Positions 1 to 40,093 of a stretch of DNA of 40,093 bases are shown one piece after another. Numbering within the stretch: the stretch's first letter is position 1; the number at the start of each line of letters is the position of its first letter. The notes under the pieces were generated by a model. It was not told where the DNA came from and did not search any database. It saw nothing but the letters and a program-made list of their open reading frames with translations. The translations under genes and the position numbers were made by a program. The DNA is taken from positions 1 through 40,093 of the IMG/VR virus record IMGVR_UViG_3300028573_000031; one strand, given 5' to 3'. Source of the stretch: a virus.

Positions 1-2
1 AA

Positions 3-281
3 AAACGAAATGTTACTCATACTCAAATAGCCCTTCATTTAAATCGGGATCAATCGAATATTTCACGAGAAATAAAAAAGTTTGGTGGTAACTTAAATTA
101 TTCTGCAAAGGTTAGTCAAGATTATGCAGAAAAAAATGAAAAGGAAAAAGTTGAAAGAATTCTTATACATGGAAAAAAATACCATCCTCCTTATTCTAAA
201 AAATTTAGACACATTCAAGAACAACTAGACACTATATTTGATATTCTGGAAGATCTTTGTAAAATAAAAGGAAAGAAATAA
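3..281 (+). CDS. IS30-type HTH (HTH_38) DNA-binding protein, 3' part
   Basis: An open frame enters from the left edge and stops with TAA at 279-281, giving 92 visible residues. The segment IALHLNRDQSNISREIKK matches the helix-turn-helix at the N-terminus of IS30-family transposases (IA..L.R..STISREI), followed by GG...YSA, which is also typical. The rest is short, charged and lacks a DDE nuclease domain, so this is a small DNA-binding protein and not a transposase. The last base of the stop is the A of the next ATG (TAATG). The missing N-terminus is probably the partial gene at 40058-40093, because that fragment has the usual start of this family. A regulatory role is inferred only. Confidence 0.72.
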   Translation, partial: KRNVTHTQIALHLNRDQSNISREIKKFGGNLNYSAKVSQDYAEKNEKEKVERILIHGKKYHPPYSKKFRHIQEQLDTIFDILEDLCKIKGKK

Positions 282-457
282 TGTCACAATGTGGATTTAA
301 CCCAAATATAAAAATGAAATTTGGATCAATAAACAAAAAGAAATTTTAACCTTACACAGATGAAGAACTCGATAGCGATGAATTCTTTTGGAATCAATTA
401 AAACTTATCGTTGAAAATGCAAGATCGAGTTATATAAACCGAATGGCGGATATGTAA
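281..457 (+). pseudogene. small ORF interrupted by an in-frame TAA
   Basis: ATG at 281 overlaps the preceding stop. The frame codes 22 residues to TAA at 347-349, then stays open in the same frame for another 35 residues (PYTDEELDSDEFF at the beginning) to TAA at 455-457, directly before the ATG at 458. Without the TAA this would be one 58-residue protein filling the space exactly between its neighbours. The second half has no good start of its own. This looks like a recently broken small gene or a base error. TAA, TAG and TGA all end genes elsewhere here, so general recoding is unlikely. Confidence 0.45.
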
Positions 458-796
458 ATGGGAATGTATTGTTGTTGTGGAGTAAAAAAAACTTCAAGAA
501 AAGGGAAGTGGACTTGGAAATGTAAATGCAAATGGAAAGGGTGGAATTTATGCTATCCAAGAGAAAGCATCCCAAAAAGCGTGCCTATAAAAAAAATACC
601 TGATAAAAATGGTGTCTATGAAGTTCGTACTTTCGATGAAGGGGATGATTTTGAAGAAGAAAGCGAGTTTTCCATATTAAAAAAAAATTGGGGTGAAGTC
701 ACCAATCAAGCCATTTCACATTGGAAAATTGAATATGATGATAATTGGACGGGATATCGGGGAGTATATGCATGGAAGGAAAAGGATAAAAAATGA
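458..796 (+). CDS. hypothetical protein, Cys/Lys/Trp-rich N-terminus
   Basis: 112 residues, no family recognised. The first 30 residues are rich in Cys, Lys and Trp (CCCG near the start, then KCKCKWKGW), consistent with a small metal-binding fold. The centre is acidic (DEGDDFEEE), and the C-terminal part has several Trp and Tyr residues (GYRGVYAWK). The start directly follows the TAA of the broken upstream ORF, and the end overlaps the next ATG by 4 nt. It lies in a chain of tightly packed small genes of the rightward late block. Confidence 0.7.
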   Translation: MGMYCCCGVKKTSRKGKWTWKCKCKWKGWNLCYPRESIPKSVPIKKIPDKNGVYEVRTFDEGDDFEEESEFSILKKNWGEVTNQAISHWKIEYDDNWTGYRGVYAWKEKDKK

Positions 797-990
797 AAAC
801 TTGGTGTAATTATTGCGACCCTGCTCATTTTACGATTTATGGATTCTGTAAAAACTGCCGGCGAAGATGCGAAGCTCCTCTTTATGAACCAAAAGGAATG
901 AGTTTTGCCGAATATGAGGTATATCGAAAAAGATGGAATGATGAAAAGGATATCTCAACTTCTGAGGCTATCAGGAGGGATGAGAAATGA
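793..990 (+). CDS. small zinc-ribbon-like hypothetical protein
   Basis: 65 residues with two Cys pairs, CNYC near residue 5 and CKNC near residue 19, followed by Arg-rich RRRC. The pattern suggests a zinc ribbon, but no named family is recognised. Overlaps of 4 nt on both sides (ATGA type) point to translational coupling within the operon. Confidence 0.68.
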   Translation: MKTWCNYCDPAHFTIYGFCKNCRRRCEAPLYEPKGMSFAEYEVYRKRWNDEKDISTSEAIRRDEK

Positions 991-1370
991 AAAGTTGGGA
1001 TACGTTGAAGAACGAATGTCCTTTTCTATATGTGAATGGAATTATTTTCGAATGCGGTCTCGGTTGGTATGACCTCATACGAGATTTATCGATTAAAATC
1101 GAGAGGATTTTAGAGGATTACAATGAAGTCAATCCTTGGGTCGAAGGTCAAGATAACATCATCTTAGAAATTTACGCTATACAAGTAAAAGAGAAATATG
1201 GCACATTACGATTTTATCTCAATGTGGATACGCAGGAGATAAGGGATCTGATAGAAGAAGCTGAGGCGCTCTCCCTGCGTACCTGTGATTGCTGTGGGGC
1301 GCCTGGAAGGATGCGAAATATGCATTGGTTTGCAGTTAGGTGCGATAAATGTTGGGAGGAAAAAATATGA
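987..1370 (+). CDS. conserved phage hypothetical with C-terminal CxxC ribbon
   Basis: 127 residues. The layout is one I know from many phage hypothetical proteins: F.C..GW..LI..L..KIE near the N-terminus, a central QVKEKYGTLRFYL block, and a C-terminal Cys cluster (CDCCGAPGRM ... VRCDKC) that is likely to bind zinc. The function of that group is unknown to me. The start overlaps the preceding stop (ATGA), and the final TGA overlaps the next ATG. The gene belongs to the same late cluster of small proteins as its neighbours. Confidence 0.78.
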   Translation: MKSWDTLKNECPFLYVNGIIFECGLGWYDLIRDLSIKIERILEDYNEVNPWVEGQDNIILEIYAIQVKEKYGTLRFYLNVDTQEIRDLIEEAEALSLRTCDCCGAPGRMRNMHWFAVRCDKCWEEKI

Positions 1371-1564
1371 CAGAGAAATATTGGGTTGAGTTTTTCGTTA
1401 CATCTGGAGAAACACAATGGTTAGAATTCGAGTCAAAGGAAAAACTTGATGAAATGTCAGAAAAGTTAAAAAAGTTTGGATTTCAATGCGTTTTTGTCGA
1501 TGATGATTTAGGAATTAACTTTTCACAAGTAACTCATTATAGAGTTCATAAAGAGGGTGAGTAA
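1367..1564 (+). CDS. hypothetical protein
   Basis: 65 residues, no family recognised (begins MTEKYWVEFFV). I chose the ATG at 1367 over an in-frame ATG 18 nt upstream because GGGAGGAAAA lies immediately before it, an excellent ribosome binding site, and because the ATG forms an ATGA overlap with the preceding gene. It ends in TAATG shared with the next gene. Confidence 0.68.
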   Translation: MTEKYWVEFFVTSGETQWLEFESKEKLDEMSEKLKKFGFQCVFVDDDLGINFSQVTHYRVHKEGE

Positions 1565-2151
1565 TGTTTTGGAATGATATTAAAGATATCAGAGAACGGA
1601 TAAGCAAGATTGAGGATGTCTTAGAAACCTGCGTCGTCATGGATGATATTGATAGACAAATCGATAGAATTCACGAAAAATTAAACATAATTATTAATAA
1701 TCCAAATGTAAACATTTCTGAAAATACAGGCTCCATTGTTAGAGAATGTTTGGAAGAAGTTTTCGAGTCTGGAAATGAGTTTAGCACATTTAATCGCATC
1801 CATGACAAGCTCAATGATTTGGTCAATGATGAGCGCAGGAACGAACAAGTTAAATTAGCCATTGTGACCCTGGACAAGTTTGAAGACTACATGAAAAATG
1901 TGGATAAACTTAATGGTATGGTAAATGAATTCAAAGGCTGTATATCTTTAGCGAGAGCTGCGTTAGAGGAAAGGAAACGTCTGAATGATGTAAAAGATGA
2001 ATGCCCTATAACCGAAGAATGTTTGTCTAAAATTAACTATATTTACTTTAATATGGGTAAATTTGCTGAATTTATGCAGAATTGCGAGAAAAAATCTCCT
2101 AAAAAGAGAAAATCGACAAAGAAAACTACTCCTTCTCCTGAGCGCACTTAA
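1564..2151 (+). CDS. hypothetical coiled-coil protein
   Basis: 195 residues, mostly helical and heptad-like (DIRERISKIEDVLE; IDRIHEKLN), with a strongly basic tail of about 20 residues rich in Lys, Ser and Thr. This suggests an oligomeric rod with a nucleic-acid-binding tail, but no family is recognised. It starts in a TAATG overlap with the gene before it. Its last 26 nt overlap the end of the converging gene on the other strand. Confidence 0.68.
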   Translation: MFWNDIKDIRERISKIEDVLETCVVMDDIDRQIDRIHEKLNIIINNPNVNISENTGSIVRECLEEVFESGNEFSTFNRIHDKLNDLVNDERRNEQVKLAIVTLDKFEDYMKNVDKLNGMVNEFKGCISLARAALEERKRLNDVKDECPITEECLSKINYIYFNMGKFAEFMQNCEKKSPKKRKSTKKTTPSPERT

Positions 2152-2371
2152 TAGCCATATCCATAGTTTGCACAAGAAAGTTTCTGTAAAGGATAGTTTC
2201 ATTTATGGAATTGCATTGAGACATTATGGAATTGACAGACCCACTAATTAATGCAGAAATCGCAATATTCTTGTCGTTATCCTTAACGATTTCTTTTATG
2301 TAGTCCTCAATTTTTTGAGCCATTTCCATAATATCTGTTACGTCATCATTCGAAATTTGAGGGTGATACAT
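2126..2371 (-). CDS. hypothetical phage protein
   Basis: 81 residues. The core has a pattern familiar from unnamed phage proteins (AISALISGSVNSIMSQC, then YRNFLVQTMD), predicted all-helical. It converges on and overlaps the preceding rightward gene by 26 nt. No clear Shine-Dalgarno lies before the ATG, so the start is less certain; an internal Met at residue 15 is the alternative. Function unknown. Confidence 0.6.
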   Translation of the reverse strand: MYHPQISNDDVTDIMEMAQKIEDYIKEIVKDNDKNIAISALISGSVNSIMSQCNSINETILYRNFLVQTMDMAIKCAQEKE

Positions 2372-2426
2372 GATTTAGTTACTTGCACTTAATAATTTTT
2401 ATCATACAGGATAAAGTTAATTAAAT

Positions 2427-2915
2427 CTAGGGTGACGATCGTGCATTTTGCAAAGCAGATAAAGCTTCTTCTTTCGTGTCAAACTCCCCTACGAGAATAT
2501 TTTTATAATCTCTCATGTAGCGGGCTCGCCATTTTCCAGTTTCTTTTCGATAAGTTATGCCTTTGTTTTCTCCTCGGGAACGATTCAAACGTCCTTTTGA
2601 AATCATGTCATGTGTATTTTCCTTGGGAAAGCCTAAAAAAAGATGTTTGGGATTCACACAAGAAGGATTATCACATTTGTGACAAACAAATTTATCTTCT
2701 GGGATTTCACCAAAAGCAATTTCGTAGGCTACTCGATGAGCTCGGTAATCTTTTCGTTTTAAAATGTAGTGTCCATAGCCATTTTGAAAAAAACAACCTT
2801 TCCATATCCAACAAAAACCGATATAGGCTTGCTTGTATCTTTGATCTTTGGTTCGATTACAAATCTGAACTTTCATCCAAAACTTGGCAATATCTATTTG
2901 TGTCATGTTTTTCAT
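2427..2915 (-). CDS. HNH homing endonuclease with AP2-like C-terminus
   Basis: 162 residues. The N-terminal two thirds is an HNH_3-type nuclease: WIWKG...GYGHY, AHRVAYEIAFGEIP, then VCHKCDNPSCVNPKHLFLG, which provides the His and zinc Cys/His positions, followed by EN..D. The C-terminal 45 residues (GENKGITYRKETGKWRARY ... FDTKEEA) match the AP2-like DNA-binding repeat common in such enzymes. Free-standing HNH enzymes of this type are mobile genes that cut phage DNA at specific sites. It is inserted against the direction of the late genes, between the small-protein cluster and the portal, which fits a selfish insertion. Confidence 0.87.
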   Translation of the reverse strand: MKNMTQIDIAKFWMKVQICNRTKDQRYKQAYIGFCWIWKGCFFQNGYGHYILKRKDYRAHRVAYEIAFGEIPEDKFVCHKCDNPSCVNPKHLFLGFPKENTHDMISKGRLNRSRGENKGITYRKETGKWRARYMRDYKNILVGEFDTKEEALSALQNARSSP

Positions 2916-2973
2916 ATCTTAATTGTATCACATTTAGATTTTTTGTCCAAGAAATAAGAGAGGAGATTTTGAT

Positions 2974-4989
2974 TTGAAAAATAATTCGCCGATTTTTTGG
3001 CCAGAAGACAGCCTAAATCTATCTCTACGCCAAGGAATGGAAAAGAACTATTCTGATAGCATTAATATTCTTCAAACGCAATGGTATCAAGCCGATATAA
3101 ATCAACGTTTTACTATCAATGATCAGGAAGTTTGGGGATTAATCTTCCCCGGGGTCGCGACATATCGTAGGAAGATATGGAACTTCAACATCATGAACCC
3201 CATATCAGAAGCTATAAGCGGTCAGCAAAGACAGACAAGAAAAAGCTCGGCTGTTATTCCTATTCATGACGGTATGCAAAAGACGGCGGACCAGCTAACT
3301 AAGTGTCTTTACCACAATCATAAAAATGGATTCCATCAAACATTTAGCGATGCATTTCAATTAGGGGCTATCATCCAGGGCCTAGGCTTCATGTACATGT
3401 ATGGCGATAGTACAAAAGATCCGGTGAGCCCTGAGCCAAAATGGCGATATGTAGATATGAAATCTTGCCTTTTTGACCCCTATTTCCGTAAGCACGATAT
3501 GAGCGATGCAAGGTTTTGGTGGGTAAGGACTTTCTTCGATGCCAATGAAGCTGCTCTTATGTACCCGCAATTCGGGGATGAAATCTTATCTTTACCAAAA
3601 GGAACATATCGAGATGATAAATTTTACTACATGCCTGAAGTATATCAAATACAGTTTCCGAACCTTATTGCTTTCGACGAGTATTGGTATCTTACTAGCC
3701 GCGAAGCTACTTTTCTCGTGGATAAAAAGACTGAGGAATGCCAAGAGTTCAAAGGGACGCCCGAACAGCTAAAAGAGGTGATGCAAGCATTTAAAGGAAA
3801 GCTTGCAGTACTAAAAAAACAAGTTCCTACAGTGCGAAGAAGTATCATTTTAAATGACCGCGTGATTGTCGATGAACCTAACCCCTATTCCATGGATCGC
3901 TACCCAGTCGTGCCGCTGCTCGCATTCTTTACAGCAGATACTCCGTACTACGCGTACAAGTTTAATAGTCCGATGACTATGCTTCGTGATTGTCAATTCC
4001 TATTAAATAGATTAAAAGTTTCCAATCTTGAAATCCTTGACGCCCAACAACAAGGGATTAAAGTTAAGAAAGGGGCACTTGTTACCCCAGACGATGCCTT
4101 AAACTCAGGTCATGGAAGAGTGTTAACAATTGATCCGGACGCAAGCATGGATGACGTACAACCGATGCCTATCGTTCCTCCATCGCCTGTTATGCTTCAA
4201 ATGGAAGAGATGCTGAAGGGTATCTTCTTCAACATTGCAGGGATTGATCCTAACGCAATGGGTATGGATATTGACGATAAGGCCGGAATTATCACGATGA
4301 TGCGCCAGGCGGCAACAGCTCGTAATCTTCAAAGGCTTTTTGATCAAGCTGATGAATCTCAAAAGCTATGCGCTGAGATTGAAATCGAATACATACAAAA
4401 GAACTGGACTTATGGAAAAGTCCGACAAGTTATTGGTGAAGAGCCAACAGCCGAGTTTGATAGCAAGATTTTCTTTAAGTATGGTTGCAAGGTCGTGCAA
4501 GCCGCTCTTACTGAAAGTCAACAACAATTAGAGCTCGCTCAGCTGTTACATTTCCAGACCCTCTATCCTGATTTAACGCCACCGGATGAAATCCTCGAGT
4601 GTTTGACCATACAAAACAAAGACAGAATCATCGAAAAAGTTATGGCTTCTCAGAAGGCTCAGCAGGAACAGAAACAGAAGATGGAAGAGTTACAGATGCA
4701 GCAAATGCAAATTGACAACATGACAAAAGTAGCTTACGCCCATAGTCAAGAAGGGCTAGCTAAAGAGCGCGTGGCTAAAATCCAAACGGATGCAGCAGTT
4801 GCTCAAGACAAGCTCCGTCGAGCTCATCAAGAGGATACGGCAAGCTTGCTTAATGTCGTCAAGGCGCTTAAAGAGCTTAAAGGTATGGATTTAGACCATT
4901 TGATGCAACAGGTCGAAATCCTTAACTCTTTAAGCCCTGCTGCAAATCCTGAAAAGGAAGTGGTTGCAAATAATCAAAATGTTGCATGA
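2974..4989 (+). CDS. portal protein (P22 type)
   Basis: 671 residues, near the length of P22 gp1. Portal rings form the DNA channel at one capsid vertex and dock the terminase. Visible signs are the N-terminal SEAISGQQRQTRKSS region followed by AFQLGAIIQGLGFMYMYGD and YVDMKSCLFDP, typical of P22-like portals. The clip/stem region comes in the middle, and a long Gln-rich helical tail (roughly 535-650) compares with the P22 barrel. The start is TTG at 2974, with AGAGGAG at 2959-2965 as ribosome binding site; no ATG fits as well. It heads the canonical order portal, small proteins, scaffold, capsid. Confidence 0.88.
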   Translation: MKNNSPIFWPEDSLNLSLRQGMEKNYSDSINILQTQWYQADINQRFTINDQEVWGLIFPGVATYRRKIWNFNIMNPISEAISGQQRQTRKSSAVIPIHDGMQKTADQLTKCLYHNHKNGFHQTFSDAFQLGAIIQGLGFMYMYGDSTKDPVSPEPKWRYVDMKSCLFDPYFRKHDMSDARFWWVRTFFDANEAALMYPQFGDEILSLPKGTYRDDKFYYMPEVYQIQFPNLIAFDEYWYLTSREATFLVDKKTEECQEFKGTPEQLKEVMQAFKGKLAVLKKQVPTVRRSIILNDRVIVDEPNPYSMDRYPVVPLLAFFTADTPYYAYKFNSPMTMLRDCQFLLNRLKVSNLEILDAQQQGIKVKKGALVTPDDALNSGHGRVLTIDPDASMDDVQPMPIVPPSPVMLQMEEMLKGIFFNIAGIDPNAMGMDIDDKAGIITMMRQAATARNLQRLFDQADESQKLCAEIEIEYIQKNWTYGKVRQVIGEEPTAEFDSKIFFKYGCKVVQAALTESQQQLELAQLLHFQTLYPDLTPPDEILECLTIQNKDRIIEKVMASQKAQQEQKQKMEELQMQQMQIDNMTKVAYAHSQEGLAKERVAKIQTDAAVAQDKLRRAHQEDTASLLNVVKALKELKGMDLDHLMQQVEILNSLSPAANPEKEVVANNQNVA

Positions 4990-5023
4990 AAATAAAGTTA
5001 AACCAGAATAACAAGGTGTTATC

Positions 5024-5221
5024 ATGAAAGAGAAAATGTCGAAGGCAGGTTACACACAGGGGGATATGAAACCTACTGTGGAGAACTATCAAAAGCCTGA
5101 GAAAGATTTTGCTGAACGTGGATTTAGCAAGACTACAGAATATGTTGAGAGACAAGATGCTCGTCAATCGGGTATGTCGAAAGATCTCAATAAGCAGTCT
5201 TATAAAGGCAGATATTCTTAA
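5024..5221 (+). CDS. small hypothetical protein
   Basis: 65 residues, hydrophilic and rich in Lys, Glu and Gln, with no membrane segment. Small unnamed proteins often sit between portal and scaffold in podovirus genomes. AAGGTG precedes the ATG. No function can be given. Confidence 0.65.
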   Translation: MKEKMSKAGYTQGDMKPTVENYQKPEKDFAERGFSKTTEYVERQDARQSGMSKDLNKQSYKGRYS

Positions 5222-5232
5222 TAGGAGAAAAT

Positions 5233-5412
5233 ATGTCCAAAAGAGGAAATTCTAAGCCTTATTCCGTAGAAGTGCAAAAAGGGCCAATTCGTATGGATGA
5301 ACAGTATTCTGAGCAACTACGAAGAGAACCTGAGCATACAATGCGCGATATGGAAAATTTAAGAATGCGTCAGGATAAAATGACGCTTACTTTGCATACT
5401 CCAAAGGTGTAA
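5233..5412 (+). CDS. small hypothetical protein (59 aa)
   Basis: ATG at 5233 is preceded by AGGAGAAA, a strong ribosome binding site, and reads 59 residues to TAA at 5410-5412. The product is charged and Met/Arg-rich (MRDMENLRMRQDK), probably a short helix. It starts 11 nt after the previous stop and is followed by an intrinsic terminator, so it is the last gene of the portal transcript. Confidence 0.68.
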   Translation: MSKRGNSKPYSVEVQKGPIRMDEQYSEQLRREPEHTMRDMENLRMRQDKMTLTLHTPKV

Positions 5413-5447
5413 AGCAGATTTACATTTATGGGCTTGCCTGCACGGTG

Positions 5448-5483
5448 GGGAGGAAGACTTAAAACGTCTAACTCCCTTTTTTT
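5448..5483 (+). terminator. intrinsic terminator after portal operon
   Basis: GGGAG (5448-5452) pairs with CTCCC (5472-5476), and AGAC pairs with GTCT inside, separated by a small internal bulge. Seven T follow at 5477-5483. It lies between converging genes and would end the rightward portal transcript. Confidence 0.72.
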
Positions 5484-5490
5484 ATGAAAA

Positions 5491-6042
5491 TTAGGTCAAT
5501 AAAATTTTTACATTTTTCTGTCCATCAGGAGAACCTATCAATTGATCCCCTCGATAAAGTTCGTTTTCAACCCAATTCCCTTCTTCATCTTTCTTAAATC
5601 CAAAGTATTCAAGTTGAAGGTTTTCCCATCTTTTAATCATATCCACGCGACTACGATCAAATAGATCAGGACACTGCAAAATATTCATCATTTGAGATCT
5701 GTGAGGCAATTCCCAGCAAAAATAAACGTCACCTCCAGGATAAACATGGAAACACATCATATCTTGCTCTGGATAGGGACGATATTTCGTTATTTTGCGA
5801 ATCCTCACTAGCCCTCGCTTCAGCATTAGATCGTATTTTTCGTAGATAGCAAGATAAAACGGTTTACCCTCCATTTCTTTTGTTCCCTGTTCAATAGCCT
5901 CATTGATATCTTTCACCAAGTCTTTTGTGATTTCATGGTTTACATCTCCAATGACTACTCCACGCTCTCCGTTTATTTGCGCGTCTCGATAAATTGATCC
6001 GACGGTATTTCTTGTGGGATCAATTTTGGATTGATTACTCAT
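5491..6042 (-). CDS. hypothetical protein
   Basis: 183 residues, no family recognised. Acidic helices in the N-terminal half are followed by an aromatic-rich part (CFHVYPGGDVYFCWELPHRS) and a C-terminal WVENELYRGDQL. No signal peptide or membrane segment. GAGGAAT precedes the ATG. It lies 3 nt behind the upstream leftward gene, with which it forms a two-gene transcript from the promoter at 6372-6400. The position between portal and scaffold, against the late direction, suggests an accessory gene. Confidence 0.72.
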   Translation of the reverse strand: MSNQSKIDPTRNTVGSIYRDAQINGERGVVIGDVNHEITKDLVKDINEAIEQGTKEMEGKPFYLAIYEKYDLMLKRGLVRIRKITKYRPYPEQDMMCFHVYPGGDVYFCWELPHRSQMMNILQCPDLFDRSRVDMIKRWENLQLEYFGFKKDEEGNWVENELYRGDQLIGSPDGQKNVKILLT

Positions 6043-6045
6043 TTT

Positions 6046-6351
6046 TTATTCCTCTGTTTGTTTTTGGTATGGATAGGATACTTCACGAATTTTACGTGTC
6101 CAATACTCTTTAATTAATTTTTGATGGCCTTTTTTTGCACATTCAGGAGAGCAAAAAACTGATCTTTGTCTTCCTATTTGATTAATTGAATGAAATATTT
6201 CTTTGTCACATATTCGACAGTTTGGAATTTTTTTTATTCGTTTTTCTGTGTTTTTTTGTAGTTTTATCTGATAAACACATTGGTAACAAAATTCCTGATT
6301 ATTTATAAAATCTTTTTCAACTTTGTCGATTTTACATTTATTGCAAATCAT
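6046..6351 (-). CDS. hypothetical Cys-rich zinc-binding protein
   Basis: 101 residues, Lys-rich, with CNKC at residue 3, FCYQC near 21, CRICDKEIFH near 46 and FCSPECAKKG near 67. These are two or three zinc-knuckle pairs, as in small DNA-binding or HNH/endonuclease VII-like proteins. The catalytic HNH signature is not complete, so I do not call a nuclease. GTGAGGT is the ribosome binding site, and a sigma70-like promoter lies immediately upstream. Confidence 0.68.
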   Translation of the reverse strand: MICNKCKIDKVEKDFINNQEFCYQCVYQIKLQKNTEKRIKKIPNCRICDKEIFHSINQIGRQRSVFCSPECAKKGHQKLIKEYWTRKIREVSYPYQKQTEE

Positions 6352-6379
6352 TTTACCTCACTTTTGTTTGACTTATAAT
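6352..6379 (+). promoter_or_regulatory. candidate rightward promoter overlapping the leftward one
   Basis: TATAAT at 6374-6379 matches the -10 consensus exactly. TTTACC at 6352-6357 with a 16-bp spacer is a weak -35. It would drive the scaffold-capsid operon from 6481 and overlaps the opposite promoter, so the two could exclude each other. Confidence 0.4.
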
Positions 6380-6400
6380 ATTTTTATTTAACAAAGTCAA
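6372..6400 (-). promoter_or_regulatory. leftward sigma70-like promoter
   Basis: Read on the minus strand: TTGACT (6395-6400), 17-bp spacer, TATAAG (6372-6377), about 20 bp before the ATG at 6351. The transcript would have a very short leader holding only the ribosome binding site. TTGACTT at 6368-6374 and AAGTCAA at 6394-6400 also form an inverted repeat across the promoter, which could serve as an operator. Confidence 0.7.
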
Positions 6401-6422
6401 TTTAAGGCGTACAAAAGATGGA

Positions 6423-6462
6423 TTAGCCAACCATCGCGGCGTAATGTGGACTTAGCCAACCA
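6423..6462 (+). repeat. direct repeat TTAGCCAACCA x2 in scaffold leader
   Basis: TTAGCCAACCA occurs at 6423-6433 and 6452-6462, 29 bp apart, just upstream of the scaffold ribosome binding site. The core resembles the AACCAACG iterons inside the replication initiator gene. Role unknown. Confidence 0.55.
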
Positions 6463-6480
6463 CCAAAAAAGAGGAAATTC

Positions 6481-7248
6481 ATGACTGAGATTCAAAACCA
6501 AAATAGCGAAGTTCAAGAGTTAGCAACTCAGGTCGAACAACAAGTCAATGAAGTGAAAGAGACGCAAGCATCTCAAGAGCCAGTAACTAATCAGCACTTG
6601 AAGGCGATGCGTCTTAAGAATGCCGAACTCGAAAAAGAACTGAAGCAATTTCGAGAAGTACAGATGCAGATTATGCAAGCCCAGCTTGTCAATAGTCAGC
6701 AGCCTGTGCGTCAAGAGATCGATGAGTTTGATAAGATGGGAGATGAAGAGTTCATTCCTTTAGGAAAGGTGAAGAAGCTAGCTGAGAAAAATACTCAGAA
6801 GGTTCTCAAAAACACCGAAGAACTCGTACGCCAAGAAGTGCAAAAAGCCCTTCAAAAGCAACATCAAGATCAATTTATGGATCGTTTGAATCGTCAATAT
6901 GCAGATTTCTCCGAGGTCGTCAATCCTGAAACTTTATCAATTTTAGAAGAAAGGGAGCCAGAGTTGGCGGCGACGATTGCCGAGTCAAAAGACCCGTACA
7001 AAATCGGAGTCCAAAGCTACAAATACATCAAAGCGATGAAGATATCGGATTCAGCAAAAGATGTGCGAAGAGAGAAGGAATTAGATAAGGCGATCGAAAA
7101 GTCAGAGAAGTCGGTACAGTCTCCAATGGCTTTTGATAAACGCCCAATAGCCCAAGCTTTCAAGCTCACTGATGCTATGAAGAAAGATCTTTATCGTGAA
7201 ATGCATGGATATGCAGCCCTAGCGAGCTCGGTTCCTGAAATGAGCTAA
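6481..7248 (+). CDS. scaffold-like protein
   Basis: 255 residues, almost no Cys, highly charged and Gln-rich, with a long coiled coil at about 40-75 and 90-140. The C-terminal segment is basic (KRPIAQAFKLTDAMKKDLYREM). Scaffolds of podoviruses have this composition and lie directly before the coat gene; their C-terminal basic helix binds coat protein. GAGGAAATTC precedes the ATG, and the capsid gene starts 22 nt after the stop. The call rests on position and composition, not on a recognised motif. Confidence 0.68.
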   Translation: MTEIQNQNSEVQELATQVEQQVNEVKETQASQEPVTNQHLKAMRLKNAELEKELKQFREVQMQIMQAQLVNSQQPVRQEIDEFDKMGDEEFIPLGKVKKLAEKNTQKVLKNTEELVRQEVQKALQKQHQDQFMDRLNRQYADFSEVVNPETLSILEEREPELAATIAESKDPYKIGVQSYKYIKAMKISDSAKDVRREKELDKAIEKSEKSVQSPMAFDKRPIAQAFKLTDAMKKDLYREMHGYAALASSVPEMS

Positions 7249-7269
7249 AAGCTCAAGGGAACATAAATT

Positions 7270-8217
7270 ATGTCAGTATCAATAGCATCGTTGCCTCCGC
7301 AAATTCAACAGAGGTACAACGCAAAATTGCTGTCAACTCCAGAGCACAACTTGATTCACCAGTTGTTTGCTACACCAGTTGAGTTGCCAGACAATCAAGG
7401 CTTTATCGATCGTCAGTCACGTTATGACAGGCTAGACCTGTTCGAAGTGCCTCTCGATGATGGCCAAAATAACCCACCACCACAACAACTTAACCGAGTT
7501 GATGTGGACTGCCGTGTAAGGGTTTACGCCACTTACATTGTACTCACAAGACAGGTCACTATCACCAACGAAGACCCCGTGCTTAATAGTGCGGCTGCAC
7601 GACTTGGACAAAGCTTAAGAGAAACTCAGGATGCCCTCCAGAGAGATAATTTGGAAAGCTCTGCTTCCATTATCAACTGTGTCGGAGGGACTAACGGAGA
7701 TATCCCGACTGAGATGACTATCTCGGATGTGGACGACGTCTTTACTGTTCTTCAAAACAACAGTGGTGAGTATATCACAAACATTGTCGAAGCTGACTTG
7801 AAATTTGGAACAAGTCCAATCGGTGACGCCTATGGGTGCATGTTGACGACTAGAATGATCCCAGTTCTGTACAACATGACTGGTTTTATCAAGAAATTCC
7901 AGTACCCGAACATTTCTCAAACATTGAGTGTTGAGATTGGCGGAGCGAACAACGTTCGTTTCTTTGCTTCCGAGCAAGGTTCTGTCTCTCCAAATGCTTC
8001 TATGCTTGGAAATGATGTCGCTAACTGCTTCGTAGCTGCTAAAGAAGCCTACAAAGTTGTTTGGCAAGCAGGTGGTAAAGCTCGCTTTATCTACCTTCCG
8101 CCTGGATACAATAATGATCCATGTATGTTGAGACATACAGCCGGTTGCTCATTTTATCAAGGTCAGTGCATCACAAACGATCTTTGGGTTCAAAACCTCA
8201 GATCAACAGGAATATAG
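7270..8217 (+). CDS. major capsid protein (N4-gp56-like)
   Basis: 315 residues. The pattern IDRQSRYDRLDLFEVPLDDG, a conserved Tyr/Val-rich strand region (VYATYIVLTRQVTI), DPVLNSAAARLGQSLRETQD, then a domain ending in ARFIYLPPGY, fits the N4-gp56 family of HK97-fold coat proteins. It follows the scaffold and precedes virion decoration and connector candidates. AAGGGAACA is the ribosome binding site. The length is usual for the family. It should be among the most abundant virion proteins. Confidence 0.82.
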   Translation: MSVSIASLPPQIQQRYNAKLLSTPEHNLIHQLFATPVELPDNQGFIDRQSRYDRLDLFEVPLDDGQNNPPPQQLNRVDVDCRVRVYATYIVLTRQVTITNEDPVLNSAAARLGQSLRETQDALQRDNLESSASIINCVGGTNGDIPTEMTISDVDDVFTVLQNNSGEYITNIVEADLKFGTSPIGDAYGCMLTTRMIPVLYNMTGFIKKFQYPNISQTLSVEIGGANNVRFFASEQGSVSPNASMLGNDVANCFVAAKEAYKVVWQAGGKARFIYLPPGYNNDPCMLRHTAGCSFYQGQCITNDLWVQNLRSTGI

Positions 8218-8227
8218 GAGTTAGAAT

Positions 8228-9319
8228 ATGTTACCATTTTCATTTATTGGGTCTTGGTCTTACACCAACCCAGCAACTCCTGTTGCCGTTAATATTCCTA
8301 TGACTGCAAAACCCGACTGGGTTTTCGTCAAGGATGTAACCAACTGGGGTTTGGCTTCTACTGCTGCTAACCCTGTGTACGCGGAATGGTTCAGTGCTAA
8401 TATGGCACAAGGTTCTTATTTAGGTCTCGGTCAAACTAGCGTTTCTGCTGGAACTGTAAACTTATATTCAGAACAAGGAACTTCTGGAGGTTTCACTTTC
8501 ATTAACCAAGCAAGTCCTCCAACTTTTACAAAAGTTGCGATTACTGCGGTTAACGGAACCACATTTGTCGTTTCGACAGGTAACACTTCAGGTCTGAACG
8601 TCGGTGACACAGTACGTCTTATCAACGTAACTGGCGCACTGCAAATGAGTGGATCGAACCTCTATCAAATCACAGCTATTACGACAAACACAAGTATTAC
8701 GCTTGGTTATGCTGCTTCAGCTGTTACCGCAGGTTTGGTAGTCGCTAACGGAACAACTGGTTTCTACCAAAAGGTATATCCAGGTCAGTTCCTTCCTAAC
8801 ACATTGCCAGTAGCTTACATTACGCAAGCAACTCAAGCGGTTGTGTACTTCTTCAGGCAGAATCCTTACACCCCAGGGGAACTTGTTGACTTCCAAATCC
8901 CAACGCCCTACGGCATGACTCAGCTGAGCAATTTAACAGCTAAGTCGGGAAGCGGATCTCTTACATCTAATCCATCTGGTGCTGCTAGGGTTTTGAGTGT
9001 GACAAACTCAGCCACTGTTTCTTCGATCACTATCGATGTAGACACAACTGGGTTTACAGCGTTTCAATTCCCAACATCTGCTGCCTTCGCAGGTGGAGCG
9101 TCTCCAGCTGTATGTATGCCTGCTGGATCAGGCGTTGTGCCTCTTAATGGAAGCGCAACTATTCCTGCATCCCCTCCAGGAACAAACCTTGCTGATGCAT
9201 TCGACAACAGATCGCAATACATCATGAATATTGGTTTGAATGCTGTAGGAGTTGCTAATGCCAACATGGTTGTCATGGCATTCAAAGCGGATTTCGTCAA
9301 CGGAATCACTAACGCATAA
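8228..9319 (+). CDS. virion protein with E1-FCCH-like domains, likely capsid-associated
   Basis: 363 residues, rich in Ser, Thr, Gly and Val, beta-rich, without coiled coil. Residues of about 95-160 (VVSTGNTSGLNVGDTVRLINVTGALQ region) and about 190-330 (ITQATQAVVYFF, then IPTPYGMTQLS, ending PAGSGV...DAFDN) show the repeating layout that databases name ubiquitin-activating E1 FCCH-like domain in phage structural proteins. The C-terminal half is clearly related to the protein at 9726-10109. It lies 10 nt behind the coat gene with a strong AGGAG site. A decoration or minor capsid role is inferred. Confidence 0.68.
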   Translation: MLPFSFIGSWSYTNPATPVAVNIPMTAKPDWVFVKDVTNWGLASTAANPVYAEWFSANMAQGSYLGLGQTSVSAGTVNLYSEQGTSGGFTFINQASPPTFTKVAITAVNGTTFVVSTGNTSGLNVGDTVRLINVTGALQMSGSNLYQITAITTNTSITLGYAASAVTAGLVVANGTTGFYQKVYPGQFLPNTLPVAYITQATQAVVYFFRQNPYTPGELVDFQIPTPYGMTQLSNLTAKSGSGSLTSNPSGAARVLSVTNSATVSSITIDVDTTGFTAFQFPTSAAFAGGASPAVCMPAGSGVVPLNGSATIPASPPGTNLADAFDNRSQYIMNIGLNAVGVANANMVVMAFKADFVNGITNA

Positions 9320-9325
9320 AAATTA

Positions 9326-9350
9326 GGGAGGGGAAAAATCCCCTCCCTTT
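9326..9350 (+). terminator. strong hairpin after the capsid genes, partial terminator
   Basis: GGGAGGGG (9326-9333) pairs perfectly with CCCCTCCC (9340-9347) over a 6-nt loop, followed by only three T. It would end some transcripts after the capsid genes and let others continue into the connector/tail genes. Confidence 0.65.
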
Positions 9351-9366
9351 AAACAAAGGATTTAAA

Positions 9367-9729
9367 ATGGAAGTCAGAGAATTAAACAAGAAGCAAAAGA
9401 ACACTTTGCCTCAAATTGAGAGGGAAGAGTTAATTAAAAAAATGCGCAAGGAAGACGATAAGATCGTCGAAGGAATGTTTGAATTCCTAGATGCACAAGG
9501 CGGCTGGTTGGAGTTTGCTTATAGGAAATATCCAGGAGAACCGATTCAAATGATTAAGATGATTCACGGCGAGATTTGCGATCTTCCTATGGGTATTATC
9601 AAGCATTTGAACAACACAAAGAAAAAGATAAGACGATACTCAATGGAATTGCCTTCTAGTGGACAAAAACCTCTTAGAAGTTATGAGACGGTTTCGAGAG
9701 TTAGATTTACCCCAACTAGCGTGCTATGA
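9367..9729 (+). CDS. hypothetical head-tail region protein
   Basis: 120 residues, charged and helical at the N-terminus (LNKKQKNTLPQIEREELIKKMRKED), then a mixed region with several Met and Ile, and a basic tail. No family recognised. AAAGGA sits before the ATG, and its end overlaps the next start by 4 nt. The place between coat and connector genes suggests a structural or assembly role. Confidence 0.65.
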   Translation: MEVRELNKKQKNTLPQIEREELIKKMRKEDDKIVEGMFEFLDAQGGWLEFAYRKYPGEPIQMIKMIHGEICDLPMGIIKHLNNTKKKIRRYSMELPSSGQKPLRSYETVSRVRFTPTSVL

Positions 9730-10109
9730 GTGCTACTTACAACTCAAATTATGGGCCCCCTTTTGGGGCTAATTTTATTCCTAATTTGCAGTATATAACG
9801 AATATTACCCAAGCAAATCCTGCAATCGTCACTTTTTCGGGTAATCATAATTTTACTGTGGCTGAATGGATAAGCTTTCGCGTCCCTCAACCTAACGGGA
9901 TGATACAGCTTAATAACCAGAAAGCTCAAATTTTATCTATTACCTCGACAACTGTGACGATTGCACTAGACACGGCTAATTTTTATCCCTTTATATATGT
10001 TCAAGACCCACAAGTGCCTTGTGTCGCTGTACCAGCAGGTTCTGGAGTGATTCAAGGAACTACGACGGTCACATTAGAAGATGCATTTGACAACGAGCCG
10101 GTAGTATGA
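9726..10109 (+). CDS. small virion protein with one E1-FCCH-like domain
   Basis: 127 residues made almost entirely of one domain: ITNITQANPAIVTF, then VPQPNGMIQLNNQ, then PCVAVPAGSGV and a C-terminal LEDAFDN. The same order of motifs forms the C-terminal half of the protein at 8228-9319, so the two are paralogues. Overlaps of 4 nt on both sides place it firmly in the operon. A connector or decoration subunit is an inference. Confidence 0.7.
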   Translation: MSATYNSNYGPPFGANFIPNLQYITNITQANPAIVTFSGNHNFTVAEWISFRVPQPNGMIQLNNQKAQILSITSTTVTIALDTANFYPFIYVQDPQVPCVAVPAGSGVIQGTTTVTLEDAFDNEPVV

Positions 10110-11473
10110 ACACATTTATCCCAACCTATCCTTTGTTTCCGACACTAGCTAACGCTATTACAAAGTCGCGAAAGCTTACGGGTTCTACGAATTCGTTTCA
10201 AGTGACGGATGAATATATCGTTCAGCAAATGCATAGCTTTTATGCCTATGATTTGCCGGCTAAATTCAGGTCTTTAAAGCTTAAGGATATCTATACTTTC
10301 ACGACTAATGTCGGGCAAGATGTCTACCCCTTCAATAGCGAGCTTTACACGACTGTCAACTCCCCTTGTTACTGCTCTAAACGAGAAATCAAGCTCTTTA
10401 CTGACCCCTGGAATTTTTATGGAGTAAACTATAATTGGCAACAATTCACCACTTTTGCAAGTGGTGACGGTACTACTGGTTCTCAGACAGGAACTATAAC
10501 CAACATTACCCAAGCTACAAACGCAGTTGTCACTTCCGCAAATCATGGTCTAGTTTCTGGCACTACCGTCATTTTAAATAATGTTAGCGGTATGACCCAG
10601 GTCAATGGTAATTCCTACACAATCGCTGTCATAAACGCAAATAGCTTTTCTTTAGGCGTAAATTCTACTCTCTATACCTCTTATACTTCAGGAGGGTCTT
10701 GGTACTCGTCACCATACAACGGCTTCACCACAGCGGCCCCATTGATTCCTAGCGTAAATAATGATCCAGGCCCGCAATTAAGTCCAAGCCTATTCTTCCC
10801 TCAAAGCAGAGTTCAAAACGTTCTTATCACTGCAAACGTTATTGGAGCAAATGGCATAGGTCAGACTCAAAATGTAACGGATGATGGCCAGGGCAATCTG
10901 ATTCAAATTTTCCAGACATCGAATAATGGGGATCAACAATATGGCTGGACCTACTACCGTCAATACGCCTCTACTACTCCAACCCAGCCAGGGAATGCGA
11001 CCATTAATTATCAAACTGGTCAGATTACAGGATTAACTTTCGCTCAAGCAATTCCCGAAGGTACGCCGATTCAAATTCAATATAATCCCAAGCAGTTTCA
11101 AATTCCTCTTGCGATCATGTTTTATCAGAACCAGTTTACACTTTCACCATGCCCCGATGCTGGTTATACCATCGAATTAACATGCTATCGTCAACCAATT
11201 CAAGCTCTCATAGCGGCTGACCAAACTGGAAGCCCAGAGCTTTCTGAGTGGTGGGAAATCCTAGCAGTAGGAGCTGCTAAGAAGATATTTGAAGAGCGCC
11301 TTGATTCTGATGGGGTTGTGTTTATAGACAAGATGCTCAAAGAGCGTTACGACATCATAGAGACAAGAACTTACGCTCAGATAGGTCAGGAAAGAATATC
11401 AACAATTTACACCGATCAGCTCACATATAACTATGGTTCAGGCGGTGGATTAACAAACTTTGGGAGCATATGA
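10106..11473 (+). CDS. head-tail/tail adaptor-like structural protein with FCCH-like insert
   Basis: 455 residues. An N-terminal region of about 110 residues (FQVTDEYIVQQMHSFYAYDLPAKF ... IYTFTT) resembles podovirus adaptor-like proteins. It is interrupted by an FCCH-like module at about 130-195 (ITNITQATNAVVTSANHGL, SGMTQVNGNSYTIAVI). A beta-rich segment follows (NYQTGQITGLTFAQAIPEG) and then a helical C-terminal part (SELSEWWEILAVGAAKKIFEERL ... MLKERYDIIETR). Position after capsid genes and before the large tail protein suggests a head-tail connector. The precise role is inferred. Confidence 0.62.
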   Translation: MNTFIPTYPLFPTLANAITKSRKLTGSTNSFQVTDEYIVQQMHSFYAYDLPAKFRSLKLKDIYTFTTNVGQDVYPFNSELYTTVNSPCYCSKREIKLFTDPWNFYGVNYNWQQFTTFASGDGTTGSQTGTITNITQATNAVVTSANHGLVSGTTVILNNVSGMTQVNGNSYTIAVINANSFSLGVNSTLYTSYTSGGSWYSSPYNGFTTAAPLIPSVNNDPGPQLSPSLFFPQSRVQNVLITANVIGANGIGQTQNVTDDGQGNLIQIFQTSNNGDQQYGWTYYRQYASTTPTQPGNATINYQTGQITGLTFAQAIPEGTPIQIQYNPKQFQIPLAIMFYQNQFTLSPCPDAGYTIELTCYRQPIQALIAADQTGSPELSEWWEILAVGAAKKIFEERLDSDGVVFIDKMLKERYDIIETRTYAQIGQERISTIYTDQLTYNYGSGGGLTNFGSI

Positions 11474-11676
11474 AAGAGATAGAAATAAGTGATGATATTG
11501 TCATTCTTCTCGAAGAAATAAATGATGGTGAAGCTGTTGTTATTACAGAAGAAGATGATGGGGAAATTACCTCACAAATTATTTTAATCAGACCTATTGC
11601 TTTAGCTTTAGTTAGAAACATACTCGAACTTTTGGGTGAAGATGAAGAAGAAGAAAAGCCCGTTAAAACCGATTGA
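11470..11676 (+). CDS. small acidic hypothetical protein
   Basis: 68 residues, strongly acidic (EEDDGE; EDEEEEKP), with a hydrophobic helix in the middle (ALALVRNILELL). It starts in an ATGA overlap with the preceding gene, and its tail overlaps the next small basic ORF by 35 nt. Function unknown. Confidence 0.6.
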   Translation: MKEIEISDDIVILLEEINDGEAVVITEEDDGEITSQIILIRPIALALVRNILELLGEDEEEEKPVKTD

Positions 11677-11761
11677 TAAAAAGAAAAAACTAAAATCACT
11701 GCCTGATAAACCTATCCCTATGGGAGGGGGTCCATTTGTCGGGCGGCACACAACAGGATAA
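11642..11761 (+). CDS. small basic hypothetical protein (39 aa)
   Basis: ATG at 11642, preceded by GGGTGAAG, reads 39 residues to TAA at 11759. It is Lys-rich (MKKKKSPLKPIDKKKK) with a C-terminal PMGGGPFVGRHTTG. It overlaps the acidic gene before it and ends 3 nt before the next ATG. The tight packing and good ribosome binding site support it; function unknown. Confidence 0.52.
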   Translation: MKKKKSPLKPIDKKKKLKSLPDKPIPMGGGPFVGRHTTG

Positions 11762-11764
11762 AAA

Positions 11765-11902
11765 ATGGCTGTCATTAAGGGAAAAGAGAAAAGGCTTAAA
11801 AAACCTCTTTCTCCTGCAAAAGCAAAACTGAGTAAAGAGTCTTTAAAGAAGTTGTACAACCCTAAGGCTGTGCAACCAATACCAACTGTCTGCGTGAGCT
11901 AG
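11765..11902 (+). CDS. small basic hypothetical protein (45 aa)
   Basis: ATG at 11765 reads 45 residues to TAG at 11900-11902. It is Lys-rich in the first 30 residues (KGKEKRLKKPL; SKESLKKLYNPK). The stop lies inside the AGGAGG ribosome binding site region of the next gene. The ribosome binding site of this ORF itself is weak (ACAGGATAAAAA), so coupling to the previous ORF is likely. Confidence 0.5.
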   Translation: MAVIKGKEKRLKKPLSPAKAKLSKESLKKLYNPKAVQPIPTVCVS

Positions 11903-11910
11903 GAGGAAAA

Positions 11911-12555
11911 ATGTCTATTCCAGCATATACCCAAGGTTACCCACCAGATGGTTCAACACTTGGTCAAACTAAGTCTATTATTAGAAATAACTTAGATGGT
12001 ACTTTTTTAACATTAGCAGTAGATCATGTAAATAACAATGGTCCAGGTATGCAGCCAGCTGGTTATCATACTATTATCCATCAAGTGCCACAAACAAGTG
12101 TATCCACAGTGACAGGATATAATCAGTTATTTTGTGGACAGCCAAATAATTTGGTTGTCAATGGCGTTGCTGTACCAAATATCCCGTCAAATATGGATAC
12201 ACAGCTTTATTGTTTGACTGGCATGGGGGGTTTATCTCAATTAACTGGAGCAAGCACATCCAACGTAACCAATTGCGGATTTCAATGGGTGGGTGGTGTT
12301 TTATTGCAATGGGGTATAAAAAAAACTACTGGCACAACAGGAGGTATAGATTTTACTGCTAACGGTAATGTAAAGTTTCCAAATTATGTTTTTAATGTTC
12401 AATTATCTTCATCCAATAATGCAGCTGTTTCTCCACCTCCTCAAATTACTACTGTTTATAATATATTAGAAGGATCTTTAACTACTTCAGGATTTACTTG
12501 GGTTTCAAGTAATGCTAATGGTCAAAATCTTTATTGGTTTGCTATAGGTAAATGA
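11911..12555 (+). CDS. tail fibre-like protein with gp53-like C-terminal domain
   Basis: 214 residues. The N-terminal part (IIRNNLDGTFLTLAVDHVNNNGPG, then GYHTIIHQVPQT) is a motif often seen in phage fibre or baseplate-attached proteins. The C-terminal 100 residues begin with FQWVGGVLLQWG and continue with beta strands (GNVKFPNYVFNVQL, FTWVSSN, LYWFAIGK), the layout of the gp53-like fibre tip domain. AGGAGGAAAAATG is a near-ideal start. Host contact is inferred from the domain type. It sits inside the tail operon, away from the main fibre cluster at 20.9-25.7 kb. Confidence 0.65.
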   Translation: MSIPAYTQGYPPDGSTLGQTKSIIRNNLDGTFLTLAVDHVNNNGPGMQPAGYHTIIHQVPQTSVSTVTGYNQLFCGQPNNLVVNGVAVPNIPSNMDTQLYCLTGMGGLSQLTGASTSNVTNCGFQWVGGVLLQWGIKKTTGTTGGIDFTANGNVKFPNYVFNVQLSSSNNAAVSPPPQITTVYNILEGSLTTSGFTWVSSNANGQNLYWFAIGK

Positions 12556-12556
12556 A

Positions 12557-15112
12557 ATGACTGGATTCCTACAAGTAACAATTGGTGGGTATCCAGGAGG
12601 GGGGCTTACACAAGATAGGAAGCCTGCTCTACTAGCCAATGAAGCATACTCAAGTCTTGAAAATGCTTATGTATGGCGAGAAAGAACGAAAAAAAGGGAT
12701 GGCGAGGTTCCTGTTGGTCGTTTATCAAGAGTTTTTACTAATGTTGCAATAGGAAATAGCTCAGCATCGCCTTGGACGTTTAATCTTTATACAACTCTTT
12801 CAATCACGCCAGAAACCTACGCTGAAATCGCAGAAGGAAGTGTAAGGATAAGTATTGCTACTTTAGCAACCCCTTTTGTAGATCAAGGAAATGGAATTTT
12901 AACTAATTCGACAGGTGGCAACTCAGGAACAATTAATTACTTGACGGGTTCCGTTACACTTACGACGACAGTTGGAGCTGGTCACGCAACAACAGTCACA
13001 ATGAACTATTACCCAGCCCTTCCTGTTATGGGAATATTAAAAAGAGATGTGGCTTCTATTGGAATAGATTCTACGGTTTTTTTTGACACCAAATACGCCT
13101 ATCAATATGTCAATGGTTTTCAAGAACTTGTTCCTGGAGAAACATGGTCAGGAAATAACACAGACTTCTTTTGGGCGGCTAATTATCAAGGTGCAACACC
13201 TAATTTAAGGTACTTTTTCACCACAAATAATAATATAACTGCTGGAGCTTCTACACCATACGATCCAATAAGATATTACAATAATTCTACATGGACTGAT
13301 TTACAACCCCAATTAGATTCTGTACCTAACTATCTTTATCAAGCTCTTATAGTTATACCTTATTACGGAAGATTATTAGCATTAAATACATGGGAAGGTC
13401 GAAAAAACGCAGGTGTTTTGGATGCCTCTGTTGCTCTTAATTATTATGCAAGATGCCGGTTTAGCCAAATCGGTGACCCCACAGATCAAGTGAATGGGTG
13501 GAGATCTGATCTTTTCGGTCGAGGAGGGTTTTTAGATGCCCCTACCAATGAAGCTATCGTTAGCGCAGCCTTCTTTAGAAACACCCTTATCGTTTTTTTT
13601 GAATATTCAACATGGCAACTTAGATATATAGGTGAATATGGACTACCTTTTATTTGGGAAAGAATTTCTTCAGATTTTGGTGCTGTTAGCCCTTATAGCC
13701 CAATCGTTTTTGACCAAGGGGTCATGGCGGTAAGTGATCGGGGTGTCATACAAGCAGCAGCAAATGGAGTTTCACGATTAGATGAGCAAATACCTGAGCA
13801 AGTTTTCAGTTTTGAAATCCAAAATAACGCTCCTAATTTTGTTCACGGGGTCAGAGATTTTGAAAAGGAATTGGTTTATTGGAATTATGTAGATTCTTCG
13901 GACGCTTCAATAAATCAAAGTTTTCCTAATACAGTACTTGTTTTTAACTATAGAAATAACACTTGGGCAAAATTTAGAGATACAGTTACTTGTTTTGGAA
14001 CAGCTCAATTTCAATTCAGCATAACCTGGGATAGCTTAACAACTTCTTGGGATAGCACAGTAACTTGGGATAACGTTGATGATCAACAATATGTTGACTA
14101 TGTAACTTTAGGAACACAGCAAGGCTTTATAAACCTCTATCAGAACCCTGATGCGGCAACACAACAGTCTTCTACTATTCTTTATGCCAACACTATGGCG
14201 ATCACTGCCGTTGACTTTACACAAAATCCCACACGGATTACTATTCCTAACCACAATTTATCTAATAGTGAGTTGATTTATATCACAGGCATGTTATGGG
14301 TTGGTACAGATCCAGGATTCAATAACATAATTTACAACGTAACAGTAGTTGATGCAAATACAGTCACTTTATCCACATGGAATTTTCAATTTCAAAACTA
14401 TTCAGCTATTCATAAAACATCAACAGCCACGTATATTGGAGGGGGACGGGTAACCCTTTTACCTAAAATGAATATCCAGGGAAAGGATTTCAATCCTTTC
14501 CAAGCAGAAGGAAAGCAATTCAAGCTTTCCTATATTGATTTCCAAATGGATTCAAACCCTCAATCTCGGGCAATACAAGCTACAACGATTCAACTTTTTG
14601 TAAACTCTTACCTAGGAGAGCAGGCAAATTTGATTGCTGGAAATGATGCTGTTGTAAACTCATTTTTGAATAACTCCTCTCAAAACTCTCGTTTCATAAC
14701 CTTTGCAACAAAGGCAAACCCGTGTCAGATAACAAGTCCAAATCATAGTCTAATCTCTGGCACTCAAATTTATATTGCTAATGTTCAAGGAATGACGCAA
14801 CTCAACTCCGCTATTTACACAATAACAGTTGTAGATGCGAACAATTTTACGCTGGACAATACAGATTCGTCTGGGTTCAGCGCGTATTCTAATGGCGGTG
14901 TGTGGAACACCGTCCCAACAAACGGTCAAACCTATATACCTGGGTCTCAATACGCTTGGTATCGCTTCTATAGCACTCAATTTGGTCAGTACATGCGAAT
15001 AGGTATGACTTATGACGATAATCTGATGAATCAACTCGTCACTCATCAAACCCCTATGGAATTGAATGCTATGAATATTTGGTTTAGGCCAGGTGGAAGG
15101 ATAATCAATTAA
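12557..15112 (+). CDS. large tail structural protein (stabilisation/tail needle-knob class) with two FCCH-like modules
   Basis: 851 residues, nearly all beta. The N-terminus (IGGYPGGGLTQDRKPALLANEAYSSLENAY...KRDG) is typical of large podovirus tail proteins that begin with a multi-bladed fold. The middle is rich in Trp/Asn/Asp and carries near-repeats (SITWDSLTTSWDSTVTWDN). FCCH-like modules follow at roughly 545-600 (ITIPNHNLSNSELIYI ... VTVVDANTVTL) and 715-785 (ITSPNHSLISGTQIYI ... ITVVDANNFTL). It starts 1 nt after the previous stop and ends in a TAATG overlap. Likely a major part of the tail; the homologous class is inferred from the N-terminal pattern and position. Confidence 0.65.
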   Translation: MTGFLQVTIGGYPGGGLTQDRKPALLANEAYSSLENAYVWRERTKKRDGEVPVGRLSRVFTNVAIGNSSASPWTFNLYTTLSITPETYAEIAEGSVRISIATLATPFVDQGNGILTNSTGGNSGTINYLTGSVTLTTTVGAGHATTVTMNYYPALPVMGILKRDVASIGIDSTVFFDTKYAYQYVNGFQELVPGETWSGNNTDFFWAANYQGATPNLRYFFTTNNNITAGASTPYDPIRYYNNSTWTDLQPQLDSVPNYLYQALIVIPYYGRLLALNTWEGRKNAGVLDASVALNYYARCRFSQIGDPTDQVNGWRSDLFGRGGFLDAPTNEAIVSAAFFRNTLIVFFEYSTWQLRYIGEYGLPFIWERISSDFGAVSPYSPIVFDQGVMAVSDRGVIQAAANGVSRLDEQIPEQVFSFEIQNNAPNFVHGVRDFEKELVYWNYVDSSDASINQSFPNTVLVFNYRNNTWAKFRDTVTCFGTAQFQFSITWDSLTTSWDSTVTWDNVDDQQYVDYVTLGTQQGFINLYQNPDAATQQSSTILYANTMAITAVDFTQNPTRITIPNHNLSNSELIYITGMLWVGTDPGFNNIIYNVTVVDANTVTLSTWNFQFQNYSAIHKTSTATYIGGGRVTLLPKMNIQGKDFNPFQAEGKQFKLSYIDFQMDSNPQSRAIQATTIQLFVNSYLGEQANLIAGNDAVVNSFLNNSSQNSRFITFATKANPCQITSPNHSLISGTQIYIANVQGMTQLNSAIYTITVVDANNFTLDNTDSSGFSAYSNGGVWNTVPTNGQTYIPGSQYAWYRFYSTQFGQYMRIGMTYDDNLMNQLVTHQTPMELNAMNIWFRPGGRIIN

Positions 15113-15615
15113 TGACATTTTCAAGCGACGCTTCTCTCAATACTAATCAACTTCCCGTTTCTCTGGATGTGAATCCAAATGACAAGGGTTTTGACAATAT
15201 TCTAATGCTTTACCTTCGTAGAGTGGCGAATGCGGTAAACACAAAAGAAAGCGGTCTTTACCTCCTCCAGGAAACAGCAAATTTTGAACAATGGTATCAG
15301 ATTGGAAAACCTCAACAGAATCGTAATGCTTATAGGATTACAGTTGATTTAGTTTTTCTAAATGGTGGAAACATTCCTACAGGTAGCACACCTCTTGTTT
15401 TGTCGTCATCAACTCAGCCTAAGATCATTAATGGCTACCTTTATCCTGTTCAAGGATTTGGTGGAGCTGTAGATACAGGGGGATTGTCTTATTTTCTAAA
15501 CGATCCTGATCTCTATGTAAGATATCAATCCTCGACAAATACTATTATTATTCAAAACAATACGGGTAACGCTCTGACTTGGTGCGTATGGGTCATGGAG
15601 TATTTAAAAAATTAG
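15112..15615 (+). CDS. hypothetical tail-associated protein
   Basis: 167 residues. The segment NPNDKGFDNILMLYLRRVANAVNTKESGLYLLQE is followed by beta-rich sequence (YRITVDLVFLNGGNIPTGST; GNALTWCVWVMEYL). No named family, but the composition and position between the large tail protein and the ejection proteins suggest a virion part. Coupled to its upstream neighbour by TAATG. Confidence 0.65.
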   Translation: MTFSSDASLNTNQLPVSLDVNPNDKGFDNILMLYLRRVANAVNTKESGLYLLQETANFEQWYQIGKPQQNRNAYRITVDLVFLNGGNIPTGSTPLVLSSSTQPKIINGYLYPVQGFGGAVDTGGLSYFLNDPDLYVRYQSSTNTIIIQNNTGNALTWCVWVMEYLKN

Positions 15616-15622
15616 GTGAATT

Positions 15623-16219
15623 ATGGCAAGTTTTAGTGACTGGCTTTTTGGAAGCCCTGACAAACTAGAAAAAGTAGCTACGGGAACGAATCAACAAATG
15701 CAATTTGGAGGCAACGATATAATTTCAATGCTTCAACAAATGATACAGCAAGGGGGAGGGTTAAATTTAGCAAATCAATACGATCAAAATTTATTAGGTC
15801 CAGGTTCAGAAGCATTCAATAAATTTTCAGCACCTTATTTACAACAATTTGATGAGCAAATTCTTCCACAAATTGCAGAAAGATTTGCTGGAGCTGGAGC
15901 GCTTTCATCAAGTGGATTCGGACAAGCTTTGGGAGGGGCTTCCGCAGGTCTTCAATCAAACTTAGCTCAATTATTTTCTCAATTACAGGGTCAGGCCGCC
16001 GGACGTCAGCAAGGACAATTTCAAAATCTTTCCCAAACAGGACTTCAATACAGTCCATTTGCTTATAATAAACAAGAGGGTTCTTCTGGAGTGATTCCTA
16101 ATTTCTTAACGGGTATTCTATCGAAAGCGGCAGATCCAATCGGTAATGCTCTTGGGAACGGGATTAGTGGAGGGATCAACAGTCTATTTAAAAAACTTCA
16201 AGGAGGCGGAATAGCATAA
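15623..16219 (+). CDS. internal virion / DNA ejection protein candidate
   Basis: 198 residues. The N-terminal SDWLFGSPDKLEKV, the Gln/Gly-rich body, and FSAPYLQQFDEQILPQIAERFAGAGALSSSGFGQAL form a pattern I know from small podovirus internal virion proteins encoded before two larger ones. Such proteins leave the capsid with the DNA and help build the channel through the envelope. Amphipathic, with few charged residues in the C-terminal half. AGGTGAA precedes the ATG; it overlaps the next gene in TAATG. Confidence 0.65.
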   Translation: MASFSDWLFGSPDKLEKVATGTNQQMQFGGNDIISMLQQMIQQGGGLNLANQYDQNLLGPGSEAFNKFSAPYLQQFDEQILPQIAERFAGAGALSSSGFGQALGGASAGLQSNLAQLFSQLQGQAAGRQQGQFQNLSQTGLQYSPFAYNKQEGSSGVIPNFLTGILSKAADPIGNALGNGISGGINSLFKKLQGGGIA

Positions 16220-17472
16220 TGGTTCAAGTCATTGAAACAAGAGATCCTCGAAATAAACTATCCGAAATGCTTGGTATGAGTTTAGGCCAGGGTATTGGAA
16301 ATGGCCTTAATACTTTCTTTGCCAATCGTAGCCTTGATAGCGTTCTCCATGATAAGGCTTTGGAAGGGGCTCCTCAATCACAGAAAATGGAAGCGCTTCG
16401 TTCTGCTCTGAGTCCTTACGGAGAGAAGGGGCAAGAAATACTCCAGCAAAGAATGCAGATTGATCAGCAAGAGCAACAGGAAAAAACAAAAAATAAGTTA
16501 TCAAAAGCCTTTGGATATATACAAAAAAATCAAGAAATTCCTGAAGAAGTACTAGAAGGATTACCACCAGATATACAATTAAAAATCGGAGATTTCTCTC
16601 GATCTAACAGAGTTGCTAACGGTCTTTATGATACTATGGTTGACGCTGGTGTTCCTCCAGCGATTGCAAAAAATCAATCGGATATCATTCGTTCCTCAGA
16701 AAAAGGAACCGGTCAAACTTACGCTATCCAAGGAGCAAATGATTTAATAAATCGTTTTAGAGACATTCCTAAATCTGAACCTTTTACCCAGAATGAAGAT
16801 TCTGGTAGGTTTTCAGAGATTAATCCTGAATTCCAATTCCCTCTTCCTGAAAAAGTAGAAGGTCTGACCTTAAAAGAAAGAGCTGAATTGAAAAAAGAAA
16901 ACTCTCAGAACAACTTAAAAGATTTTAATGAAAATCTAACAAGGAAAAGAAACCTTGAAGAAGATAAATACTCTTTTAATAAACTACAAGAATTGAATCC
17001 TTACATAAGTACTGGACTATCAAAATGGAATATTAACCCAAAGACTGGGGATATTATATTCCCAGCTGCGGCAACTCCCGAAGAAAGACAATTTGGCAAA
17101 ATCATTGTAAGACAATTAAGAAATGCTAAAGACACTTTTGGTTCTAGAGTAACAAACTTTGATGCTGCTACTTATTTAGAGGGATTTCCAGGTTTAGCAG
17201 ATTCTCCTGAATCTAGGGAAGCGATTATCAAAGATCTTCAAATTGTTAATGACCTTAATTTATTATATTCTCAGGCTATGGACGAAGTTTATCGAACCTA
17301 TAAACCTTCAGAAATTTCACCTCTTCAAGCACAACAAATAGCTGAAGATATTGTCAAAAAACAAACTGAAGAATTGTGGGGAAAATACACTCAAGTTTCA
17401 AATAAAAAAGTGATCGGAGAACGGGAATCAAGTAAACAAGAGCGCCCTCCCTTAGATGAGATTTTTAAATGA
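16219..17472 (+). CDS. internal virion / ejection protein candidate 2
   Basis: 417 residues, mainly helical. A Gly-rich amphipathic N-terminus (MLGMSLGQGIGNGLNTFFANRSL) is followed by Gln/Glu/Lys-rich helices. AAGGAGG lies upstream of the ATG, inside the end of the previous gene. It is the second of three consecutive long proteins after the tail genes, the order expected of podovirus ejection proteins. No enzymatic motif is visible. The end overlaps the next start by 4 nt. Confidence 0.6.
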   Translation: MVQVIETRDPRNKLSEMLGMSLGQGIGNGLNTFFANRSLDSVLHDKALEGAPQSQKMEALRSALSPYGEKGQEILQQRMQIDQQEQQEKTKNKLSKAFGYIQKNQEIPEEVLEGLPPDIQLKIGDFSRSNRVANGLYDTMVDAGVPPAIAKNQSDIIRSSEKGTGQTYAIQGANDLINRFRDIPKSEPFTQNEDSGRFSEINPEFQFPLPEKVEGLTLKERAELKKENSQNNLKDFNENLTRKRNLEEDKYSFNKLQELNPYISTGLSKWNINPKTGDIIFPAAATPEERQFGKIIVRQLRNAKDTFGSRVTNFDAATYLEGFPGLADSPESREAIIKDLQIVNDLNLLYSQAMDEVYRTYKPSEISPLQAQQIAEDIVKKQTEELWGKYTQVSNKKVIGERESSKQERPPLDEIFK

Positions 17473-19271
17473 GTTATCAAGAGAAATATCAACAAGCTAG
17501 ATCTGCCGGATATTCCGATGAGGAAATCATGCAATTCCTCGGAAAAAAAGATCCTTCTTTTGGTCAGAAAATGGAAAAAGCTCAAGAAGCTGGTTATACT
17601 CCTGAAGAAGTTCTCAAATATTTCAACGCTCCTTCAAAACCTAAAGAAATGGGGGTAGGTGTCTATGCCTCAGATTTCGGAACGCAAGCTGCTCAAGGCT
17701 TTGGAATTGGTGCTCTAGGTACTTATGGTGATATTCTTGACTTATTCGGTCTACAAGCAAAAGAAACCCTTCCAGGAGAGAAAGCTAAGTACAATCGAGA
17801 ATTTGATGTCTTAGAGAAGCTTGGTAATAATGAAGTACCATCTGTTGGGGAACTCATGGAATTGTCAGATGAGGATATTGCTCCTAGACATTCCAAATTA
17901 CCTAGCTCTCAAAATGTGGAAGAATTTGGAAAGGATCTTGGATTAGTATCTGAGCCAAAAACAGCGGCAGGTCGTTATGGGCGTAGGATTGGAAAGCTAG
18001 GAGGCGGTGGAGTAGCATTTGGAGGGGGAGGAATTGCAGCGCCAATCGCAGCGGGTATTGCAGGTCAGACACTTGAAGAACTTGGAGCACCCCCTTGGGC
18101 ACAAGCTGCTGTAGAAATTATTGCAGGACTTAAATTTGCTCCTAAATCAAACGTTCCTATTACTTCAAAAAGTAAAGAAGTTGAGCAGGTGATTAAAGAT
18201 TTAAGAAAAGCTGGCTACACAGAGAAAGACATCACCTTAGCAAAAAGTGCTCTTGAAGAAAGAAAGATTCTTAAGAAATATGCAGCACTTACTCCTGAGG
18301 CAGAGAATGCAATTCAGAAAGGAGTTAAAAATAGCGAAGAACTTTTCAAAGGGGAAATAAAAAAGGGTTTACCTGGATATGCTGAAGGTGGTTTACCATA
18401 TCTTGAAAAACAAGCTAAAAATGTTTATCAATCAATGGAAGAAGTAGCCGCCAGTGTTCCTATAAGCAATAAAGAGCCCTTCAGAAAGTCAATAGAACAA
18501 TCCATCGAATATATGGAAAAATCTGCTTTACTTCCAGAGGAAAAAGAATTTATAGGATTTCTTAAAGAGGGTTTGGAAAAAGTAGATAAATCACAAACAG
18601 CGGATTTCTTAACAAGTTTTTATCGAAAGCTAGGTAAATCTGGAAATTGGACAGATCCAAAAACAAAAGAACATATATTGGGATTAGTTCAAAGAGGAAT
18701 TAAGGGATCTTTTGCAGAATCTGGACGTGAAGCGGAAAAATTCGGAAAATATTTTGATGCGACAAATAAAACATGGAAACATTGGCTTAACGCTAGAGAT
18801 TTAATGCAAACCATTGAAAAAACGCAGAATGTCGATGGAATGAATTTCAAAAAGCTAACTTCTATTCTTAATGATCCGCAGAATCATGAACTTGCCAAGA
18901 AAGTCTTAGGGCCTGAGCAAGTTAAGAATATCAAGGCAATCAGCGAAGGTGCACAGGCTATCGAATCATTAATAAAACAGATTCCAAAGAACGATAAAAC
19001 CATTCAATCACTAAAACTCCTCGAAGGAGTGCGCGCTATGTTTAGCGGGGATTATAAAACATTGGCCGCTGTTATAGGATTAGACGCAGCTAAGAGACTT
19101 TCCACAAAACTTTTGATTGACCCTGAATCGCAAAATATAATGGAGCGTATCATTATCGCTGCTAAAAATAATTCTCCTCAGCAAGCAGCTATTCTTGCTC
19201 AGGAACTTATTAAAACACATTCCTCTCCAACCAAAGAAAAAAAAGAACAGCCCCAAAAACCTGTAAAATAA
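17469..19271 (+). CDS. internal virion / ejection protein candidate 3
   Basis: 600 residues. The N-terminus has two similar blocks (AGYSDEEIMQFLGKKDP and AGYTPEEVLKYFNAP), a short repeat found at the start of some phage internal proteins; a third, weaker copy is AGYTEKDITLAKSAL. Around 173-215 lies a Gly/Ala-rich hydrophobic stretch (GGGVAFGGGGIAAPIAAGIAG) that could enter a membrane. The remaining 380 residues are long charged helices. I see no transglycosylase or peptidase motif. It is the last gene of the large rightward operon and converges with the leftward operon, with 5 nt between stops. Confidence 0.6.
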   Translation: MSYQEKYQQARSAGYSDEEIMQFLGKKDPSFGQKMEKAQEAGYTPEEVLKYFNAPSKPKEMGVGVYASDFGTQAAQGFGIGALGTYGDILDLFGLQAKETLPGEKAKYNREFDVLEKLGNNEVPSVGELMELSDEDIAPRHSKLPSSQNVEEFGKDLGLVSEPKTAAGRYGRRIGKLGGGGVAFGGGGIAAPIAAGIAGQTLEELGAPPWAQAAVEIIAGLKFAPKSNVPITSKSKEVEQVIKDLRKAGYTEKDITLAKSALEERKILKKYAALTPEAENAIQKGVKNSEELFKGEIKKGLPGYAEGGLPYLEKQAKNVYQSMEEVAASVPISNKEPFRKSIEQSIEYMEKSALLPEEKEFIGFLKEGLEKVDKSQTADFLTSFYRKLGKSGNWTDPKTKEHILGLVQRGIKGSFAESGREAEKFGKYFDATNKTWKHWLNARDLMQTIEKTQNVDGMNFKKLTSILNDPQNHELAKKVLGPEQVKNIKAISEGAQAIESLIKQIPKNDKTIQSLKLLEGVRAMFSGDYKTLAAVIGLDAAKRLSTKLLIDPESQNIMERIIIAAKNNSPQQAAILAQELIKTHSSPTKEKKEQPQKPVK

Positions 19272-19276
19272 CCATA

Positions 19277-19468
19277 TTATTTACTCCTATTGTAATTTTT
19301 AATTATGATGATCAAATTTTCTAATGTATTGTCTCTTGAATCCCCATTGATATGGTAAACATGCTCATGATGTTCAAGAGGTCTACCAAGATGTTCTTCC
19401 ATGACGTGACGATGTACTGTGTTTTTTTTTCCTCTAATTGTCTTATACGGATAAAAATTCTTACTCAT
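19277..19468 (-). CDS. small HNH-type endonuclease
   Basis: 63 residues: HRHVMEEHLGRPLEHHEHVYHINGDSRDN followed by NLIII. This is the compact HNH_3 core (R..MEE.LGR.L...E.V.H..GD..DN...NL) with little else, so it is a minimal free-standing nuclease or a fragment of a larger one. It ends the leftward operon of small genes and overlaps the gene before it by 8 nt. Confidence 0.75.
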   Translation of the reverse strand: MSKNFYPYKTIRGKKNTVHRHVMEEHLGRPLEHHEHVYHINGDSRDNTLENLIIIIKNYNRSK

Positions 19469-19733
19469 TTATCTCTTTCCATTTTTCTATAACTTTTTCA
19501 GCTTTTTCAGACTCCCAGGATTCCTCTATGAACTTAGCAATCTGTATGTGTTCTTCTAGTGGTTGGTCATGAATTACTAATTTAGCTTGTGTGGGTTTCA
19601 ATCCTAAAGAATGAAGCTCGCATTTTCCCTTTTTCCAAAAGGTACAGCCTTGTGAACTCGATGTGGCCCAAGGAGACATTTCACCTTCATAACCTTTTAA
19701 AGCAGGTTTTAACATTTCTTTTAAGAGTCCCAA
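19461..19733 (-). CDS. hypothetical protein with Cys/His cluster
   Basis: 90 residues from TTG at 19733, or 84 from ATG at 19714-19712. The centre, GCTFWKKGKCELHSLGLKP, has the C...C.LH spacing of small metal-binding clusters, followed by TQAKLVIHDQP and a helical Glu/Lys-rich tail. TTG has GGAAG only 2 nt away, and ATG has a weak AAAAGAA, so the start is unsure. It overlaps the upstream gene in either case. Function unknown. Confidence 0.6.
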   Translation of the reverse strand: MGLLKEMLKPALKGYEGEMSPWATSSSQGCTFWKKGKCELHSLGLKPTQAKLVIHDQPLEEHIQIAKFIEESWESEKAEKVIEKWKEINE

Positions 19734-20064
19734 GACTTCCTATCAACATCTCAGAAAAAATTTTAAAGTCTTCAGGATAATCAACTTCTAGCTCAGATAA
19801 CGTCATAAGATTTTTGTAGTTATCTTGATCCACTGCTACCGTTGTATGACCAGTAATTCCTTGAGGAAAATCTATCTCGCTCCAAGTTTCAGGAAATGAA
19901 AGATCTCTTGAGAAATAATGGTCAGCAAATGGCATTGGAATATAATAATTTCCTAATCTAAAAGCGACATACAAATCCCCTTCCTTAAAACACAAAACCT
20001 TCTTTCCTGTTTCCGGAGGTTGTTTTTTACAGCACTTCCAAACGCTCTTAATTGAATCTTCCAT
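19687..20064 (-). CDS. hypothetical protein, DUF551-like N-terminus
   Basis: 125 residues. SVWKCCKKQPPETGKKVLCFKEGDLYVAFRLG resembles the W..V....P..G..VL pattern of DUF551-like phage proteins, weakly. The C-terminal half is acidic and helical (TLSELEVDYPEDFKIFSEML). Its first 17 nt overlap the end of the preceding small gene and its last part overlaps the following one, so the operon is tightly packed. Function unknown. Confidence 0.62.
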   Translation of the reverse strand: MEDSIKSVWKCCKKQPPETGKKVLCFKEGDLYVAFRLGNYYIPMPFADHYFSRDLSFPETWSEIDFPQGITGHTTVAVDQDNYKNLMTLSELEVDYPEDFKIFSEMLIGSLGTLKRNVKTCFKRL

Positions 20065-20218
20065 GAATTACCTTCAGTGTTAAATTAAGTATATGTATAG
20101 CTTCTGCATCATTCGTTATAGACATAATTTCTTTAAGTTTGTACTCAAAGTTATCAGCAAGTTTTTTAAATTCTTTTGAAAGATGCTCGTCTAAAATTTT
20201 TTGTTGTTCTTTATCCAA
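20048..20218 (-). CDS. small hypothetical protein (56 aa, TTG start)
   Basis: TTG at 20218-20216 with TAGGAT 6-11 nt upstream reads 56 residues to TAA at 20050-20048. The product is helical and charged (DKEQQKILDEHLSKEFKKL ... KLKEIMSIT). It overlaps the downstream gene start by 17 nt, in line with translational coupling. Confidence 0.55.
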   Translation of the reverse strand: MDKEQQKILDEHLSKEFKKLADNFEYKLKEIMSITNDAEAIHILNLTLKVIHGRFN

Positions 20219-20321
20219 AATAAATCCTACAAATCTTATCTATTATAAAACATAATAATGGTATTGTTATTACGAAGTGCCTATCATTAATAAACACCTT
20301 ATTCACAGACTCTTCATTCAT
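20211..20321 (-). CDS. possible 36-aa hydrophobic peptide
   Basis: ATG at 20321 reads 36 residues to TAA, overlapping the TTG start of the next ORF. The centre (HFVITIPLLCFIIDKICRIYF) could form one membrane helix. A good ribosome binding site is lacking (AGGTTGT is too close), so it may be chance. Apart from this, 20219-20376 is AT-rich and holds a TATAAT at 20237-20242 (minus strand) without a clear -35. Confidence 0.3.
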   Translation of the reverse strand: MNEESVNKVFINDRHFVITIPLLCFIIDKICRIYFG

Positions 20322-20376
20322 ACAACCTACTAAAATCTACTAAATTAGTTTTCAAATCTTATTTTTTTTCATTACT

Positions 20377-20580
20377 TCACCTTAGAACATCCCATAATTT
20401 CTTAATAAGATCATTTCTTGCCGTTTCTTTGGCTATCCAATCATCTGCATTTGACACGTTTGCCTTAACATTCATAACCCCTTTTAACATTTTTATTGCT
20501 TCAATCAGACTTACCGCATCATCACTTCGAATTTCTTTTTCTAATCCTACGACCAAATAATTATATCTATCAGTCATCAT
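20377..20580 (-). CDS. conserved small phage protein
   Basis: 67 residues, opening MTDRYNYLVVGLEKEIRSDDA, then LIEAIKMLKGVMNVKANV, then DDWIAKETARNDLIKKLWDVL. I recognise this as a small protein found in many unrelated phages near early or regulatory genes, without known function. Two ATG codons in a row mark the start; it overlaps the preceding HTH gene by 4 nt. Confidence 0.72.
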   Translation of the reverse strand: MMTDRYNYLVVGLEKEIRSDDAVSLIEAIKMLKGVMNVKANVSNADDWIAKETARNDLIKKLWDVLR

Positions 20581-20780
20581 TTCACCTGGTTTTTATTTTC
20601 GCACATACACTGCAAGTGCAATCTCTCAAGCTCTGATTCAGCAATTCTATAAGGAGCTCGTTTTCCCATGCTTGGGCGTGTAGCAAATATCTTTCCTTGC
20701 TGAATAGACCTTCTTACACTTACAGCGCTGATTTTCATGCGTTCTGCAAATTGCTCTACCGTCATAAAATTCACAGACAT
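20577..20780 (-). CDS. excisionase/MerR-like HTH DNA-binding protein
   Basis: 67 residues: MTVEQFAERMKISAVSVRRSIQQGKIFATRPSMGKRAPYRI matches the helix-turn-helix plus wing of small excisionase-type (HTH_17) proteins. I chose ATG at 20780 over an upstream ATG at 20822 because AAGGAATT lies at the right distance. It is the first gene of the leftward operon, so it is likely a regulator of this operon or of the divergent fibre genes. No integrase is present, so a role in excision is not supported. Confidence 0.72.
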   Translation of the reverse strand: MSVNFMTVEQFAERMKISAVSVRRSIQQGKIFATRPSMGKRAPYRIAESELERLHLQCMCENKNQVK

Positions 20781-20813
20781 AATTCTTAATTCCTTTTGGT
20801 TATGTAAGATCAC

Positions 20814-20842
20814 ATTGTGCAACGCTGCATCTTAAAAGTCAA
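20814..20842 (-). promoter_or_regulatory. leftward sigma70-like promoter
   Basis: Minus strand: TTGACT (20837-20842), 17-bp spacer, CACAAT (20814-20819). It lies about 35 bp upstream of the HTH gene start at 20780. The -35 is the same hexamer as in other promoters of this genome. Confidence 0.58.
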
Positions 20843-20874
20843 CACGATCTAGAAATAAATAAATTAGTTGACTT
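20836..20874. promoter_or_regulatory. inverted repeat AAGTCAAC / GTTGACTT, candidate operator
   Basis: AAGTCAAC at 20836-20843 and GTTGACTT at 20867-20874 are perfect inverted arms 23 bp apart, in the region between the leftward HTH operon and the rightward fibre genes. One arm contains the leftward -35. The other would be a -35 for the fibre genes, but I see no good -10 for it. It may be a binding site for the nearby HTH protein, or paired -35 boxes. Confidence 0.45.
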
Positions 20875-20926
20875 AGGTAATTTTTATGCAGCAAATTTCA
20901 ATTTTAAACGCAAAAGGAGAATATAT

Positions 20927-21751
20927 ATGTCCAAAATGTTTCAAGTTTACGGAATTGGGCAGGCTTTAATACCTGTATTACCACCACCACTTCCTTTCCA
21001 AAATCCACCCACGAGCAACCAAACAAACTATGAAATTGGACAGCTAGTATTTACACCTCCTACTTCTCCTACAGCTTTTTACCTGTATGGAGGCGGTGGA
21101 AATTGGGTTGAAATTGCAACTGGGTCGGGAGATGTCCTATCTGTAACAGGGACTGCAAATCAGATTTTAGCAAGTCCAACAACTGGAGCAGTAACTTTAT
21201 CCTTGATCGGTCCATATACGCCGGCTACTTATACGGCACACGGCGTGTTAATTGGCGAAGGCACAGGTTCTATTGTTGCAACAGCAGCTGCAACAAACGG
21301 ACAACTATTAATTGGTTCAACAGGAGCAGATCCCGCTTTCGGAACATTGACAACCTCAACAGGTGTAAATTTCACAAGTGGTGCTCATTCTTTAGCAATA
21401 GATTTGAAGTCTGGTGGCTATAACATAAATGCCGCCTCCACAGGGGGAACATTAGTTGCTCAAAACTCTTACGTAGTAACTCAAGCAGCCCAAACTTCTT
21501 TTGCTCTTCCAGCAACTGCTGCCGTAGGAGATATGTTCTTAATAGCTGGGGCTCAAGCAAATACATCAGGATGGATTATCACTCAAGCAACTGGACAAGA
21601 GATTTGGCTAAATACTAACCATACTACTAGTGGAGCCACAGGAACATTAGCCGGTGCTAAATCTACCTCTGTTGTTCTTATGTGTACTGTAGCCAACGTG
21701 GAATTCATCGTTGTCGGAGGAACTGGAACAACTGGTTTAACTTTTAGCTAA
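20927..21751 (+). CDS. tail fibre protein
   Basis: 274 residues, Gly/Thr/Ala-rich, beta-type, Cys-poor. The N-terminus contains a Pro-rich stretch (IPVLPPPLPFQNPP) and GQLVFTPPTSPTAFYLYGGGGNW, usual at the base of such fibres. Then comes GVLIGEGTGSIV...GQLLIGSTGADPAFGTLT, a repeat widespread in bacterial and phage adhesion fibres. The last 100 residues resemble the C-terminal domain of the next-but-one genes. AAAAGGAGAA gives a strong start. First gene of the fibre cluster. Confidence 0.72.
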   Translation: MSKMFQVYGIGQALIPVLPPPLPFQNPPTSNQTNYEIGQLVFTPPTSPTAFYLYGGGGNWVEIATGSGDVLSVTGTANQILASPTTGAVTLSLIGPYTPATYTAHGVLIGEGTGSIVATAAATNGQLLIGSTGADPAFGTLTTSTGVNFTSGAHSLAIDLKSGGYNINAASTGGTLVAQNSYVVTQAAQTSFALPATAAVGDMFLIAGAQANTSGWIITQATGQEIWLNTNHTTSGATGTLAGAKSTSVVLMCTVANVEFIVVGGTGTTGLTFS

Positions 21752-21760
21752 TAGGTAATT

Positions 21761-22105
21761 ATGTCTTTTACAAACAAGGTTCAAGTTGACACTCTTAGAA
21801 GTATTGCATTCGGTAGCATAACTGGTAGCTATACCCCTGTAGGAACTCCTTTTTCCTATCAAGCTAGGCTTATTTGTTTTACTAATACAACAGATAAAGA
21901 TTTGTTCTTTAGCATGAATGGAACTACAGATCAAATAATTGTACCTGCTGGAAGTTTCAAATTATTAGATCTGACAACTAACCATAGGCCTGTAAATATG
22001 GATGATTTTGTGCTTCCTATCGGTACGCAATGGAGTGTCAGATATGGTTCTGCCCCAACAACTGGAAATGTTTACATTGAAGTCGTTTATGCACAACCAA
22101 ATTAA
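21761..22105 (+). CDS. conserved phage structural protein
   Basis: 114 residues. VDTLRSIAFGSITGSYTPVGTP, FTNTTDKDLFFSMNGTTDQIIVPAGSF and LDLTTNHRP form a compact beta domain that I know from many podovirus and siphovirus fibre regions, where its function is not settled. It is probably a small virion protein or fibre chaperone. Ten nt separate it from the fibre gene upstream. Confidence 0.68.
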   Translation: MSFTNKVQVDTLRSIAFGSITGSYTPVGTPFSYQARLICFTNTTDKDLFFSMNGTTDQIIVPAGSFKLLDLTTNHRPVNMDDFVLPIGTQWSVRYGSAPTTGNVYIEVVYAQPN

Positions 22106-22117
22106 AAGAGGGAAATA

Positions 22118-22615
22118 ATGTCACAATCCGGAAAATTAAATCCTTCTTCCACGCCTATTCCTCCATCAGTAGCAACCTCTTATGTTTTAGATGTAGGAAC
22201 AGCGGTTCCTTCTGGAAATGTTTTAGAAGTCCATGGTGGAATTGGTGTAACGACTTCTTTAGGTGCATCAAATGAAATTATAATTACTGTTAAAACAGAC
22301 GGAATGACTTGGACGGATGAAGCAACTAATTTCAATGCTGTTTCTCAAAATGGTTATTTCTGTACTGCATCTTTAACAGCCACATTGCCGAGCGCTCCTG
22401 CTCAAGGAACTACAGTTTACATTTTTGCTGATACCTCTAGCGCCGTCACAGTACAAGCGCAAGGGTCCGATATGATTCAAGTTTCGTCGAATATCAGCGC
22501 AGCGGGAGGAACAGCGGTTAGCAATACAAGGGGTTCTACTTTAGAACTTGCTTACAGAACAGCGGACGCCACTTGGCACACAATTTCATCAATGGGTACA
22601 TGGGCGGTGACATAA
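22118..22615 (+). CDS. small tail fibre protein
   Basis: 165 residues. An N-terminal VLDVGTAVPSGNVLEVHGGIGVTTS stretch (common in adhesion fibres) is joined to a C-terminal domain that begins MTWTDEATNF and ends SSMGTWAVT. The same domain closes the protein at 22615-24111. GAGGGAAATA precedes the ATG, and its stop overlaps the next ATG (TAATG). Confidence 0.68.
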   Translation: MSQSGKLNPSSTPIPPSVATSYVLDVGTAVPSGNVLEVHGGIGVTTSLGASNEIIITVKTDGMTWTDEATNFNAVSQNGYFCTASLTATLPSAPAQGTTVYIFADTSSAVTVQAQGSDMIQVSSNISAAGGTAVSNTRGSTLELAYRTADATWHTISSMGTWAVT

Positions 22616-24111
22616 TGGCAGCTAGCAACGATCTTAATATTGGAACAGCGGGTTATGTCGTCTTTGACGGGACCGCAACCTTTTTCGGAAGAACCTTCCA
22701 AGCGGGAACGGGAATCACCCTTACAAATGCAAGTGGCGTTGCAGGAAATACCACCATCGCATTAAGCGGATCGGGAGCTGGTCAAACGATCACAGGGAAC
22801 AGCGGTGGACCCCTTAGCCCGACGGCAGGAAACTGGAATATTTTAACTGCCAACTCTACGGTTAAATTTGCAGGAGCGGTTTCAACTGAAACTCTCGATT
22901 TTGGATTGTCAAACTTGCTTCTAGGGTCAAATGGCGCCATCACTTCTGGAACTCACAACTATGGATATGGACTAGGCGCAGCAGGGGCAACCACGTCCGG
23001 AACTGATAACATAGCCATAGGGTTCAACGCCCTCGCAGCTAACCAGACGCAGAGTACGAGCATCGCAATTGGGACAACCGCATTATCAACAGAGGCGACT
23101 AATGGGGGCATGGTAGGTATCGGTTACCAGGCTCTTAAAAATCAAAATAATGCGTTTTGGAACGTCGCAATTGGCTACCAATCAGGTTTAGGATTAACGG
23201 TCGGATCATACTCGACACTTATAGGTACTAACGCAGGTTATCAATTAACATCTAGCTTATACTCTACAGCTGTAGGATACTTCGCACTTAGTTCAGAAAC
23301 TACAGGATTATATAATACTGCTTGCGGATATAATAGTTTAGCATATGCCAATCTTTCTTCAAGAAATAGTTGCTATGGAATGCAAAGCGGTCTTTCGATC
23401 ACTACAGGCGTCAATAATACTGCAATAGGTGCTTTTGCTTACGGAAATCCAGGTTCTCCAACTACAGGCTCTTACAACATTTTTATCGGTCAAAGCGCTG
23501 GTTATAATAATTCTACAACAGACTCTAGTAATATCATAATTGGTGAGGCTTTAGGTACTTCGGGTGATAATAACACTATTAGAATTGGTAATAACGGCTC
23601 TGGAAACGGTCAACAAAACAGGTGCTTTATCGCTGGTATTGATGCAGTGAATGTCGGGTCAGTAGCTACAGTCGTGACAGAAGCGTCTAATCAACTAGGC
23701 ACAGCAGTTTTGACAGCCGGCACAGGTATTACGATCACCCCTACAGCTAACACAATCACTATCGCAAACACAAACCCGAGCGGAATGCCCTGGACAGACG
23801 TGACAGGAGCGACACAAACACTTGCGGTCAATCAGGGTTACGTCACAGATCACACTAACGTCACTTATACTCTGCCATCAACAGCAGCCTTGGGCGACAC
23901 TATCAAAATCGTTGGGAAGCTCGGTCTTGCTACGATCACACCTAACTCGAATCAGCAAATTTTAATGGGTTCAGCTTCTGGAACCGTTGGGGTGACAGGA
24001 ACGGCTGTGGCTACGAATGTCGGTGATTGCATTCAATTAAGATGTATTACAGCAGGCGCATCAACTATTTGGCGAGCCGAGAACTGGGTGGGTAACTGGA
24101 CTTTAACTTAA
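22615..24111 (+). CDS. tail fibre with YadA-head-like repeats
   Basis: 498 residues. I start at ATG 22615, which overlaps the previous stop, rather than at an in-frame ATG 42 nt upstream. The N-terminus carries GTGITLTNASGVAGNTTIALSG. Then about ten copies of a 20-25-residue repeat (NIAIGFNAL, SIAIGTTAL, NVAIGYQSG, STLIGTNAG, STAVGYFAL, NTACGYNSL, NTAIGAFAY and so on) follow, the NxAIG..AL pattern of the left-handed beta-roll in YadA-type adhesin heads. The last 105 residues (MPWTDVTGATQTL ... GNWTLT) are the shared C-terminal fibre domain. Likely host-surface binding. Confidence 0.78.
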   Translation: MAASNDLNIGTAGYVVFDGTATFFGRTFQAGTGITLTNASGVAGNTTIALSGSGAGQTITGNSGGPLSPTAGNWNILTANSTVKFAGAVSTETLDFGLSNLLLGSNGAITSGTHNYGYGLGAAGATTSGTDNIAIGFNALAANQTQSTSIAIGTTALSTEATNGGMVGIGYQALKNQNNAFWNVAIGYQSGLGLTVGSYSTLIGTNAGYQLTSSLYSTAVGYFALSSETTGLYNTACGYNSLAYANLSSRNSCYGMQSGLSITTGVNNTAIGAFAYGNPGSPTTGSYNIFIGQSAGYNNSTTDSSNIIIGEALGTSGDNNTIRIGNNGSGNGQQNRCFIAGIDAVNVGSVATVVTEASNQLGTAVLTAGTGITITPTANTITIANTNPSGMPWTDVTGATQTLAVNQGYVTDHTNVTYTLPSTAALGDTIKIVGKLGLATITPNSNQQILMGSASGTVGVTGTAVATNVGDCIQLRCITAGASTIWRAENWVGNWTLT

Positions 24112-24120
24112 GGATAATTA

Positions 24121-25695
24121 ATGTCACAACAAGTAATTAGCACTAATACATTCACGTCAGCTAAATGGATTGTCTCTAGTGACGCAACTCAAGGGACTCA
24201 CACAACAGTAGCGGGAGCGCTCTCTTCTGCATCGTCGGGAGATACTATTTTCATTCGGCCAGGGACTTACACCGAGGACATCACACTAAAAGCAGGCGTT
24301 AATTTAAGCGCTTATGAATGCGACGAAGGTTATCAAAATAAATCCGGAAACGTAAATATAGTTGGAACTGTATCGGCATCATATAATGGTGTAGTTAACA
24401 TTTCAGGAATTGGATTTACAACAAATTCAAATTTTCTTTTAAATGTAACCGGATCAAATGCTTCAAATTTAAATTTTTATAATTGTTCTTTTTACGCCAG
24501 CAATAACAATTCTATAACAGTTAATGCAGCAAGTTTTGTTATAGTATTTTTCCAATGTAGTTTATATGCAGCTTCTACTTATAAAATATTTACGATAACT
24601 ACGGGTGCTGTTGTTTGCAGGGGATGTTTAATTGCTTCCGTTGACGCTACAACAAATACCATTGCAGCAGGTTCTGTTCAATTTTTTAATAGCACATTAA
24701 GTACTTTTTGGACAACTTCCTCAACTGCAATTTTAAATTGTTATAATAGTAAATGGAATGATAATAGTTTAAATTCTACTTTATTAACAACAGCAGGAAG
24801 TGGAATAAATGAAATTTTTAACAGTTCTCTTTACTCTGGGTCTGCATCTACAATTTCAATAGGGTCTGGAACACAAGTTTATATTGCAAATTCCTCATGT
24901 TCAAGCTCTAACACGAACGTTTTGACAGGCGCAGGAACGGTAAATTTAAATGAAGTTAGTTACAACGGTTCATCTTCAGGAAATAACGTCACCACAAAGA
25001 CTTCATTCGCCAACCAAATGGGTTCTTTGTCTCTATTAACTCCTTTGACGGTGGCTAATGGCGGAAGCGGTCAATCTTCTTTAACAGCCTATGAGATTAT
25101 CACGGCGGGCACTACGACAACAGGAGCGGTGCAGCAAGTAACGGATAATGCCGCTAACCAGGTCTTACAAAGTGGTGGCGGATCAGCTCTACCGACTTTT
25201 ACCGGATACCCTAGAGTCTCAGGTCTTGGTGTCGGTGCTTCTGCTGGTTCTACGGCGGGGATAACTTTTGACGGGTCTAACTTTTTAACCAATTACGTTC
25301 AGGCGGGCTCATGGACTCCAGGAATTAGTTTTGGTGGAGGCACTACAGGGATCACTTACACAACTCAATCAGGCTCATATACAAGAATAGGTAATGTTGT
25401 TTTTTACACTTTTAATATAACTTTATCTAGCAAAGGTAGTTCAACTGGAATTGCAGCGGTTACAGGGTTTCCTTTAAACGGCAATAGTGCAGTAGGGTGG
25501 AGCAATGTTGCTTATCCCCTTTTAAGTTCATTGCCAGGGACCGCCCCGACAGTAGTGCTTAACGTAGGCAATGGAGTTACAACAGCAGCATTATTTGGTT
25601 CATCTTCAGGAGATACAGGACTCAGTAACTTGACAAATTCGAACTTTGGAAATACTAGCCAAATGAACGGATGCGGTTTCTATTTCACTGGTTAA
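24121..25695 (+). CDS. tailspike-like protein with parallel beta-helix
   Basis: 524 residues. AKWIVSSDATQGTHTTVAGALSS followed by GDTIFIRPGTYTEDITLKAGVNL is the classic opening of a pectate-lyase-type right-handed beta-helix. The helix continues with Asn/Ser/Phe-rich rungs (LNFYNCSFYASNNNS, VQFFNSTLS) to about residue 290. The C-terminus (GSWTPGISFGGGTTGITYTTQSGSY, then GNVVFYTFNI) is a known fibre tip/trimerisation domain. Such spikes bind or cleave surface polysaccharide; no catalytic residues can be assigned. Its stop overlaps the converging gene's stop in TTAA. Confidence 0.78.
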   Translation: MSQQVISTNTFTSAKWIVSSDATQGTHTTVAGALSSASSGDTIFIRPGTYTEDITLKAGVNLSAYECDEGYQNKSGNVNIVGTVSASYNGVVNISGIGFTTNSNFLLNVTGSNASNLNFYNCSFYASNNNSITVNAASFVIVFFQCSLYAASTYKIFTITTGAVVCRGCLIASVDATTNTIAAGSVQFFNSTLSTFWTTSSTAILNCYNSKWNDNSLNSTLLTTAGSGINEIFNSSLYSGSASTISIGSGTQVYIANSSCSSSNTNVLTGAGTVNLNEVSYNGSSSGNNVTTKTSFANQMGSLSLLTPLTVANGGSGQSSLTAYEIITAGTTTTGAVQQVTDNAANQVLQSGGGSALPTFTGYPRVSGLGVGASAGSTAGITFDGSNFLTNYVQAGSWTPGISFGGGTTGITYTTQSGSYTRIGNVVFYTFNITLSSKGSSTGIAAVTGFPLNGNSAVGWSNVAYPLLSSLPGTAPTVVLNVGNGVTTAALFGSSSGDTGLSNLTNSNFGNTSQMNGCGFYFTG

Positions 25696-25910
25696 TCCCC
25701 TTGCTCGACTTGCTCCATAAAGTCGTAAACTTCAAGTAGAAGCTCAACTTCGTCTCCCGCTTCCCCGTTTAGCTCATCGCGAGAATTGCCCTCTACCCTA
25801 TCGAGGATCATTTCTTTAATGTATGCCTTGACTTTGTCCATTTGTAGACAAGCGTAGCCAACCGAAGTAATAAATAAAGCAATAAAGAAAACATAAACGT
25901 ATTTTTTCAT
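25692..25910 (-). CDS. small protein with N-terminal membrane segment
   Basis: 72 residues. KKYVYVFFIALFITSVGYAC is a hydrophobic signal or anchor of about 18 residues. The rest is acidic and helical (KVKAYIKEMILDRVEG, DEVELLLEVYDFMEQVEQ). The Cys at 21 is not in a good lipobox. AAAAGGACGCC precedes the ATG. It shares the overlapping stop TTAA with the spike gene. A role in lysis (spanin or holin-like) is possible from its place only. Confidence 0.62.
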   Translation of the reverse strand: MKKYVYVFFIALFITSVGYACLQMDKVKAYIKEMILDRVEGNSRDELNGEAGDEVELLLEVYDFMEQVEQGD

Positions 25911-25998
25911 GGCGTCCTTTTATGATATCTTTTCTTTACCATAAATTATATTTTTATGTATGTATTTGGTATAGATAAAAAAAATTTAAGGAGTCAAT

Positions 25999-26370
25999 AT
26001 GTGTAAGTTTTTAATTTTTTGTTTAGTGTTTATTTTAACAGGTTGTTCAACCGGTTCTCATGATGGAAAAGATCTTTTTGGTGCACCTATTCCCAAAAAG
26101 GAAGCTGAGTGTAAAAAAAATAAACCACATTCAGAAAATAAACCTGGTGAGAGAAAAACCCCCGATGAAGTAGAGAAAAAAGAAAAAAAACCAGAAACGA
26201 ACCAAAAAAAGAGAAAGAAAAAAAAATTCTACTACCAAGAAGAATCTTCATTAAACGATAAGAATTTTGTTGAGAAAAAACAGGAAGAGCCAGTAAAAAA
26301 GGAAAAGGGTTGGTTCGGGAAACTGCAAGACCTATTTGATTTCGAAAAAAATGTTAAGAAAAAATCATAA
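25999..26370 (+). CDS. lipoprotein, Lys-rich
   Basis: 123 residues. KFLIFCLVFILTGCSTG is a clear lipoprotein signal with lipobox LTGC (Cys16), so the mature product is about 108 residues anchored to a membrane. The mature part is hydrophilic, very Lys/Glu-rich and Pro-containing, and ends with an amphipathic segment (WFGKLQDLFDFEKN). Phage lipoproteins act as outer spanins, exclusion proteins or host-surface modifiers. A spanin-like role after the fibre genes is an inference. AAGGAGTCAAT is an excellent ribosome binding site. Confidence 0.72.
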   Translation: MCKFLIFCLVFILTGCSTGSHDGKDLFGAPIPKKEAECKKNKPHSENKPGERKTPDEVEKKEKKPETNQKKRKKKKFYYQEESSLNDKNFVEKKQEEPVKKEKGWFGKLQDLFDFEKNVKKKS

Positions 26371-26390
26371 ACAACAAAGGTAAATTAATT

Positions 26391-26621
26391 ATGTTAGATG
26401 AATTTAAAAATCTATTCAAAGATGGACTACAATATACTCATACCGCTGGAATGCTTCAACAATTGGCAAACCTATTAAACATCGTTAATCCACAATATTT
26501 GAATGATGAGAATGGAAAAAACCAGGCGATCGATCTACTTTGTGATATTTTGAAAAGTCATAAAGATGTAAAAATTCAAAAACAACCAAGTCAAGTCGTT
26601 CTAGAAGCGGCTACCGCCTAA
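26391..26621 (+). CDS. small hypothetical protein
   Basis: 76 residues, helical and soluble (LDEFKNLFKDGLQYTHTAG ... AIDLLCDILKSHKDVKI). No family. It lies 20 nt after the lipoprotein gene and is followed 15 nt later by the Lys/Met-rich ORF, so the three probably share a transcript. Confidence 0.62.
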   Translation: MLDEFKNLFKDGLQYTHTAGMLQQLANLLNIVNPQYLNDENGKNQAIDLLCDILKSHKDVKIQKQPSQVVLEAATA

Positions 26622-26636
26622 CTAAAGGAAAAAGTA

Positions 26637-26771
26637 ATGGATAAAGCCATAAAAAAAGAAAAGAAAGCCATGGACAAGGGTATGGAAAAACTTGAGAAGA
26701 TGGATAAGAAGAATGACAAGAAGCACGAGAAAATGGGCATGAAAAAGGCCATGAAGAAAAAAGGTTGCTAA
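26637..26771 (+). CDS. Lys/Met-rich small protein (44 aa)
   Basis: ATG at 26637 after AAAGGAAAAAG reads 44 residues, of which 18 are Lys and 7 Met, ending KKKGC. The repeating KxMxKxxEKM pattern predicts one strongly basic helix, plausibly binding nucleic acid or membrane. It is the last gene before a strong terminator. Function unknown. Confidence 0.58.
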   Translation: MDKAIKKEKKAMDKGMEKLEKMDKKNDKKHEKMGMKKAMKKKGC

Positions 26772-26774
26772 GGA

Positions 26775-26812
26775 AATCCCTATAGTAGAGATACTATAGG
26801 GATTCTTTTTTT
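26775..26812 (+). terminator. strong intrinsic terminator
   Basis: AATCCCTATAGT (26775-26786) pairs perfectly with ACTATAGGGATT (26793-26804) over a 6-nt loop, followed after one C by seven T (26806-26812). It closes the rightward fibre/lipoprotein transcript before the converging recombination operon. Confidence 0.88.
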
Positions 26813-26813
26813 C

Positions 26814-27677
26814 TCATGAGACTAAGATTTTCCAAGACGAAGTTGAGCTCTTTCGATAGGGGTCGAGATTCAGACCCTTTAATTCTGGTATCGAGTCATA
26901 ATCGACGCGACCCCGTAATGTCATTTTGATAATTTTCTTTCCGAAACAAATGCTACTTTGATTATCGCATCTCTCGATAATTTTTTTCCTTCTGGCATCT
27001 TTTTTTTCTTCAAGAGCTTTGATGGCAATGTCTATTTCTTCATAAGCTTTTAAATCTTCTTGCAAATCTAGATCATCATCTTTATTTTGGTAATCGGAAT
27101 TTTGCAATGGAGGGGATTCATTGAATGCTACGCACCTCCAAAATTCTCTCGCCCTGGTTAGATACCTTGATTTAAATTCTGGGTCTGGTAAAACTTCTAT
27201 ACAAATACCATTTTTCCCGTCATAGCTGTAATAGAAGCATTTGTATGCTCCCGTTACAATCAATTGATGTTGCATCTGATCCATGTAGTATGGCGGTATT
27301 TCCCCATTGGCAGCCATTTGGTGCAGCTTAGAGCCTCCACATTTGATTTCAAGTATAGCATTCCCTAGTTCAGATATACCGTCTAATGAAGCTCCAAGAA
27401 AGTCATATTCAGTGCTTTCCACAACGATGGGAACAATGTCTATGCCGTAGCGCTCGATAAACTGAGCCCGCGCTTCAGGCTCTAAACACTTCCCCCTCTC
27501 CATAGCTTCGTTACTTGCTTGCTCAGGAATTAACCCGAGCTTTCTCTGCCAGCATTGATACTCTGAGCACCACGGGTTAGTACCCATGATGCAAGAGCAG
27601 TCCGTTGCGGTAATGACTGTCTTTCTCCAGGCCAGCCACTCTGGTGAACCTTGTTTTACATCAATTATTTTCATCAA
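26814..27677 (-). CDS. YqaJ-family recombination exonuclease
   Basis: 287 residues. The phage lambda-exonuclease/YqaJ fold is visible: SPEWLAWRKTVITATD at the start, ERGKCLEPEA (61-69), GASLDGIS (95-102, catalytic Asp99), ILEIKCG (108-114, Glu110 and Lys112) and YYMDQMQHQLIVTG. These are the metal-binding and catalytic positions of a 5'-3' dsDNA exonuclease. The last 90 residues form a charged coiled coil. The start overlaps the ERF gene stop by 4 nt, so exonuclease and annealing protein are co-expressed as a two-part recombinase, like lambda Red. Confidence 0.85.
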   Translation of the reverse strand: MMKIIDVKQGSPEWLAWRKTVITATDCSCIMGTNPWCSEYQCWQRKLGLIPEQASNEAMERGKCLEPEARAQFIERYGIDIVPIVVESTEYDFLGASLDGISELGNAILEIKCGGSKLHQMAANGEIPPYYMDQMQHQLIVTGAYKCFYYSYDGKNGICIEVLPDPEFKSRYLTRAREFWRCVAFNESPPLQNSDYQNKDDDLDLQEDLKAYEEIDIAIKALEEKKDARRKKIIERCDNQSSICFGKKIIKMTLRGRVDYDSIPELKGLNLDPYRKSSTSSWKILVS

Positions 27678-28357
27678 GCCACCGCCATTATTTGTTCTTT
27701 GTTTTTATCGTTCAAATATTTAATTTTAGCATTGAGAGAAGCCATGCACTTTTCGAAGCAATCCTTAGGAATATCTTTAACGGACTGAGCTCCGAAGCTT
27801 TTGCTAATCCATCCAAGAAAGCTGTTATTGCTTTCCTCATCTAGACTTTGGATTAGTGTTGTAAGGGCTATGATTTCAGCCTTTCCAATCTTTTCAAGAC
27901 TATTTTGGGAAATGGTTTGAACTTGTTGGTTAATAGTGTGGCCCGATTGCTGCTTCCCTCTTCCAACCGCAGTTTCTCCATCATCATCTTCATCGCAAAC
28001 CACTCCTACTATAGCAGATAGGGAATATCGACGCAAATAAGTTAAAGCCGCTCCCACCCCCTGGCTATCATTCTTTGATGGGTTGAGGGGTAAGTAAGAT
28101 TTCATCCACTGGCCGGACGTATGCGCCAGGGTTGTGACCATGATGATTTTGCTGGCGTCTGCGTTGATCTCGGTTGTCTGCATGACGCAAAGACCGTATT
28201 TGCTCAATACTGGCCGCGCTGCGTCCCAAACGCTTCCTAAGTCCGCATATGAGCTTTTGAAGAATGGGTTTACCTTGTCTTTGATCGCCGCTTGCATTTC
28301 CCCTTGGGCTTTTGACAGAGCGGCAGCGAGTTCGTTAATTATTTCTGATTGTGCCAT
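27674..28357 (-). CDS. ERF-family single-strand annealing protein
   Basis: 227 residues. INELAAALSKAQGEM, KVNPFFKSSYADLGSVWDAARPVLSKYGL, VTTLAHTSGQWM and GAALTYLRRYSLSAIVGV with DEDDDGE are the signature of the ERF (P22 Erf) superfamily. It anneals single strands exposed by the YqaJ nuclease encoded next to it, useful for recombination and for circularising terminally redundant genomes. GGAAGGAAATT precedes the ATG. Confidence 0.86.
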   Translation of the reverse strand: MAQSEIINELAAALSKAQGEMQAAIKDKVNPFFKSSYADLGSVWDAARPVLSKYGLCVMQTTEINADASKIIMVTTLAHTSGQWMKSYLPLNPSKNDSQGVGAALTYLRRYSLSAIVGVVCDEDDDGETAVGRGKQQSGHTINQQVQTISQNSLEKIGKAEIIALTTLIQSLDEESNNSFLGWISKSFGAQSVKDIPKDCFEKCMASLNAKIKYLNDKNKEQIMAVA

Positions 28358-28422
28358 AAAAATTTCCTTCCTTTAAATTTAGGTTTTGATGATATTGACG
28401 TTTAGTGCTAGTTATTTCATTA

Positions 28423-28443
28423 CGGGGGAGGCGGTCTCCCCCG
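28423..28443 (-). other. intercistronic GC-rich hairpin
   Basis: CGGGGGAG (28423-28430) and CTCCCCCG (28436-28443) form an 8-bp perfect stem with a 5-nt loop between the 59-aa ORF and the ERF gene. There is no T run on either side, so it is not a standard terminator. It may protect or process the messenger, or lower ERF expression. The rest of 28358-28448 shows no gene. Confidence 0.6.
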
Positions 28444-28448
28444 ACTCC

Positions 28449-28628
28449 TTATAAAAAGTCTCTCCAAGAAACATCTAAGCAATACATGCATCCAGAGCAG
28501 CAGTGCTCTTTTTCTTTCTCACTATCATTATGACTATCATCCTGATCGTCATTTTGATATCTTGATGGGGCACCCAGGATAGACAGTAACTCAGCGCTAC
28601 TCCATTGGTTCCAATAAGTTGATGTCAT
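28449..28628 (-). CDS. small Cys-rich hypothetical protein (59 aa)
   Basis: ATG at 28628 overlaps the stop of the upstream gene (ATGA) and reads 59 residues to TAA at 28451-28449. N-terminal NQWSSAELLSILGAPSRYQ is followed by an acidic His/Glu linker and CCSGCMYCLDVSW, a likely metal-binding cluster. It is part of the leftward recombination operon. No named family. Confidence 0.62.
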   Translation of the reverse strand: MTSTYWNQWSSAELLSILGAPSRYQNDDQDDSHNDSEKEKEHCCSGCMYCLDVSWRDFL

Positions 28629-28816
28629 GATTTTACCCCGTAGTGATATTGAAACTCTTTGAGATCATTTGATTTCTTATGAAGCTCCCAGCTCATTTGC
28701 TCTAGCAATTGAGACCCGTAAGAATTGTAGTTCTTAGGATCGTTGCAATATTTTTCGAGGGCTTGTGATGTAGAAGCCATATTGGCGATAGCTTCTTCAA
28801 TTACGTTAACGTTCAT
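28625..28816 (-). CDS. small hypothetical protein
   Basis: 63 residues, helical (IEEAIANMASTSQALEKYC; QLLEQMSWELHKKSNDLKEF). AAAAAAGGAGACTAG gives a strong ribosome binding site. Second gene of the leftward early operon, overlapping the next by 4 nt. Function unknown. Confidence 0.65.
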   Translation of the reverse strand: MNVNVIEEAIANMASTSQALEKYCNDPKNYNSYGSQLLEQMSWELHKKSNDLKEFQYHYGVKS

Positions 28817-28833
28817 TCTAGTCTCCTTTTTTA

Positions 28834-28851
28834 AGGGCGTTGGCGCGCCCT
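28834..28851 (-). other. intercistronic hairpin
   Basis: AGGGCG (28834-28839) pairs with CGCCCT (28846-28851) over a 6-nt loop, between the first two genes of the leftward operon and close to the AGGAG site. In the direction of transcription it lacks a T run. It resembles the hairpin at 28423 in composition and placing. Confidence 0.5.
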
Positions 28852-28854
28852 ATT

Positions 28855-29010
28855 TTATTTAATCAACTCAACTCCATCCTGGACATGGTTGTATTGTTTG
28901 TAAATATTTTGTTCTAACTCAATGGTCACATTATTTTCCAAAAAATTACCGTATAACATTATCTTTTCCAGAATGCTAAATAAACTTTCATCGTTCTTTA
29001 TTTGTGTCAT
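28855..29010 (-). CDS. small hypothetical protein (51 aa), first gene of leftward early operon
   Basis: ATG at 29010 with AAAGGAG 7 nt upstream reads 51 residues (MTQIKNDESLFSILEKIML...) to TAA at 28857-28855. It is acidic, helical and not membrane-bound. It is the first gene behind the promoter at 29043-29071, divergent from the repressor. By position it could be an early modifier of host functions, but no motif supports a function. Confidence 0.6.
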   Translation of the reverse strand: MTQIKNDESLFSILEKIMLYGNFLENNVTIELEQNIYKQYNHVQDGVELIK

Positions 29011-29042
29011 CGCATCACTCCTTTTGTGCTACGTATGATCTT

Positions 29043-29071
29043 ATTGTTACACACTGGTCGATACAAGTCAA
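29043..29071 (-). promoter_or_regulatory. leftward early promoter
   Basis: Minus strand: TTGACT (29066-29071), 17-bp spacer, AACAAT (29043-29048), about 30 bp before the first ATG of the recombination operon. The -10 is only a fair match. Confidence 0.55.
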
Positions 29072-29086
29072 TGGTTTTTCTTTGTT

Positions 29087-29105
29087 AAATCAAAAACATT
29101 GATTT
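29087..29105. promoter_or_regulatory. perfect palindrome, candidate repressor operator
   Basis: AAATCAA (29087-29093), 5-bp centre, TTGATTT (29099-29105): a 19-bp dyad typical of Cro/CI-like operators. Its right arm overlaps the -35 of the rightward promoter and its left end lies 16 bp from the leftward -35, so a dimer bound here could affect both promoters. Confidence 0.62.
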
Positions 29106-29127
29106 CTCCTCGAGCCAGTGATACAAG
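29099..29127 (+). promoter_or_regulatory. candidate rightward promoter of the repressor
   Basis: TTGATT (29099-29104), 17-bp spacer, TACAAG (29122-29127). A start about 7 nt downstream gives a leader that contains the GGAGG site of the repressor gene. Each box matches 4 of 6 consensus bases. Confidence 0.42.
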
Positions 29128-29152
29128 AAAATAAAAGATTATGGAGGAAAAA

Positions 29153-29395
29153 ATGGAAAAATTCATAAATTGGATCAGAAATAACGACAAGAAAAAATTT
29201 TGTATCGCAGAAAAGGTAGGGATTAGCAACTCATCCCTGCATGATATTCTTAAAAATGGCCACACCCCGAGCCTTAAAACAGCTTACAAGATTGAACAAT
29301 ATACCCGAGGTGCGATAACTCTATATGACTGGCTCGATCAATCTGATAGGGTGACTAAGGAATCTAAAAAAATATTAGATAAAAATGATCGCTAA
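29153..29395 (+). CDS. Cro/CI-like HTH repressor
   Basis: 80 residues. KKFCIAEKVGISNSSLHDILKNGHTPSL is a helix-turn-helix of the Cro/CI/YdaS class, followed by TAYKIEQYTRGAITLYDWL, the usual pattern after it. I chose ATG 29153 rather than 29141, because GGAGG at 29143-29147 is correctly spaced only for the second. There is no peptidase domain, so it is a Cro-like or small repressor, not a full CI. It diverges from the recombination operon across a region with a palindromic operator, and so probably controls both arms. Confidence 0.78.
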   Translation: MEKFINWIRNNDKKKFCIAEKVGISNSSLHDILKNGHTPSLKTAYKIEQYTRGAITLYDWLDQSDRVTKESKKILDKNDR

Positions 29396-29463
29396 CTCTT
29401 TCCATCTCTAGGGGTTGTCTTTAAAGGGGCAATTTTTTGTAAAGAAAGTCATTGAAAATAATA

Positions 29464-29481
29464 TTTCATAAATTTATGAAA
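29464..29481. repeat. perfect 18-bp palindrome
   Basis: TTTCATAAATTTATGAAA reads the same on both strands. It lies 68 bp after the repressor gene, in a 258-nt gene-free stretch (29396-29653) that also has the two inverted repeats listed next. Operator or origin element are both possible. Confidence 0.6.
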
Positions 29482-29484
29482 GGG

Positions 29485-29514
29485 TGACACGGCTGACGCC
29501 AATCAGCCGTGTCA
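29485..29514 (+). other. 12-bp perfect stem-loop
   Basis: TGACACGGCTGA (29485-29496) pairs with TCAGCCGTGTCA (29503-29514) over loop CGCCAA. It is GC-richer than its surroundings. There is no T run, so it is either an atypical terminator for the repressor transcript, a structured leader, or part of a small RNA. Confidence 0.62.
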
Positions 29515-29580
29515 AATAAAGACTAGAATATGAATAAACGTTAACTTTCTAGGAGAATTTTTAGCGTAAATAGCCACAAA

Positions 29581-29626
29581 TTCGAGGAAAGGCGACGTTC
29601 ACTAATGAGCTTAAGTTTTCCTCGAA
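29581..29626 (+). repeat. inverted repeat in leader of replication genes
   Basis: TTCGAGGAAA (29581-29590) and TTTCCTCGAA (29617-29626) are perfect arms around a 26-nt loop, then a run of nine A. This is directly upstream of the replication operon and could form a leader hairpin or bind a regulator. Confidence 0.55.
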
Positions 29627-29653
29627 AAAAAAACAACTTAAATATTGAGGATT

Positions 29654-29926
29654 ATGAAAGAATATAGTGATTTTCCCCCTTCAAAATATTTTATGCGCGT
29701 ATTGAAGAGCTGTCCAAAGTCGGCGTTTCTGTACGTGCAAATATGGAAAAATAAGCAAAAGAATATCTTTCTTGTGAAAAAGAAAGAAATAAGAAAAGAT
29801 TATATGATTTCACCAACAGTTTTCAAAAATCTTCTTTTGCCACTCATGTTTTTGAATCTCATTCACGTCATAGAAAACGATGAAAACTTTGAGATCGATA
29901 TGTTTGGGGCGCAGTCAAATGAGTAG
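29654..29926 (+). CDS. small hypothetical, wHTH-like, replication operon
   Basis: 90 residues starting at ATG 29654 (GAGG just upstream; an in-frame TTG 9 nt earlier is less likely). SKYFMRVLKSCPKSAFLYVQIWK, then KKKEIRKDYMISPTVFKNLLLPLMFLNLIHVIEN reads like a winged-helix domain as found in phage/plasmid replication initiators. First gene of the replication block; regulator or accessory initiator is a guess. Confidence 0.58.
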   Translation: MKEYSDFPPSKYFMRVLKSCPKSAFLYVQIWKNKQKNIFLVKKKEIRKDYMISPTVFKNLLLPLMFLNLIHVIENDENFEIDMFGAQSNE

Positions 29927-30101
29927 AAAACTCTATTGCTTAGCATCGACGAAATATGATACATTTGAAAACGGAAATGCCCCGAGTGCAAATCGGGGCA
30001 TTTTATGTGAAGCAGAGGGCCGCTTCGGTAGAAACAAACTGTATGTCTCTATCATAGCACCCGCTGCCAAATTTCGCAAGACTTTTTGTGAGGTGCTATG
30101 A
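29919..30101 (+). CDS. uncertain 60-aa ORF overlapping both neighbours
   Basis: ATG at 29919 lies in the end of the previous gene, and the TGA at 30099 overlaps the next ATG (ATGA), as in real coupled genes. However, the product (MSRKLYCLASTKYDTFEN...) shows no familiar fold, and a terminator-like hairpin lies inside it at 29976-30004. It may be coding, or only a spacer with an attenuator. Confidence 0.35.
   Translation: MSRKLYCLASTKYDTFENGNAPSANRGILCEAEGRFGRNKLYVSIIAPAAKFRKTFCEVL
29976..30004 (+). terminator. terminator-like hairpin before the initiator gene
   Basis: AATGCCCCGA (29976-29985) pairs perfectly with TCGGGGCATT (29993-30002), loop GTGCAAA, with TTTT at 30001-30004. It sits upstream of the initiator gene within a possible ORF, so it could act as an attenuator that limits replication gene expression until antitermination or translation. 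Confidence 0.6.
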
Positions 30102-30919
30102 GTGAAAGGTTCATAAAGTTTTATCCTTGTGATGAGCTTCAATGGTTATTACTTAACCACTCAAACGCTTTCCTATTACTTTCTCTTATAGCCACTAGAG
30201 CTCGTCGATTTAATGGTGCTCCTGATGGTTTGATTATTGGAGATGCTCTAATCGGTTGCTCAGATTTAGAGCCTTCTTTAACCCGTCAAAATTTTCGAAC
30301 AGCTTTGGATAAATTGGTGGAGTTTAATTACGTAAAGATTATTTCAAATGGAAAAAGATTTTTTGAACGTGAAAAATCAACCATCAACATAACCATCAAA
30401 GGCACTTTGGTAAACCTATGCAAATCAACGATTTATGACATAAATCCGGAAGTCGCTAACCAACGCGTTAACCAACGACTAACCAACGACCAACCAACGG
30501 GTAACCATGAACAAGAAAGAAGAAGAGATATATCTTACGATATATCTCAAGAAGATGCGCGGAGCGCCGACACTCATCCGGCTTCGCCGATTCGTGCAAA
30601 AGATTTATTGACTTTCAATTTCCAAAAATTAGAGTTTGAGGGCATTGAGGAAAAAGACGTAGCGGATTGGCGCATCATGTACCCGCATATCGACCTGAAA
30701 GTTGAAACGCTGAAAGCGGCGCAGTGGCTAAAGAATAACCCCTCCAAGAGCAATAAAAAGCAATGGAGAAAATATTTAACAGGATGGTTTGGCCGTGCAA
30801 ACGACTCAATCGAGAACAAAAAAGCTTACCGATCTGCTTCCGCAGGCACTCCGCAAGATAGACGCACCAAAGACATCAACGGCAACCCCGTCGAAAGCCC
30901 CCACTCAGGGAGGTTCTAG
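30098..30919 (+). CDS. lambda-O-like replication initiator
   Basis: 273 residues. The N-terminal 115 (ELQWLLLNHSNAFLLLSLIATRARR ... LTRQNFRTALDKLVEFNYVKII) form a winged-helix DNA-binding domain. A Gln/Asn-rich linker of about 30 residues (VANQRVNQRLTNDQ) is encoded by the iterons. The C-terminal part (ADWRIMYPHIDLKVETLKAAQWLKNNPSKSNKKQWRKYLTGWF) matches the helicase-recruiting end of phage replisome organisers. It should bind the iterons inside its own gene and load host DnaB through the loader encoded next. GAGGTGCT precedes the ATG. Confidence 0.78.
   Translation: MSERFIKFYPCDELQWLLLNHSNAFLLLSLIATRARRFNGAPDGLIIGDALIGCSDLEPSLTRQNFRTALDKLVEFNYVKIISNGKRFFEREKSTINITIKGTLVNLCKSTIYDINPEVANQRVNQRLTNDQPTGNHEQERRRDISYDISQEDARSADTHPASPIRAKDLLTFNFQKLEFEGIEEKDVADWRIMYPHIDLKVETLKAAQWLKNNPSKSNKKQWRKYLTGWFGRANDSIENKKAYRSASAGTPQDRRTKDINGNPVESPHSGRF
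30457..30508 (+). repeat. origin iterons (11-12 bp period) inside initiator gene
   Basis: AACCAACG occurs at 30458-30465, 30470-30477, 30481-30488 and 30492-30499 (steps of 12, 11 and 11 bp), with a fifth partial copy AACCAT at 30503-30508. Copies 1-3 are preceded by T. Four iterons in the middle of the O gene is the lambda ori layout, so this is the likely replication origin. Confidence 0.78.
30525..30548. repeat. AT-rich inverted repeat next to iterons
   Basis: GAGATATATC (30525-30534) and GATATATCTC (30539-30548) are perfect arms with a 4-nt loop, 17 bp after the iterons, following a purine-rich stretch. Such an element next to iterons could be the DNA unwinding region. Confidence 0.62.
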
Positions 30920-30920
30920 A

Positions 30921-31427
30921 GTGTACCCAAAATTGAGCGAGATAAACGAAAAGCCGGACGAATTTGTAAAGCACGTCAACGATTTTGTCAAAAATCCTCT
31001 GGGTTTTTTCCTCATCTCTGGCAAAAACGGAAATGGTAAAACTTTCACGGCTGAGGCGATCTTTGGAAAATTTTATCATCCTTGCGGGGATAACATGTTT
31101 TGGAATCAAGCCGATTTGAAGATGAAATGGCAAAACTCCTATGCAAAATATCAATCCACGGACTACCTCCTAAGCGAAATTCTTAAGGCCCCTCTCTTGG
31201 TGATTGACGATCTAGGCACTACAAGACCAACGGAAGCTTTCATGGAGTTTCTTTACATTATCGCTGACAAAAGGCATAAAATGAAAACAACGAAAGGAAC
31301 GATAATAACTACTAATTTGAATTCTCAAACAATGAGGGAAATGTTTGGGGATGCTTTTGTAAGTCGAGTGGCATCAGACCGCTGTGTGCGCTTTGACGGG
31401 CCGGATAGACGGCCAGAACTTTTTTAG
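30921..31427 (+). CDS. DnaC-like helicase loader (AAA+)
   Basis: 168 residues from GTG at 30921, chosen because GGGAGG (30908-30913) is ideally placed and it follows the initiator stop by 1 nt. A longer frame back to TTG 30789 would overlap the initiator by 131 nt. Walker A is SGKNGNGKT (33-41), Walker B LLVIDDLG (92-99), then TIITTNL (sensor 1) and FVSRVASD (arginine finger region). It lacks the long N-terminal domain of DnaC. It should deliver host DnaB helicase to the origin with the initiator next to it. Confidence 0.82.
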   Translation: MYPKLSEINEKPDEFVKHVNDFVKNPLGFFLISGKNGNGKTFTAEAIFGKFYHPCGDNMFWNQADLKMKWQNSYAKYQSTDYLLSEILKAPLLVIDDLGTTRPTEAFMEFLYIIADKRHKMKTTKGTIITTNLNSQTMREMFGDAFVSRVASDRCVRFDGPDRRPELF

Positions 31428-31451
31428 AAAAAAACAAGATAAGAGGAAAAA

Positions 31452-31757
31452 ATGAGTGTATTTGATTTTGTAAGCCATGAAGTTTATCCCGAAGACCAGT
31501 ATATCGCCGAGTCGGTAGTGCTGTGTTTTGATAGCAAGTACCGCGTTACGTATGTTCGCAAGAAAATGCAAAATGGCGGTATGTTTTGGTCCGAAATTTC
31601 CGCGGCAGTGAAAAAAAACGGAGATAAGAAATATTTGAAAGCTTTTTCACAAGACAGCAATTTTTTGGCCGATGAAATCAAAGCATTTCTTGAAAACAGG
31701 GATTGGGATCAAAAAGGAGGATACGTTGCGCAAAAAAACGACGACTTGCCGTTTTGA
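31452..31757 (+). CDS. small replication protein with SSB-type C-terminal tip
   Basis: 101 residues. The body has beta-type sequence (YIAESVVLCFDSKYRVTYVRKKM, MFWSEISAAVKKNGDKKY) and an acidic helix. The last seven residues are KNDDLPF, closely like the DDDIPF tip with which bacterial SSB recruits repair and replication proteins. This supports a single-stranded-DNA-binding or SSB-mimicking protein, although the body does not clearly match the usual OB fold by eye. AAGAGGAAAAA precedes the ATG. It lies between helicase loader and resolvase, and its end overlaps the next start. Confidence 0.62.
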   Translation: MSVFDFVSHEVYPEDQYIAESVVLCFDSKYRVTYVRKKMQNGGMFWSEISAAVKKNGDKKYLKAFSQDSNFLADEIKAFLENRDWDQKGGYVAQKNDDLPF

Positions 31758-32259
31758 TCCTGCAAACACTAATCAGGATACCCCTATTTCAATCAGTAAC
31801 ACCCCTACAAGGCACGATCTGGTATCGAGTAATGAGAAGATAGGGGGCAAAGGAAAAAAACGCTCTGTGCACAAAATAAGCATGAAATCGGAAATCTTGG
31901 AGGGGAAGGTCATTTTAGACCTCCCCATCAAGACCGTCAGCGAAGCGAATTGCTTTGAGCCCTGGCAGAAAAAGCATGGGCGGCATAAGGACCAGCAAAG
32001 AATCGTCGCGCTTTGTCTTCATCCTCTGAAAGATAAAATAAAACTGCCGTGCCGGCTTATGCTCACAAGATTAGCCCCAAATGAGCTTGACGAGTTTGAT
32101 AATTTGCCCATGAGCTTAAAATATATTGTTGATGCCGTATGTGCTATTATCACGGGCGAGTATCGTGCCGGAAAAGCCGATAGTGATAAAAGAATCACCA
32201 TCGGTTGTAATCAAATAAAAAGTAAAGAGTACGGTGTCAGAGTTGAGATAATTTACTAA
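31726..32259 (+). CDS. RusA-like Holliday junction resolvase
   Basis: 177 residues from TTG at 31726, chosen because AAAAAGGAGG lies 5 nt before it; an ATG 54 nt upstream has no such site. After a 60-residue hydrophilic leader the RusA-type core follows: LDLPIKTVSEAN, CRLMLTRLAPNELDEFDNL (acidic Asp122/Asp125), KYIVDAV and KADSDKRITIGCNQIK (Asp152/Asp154). These acid residues match the metal-binding sites of RusA. It would resolve junctions from recombination or replication before packaging. The N-terminal extension is unusual. Confidence 0.72.
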   Translation: MRKKTTTCRFDPANTNQDTPISISNTPTRHDLVSSNEKIGGKGKKRSVHKISMKSEILEGKVILDLPIKTVSEANCFEPWQKKHGRHKDQQRIVALCLHPLKDKIKLPCRLMLTRLAPNELDEFDNLPMSLKYIVDAVCAIITGEYRAGKADSDKRITIGCNQIKSKEYGVRVEIIY

Positions 32260-32461
32260 CCTCTCCGCGACAAATATTCTTTTCTAAAATCTGCAATCTA
32301 TCATGCAGCTCTATGTATTTGCGCGCTAGCTCACTATGACGCGCAAATAACCCCTTTCTAACTTTTTCAGAGCTTTCTTTAACTTCTTTTACATGATCTT
32401 TTATAAACTCAATTTCAGTTTTTTCAGGTGTAAAAAAATCTAGTTGATACATGATCGCCAT
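32237..32461 (-). CDS. conserved small coiled-coil phage protein
   Basis: 74 residues from ATG at 32461, which has GGAGGTT 6 nt upstream (two other ATG codons nearby are less suitable). MYQLDFFTPEKTEIEFI, then KVRKGLFARHSELARKYIELHDRLQILEKNIC is a helical protein of a type seen near replication genes of other phages. It overlaps the RusA-like gene by 23 nt, end to end. Function unknown. Confidence 0.68.
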   Translation of the reverse strand: MAIMYQLDFFTPEKTEIEFIKDHVKEVKESSEKVRKGLFARHSELARKYIELHDRLQILEKNICRGEVSKLSQL

Positions 32462-32487
32462 CGGTAACCTCCGTTTAATGATCAACT

Positions 32488-32516
32488 ATCATAATTCATC
32501 TTGCATTTATTTGCAA
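32488..32516 (-). promoter_or_regulatory. leftward promoter for the coiled-coil gene
   Basis: Minus strand: TTGCAA (32511-32516), 17-bp spacer, TATGAT (32488-32493), 27 bp before the ATG. Confidence 0.48.
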
Positions 32517-32557
32517 AGGTATTTAAAAATTCATTAAAGCCAAACAAAGGAAAAAAC

Positions 32558-32797
32558 ATGCTTACCCCAGTCGGAAAAAGATTACTTGTAAGGCCTGTAG
32601 CGCCTAAACCAGGAACCCTAATTTTAACAAATCAAAAACCCAATCAATTTGAAGTTATTGCGACCGGCGATGAAATAACCAAAGTTAAAGCAGGAGATAT
32701 GATTTACCTTGAAAAACATTATGGAGTCGAAATCGAACACGAGGGCGAAAAACTCCTCGTGATCGATGAAGTATCTATACTAGCTACGTTCGACTAA
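32558..32797 (+). CDS. phage GroES-like co-chaperonin
   Basis: 79 residues. PVGKRLLVRPVAPKPGTLILTN aligns with the GroES start, where a hydrophobic tripeptide (IVL, here LIL) in the mobile loop docks into GroEL. FEVIATGDEITKVKAGDMIYLEKHYG matches the GEVLAVG...VKVGD.V....GYG block, and LLVIDEVSILATFD matches the C-terminal strand. The roof hairpin of GroES appears missing, which explains the shorter length (GroES has 97). T4 gp31 is the known example of a phage replacing GroES to fold its capsid protein. AAAGGAAAAAAC precedes the ATG. Confidence 0.74.
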   Translation: MLTPVGKRLLVRPVAPKPGTLILTNQKPNQFEVIATGDEITKVKAGDMIYLEKHYGVEIEHEGEKLLVIDEVSILATFD

Positions 32798-32928
32798 GGT
32801 TTTTTATCTAAAAATTCCTTAATCACATTTTGAAAAAAGAGAGTCAATGATTTTGACTCTCTTTTTAATTTAGCGGTAAATTCACGAAACATTTTTTCTT
32901 CAATGCGAAAGGAAATTTGCTTTTTAAT
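32794..32928 (-). CDS. ribbon-helix-helix DNA-binding protein, probable ATT start
   Basis: 44 residues. KKQISFRIEEKMFREFTAK, then SLTLFFQNVIKEFLDKK is a ribbon-helix-helix (Arc/MetJ type) fold: beta strand, helix, helix. No ATG/GTG/TTG lies before the strand. ATT at 32928-32926 follows GGAGG with a 6-nt spacer and overlaps the stop of the upstream gene (GATTAA). Starting at the internal ATG would remove the strand needed for dimer and DNA contact. The stop overlaps the stop of the GroES-like gene (CTAA). Repressor or antitoxin-like role inferred; no toxin partner seen. Confidence 0.58.
   Translation of the reverse strand: MKKQISFRIEEKMFREFTAKLKRESKSLTLFFQNVIKEFLDKKP
32834..32866 (+). terminator. 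intrinsic terminator of the GroES-like gene
   Basis: AAAAAGAGAGTCAA (32834-32847) pairs perfectly with TTGACTCTCTTTTT (32853-32866), 5-nt loop. The A and T runs make it usable in both directions. It lies inside the converging ribbon-helix-helix ORF. Confidence 0.78.
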
Positions 32929-33169
32929 CTTCTTCCTCCTCTTCTTTAAGTAAGTCTAACATTTCTCCTTCAACTTTCTTATAGAAATTTTCTGCCATTT
33001 CTTGAATTGTTTCACCCTTTAAGATTTCAGTGGCCGCCCAATACCAAGGAGAGCCCCAAGGACACGGGCTATCTTGATCTGTTTTAGAGGTTGGCCCACA
33101 CTCATTATAAAAATGGTTATTAAACTGGTCTTTTTCCTCTTCAGTCAAATCTTGTACGTATTTTTCCAT
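32924..33169 (-). CDS. small acidic hypothetical protein
   Basis: 81 residues, acidic, with CPWGSPWYWAATEILKGE in the middle and a Glu-rich end (LKEEEEED). The start lies in a TAATG overlap with the upstream gene, behind GGTGGT. Small proteins of this kind are common in phage early clusters; no function known. Confidence 0.62.
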   Translation of the reverse strand: MEKYVQDLTEEEKDQFNNHFYNECGPTSKTDQDSPCPWGSPWYWAATEILKGETIQEMAENFYKKVEGEMLDLLKEEEEED

Positions 33170-33504
33170 TATACCACCTGTTCTTTTTTATGAAAGTAAT
33201 CACTAAAATTATGCCACACTGCATTGTATTCCTCACCCAGGTTTTGCCCTACATACACCAAATGACAAAGACTTTCGCCAAATATTCCGTGATTTAATTC
33301 CGCGTTCATTACTAGGAACTTTTCGCGAAATGTGTAGCTCTTATACTTACTAACCTCTTTTTTAACGGCTTCATTTAGCTTCTCGTAGAGCTCTTCTTCT
33401 GTTCTTCCCCATGCACTGACAAAAAGCCAATCCTCTTTTCTGCATCCTTTTTTGATGCCTTTGCCTTTGATTTCTGCGTATCTTACGGTTTCTTTATTTT
33501 CCAT
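33169..33504 (-). CDS. hypothetical protein
   Basis: 111 residues, mixed alpha/beta and basic at the N-terminus (YAEIKGKGIKKGCRKEDWLFVSAWG). No family recognised. AAAGGGTATAAAG precedes the ATG. Middle gene of a leftward cluster of four small genes. Confidence 0.62.
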   Translation of the reverse strand: MENKETVRYAEIKGKGIKKGCRKEDWLFVSAWGRTEEELYEKLNEAVKKEVSKYKSYTFREKFLVMNAELNHGIFGESLCHLVYVGQNLGEEYNAVWHNFSDYFHKKEQVV

Positions 33505-33518
33505 TCTTTATACCCTTT

Positions 33519-33758
33519 TTATAAATCTTGTCTTATGCAAATTTCGCCATCGTCATTTATGTCTGAGATGTAGCAAAGATTCATATTGTAGTTTTCTCTT
33601 TGTATAAAGGAATCAACTGTAATCCTCTTGTTTTTCTTAAAAAATTCATCATTGAAAGGACTTGATATAGTAGCGTAAGAATCTCCGTTGTGCTCTGATT
33701 TCCATCGCGGCCTAAAAAGTTTCCCGCCAATTTGTACTTGTGAAGGCAAGTTATTCAT
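33519..33758 (-). CDS. hypothetical protein
   Basis: 79 residues, beta-rich (VQIGGKLFRPRWKSEHNGDSY; LCYISDINDDGEICI). No family recognised. AAAGGAGATTAAAA is a strong ribosome binding site. First gene of the leftward cluster. A weak leftward promoter (TTTACT 33876-33881, 18 bp, TATCTT 33852-33857) may drive it; 33759-33932 otherwise holds no gene. Confidence 0.6.
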   Translation of the reverse strand: MNNLPSQVQIGGKLFRPRWKSEHNGDSYATISSPFNDEFFKKNKRITVDSFIQRENYNMNLCYISDINDDGEICIRQDL

Positions 33759-33897
33759 TTTTAATCTCCTTTTAATTTTATTACTTATCTCAGCCGCTCA
33801 ACCTGCTGCTTTTGTTGGCGCAGTCACCAGGGAGCTTGCTTTGATAGGTTAAAGATAGCATAAGCTAGCATTTTAAGTAAAGCTTTTTCTCTTTATC

Positions 33898-33926
33898 TTG
33901 ACTAAAATAATTTGTTTTTCTAATTT
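33898..33926 (+). promoter_or_regulatory. candidate rightward late/packaging promoter
   Basis: TTGACT (33898-33903), 17-bp spacer, TAATTT (33921-33926). The -35 is the same as in other promoters here; the -10 is weak. A start 6-7 nt downstream would fall at or next to the ATG at 33933, giving a nearly leaderless message. Confidence 0.4.
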
Positions 33927-33932
33927 GAGGCT

Positions 33933-34118
33933 ATGAGTGAGCTAACAGTTATTTTAAAAGATTCCGAACGTACTTTCAGATATAAGTTTCTTATCTATGA
34001 GGCTTTTTCAGTCTGTCGCGAAGACCCAGTTATCTGGATGTGTATTGAAACAGCTAAGAAGAACTTTGAAGGTGAGCCGGAAGATATTCAAATCAAGATA
34101 CATTTGGAGATACAATAA
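33933..34118 (+). CDS. small hypothetical protein
   Basis: 61 residues (begins MSELTVILKDSERTFRY), mixed alpha/beta. An in-frame TAA lies just upstream, so the ATG at 33933 is the only early start; GAGG is only 2 nt before it. The last base is the A of the next ATG. First gene of the packaging block. Function unknown. Confidence 0.58.
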   Translation: MSELTVILKDSERTFRYKFLIYEAFSVCREDPVIWMCIETAKKNFEGEPEDIQIKIHLEIQ

Positions 34119-34597
34119 TGCCATTACCTAAAGAATGCATGGAGAAGGGACATCCAAGCTATGGAGGGGGTAGACCTAGGTCAGCTATACCTGAAAAAAA
34201 TGAGCTTATTGAGCTAGGTAAAAAACTGGTAGAGTGGGCATCTGAAAAACAGAAAAAGGGCGAAGCTCTTAGGGCTAGATTCTGCGATTGGTATACTGCT
34301 GAAGGATTCATTAGAAAGCAATGGGAACTATTTAGGGATAAGCCAGAGTTCTCTTGGTATTACGAAAGAGCTCGAACTCTTTTAGCTGTACGTTATATAG
34401 ATGGAACAGTTAATCAATCAATAGCACATAGATATTTGAGGATGTATGATCCAGAAGTCAGAGACGAAGAAGATAAAGACGCCGATGCTAATGAGCTTCG
34501 CAAGGCTTCCGCCCTTAAAAGCGAGGCTAGAGCCAACGAAGAAGAAAGACAAAAAGTTTTAGACGAAGTACAACGCAATAAGAGGACGCCATCTTGA
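34118..34597 (+). CDS. terminase small subunit candidate
   Basis: 159 residues. A Gly/Arg-rich start (GHPSYGGGRPRSAIPEKNEL) leads to a helical domain, FCDWYTAEGFIRKQWELFRDKPEFSWYYERARTLLAVRYIDGTV, then SIAHRYLRMYD, and a charged tail. This pattern (W..KPEF..YYE.A...L..RYI.GT) is usual for small terminases of P22-like podoviruses, which bind pac DNA and stimulate the large subunit. It lies upstream of TerL but separated by seven small genes. No nuclease motif. Confidence 0.68.
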   Translation: MPLPKECMEKGHPSYGGGRPRSAIPEKNELIELGKKLVEWASEKQKKGEALRARFCDWYTAEGFIRKQWELFRDKPEFSWYYERARTLLAVRYIDGTVNQSIAHRYLRMYDPEVRDEEDKDADANELRKASALKSEARANEEERQKVLDEVQRNKRTPS

Positions 34598-34734
34598 GCG
34601 ATTTGTACGGCATAAGAGTTACTTTAGATAAAAATGTGATTCCAGTTGATCCAAATCCCGAGTATGTTAATGAGTGGTTTAAAATCTACTCTCAAGCTTT
34701 AAAAGAAGTTTATGAACAACAAGGTAAAAAGTAA
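34594..34734 (+). CDS. small hypothetical protein (46 aa, TTG start)
   Basis: TTG at 34594 overlaps the TGA of the previous gene and reads 46 residues (SDLYGIRVTLDKNVIPVDPNP...) to TAA at 34732, directly before the next ATG. AAGAGGACG provides the ribosome binding site. It exactly fills the gap between its neighbours, which supports it. Confidence 0.52.
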   Translation: MSDLYGIRVTLDKNVIPVDPNPEYVNEWFKIYSQALKEVYEQQGKK

Positions 34735-34983
34735 ATGCTTAAAGTTGGTAAAGATCGCATTGTCGATAGTAAGACCGGCAAAGAGCGACTTTTCAGCTAT
34801 CGAGATATTGAATATGATTTTGACTCTTGGGCTGATGCGAGTAAGTATTTACCGGCTGACTGCGATTTAATGCATCTTAAAACCGAGACAAATACAATGA
34901 GCGGGTGGAGTTGTGGCGAGTTATGGGATGGTTTAAGACTCAAACCCGATTGTAAAGTTCTTTATTGGAAAAAACAAAACTGA
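34735..34983 (+). CDS. hypothetical protein
   Basis: 82 residues, mixed, with Trp/Cys-rich C-terminal third (MSGWSCGELWDGLRLKPDC). Begins directly after the previous stop. No family recognised. Confidence 0.6.
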   Translation: MLKVGKDRIVDSKTGKERLFSYRDIEYDFDSWADASKYLPADCDLMHLKTETNTMSGWSCGELWDGLRLKPDCKVLYWKKQN

Positions 34984-34989
34984 GGATAA

Positions 34990-35172
34990 ATGACAAAAGA
35001 CAATTGGATTAAAGGCGCAATCAAGCACCCAGGAGCACTCAGAAAGACTCTAGGTGTCAAAGATGGCGAGAGGATCCCTTCCGCTAAGCTAAAGAAAGCT
35101 GAGCATAGCAAAAATCCGACTACAGCTAAGCGCGCCCGCCTGGCGGAAACCCTCAAAAAGATGCATAAATAG
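34990..35172 (+). CDS. conserved small basic phage protein
   Basis: 60 residues: DNWIKGAIKHPGALRKTLGVKDGERIP, then KRARLAETLKKM. I know this pattern (KGAIKHPGALR..LGVK.GEKIP) from many phage late regions; its function is not established. Basic and helical. GAGGATAA precedes the ATG. Confidence 0.72.
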   Translation: MTKDNWIKGAIKHPGALRKTLGVKDGERIPSAKLKKAEHSKNPTTAKRARLAETLKKMHK

Positions 35173-35179
35173 GCTGTTT

Positions 35180-35326
35180 ATGAATGATGACTATGATCCT
35201 ACTGAGATGACTCTAGCAGATATAATTAAGTGCATGAAAAAACTAGAAAAAGAAAATAGTGATCTTGAAACAAAGACTTTACAGTCTTCTACTGTTAGAG
35301 ATGCATATTTCGTACAAGACATATAA
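35180..35326 (+). CDS. small hypothetical protein (48 aa)
   Basis: ATG at 35180 reads 48 residues, acidic and helical (MTLADIIKCMKKLEKENSDLE). Only a weak ribosome binding site (AGGCTG). It lies between the basic protein gene and the tRNA-like element. Confidence 0.5.
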   Translation: MNDDYDPTEMTLADIIKCMKKLEKENSDLETKTLQSSTVRDAYFVQDI

Positions 35327-35335
35327 ATAAATTTT

Positions 35336-35393
35336 GGTTGCGTAGCTCAGTTGGTTAGAGCCTTGGAGCGCCGGTTCAAGTCCGGCCGCAACT
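35336..35393 (+). tRNA. tRNA-like sequence lacking the anticodon arm
   Basis: 58 nt. Acceptor GGTTGCG (35336-35342) pairs with CGCAACT (35387-35393; first pair G-U). The D arm is GCTC/GAGC with loop AGTTGGTTA. The T arm is GCCGG/CCGGC with loop TTCAAGT (TTCRA conserved). Between D and T arms there are only 8 nt, CTTGGAGC (35362-35369), where a normal tRNA has about 23, so the anticodon stem is gone. No CCA is encoded. This is either a deleted tRNA gene or a tRNA mimic; it cannot decode. The first seven of the 8 nt could be a bare anticodon loop (TGG), but that is speculative. Confidence 0.68.
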
Positions 35394-35434
35394 TTTTGAT
35401 CGCTTTCGGGGTTGCTCGTCGTGGCTGGAACCCT

Positions 35435-35443
35435 TGTTATAAT
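35435..35443 (+). promoter_or_regulatory. extended -10 promoter candidate
   Basis: TGTTATAAT is a perfect extended -10 (TGnTATAAT). No good -35 is seen. It lies 13 bp before the TTG start at 35456 and could give a secondary transcript for DUF551, TerL and the methyltransferase. Confidence 0.48.
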
Positions 35444-35455
35444 TTGGAGTAATTA

Positions 35456-35680
35456 TTGGGACGTTGTCAACATTGCAAAAAGCTAACTCACTCGGAAGAT
35501 TTGATTGTTTATTATGATGTTGCAGATCATGATAAGGTTTTCGAATTAACAAGATTGAAAGACTGGATACCTGCATTTCAATATTTCCAATTTGACAAAA
35601 ATTTAGTACCCTCTGAATATGGTAAGCTTAAGTGTGGTGATATTTACATACATTTTAGGGTGAAAAATGGAATGGATTAG
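35456..35680 (+). CDS. small hypothetical protein with CxxC motif
   Basis: 74 residues from TTG at 35456, with GGAG 7 nt upstream. RCQHCKKLTH at the start suggests one half of a zinc site. The rest is aromatic-rich (IPAFQYFQFDKN; KCGDIYIHFRVK). It overlaps the next gene by 14 nt. Function unknown. Confidence 0.58.
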   Translation: MGRCQHCKKLTHSEDLIVYYDVADHDKVFELTRLKDWIPAFQYFQFDKNLVPSEYGKLKCGDIYIHFRVKNGMD

Positions 35681-35966
35681 CGTCAAAGACAGATTACCAG
35701 AAAATGGAGAGTATGTTTTGGTTTATTCAGATAATCCAGGAACTGGCGAACCTAAACCTATTGCAATCGCTTATAAATCAAATTTTCATGATAAGAAGGG
35801 TTTAGAGTTTAATTTCCCTATATGGGAATTTCTTAACGAATATCATGATGAATTTCAAGTAGGATCAGGTGCTTGGGGAGATATGGAATGGGCAGCATAT
35901 TCAGAATGCGTCACTCATTGGATGCCATTGCCCGAAGCTCCAGGGATAAATAATGGAAGTAATTAA
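35667..35966 (+). CDS. DUF551 domain protein
   Basis: 99 residues. WISVKDRLPENGEYVLVYSDN at the N-terminus and VTHWMPLPEAP at the C-terminus are the two ends of the DUF551 family, common in phages and of unknown function. The length is normal. TAGGGTGAAAA precedes the ATG. Its end overlaps the following membrane peptide ORF by 14 nt. Confidence 0.83.
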   Translation: MEWISVKDRLPENGEYVLVYSDNPGTGEPKPIAIAYKSNFHDKKGLEFNFPIWEFLNEYHDEFQVGSGAWGDMEWAAYSECVTHWMPLPEAPGINNGSN

Positions 35967-36075
35967 AGAATTTATATATATATATTCTATATCAATTTTT
36001 TCTTTTTTTTTACTTTGTTTAATTGTTTGTGTTATAAATTTAACTATTGATTTTATTTGCGGTAAAATAAAATGA
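35953..36075 (+). CDS. 40-aa single-span membrane peptide
   Basis: ATG at 35953 reads 40 residues to a TGA that overlaps the TerL start (ATGA). About 24 consecutive residues are hydrophobic (ISIFSFFLLCLIVCVIN), flanked by EVIKE and CGKIK. That is one membrane helix. Coupling to terL suggests it is translated. A holin-like or regulatory peptide is possible, but nothing specific supports it. Confidence 0.5.
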   Translation: MEVIKEFIYIYSISIFSFFLLCLIVCVINLTIDFICGKIK

Positions 36076-37607
36076 TTATTCAACATGATGATTACATCCC
36101 TACCCAAGAGCAGCTTAATGACAAGCTTTGGCGACTCACCCATCTTTATTACATCACAAACAAATCTGGTGAAGAGGTTCTATTCAATCTTAATTGGGCA
36201 CAAAAGGAATTATATCATAGAGAGTGGCACCAAATGCTCGTGCTTAAGGCGCGTCAACTAGGAGTGACTACATATTTCGTAATAAACTTCTTGGATGAGT
36301 GCTTTTGGTATAATAATACTGCTTCGGGTATAATAGCCCATAGAAAAGAGGATGCAGAGCAAATTTTTAAACAAAAGGTAAAATACGCATATGACAGAAT
36401 GCCCAAATGGACGAGAGCTTTCAACAGTGCCACTAACGATCGAGCTGGTGAATTGGTTTTCGCAAATGGATCTAGTTATCGAGTTAGTACAGGATTCAGG
36501 AGTGGAACGTATCAACGGCTGTTGGTTTCTGAATTTGGAAAGATATGTGCAAAGTCGCCCGATGTTGCAAAGGAAATTGTTACTGGAAGTCTTAACACTG
36601 TCTCCGCTGATCAAATTATTGCTATCGAATCCACCGCTGAGGGAAGGGAAGGGTACTTCTACGAGTTTAGCAAACAGGCTGAAGCGTTATTGTCGAAAAG
36701 CGAATCCATGCCTGATTTCAGACTGTCCCCAATGCAAATGCGATTTTTCTTCTTCCCTTGGTTCGACGAGCCAGAATATCGCGAATCAAGCGGAGAAATC
36801 ATAGTGAGTAAAGAGACAAACGAATATTTCGATCGAATCGAGCTTGAGCGTCAAAGAAAGATTGACGAAGAGCAGAGAAGATGGTATGAAATGAAGCATC
36901 GGATGCTCGGTGATGCTATGAAGCAAGAGTATCCATCGACACCAAAGGAGGCATTCGAAAGTGCTAATGAAGGTCTTTATTACGGTACTCAATTGGCTAA
37001 ACTTAGTGCTAATGGAAATGTTTGTCGGGTTCCTTACGACGACGCATTGCCGGTTCATAGCGCATGGGACATCGGCCTGGACGATTTTACTGCAATATGG
37101 TGCTTTCAAGTGGGAAGAGGCGGCCAAGTAAATATTATAAACTTTTATGAAAATCTTGATGAAGGGGCGGCACATTATTGTGATTGGCTTAATAAACAAA
37201 AGTACCGTTTTGGACGACATATCTTCCCTCATGACGCGAGAAAAAGAGACACTGGCGTTAAGACGCAGTATATTGACCACGTTATCCCGCTCCTTGACGG
37301 TCGGATCGTTATATTGGACATCAAAGAGTGTGATAAACTTGAAGGGATACAGACTGTACGATCAATGTTGTCCCGTTGCGTCTTTGATGAAGAAAAGACG
37401 ACAAAGGGGTTTAAACATTTAGAAGCGTACAAAAAAGAGTGGAATGATAGACTAGGATGTTATAAAAACACACCTCAACATGATGACGCAAGTCATGCGG
37501 CAGATGCCTTTCGTTACCTTGCGGTGGGATTGAAGGGATTGGAAAGAAAAGACAATGCAAGCTCAGAAAATGATATGAAGGCTATAAATAAATATTTTGG
37601 ATATTGA
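36072..37607 (+). CDS. terminase large subunit (ATPase/nuclease)
   Basis: 511 residues, near the length of P22 gp2. The ATPase part has a Walker A variant KARQLGVTT (59-67), an adenine-side IIAHRKEDAEQIF, and Walker B RLLVSEFGK (149-157) with Glu154. The RNase H-like nuclease has SAWDIGLDDFTA (Asp333), IFPHDARKRDTG and the C-terminal DDASHAADAFRYL. It cuts concatemers and pumps DNA through the portal. It starts in an ATGA overlap with the small membrane peptide, and the methyltransferase follows after 6 nt. Confidence 0.9.
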   Translation: MIIQHDDYIPTQEQLNDKLWRLTHLYYITNKSGEEVLFNLNWAQKELYHREWHQMLVLKARQLGVTTYFVINFLDECFWYNNTASGIIAHRKEDAEQIFKQKVKYAYDRMPKWTRAFNSATNDRAGELVFANGSSYRVSTGFRSGTYQRLLVSEFGKICAKSPDVAKEIVTGSLNTVSADQIIAIESTAEGREGYFYEFSKQAEALLSKSESMPDFRLSPMQMRFFFFPWFDEPEYRESSGEIIVSKETNEYFDRIELERQRKIDEEQRRWYEMKHRMLGDAMKQEYPSTPKEAFESANEGLYYGTQLAKLSANGNVCRVPYDDALPVHSAWDIGLDDFTAIWCFQVGRGGQVNIINFYENLDEGAAHYCDWLNKQKYRFGRHIFPHDARKRDTGVKTQYIDHVIPLLDGRIVILDIKECDKLEGIQTVRSMLSRCVFDEEKTTKGFKHLEAYKKEWNDRLGCYKNTPQHDDASHAADAFRYLAVGLKGLERKDNASSENDMKAINKYFGY

Positions 37608-37613
37608 GAACGG

Positions 37614-38444
37614 ATGTTAAATGGCTTGGATTTATTTAGCGGAATCGGTGGAATCAGTCTCGCCCTTAGAGATTACGTTAGACCCATCGCCTATTGCGAA
37701 ATCGACCCTTATTGTCAAGGAGTATTGTTGTCTAGAATGGCATGTGGGGAATTACAAACCTCTCCAATTTGGGATGACGTGCAAACACTCGGAAAAGACT
37801 CAGGGTCATTTCCTATTAATAGCATCGATATTATCTACGGTGGCTTTCCATGCCAGGATATCAGCATTGCAGGACTTGGAAAAGGCTTGGAAGGAGAGCG
37901 CAGCGGACTGTTTTTCGAGATCATTCGCTTGGCCAAAGAAATCAAGCCCAAGTTCATATTCCTTGAAAACGTCCCGGCAATCTCAACAAGAGGGGGACTT
38001 CAAGTTGTTAATGAATTTACCACGATGGGGTATGATTGTCGATGGTGTACTATATCCGCTGCGTCCGTTGGAGCGCTCCACAAAAGAGATCGTTGGTTCT
38101 TATTGGCCCACCCCGCAATCGAGAGCGCAATCAGATACGCCGAGCGAACGGAGAAGGAATACGCCTTGTCTACATTCCTCTGTACTCTTAGCAACCCCAA
38201 CCGCAAGCCAAGGATCGAAGCCGATACGAGCGCCGAGTCCGAGCAGAGTGAAGGGGAAACACGGCGAGGATTTACAGGACAGTATTGGCCGTTTGAATCC
38301 CGAAAGCATTGGCAAAAGGCTGTCAGTGGAGTTTGTAGAACTTCTGATGGGGTATCGTTCCATGTGGACAGACTTAGAGGACTCGGCAACTCAGTATGTC
38401 CTCAACAAGCGAAAAAAGCGTTCGAAATCTTAATGGGATTATAA
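37614..38444 (+). CDS. C5-cytosine DNA methyltransferase
   Basis: 276 residues. Motif I DLFSGIGG (6-13), motif IV GGFPCQDIS with catalytic Cys80, motif VI LENVP (Glu118), motif VIII-like HKRDRWF (156-162), and motif X LGNSVCPQQA near the end. The target recognition region between about 165 and 240 is short and hydrophilic. It probably methylates phage DNA to escape host restriction; no partner restriction enzyme is nearby. Nearly the whole gene is also open in the +1 frame (next entry). It follows TerL by 6 nt. Confidence 0.88.
   Translation: MLNGLDLFSGIGGISLALRDYVRPIAYCEIDPYCQGVLLSRMACGELQTSPIWDDVQTLGKDSGSFPINSIDIIYGGFPCQDISIAGLGKGLEGERSGLFFEIIRLAKEIKPKFIFLENVPAISTRGGLQVVNEFTTMGYDCRWCTISAASVGALHKRDRWFLLAHPAIESAIRYAERTEKEYALSTFLCTLSNPNRKPRIEADTSAESEQSEGETRRGFTGQYWPFESRKHWQKAVSGVCRTSDGVSFHVDRLRGLGNSVCPQQAKKAFEILMGL
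37621..38433 (+). CDS. overlapping +1-frame protein within the methyltransferase gene
   Basis: 270 residues from ATG 37621, open over almost the entire methyltransferase gene. The sequence is not random: SSYSLKT (111-117), LPRWGMIVDGVLYPL (133-147), GSYWPTP (159-165), LATPTAS (190-196), LNPE (225) and VEFVELLMGYRSMWTDLEDSATQ in two parts at 236-258. The combination SLKT ... PRWGM..G ... WPTP.A ... LNP..VE.LMG...GWTDL is one I recognise from phage proteins annotated as methyltransferase-associated. Its function is unknown. Whether it is translated here, separately or by frameshift, cannot be decided by eye. Confidence 0.5.
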   Translation: MAWIYLAESVESVSPLEITLDPSPIAKSTLIVKEYCCLEWHVGNYKPLQFGMTCKHSEKTQGHFLLIASILSTVAFHARISALQDLEKAWKESAADCFSRSFAWPKKSSPSSYSLKTSRQSQQEGDFKLLMNLPRWGMIVDGVLYPLRPLERSTKEIVGSYWPTPQSRAQSDTPSERRRNTPCLHSSVLLATPTASQGSKPIRAPSPSRVKGKHGEDLQDSIGRLNPESIGKRLSVEFVELLMGYRSMWTDLEDSATQYVLNKRKKRSKS

Positions 38445-38446
38445 AT

Positions 38447-38527
38447 ATGATGGATACTGAAAATGATAGACCTAAATATTGTGGTCATGATGAAAGTAAA
38501 GGTTGGATTACTCCAGGAAGCGTTTAG
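38447..38527 (+). CDS. possible 26-aa ORF
   Basis: ATG at 38447 (a second ATG follows) directly after the methyltransferase stop reads 26 residues (MMDTENDRPKYCGHDESKG...) to TAG. There is no clear ribosome binding site. It may be a tiny coupled gene or a remnant. Confidence 0.28.
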   Translation: MMDTENDRPKYCGHDESKGWITPGSV

Positions 38528-38532
38528 ATATT

Positions 38533-38997
38533 ATGGATAAAGAGCATGAAGAAATATTAGAGGAAATTTTAAAAAGCGCAGAACATTTGGGATGTTTAAA
38601 ATGTGCAATTTGGGACGAGGCTGCCAAAGGATTTGGCAAGAGGGGTATGTGCGAAAAATGTTTCAATGAAAGGTATGATTTAGATTCACAAGACCTGATT
38701 AATGATGGGAAGGTCATTCATAGTGATCAACCAGAAAACAATTTAAATACAGTAATTCCAGAAAAAATAATTAAAAGTTTTGACAGTAAATTATTATCAG
38801 TTCCTACTTCCGATTGTGTTTTGAATTTGTTTGAGTCTTTATCACAAATTCCAAAAAGCCCCGATCAATTAATGAGATTTACTCGTCCTTCGAGGGAAGA
38901 GAGAATCAGGTGGGTTACTGAATATGTAAATAGACTTAAAGCTGATTTGAGAGTAGCATTGGAAGACTTGGAGAAAATTGAAGATGAAGATAAGTAA
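38533..38997 (+). CDS. hypothetical protein with CxxC pairs
   Basis: 154 residues from ATG 38533 (TTG 38503 in frame is an alternative). An acidic helix is followed by CLKC (about 25) and GMCEKCF (about 40), probably one zinc site. Then a linker and a C-terminal helical part (SREERIRWVTEYVNRLKADLRVALEDLEKI) follow. No family recognised. Confidence 0.58.
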   Translation: MDKEHEEILEEILKSAEHLGCLKCAIWDEAAKGFGKRGMCEKCFNERYDLDSQDLINDGKVIHSDQPENNLNTVIPEKIIKSFDSKLLSVPTSDCVLNLFESLSQIPKSPDQLMRFTRPSREERIRWVTEYVNRLKADLRVALEDLEKIEDEDK

Positions 38998-39160
38998 GAA
39001 AAGCCGAAAATATAAGAAACTTATGAAGATAAGATCTAAAAACTCTCTTCGAAAATTTGGCTATGATTATAAAAAATGGGGTCTGATTACCACTATCTAT
39101 GGGAATATGAACCTTAAAGATTTTATAGAATTGGGATTAATTTTGACAGGAAAGGCATGA
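38984..39160 (+). CDS. small basic hypothetical protein
   Basis: 58 residues from ATG 38984 (TTG at 38978 is in frame with a closer GGAG). It is Lys-rich at the N-terminus (ISKKSRKYKKLMKIRSKNSL), then DLKDF-type helix sequence. It overlaps the previous gene by 14 nt. Function unknown. Confidence 0.52.
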   Translation: MKISKKSRKYKKLMKIRSKNSLRKFGYDYKKWGLITTIYGNMNLKDFIELGLILTGKA

Positions 39161-39163
39161 AAA

Positions 39164-39352
39164 ATGAAACAAGTTGAGCTATCGAAAGGAAATGTTCGAA
39201 GAGTCTGTTGGGTGGACGATGGCAATGATGTAAAAGGCGGTCAATGGATTCGTCTAGTTCATGAAGATGAATTTTACAAAGTCGATAAAGTTTACGATAG
39301 ACAAGTAGATAAACAGGACATCCGAAGAAGCTGGAATGTCGGAGGATTATAA
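39164..39352 (+). CDS. small conserved hypothetical protein
   Basis: 62 residues, beta-rich: RRVCWVDDGNDVKGGQWIRL, then FYKVDKVYDRQVDKQDIRRSWNVGGL. The W.V..VY......DI...W.VGGL ending is familiar from phage late clusters, function unknown. The end codons contain the GGAGGA ribosome binding site of the next gene. Confidence 0.62.
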   Translation: MKQVELSKGNVRRVCWVDDGNDVKGGQWIRLVHEDEFYKVDKVYDRQVDKQDIRRSWNVGGL

Positions 39353-39616
39353 TTGAATAAAGAAAAACCCGATACATGCTTTTCTTGTGGAATCAAAAAC
39401 AAAAGAGTAGAAGCTCAAGGGATTTGGTATTGTCCAAATGCTCTATGCCAAGGATGTGGGGGTGCCTGGTTTAGAGCTACTTTGGAAAGTTATAAAGAAT
39501 GCTGTGGAAATGGAAGGCATACAGTTGATGAAGTAGAATGGCTGACAAAAGGGATTATACGTAATAAAGAAAATAAGATTAAAATAACTTATTTTCATAG
39601 GAGTAAAAATGAATAA
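39353..39616 (+). CDS. zinc-ribbon hypothetical protein (TTG start)
   Basis: 87 residues from TTG at 39353, directly after the previous stop, with GGAGGA 6 nt upstream. CFSCGIKN (9), YCPNALCQGCG (26-36) and ECCGNG (49) give at least two Cys pairs. Likely zinc ribbon. It overlaps the next gene by 8 nt. Confidence 0.62.
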   Translation: MNKEKPDTCFSCGIKNKRVEAQGIWYCPNALCQGCGGAWFRATLESYKECCGNGRHTVDEVEWLTKGIIRNKENKIKITYFHRSKNE

Positions 39617-40028
39617 AGAAAAATTAATGATTGAGAAAAATCTAAAAGAAGATTACGTAAACGCACGAAAAAATGAATTTATATATAGACCTCCAGGTGG
39701 GGAGCCTGTTTGTCATCAATCAACGCTAGGTGTCAAATTCTCGAATGAAGTGCGTTTTCTAGACCCTTGGGGATTTATGTTAATAGGCAGGACAAGATGG
39801 CAACGCTTTCTATTTAAACTTAGACATCCGATCGCCTATTCGCACCGATGGCTTTTTAGAACTTATTACAGGGTGAGAAGGTTGTTTATCAATGATCGTT
39901 CACTTAATACTAAGATTGCAAAAGGAAAGCATGACTTTCCAATTAGCAATAAAAGTACTGAACATCCCGATAAAGATTTGCTTGAAAAAATAACGTATGG
40001 ATATGATAATGTTTATTTTGGTGAGTAA
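39609..40028 (+). CDS. hypothetical basic protein
   Basis: 139 residues. The centre is Arg/Trp/Phe-rich (RTRWQRFLFKLRHPIAYSHRWLFRTYYRVRRLF), suggesting nucleic-acid or membrane-surface binding. No family recognised. It begins MNKEK like the preceding gene, which may reflect duplication of the translation start region only. Confidence 0.6.
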   Translation: MNKEKLMIEKNLKEDYVNARKNEFIYRPPGGEPVCHQSTLGVKFSNEVRFLDPWGFMLIGRTRWQRFLFKLRHPIAYSHRWLFRTYYRVRRLFINDRSLNTKIAKGKHDFPISNKSTEHPDKDLLEKITYGYDNVYFGE

Positions 40029-40057
40029 AAAGTTAAATTGAATAAATGGTAATAGTA

Positions 40058-40093
40058 ATGGTTTATAAGAAAATTACATATGAAGAAAGACAA
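40058..40093 (+). CDS. 5' end of an IS30-type HTH gene, cut by window end
   Basis: ATG at 40058 reads MVYKKITYEERQ and runs off the end. This is the typical opening of HTH_38 proteins (Y..LT.EER), which should be followed within about 15 residues by the helix-turn-helix. That helix-turn-helix is found at the left edge of the window (3-281), so both pieces are probably one gene split by the cut. Confidence 0.55.
   Translation, partial: MVYKKITYEERQ

Follow-up and report, generated by a model that had tools for sequence, protein, structure and literature searches.

An anticodon-armless tRNA-like element beside phage packaging genes and a recurring class of candidate non-decoding tRNA mimics

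The tRNA genes of phages have mostly been discussed as translation aids or as answers to tRNA-cleaving defences. In the mascRNA of MALAT1 and the tRNA-miRNA RNAs of gammaherpesviruses, tRNA-like structures have been shown experimentally to act as signals for the tRNA end-processing enzymes, in other hosts and other genes than the element described here, for which a processing role is putative. Among phage-encoded, structured RNAs, passages of PMC11143913 and PMC5320573 name the C4 antisense RNA of P1/P7 and the M3 RNA as targets of cleavage by host RNase P; the former source counts both as known RNase P substrates. C4 is a stem-loop antisense regulator, whereas the present element is a cloverleaf minus one arm and a putative RNase P substrate. 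Incomplete prokaryotic tRNA sequences also arise, according to passages of PMC9897764, by partial duplication at an integrated element or by capture of a CRISPR spacer; in the present element, by contrast, both ends are there and the centre is missing. An element of the same kind is found in Polaribacter phage Danklef (MT732458.1, 43546-43603), where it is labelled 'tRNA-OTHER'. It is likewise 58 nt long and armless, lies 1.8 kb before the terminase small subunit, and differs from our element in its acceptor, which carries G3:U70 and A73. Three tRNA passages from the paper on the Danklef phages do not discuss it, and a search of the open-licence PMC literature found no paper on anticodon-armless phage tRNAs. 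Such elements are easy to miss, since the Danklef copy bears an unspecific label and ARAGORN was silent on ours. A non-decoding class that keeps the elbow and the acceptor helix would separate non-translational uses of the tRNA shape from decoding, and would offer a small RNA that can be tested as a processing signal or decoy.

The armless element and its setting

The DNA analysed is the 40,093 bases of virus record IMGVR_UViG_3300028573_000031 (IMG/VR), hereafter the window. A 58-nt tRNA-like element occupies positions 35336-35393 of its plus strand. The 5' strand of the acceptor stem, GGTTGCG (35336-35342), leads through U8 A9 (TA, 35343-35344) into a D arm, GCTC-AGTTGGTTA-GAGC, in which G18 G19 are present (35345-35361). 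The anticodon arm is replaced by an 8-nt connector, CTTGGAGC, whose last base is C48 (35362-35369), and this is followed by the T arm GCCGG-TTCAAGT-CCGGC (35370-35386), the 3' strand of the acceptor stem, CGCAACT (35387-35393), and a T at the discriminator position (35394). All 16 pairs of the acceptor, D and T stems form, one of them as a G1-U72 wobble, and the D and T arms are joined by 8 nt as against about 23 nt in a normal tRNA. The 3' side reads TTTTTG, so that positions 73 to 75 are all T, the C74 typical of the class is missing and CCA is not encoded; position -1 is a T. A sequence-only reading of this DNA had described intact acceptor, D and T arms, a TTCAAGT T-loop and an 8-nt joiner, and had proposed Infernal scoring. 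The sequence and the Rfam tRNA family (RF00005) both bear this description out: RF00005 matches the element with 44.5 bits (gathering threshold 29; E 2.1e-6), skipping the anticodon positions. The acceptor, D and T arms and core bases that RF00005 calls for are all there, and the anticodon stem with its 7-nt loop is absent. The element thus has in common with canonical phage tRNA genes the three arms, U8, G18 G19, C48 and the T-loop, and its class shares with them an enrichment of U-1 and C74; it differs in having no anticodon arm, in being unable to decode and in receiving no ARAGORN call (zero tRNA and zero tmRNA calls in the window).

A strict structural rule demanding 7+4+5 pairs, the T-loop motif and GG in the D-loop matched once in the window and in none of 100 dinucleotide shuffles of it. 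The minimum-energy fold from RNAfold (z -2.7) retained the acceptor and T arm, but GCTC of the D stem paired there with another GAGC, inside the connector, rather than with the GAGC of the D arm. A tmRNA is ruled out, as only 8 nt separate the tRNA halves, there is no tag reading frame and ARAGORN made no such call. A one-ended remnant of integration at a tRNA gene would not fit either, both acceptor strands being present and paired.

The packaging-operon setting had been read correctly. A 48-aa ORF (35180-35326, plus strand) stops 9 nt 5' of the element, so a separate promoter would not fit in the gap between them. Downstream lies a 74-aa ORF (35456-35680, plus strand) with relatives in four loci (L009, L019, L020, L031), and the terminase large subunit gene (36072-37607; phrog_2, E 5.7e-26) starts 678 nt 3' of the element on the same strand. 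Further genes in the window encode portal, terminase, RecE-like and DnaC-like proteins. The packaging region is flanked by a GroES-like co-chaperonin gene (32501-32797) and a DNA methyltransferase gene (37614-38444). Elsewhere in the window, positions 9266-9357 match the Rfam family sraA below threshold (28.7 bits against a gathering threshold of 56) and contain a strong GC-rich hairpin.

A recurring armless form

We searched viral contigs with a pattern consisting of a D arm and a T arm whose GAGC and GGTTC were separated by 5-20 nt, and in which the acceptor was not specified. This shortened form was matched by 116 contigs, with spacing peaking at 11 (26 contigs), 12 (23) and 13 (19); the window element has a spacing of 11. 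An acceptor paired at 6 or more of its 7 positions, together with a T stem paired at 4 or more of 5, was found in 26/26 contigs at spacing 11 and 22/23 at spacing 12, and in just 6/19 at spacing 13, where permuted-looking arrays of Bacteroidota type intrude. The acceptor/T pairing filter removed 21 of the 116 viral rows and a spacing of 19-20 removed 10 more, leaving 85. Scanning bacterial and archaeal genomes yielded 66 loci, of which 46 were removed for N, pairing or spacing and 20 passed; several genome loci are identical in sequence to viral contigs (Acinetobacter, Oscillospiraceae, Dysgonomonas). Together, the 105 loci (85 viral, 20 from bacterial genomes) contain 78 distinct elements with 60 different acceptor stems, and the named phages with members are Danklef and Bacteroides phage BF1-TP2. 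The form is rare overall: 120 control loci chosen for full-length tRNA held about 500 full-length matches and no armless form with a D arm.

In the tRNA arrays that intrude into these scans (L160, L164, L165, L172, L190, L204, L206 and about 25 more Bacteroidota loci, and the viral L053, L063 and L085), the acceptor 5' strand finds its pairing partner in the acceptor 3' strand that belongs to a T arm lying upstream, as in L190. By sequence they resemble tRNA genes that have been circularly permuted, with the break in the anticodon loop; a literature search on permuted tRNA in Bacteroidetes returned no paper on such arrays, judged by title or abstract opening. Five of the control loci (L308, L325, L343, L378, L398) carry ultra-short hairpins of acceptor and T arm beside ordinary tRNAs, with 17-20 nt replacing both the D and the anticodon arms.

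This form was captured in a model, R1, made from 21 elements of spacing 11 with the window element excluded. R1 scored the window element at 77.7 bits (E 2.9e-28), the Danklef element at 71.4 and the BF1-TP2 element at 61.6, whereas the highest ordinary tRNA reached 52.2 bits, with 54 of the 120 control loci scored; the window element thus lies above every ordinary tRNA tested. Across the 16 pairs of the R1 alignment, pairing is 98.5% and the covariation score is 0.776, as compared to 0.157 in shuffles. Since the rows had been pre-filtered for pairing and the covariation may come from tRNA ancestors, this supports the structure and not a function. U8 and C48 are invariant (21/21) though not required by the selection. 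On these sequence comparisons, it is very probable that the class exists and that the window element belongs to it.

The arms are preserved where the surrounding DNA has diverged. In an Acinetobacter-type family, mean identity is 95% in the arms and 60-62% in the 60-nt flanks, against a shuffled baseline of 58%, while the connectors range from 8 to 14 nt. In a Clostridia-type family the values are 90% for arms and 66-70% for flanks (baseline 57%), and two looser groups have arm identities of 80% and 87%. Such conservation across related phages is present in these families and absent for the window's own group.

A second scan at a spacing of 21-24 nt, a choice that forces some shortening but not specifically of the loop, found 66 contigs. 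Among 51 distinct paired elements at this spacing, 34 have a stem of 4 bp or more that ends in a loop of 3-6 nt, and just two have the normal 7-nt loop; the tetraloops GCAA, GAAA and GAGA occur. Within L226-L291 (for example L255, L257, L270, L236 and L252), the anticodon stem bears a tetraloop or pentaloop, some of GNRA type. One element with a 5-nt-loop arm (L247) is identical to two armless elements (L137, L154) except for the arm, and the connector start CTTGG is the same as the arm's 5' strand in L253 and L289. An arm that is already non-decoding is therefore present in a sister of at least one armless form.

Candidate functions of the class

For the class, the best reading is a selected tRNA mimic that does not decode, and this, as a reading of sequence, appears well supported at class level. 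The proposal of such a mimic holds there on recurrence, varied but paired acceptors, core bases, arms preserved against diverged flanks and the series of shrunken arms. It does not extend in the same way to the window copy, since no armless form occurs in the 35 whole records of relatives. By sequence, the class keeps the top half of a tRNA (acceptor helix, T arm, D/T elbow and core contacts) and has lost the anticodon arm. Passages of PMC4919913 give the acceptor-T stack and the elbow as what RNase P measures in all pre-tRNAs, and the window element has this substrate geometry in its stacked acceptor-T helix (7+5 bp), G18 G19 and T-loop. For the mechanism we infer the following course. The element would be co-transcribed with a late or packaging operon, and its RNA would fold like a tRNA elbow. 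Processing enzymes would use the elbow as the reference point for measuring the acceptor-T stack and leave the anticodon unread, such that host RNase P would cut the 5' end and tRNA 3'-trimming enzymes the 3' end. The cut would part upstream from downstream mRNA and free a short stable RNA. Our reading as a whole is that the window element is a member of a recurring class of phage tRNA mimics that do not decode, keeps the parts recognised by RNase P and perhaps marks processing sites in polycistronic mRNA. We consider this reading evenly balanced between right and wrong; the punctuation by RNase P, taken as a step of its own, is more tentative. For the window copy, the absent C74, the G1-U72 wobble, the other D-stem partner chosen by RNAfold and the lack of conservation at the locus speak against this reading.

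The end positions of the class bear on this reading. U-1 occurs in 27/60 class elements (p 0.006) and C74 in 38/60 (p 1e-13), neither being required by the pattern, and C74 is still found in 28 of the 50 members without CCA. Ordinary phage tRNAs show the same two marks, with C74 stronger (59/67). These could be marks of tRNA end processing or, alternatively, inheritance from ancestral tRNAs; the window element has the U-1 and not the C74. Position was less informative. The elements are intergenic and mostly co-directional with their neighbours, with both neighbours on the same strand in 37 of the 51 families that have both as compared to 54/63 control tRNAs, and a single element of 60 (L113) shares part of its length with a predicted gene, neighbour genes having been predicted with a codon-based ORF caller. 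As ordinary phage tRNAs are placed and oriented alike, position alone decides nothing, and orientation was dropped as evidence for operon processing. An upstream terminator was likewise dropped as a class feature (4/60 armless elements, 2/95 control tRNAs).

Terminase, portal, head protease and endolysin families (PHROG) occur beside class elements and are missing among the leading families beside control tRNAs. The comparison rests on sets that were partly hand-picked, with small counts and overlapping PHROG families: 56 downstream proteins chosen from 103 references, with second genes for some loci (set A1), and 53 upstream proteins chosen from 96 (set A2). In a fairer set, made of the first gene downstream that encodes 80 aa or more and available for 55 of 60 families (A4), portal, terminase and endolysin families are still included, and the control set of 72 proteins (A3) has no families of portal, terminase or endolysin type among the best 25 listed. 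An enrichment of packaging, head and lysis genes beside class elements is therefore only suggestive.

In a wider form, many unrelated phages would keep non-decoding tRNA mimics (armless, tetraloop-capped, perhaps with an extended arm) in which only the elbow and acceptor stack are preserved, either for punctuation of late mRNAs by RNase P and 3'-end enzymes or as nuclease-proof decoys of tRNA-directed host factors. We put this forward as a conjecture that falls somewhat short of an even chance. If the elements acted as decoys, the short RNA would engage host enzymes or defence proteins that recognise a tRNA by its elbow or acceptor end, such as tRNA-directed nucleases or maturation or modification enzymes, and the missing anticodon loop would make the RNA immune to anticodon nucleases. 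In line with this, the elbow and the acceptor stack are conserved, whereas the class varies in acceptor sequence, discriminator and CCA; the association of the class with phages also fits. But no anti-defence neighbour gene recurs among the leading families and no particular target is indicated, and we regard a decoy role as unlikely.

The same variability bears on whether the elements are charged. G3:U70 with A73 is a signature of alanine tRNAs, and G-1:C73 of histidine tRNAs. In favour of carriers charged by anticodon-independent synthetases for non-ribosomal use of aminoacyl-tRNA, the first signature is found in 7/79 distinct elements, the Danklef copy reading likewise, and the second in 15/79, mostly of one family. 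In locus L095, an ORF of 424 aa that resembles class I aminoacyl-tRNA synthetases, shorter than the matched phage family of 903 positions, lies 284 nt 3' of an A73 element. This neighbour is a single case, however, and no identity set is common to the class. The 1:72 pair is G-C in 30/78 elements, the discriminator is A in 31, C in 20, G in 17 and T in 11 of 79, and CCA is encoded in just 13/79. All three features are thus free, which argues against one charging identity, and the window element itself has T73 and G1-U72. We consider an aminoacyl carrier very improbable.

The window site in related phages

If the window element had arisen by a recent single deletion, as the sequence-only reading offered as an alternative, then relatives should carry a full-length tRNA at the same site. 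We compared 40 loci with a related terminase, of which 35 have at least 1.5 kb upstream of that gene. No tRNA or tRNA-like element was found at the window site in these 35. Within 1.5 kb upstream of the terminase, ARAGORN on the relatives, Rfam on L002-L026 and R1 on all 40 loci each returned nothing. Searching 35 of the relatives' records in full gave no armless form, the top match (40.4 bits) being a full-length tRNA in L006. Blastn of the element against the relatives gave matches of 18-21 nt only, and a search of viral contigs for elements with the window's own arms, at short or full length, found none. The marker of a simple deletion is thus missing, and likewise there is no conservation at the locus. 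The shortened form, for which a search of related phages had been proposed, occurs in many unrelated phages and in none of the 35 relative records searched. The window copy may accordingly have been acquired recently, or be what is left of a class member.

A relic, that is, a tRNA or class member whose arm was deleted and which is now drifting, would explain why the locus is not conserved in relatives, and the unusual 3' side without C74 and the rarity of the form overall are consistent with it. However, none of the 16 pairs is broken, the core bases are kept, and no full-length tRNA stands at the site in relatives. The parts of the element also recur elsewhere: its connector is found exactly in four other loci (L124, L131, L139, L147), its acceptor 5' strand and D arm are letter-identical in L148, and the armless form is seen again and again with differing acceptors. 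We therefore judge a drifting relic improbable.

Other tRNA-like elements are present in the group. Six relatives carry one at a shared syntenic position that follows the portal operon (L006:9197-9276, L008:10473-10567, L010:11231-11314, L013:7034-7110, L020:11102-11206, L031:11606-11697). Their acceptor is GGCATGT or differs little from it, their T-loops depart from the standard (TGCAAGT, for example), and the length of their central arm varies widely, for totals of 76-105 nt. L018 has a post-portal tRNA-like element with another acceptor, and related sequences were read by eye in L016 and L007. In the window this place holds just a hairpin with a T-run and no tRNA-like element. The post-portal elements hint, as a second sign, that the window's phage group keeps tRNA tops with free central arms.

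Directly 3' of the window element, a 48-nt non-coding stretch (35395-35442, plus strand) recurs in two other phages. The copy in L021 (5939-5986; 92% identity) lies directly 5' of the terminase and the copy in L428 (774-819; 89%) lies before a homologue of the window gene at 7270-8217, both without the tRNA-like element. This stretch is conserved at 89-92% across three otherwise diverged phages, always amid head or packaging genes.

Follow-up and report, generated by a model that had tools for sequence, protein, structure and literature searches.

An overlapping +1 reading frame in a phage cytosine-C5 methyltransferase gene probably encodes a second subunit with the target-recognition region and motif IX

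Does a long +1 reading frame that stays open through almost the whole of a phage DNA methyltransferase gene encode a protein, and how would that protein relate to the enzyme with which it shares its bases? The question is raised by a gene in IMG/VR virus record IMGVR_UViG_3300028573_000031, whose positions 1 to 40,093 make up the window, the whole 40,093-nt stretch of DNA that was analyzed. It is, to our knowledge, rare for two long, conserved, functional proteins to be encoded on the same strand with almost complete overlap. The original prediction, made from the letters of the DNA, placed two ORFs at this site, and both are found there, each with an ATG start (Table 1); we refer to the frame 0 product as alpha and to the +1 product as beta. 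The string of short motifs that had been read in the +1 ORF is also present (SLKTS, PRWGM, WPTP, TPTAS, LNP, LMGY, and WTDL). The terminase large subunit gene lies directly upstream, two ORFs downstream (38503-38997 and 39609-40028) gave no match in a PHROG search, and no restriction enzyme was recognized in the upstream gene or in these two ORFs.

Table 1. Features of the overlapping alpha and beta reading frames, in window positions
Feature	Position	Strand	Description
alpha	37614-38444	+	276 aa, ATG start, stop included in span; C5 methyltransferase with motifs I-VIII and X
beta	37621-38433	+	+1 frame relative to alpha, 270 aa, ATG start; putative target-recognition region and motif IX
Paired start codons, ATGttaaATG	37614-37623	+	alpha ATG at 37614, beta ATG at 37621
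alpha motif IV, Pro-Cys-Gln with catalytic cysteine, residues 79-81	37848-37856	+	PCQ invariant in 56 alpha proteins
alpha motif VI, Glu-Asn-Val, residues 118-120	37965-37973	+	Glu-118 and Asn-119 invariant in 56 alpha proteins
Target-recognition region, beta-dominant	38118-38321	+	alpha residues 169-236 are poorly conserved filler, with conservation of about zero
Motif IX, beta residues 228-253, ESIGKRLSVEFVELLMGYRSMWTDLE	38302-38379	+	beta frame; assigned with hhalign
alpha motif X, RLRGLGNSVCPQQAKK, residues 253-268	38370-38417	+	frame 0; Gly-258 and Asn-259 invariant

Alpha has the features of a catalytic chain. It matches Pfam PF00145 (E = 2.5e-37) and PHROG 363 (E = 1e-62), C5 methyltransferase motifs I, IV (PCQ), VI (ENV), VIII, and X are all present, and a Foldseek search with its AlphaFold model returned M.HhaI (6e-14) and M.HaeIII (2e-13) as the closest solved relatives. 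The expectation that alpha would carry all core motifs holds for motifs I-VIII and X but fails for motif IX, which an HMM search detected in 0 of 85 alpha proteins, in agreement with a motif scan. The model has a pLDDT above 90 across most of motifs I-VIII and X and below 50 at residues 184-224, where beta dominates; as modeled, the frame 0 reading of the recognition region is disordered.

Relatives were gathered with alpha peptides, so that the collection is free of bias towards beta, and in nearly all of them the +1 frame is open and beta-like, down to 33-38% alpha identity. Such an ORF might be an untranslated by-product of codon bias and conserved methyltransferase motifs, and pieces of the motif string do derive in part from alpha motifs shifted by one base (FLENVP gives SLKTS and GYDCRW gives G.M..G, and motif VI read one base over yields the beta string LKTS). 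We obtained the expected number of stops by permuting synonymous codons within each alpha gene, which preserves the alpha protein and its codon usage. Among 95 distinct viral relatives, the +1 frame inside alpha has a mean of 1.06 stops, a count that includes stops just outside beta, against 6.84 expected, whereas the +2 frame shows no depletion (16.8 observed versus 14.5 expected). The codon shuffles thus rule out a chance ORF, and the long dual coding put forward in the original prediction is real and under selection. Examined column by column, +1 residue conservation is well above the level that shifted alpha motifs predict, and in motif IX, where alpha shows no conservation, the +1 columns reach z values of about 5-10. 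Shifted methyltransferase motifs account for part of the string, and beta as a mere artefact of them is ruled out by the same columns. The by-product reading is refuted statistically, and we give it next to no probability.

Stops were also counted by region. In group 1b (56 sequences), no stop interrupts the +1 frame between the alpha start and the end of motif IX, where about 323 would be expected (0 versus 71 from the alpha start to motif III, 0 versus 146 across motifs IV-VIII, 0 versus 53 in the recognition region, and 0 versus 54 in motif IX). In the window-like group 1a, 17 stops precede motif IV, where 88 would be expected, and none follows it; some members have a later beta start and a product of only about 155-171 aa. 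The second start is conserved as well, with a spacing from the alpha start to the beta ATG that in most relatives is either 4 nt (RTGAATG or TTGAATG) or 7 nt (ATGTTAAATG), the window copy being of the 7-nt type, ATGTTAAATG. A stop codon in the beta frame stands directly 5' of the beta ATG in most relatives, a TAA in the case of the window, and both starts could share one ribosome-binding region.

Selection in both frames, which the original prediction had proposed to follow across homologues, was assessed from the shares of substitutions falling on alpha codon positions 1/2/3 in 26 independent pairs, alpha position 1 being the wobble position of beta. The shares were 0.29/0.14/0.56 over motifs I-III and 0.31/0.16/0.53 over motifs IV-VIII, compared with 0.24/0.20/0.55 in flanking genes. 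Across the recognition region they were 0.49/0.27/0.24 and across motif IX 0.55/0.20/0.25, and at motif X they were 0.26/0.20/0.55. Because the wobble-position shares swap, frame 0 gives way to +1 as the dominant frame after motif VIII and regains dominance at motif X, and residue conservation concurs, with alpha at about zero between 170 and 242 and beta peaking at 243-257. By substitution pattern, the constrained frame is 0 in motifs I-VIII, +1 in the recognition region and motif IX, and 0 again in motif X, so that constraint alternates between the frames along one gene. Beta residues 75-165 (37843-38115), which lie over alpha motifs IV-VIII, contain the elements W, P, WGM..G..Y, T.E, and WPTP; they are conserved far beyond the level that alpha imposes and perhaps form an alpha-beta interface.

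What beta might be is less apparent from database searches. The homologue search of the +1 frame returned PHROG 1008, labeled 'DNA methyltransferase', which is the beta family itself, together with relatives in annotated phages and plasmids. No fitting family was found for beta in Pfam, NCBIfam, or PADLOC (only weak single matches), and a sequence search of the PDB gave no match. An AlphaFold model of beta alone has a mean pLDDT of 60 and is confident only at about residues 200-240, and a fold search with this low-confidence model gave no match. Poor confidence of this sort is to be expected if beta folds only in contact with alpha, although a shallow alignment would have the same effect.

The C-terminal part of beta, with the consensus LxPxxVExLMGYxxxWTDL, is more informative. 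Using hhalign, the beta family profile aligns with the segment RLNPDWVEWLMGYPISWTD of a Candidatus Megaera C5 methyltransferase (96.9% probability, E = 1.4e-10). In phmmer that segment, RLNPDWVEWLMGYPISWTD, aligns with M.HhaI KLHPRECARVMGYPDSY, and an alignment of motif X follows (GNAVV/GNSVV); the local PDB score of this alignment is weak (4.8 bits), with the register and both motifs concordant. On the basis of these two alignments, we assign the beta C terminus as motif IX. The motif IX HMM, which was built from relatives with motif IX in frame 0 and had detected no alpha protein, matches 72 of the 85 beta proteins and 0 of 85 +2 translations, and a motif X HMM matches alpha only (11 of 85 at a strict cut-off). 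The family consensus for motif IX (LNPTW, MGWP) is more canonical than the version in the window (LSVEF, MGYR). When 189 loci, to which some contigs contribute two, were scanned for motifs, motif IX was placed in frame 0 in 28, all with the +1 frame closed between motifs IV and X, and in +1 in 134, with the +1 frame open in 126 of these; in none was it present in both frames.

We consider it very probable, judging from these sequence comparisons, that the locus encodes one two-subunit C5 DNA methyltransferase akin to M.EcoHK31I, with beta completing alpha. Alpha would provide the SAM-binding and catalytic core with motifs I-VIII, plus motif X. Beta would be translated independently from the second ATG, 7 nt beyond the alpha start, and would bring the target-recognition region and motif IX; on binding to alpha it would complete the small domain, and the assembled pair would methylate DNA. 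The functional link between the two frames that the original prediction suggested is supported, beta holding the motif missing from alpha, although a second subunit of the same enzyme describes beta better than the accessory or restriction-modification factor then named. By analogy with other phage methyltransferases, the role of the pair would most likely be to shield phage DNA from host restriction.

A second arrangement, with frame 0 carrying motif IX as well as motif X, is found at 28 loci, of which 26 are viral contigs and two are Candidatus Megaera plasmids. The recognition region of these group 2 loci is still +1-constrained (shares 0.60/0.21/0.19), and their +1 ORF is shorter (124-253 aa), starting about 32 codons past PCQ and ending before motif IX. 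Stops are depleted only within this internal ORF (3 versus 104 and 0 versus 57 expected), with no depletion before or after it. These loci bear on a different explanation, that a single chain is made through two programmed frameshifts, one into +1 past motif VIII and one into frame 0 again ahead of motif X, with the +1 frame as an internal segment. The relay of constraint over the recognition region and motif IX would look identical in that case, but a double frameshift needs no open +1 frame far upstream of the recognition region, where group 1b has 0 stops against 71 and 146 expected, and the group 2 depletion starts at the start of the internal +1 ORF (3 versus 104), not earlier. Moreover, the second start is conserved, and M.EcoHK31I is reported as two polypeptides (PMC3404938). 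Because the second arrangement preserves an open +1 frame ahead of the recognition region, a separately started beta is favored, and we regard the double frameshift as highly improbable. With the two-subunit reading extended to both arrangements, we lean towards a large and nearly unannotated class of phage C5 methyltransferases in which the recognition region is supplied in trans, always from the +1 frame of the catalytic gene, in at least two layouts (beta with the recognition region and motif IX, or beta with the recognition region alone and alpha with motifs IX and X). If this is so, sequence specificity would reside wholly in the overlapping partner.

Relatives of beta are widespread. They occur in annotated phages of Acinetobacter, Pseudomonas, Salmonella, Klebsiella, Vibrio, and Synechococcus and in those of Microcystis, Mycobacterium, Gordonia, Paenibacillus, and Lacticaseibacillus, Salmonella phage S9-5 and Paenibacillus phage Redbud being isolates with the alpha/beta pair; plasmid matches include Acinetobacter, Leptospira, Paenibacillus, and Bacteroides. 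Confirmed loci in viral contigs number at least 596 for relatives of the Megaera alpha and at least 589 for relatives of the window alpha, and the overlap recurs in hundreds of phage genomes; a first genome scan with beta found one bacterial contig only. Most records list alpha only, as does the E. coli PT62 prophage, which has the pair with alpha alone annotated. In all 262 beta/alpha pairs with overlapping best domains, beta is in the +1 frame of a C5 methyltransferase, and the 21 pairs with non-overlapping best domains are also in +1 of the same gene. No beta without alpha was seen among the examined loci, which rules out an independent phage protein with its own gene elsewhere. The motif string had been ascribed to a separate phage protein group, and that ascription does not stand: beta is always in the +1 frame of a C5 methyltransferase, and the group in question, PHROG 1008, is the beta family. 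Beta might still be an independent accessory protein, such as an anti-restriction factor, nuclease, or regulator, overprinted on the methyltransferase, as its lack of a structural match and the conservation in their own right of its residues over motifs IV-VIII would allow. Its possession of the motif IX that alpha lacks, its constant company with alpha, and the absence of any fitting Pfam, NCBIfam, or PADLOC family argue against this, and we think it very unlikely.

The system to which we liken the two-subunit enzyme, the bacterial methyltransferase M.EcoHK31I, has the recognition sequence YGGCCR and a relative in M.EaeI. In the work of Lee et al. in 1995, its small chain is said to have about 176 aa and to be nested in the large-chain gene in another frame, with both chains reportedly required for activity. 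The nesting reported for this type case has its counterpart here, where beta lies inside the alpha gene and always in +1. The two polypeptides of M.EcoHK31I divide the C5 methyltransferase motifs between them, I-VIII and X on the large chain and IX on the small one, and the recognition region is predicted to be in the large chain (PMC3404938). Alpha likewise has motifs I-VIII and X without IX, and beta carries motif IX (by hhalign, and in 72 of 85 beta proteins). Unlike M.EcoHK31I, for which the large-chain assignment is a prediction, the locus has its recognition-region constraint in the beta frame; beta in the window and in most relatives spans almost all of alpha, starting 4-7 nt after it; the pair is spread over many phages, whereas M.EcoHK31I belongs to one restriction-modification system; and the second arrangement keeps motif IX in alpha. 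We call the window pair a variant of the M.EcoHK31I kind by its features, not by sequence alignment, and not a proven homologue. The wide spread in phages, prophages, and some plasmids, the near-complete overlap, and the paired starts go beyond that precedent, as does the recognition region, which appears from its substitution pattern to be in beta.

Other known systems share single features with the locus. M.AquI combines a catalytic chain with a second chain that has part of the variable region and motif IX, as here, but its motif X is also on the small chain, and a nested +1 layout is not described for it in that account (PMC3404938). In Paenibacillus phage Redbud (KP296794), g51 is a 234-aa +1 ORF inside g50, a DNA-cytosine methyltransferase, and ends in LNPDWVECLMGFPIGWTD; its record calls it 'hypothetical protein, g50 internal gene' and assigns it no function, in contrast to the role proposed here. 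These annotators recorded the nested ORF of this locus (1924-2976 and 2108-2812). The ShiLan element, a hidden HNH endonuclease in a phage methylase, is similar in its out-of-frame coding within such a gene, but it is a mobile insertion encoding a nuclease, neither a subunit nor conserved family-wide (PMC11855218). A literature search found no phage-wide overlap of this kind, which is weak evidence, as subscription papers were mostly outside its scope.

If the locus does encode a two-subunit enzyme, automatic annotation overlooks a subunit that the enzyme requires in many phages, prophages, and plasmids. Recoding a cloned 'DNA cytosine methyltransferase' of this family would then leave it inactive or lead to its being misjudged, and methylome predictions for the family would be similarly affected. 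A two-chain enzyme whose dominant frame alternates along one gene would also be a good test case for the origin of overlapping genes, by frame displacement of a recognition domain, and for the dual use of starts 4-7 nt apart.

Two further features were observed in alpha. Five distinct relatives (L005, 3985-4050; L006, 4171-4240; L027, 3985-4050; L031, 3985-4050; and L046, 4028-4090) have an in-frame TGA plus one codon inserted at the identical place inside motif IV, GGFP-TGA-(C/A)CA-CQD, with the beta frame uninterrupted; alpha may be dead in these relatives or split once more, or the TGA may be recoded. In four of these relatives (L005, at 3475-3957, L027, L031, and L046), a domain resembling an HNH endonuclease is inserted in frame in alpha, between residues about 61 and 67-71, and may be compared with the ShiLan element (PMC11855218).
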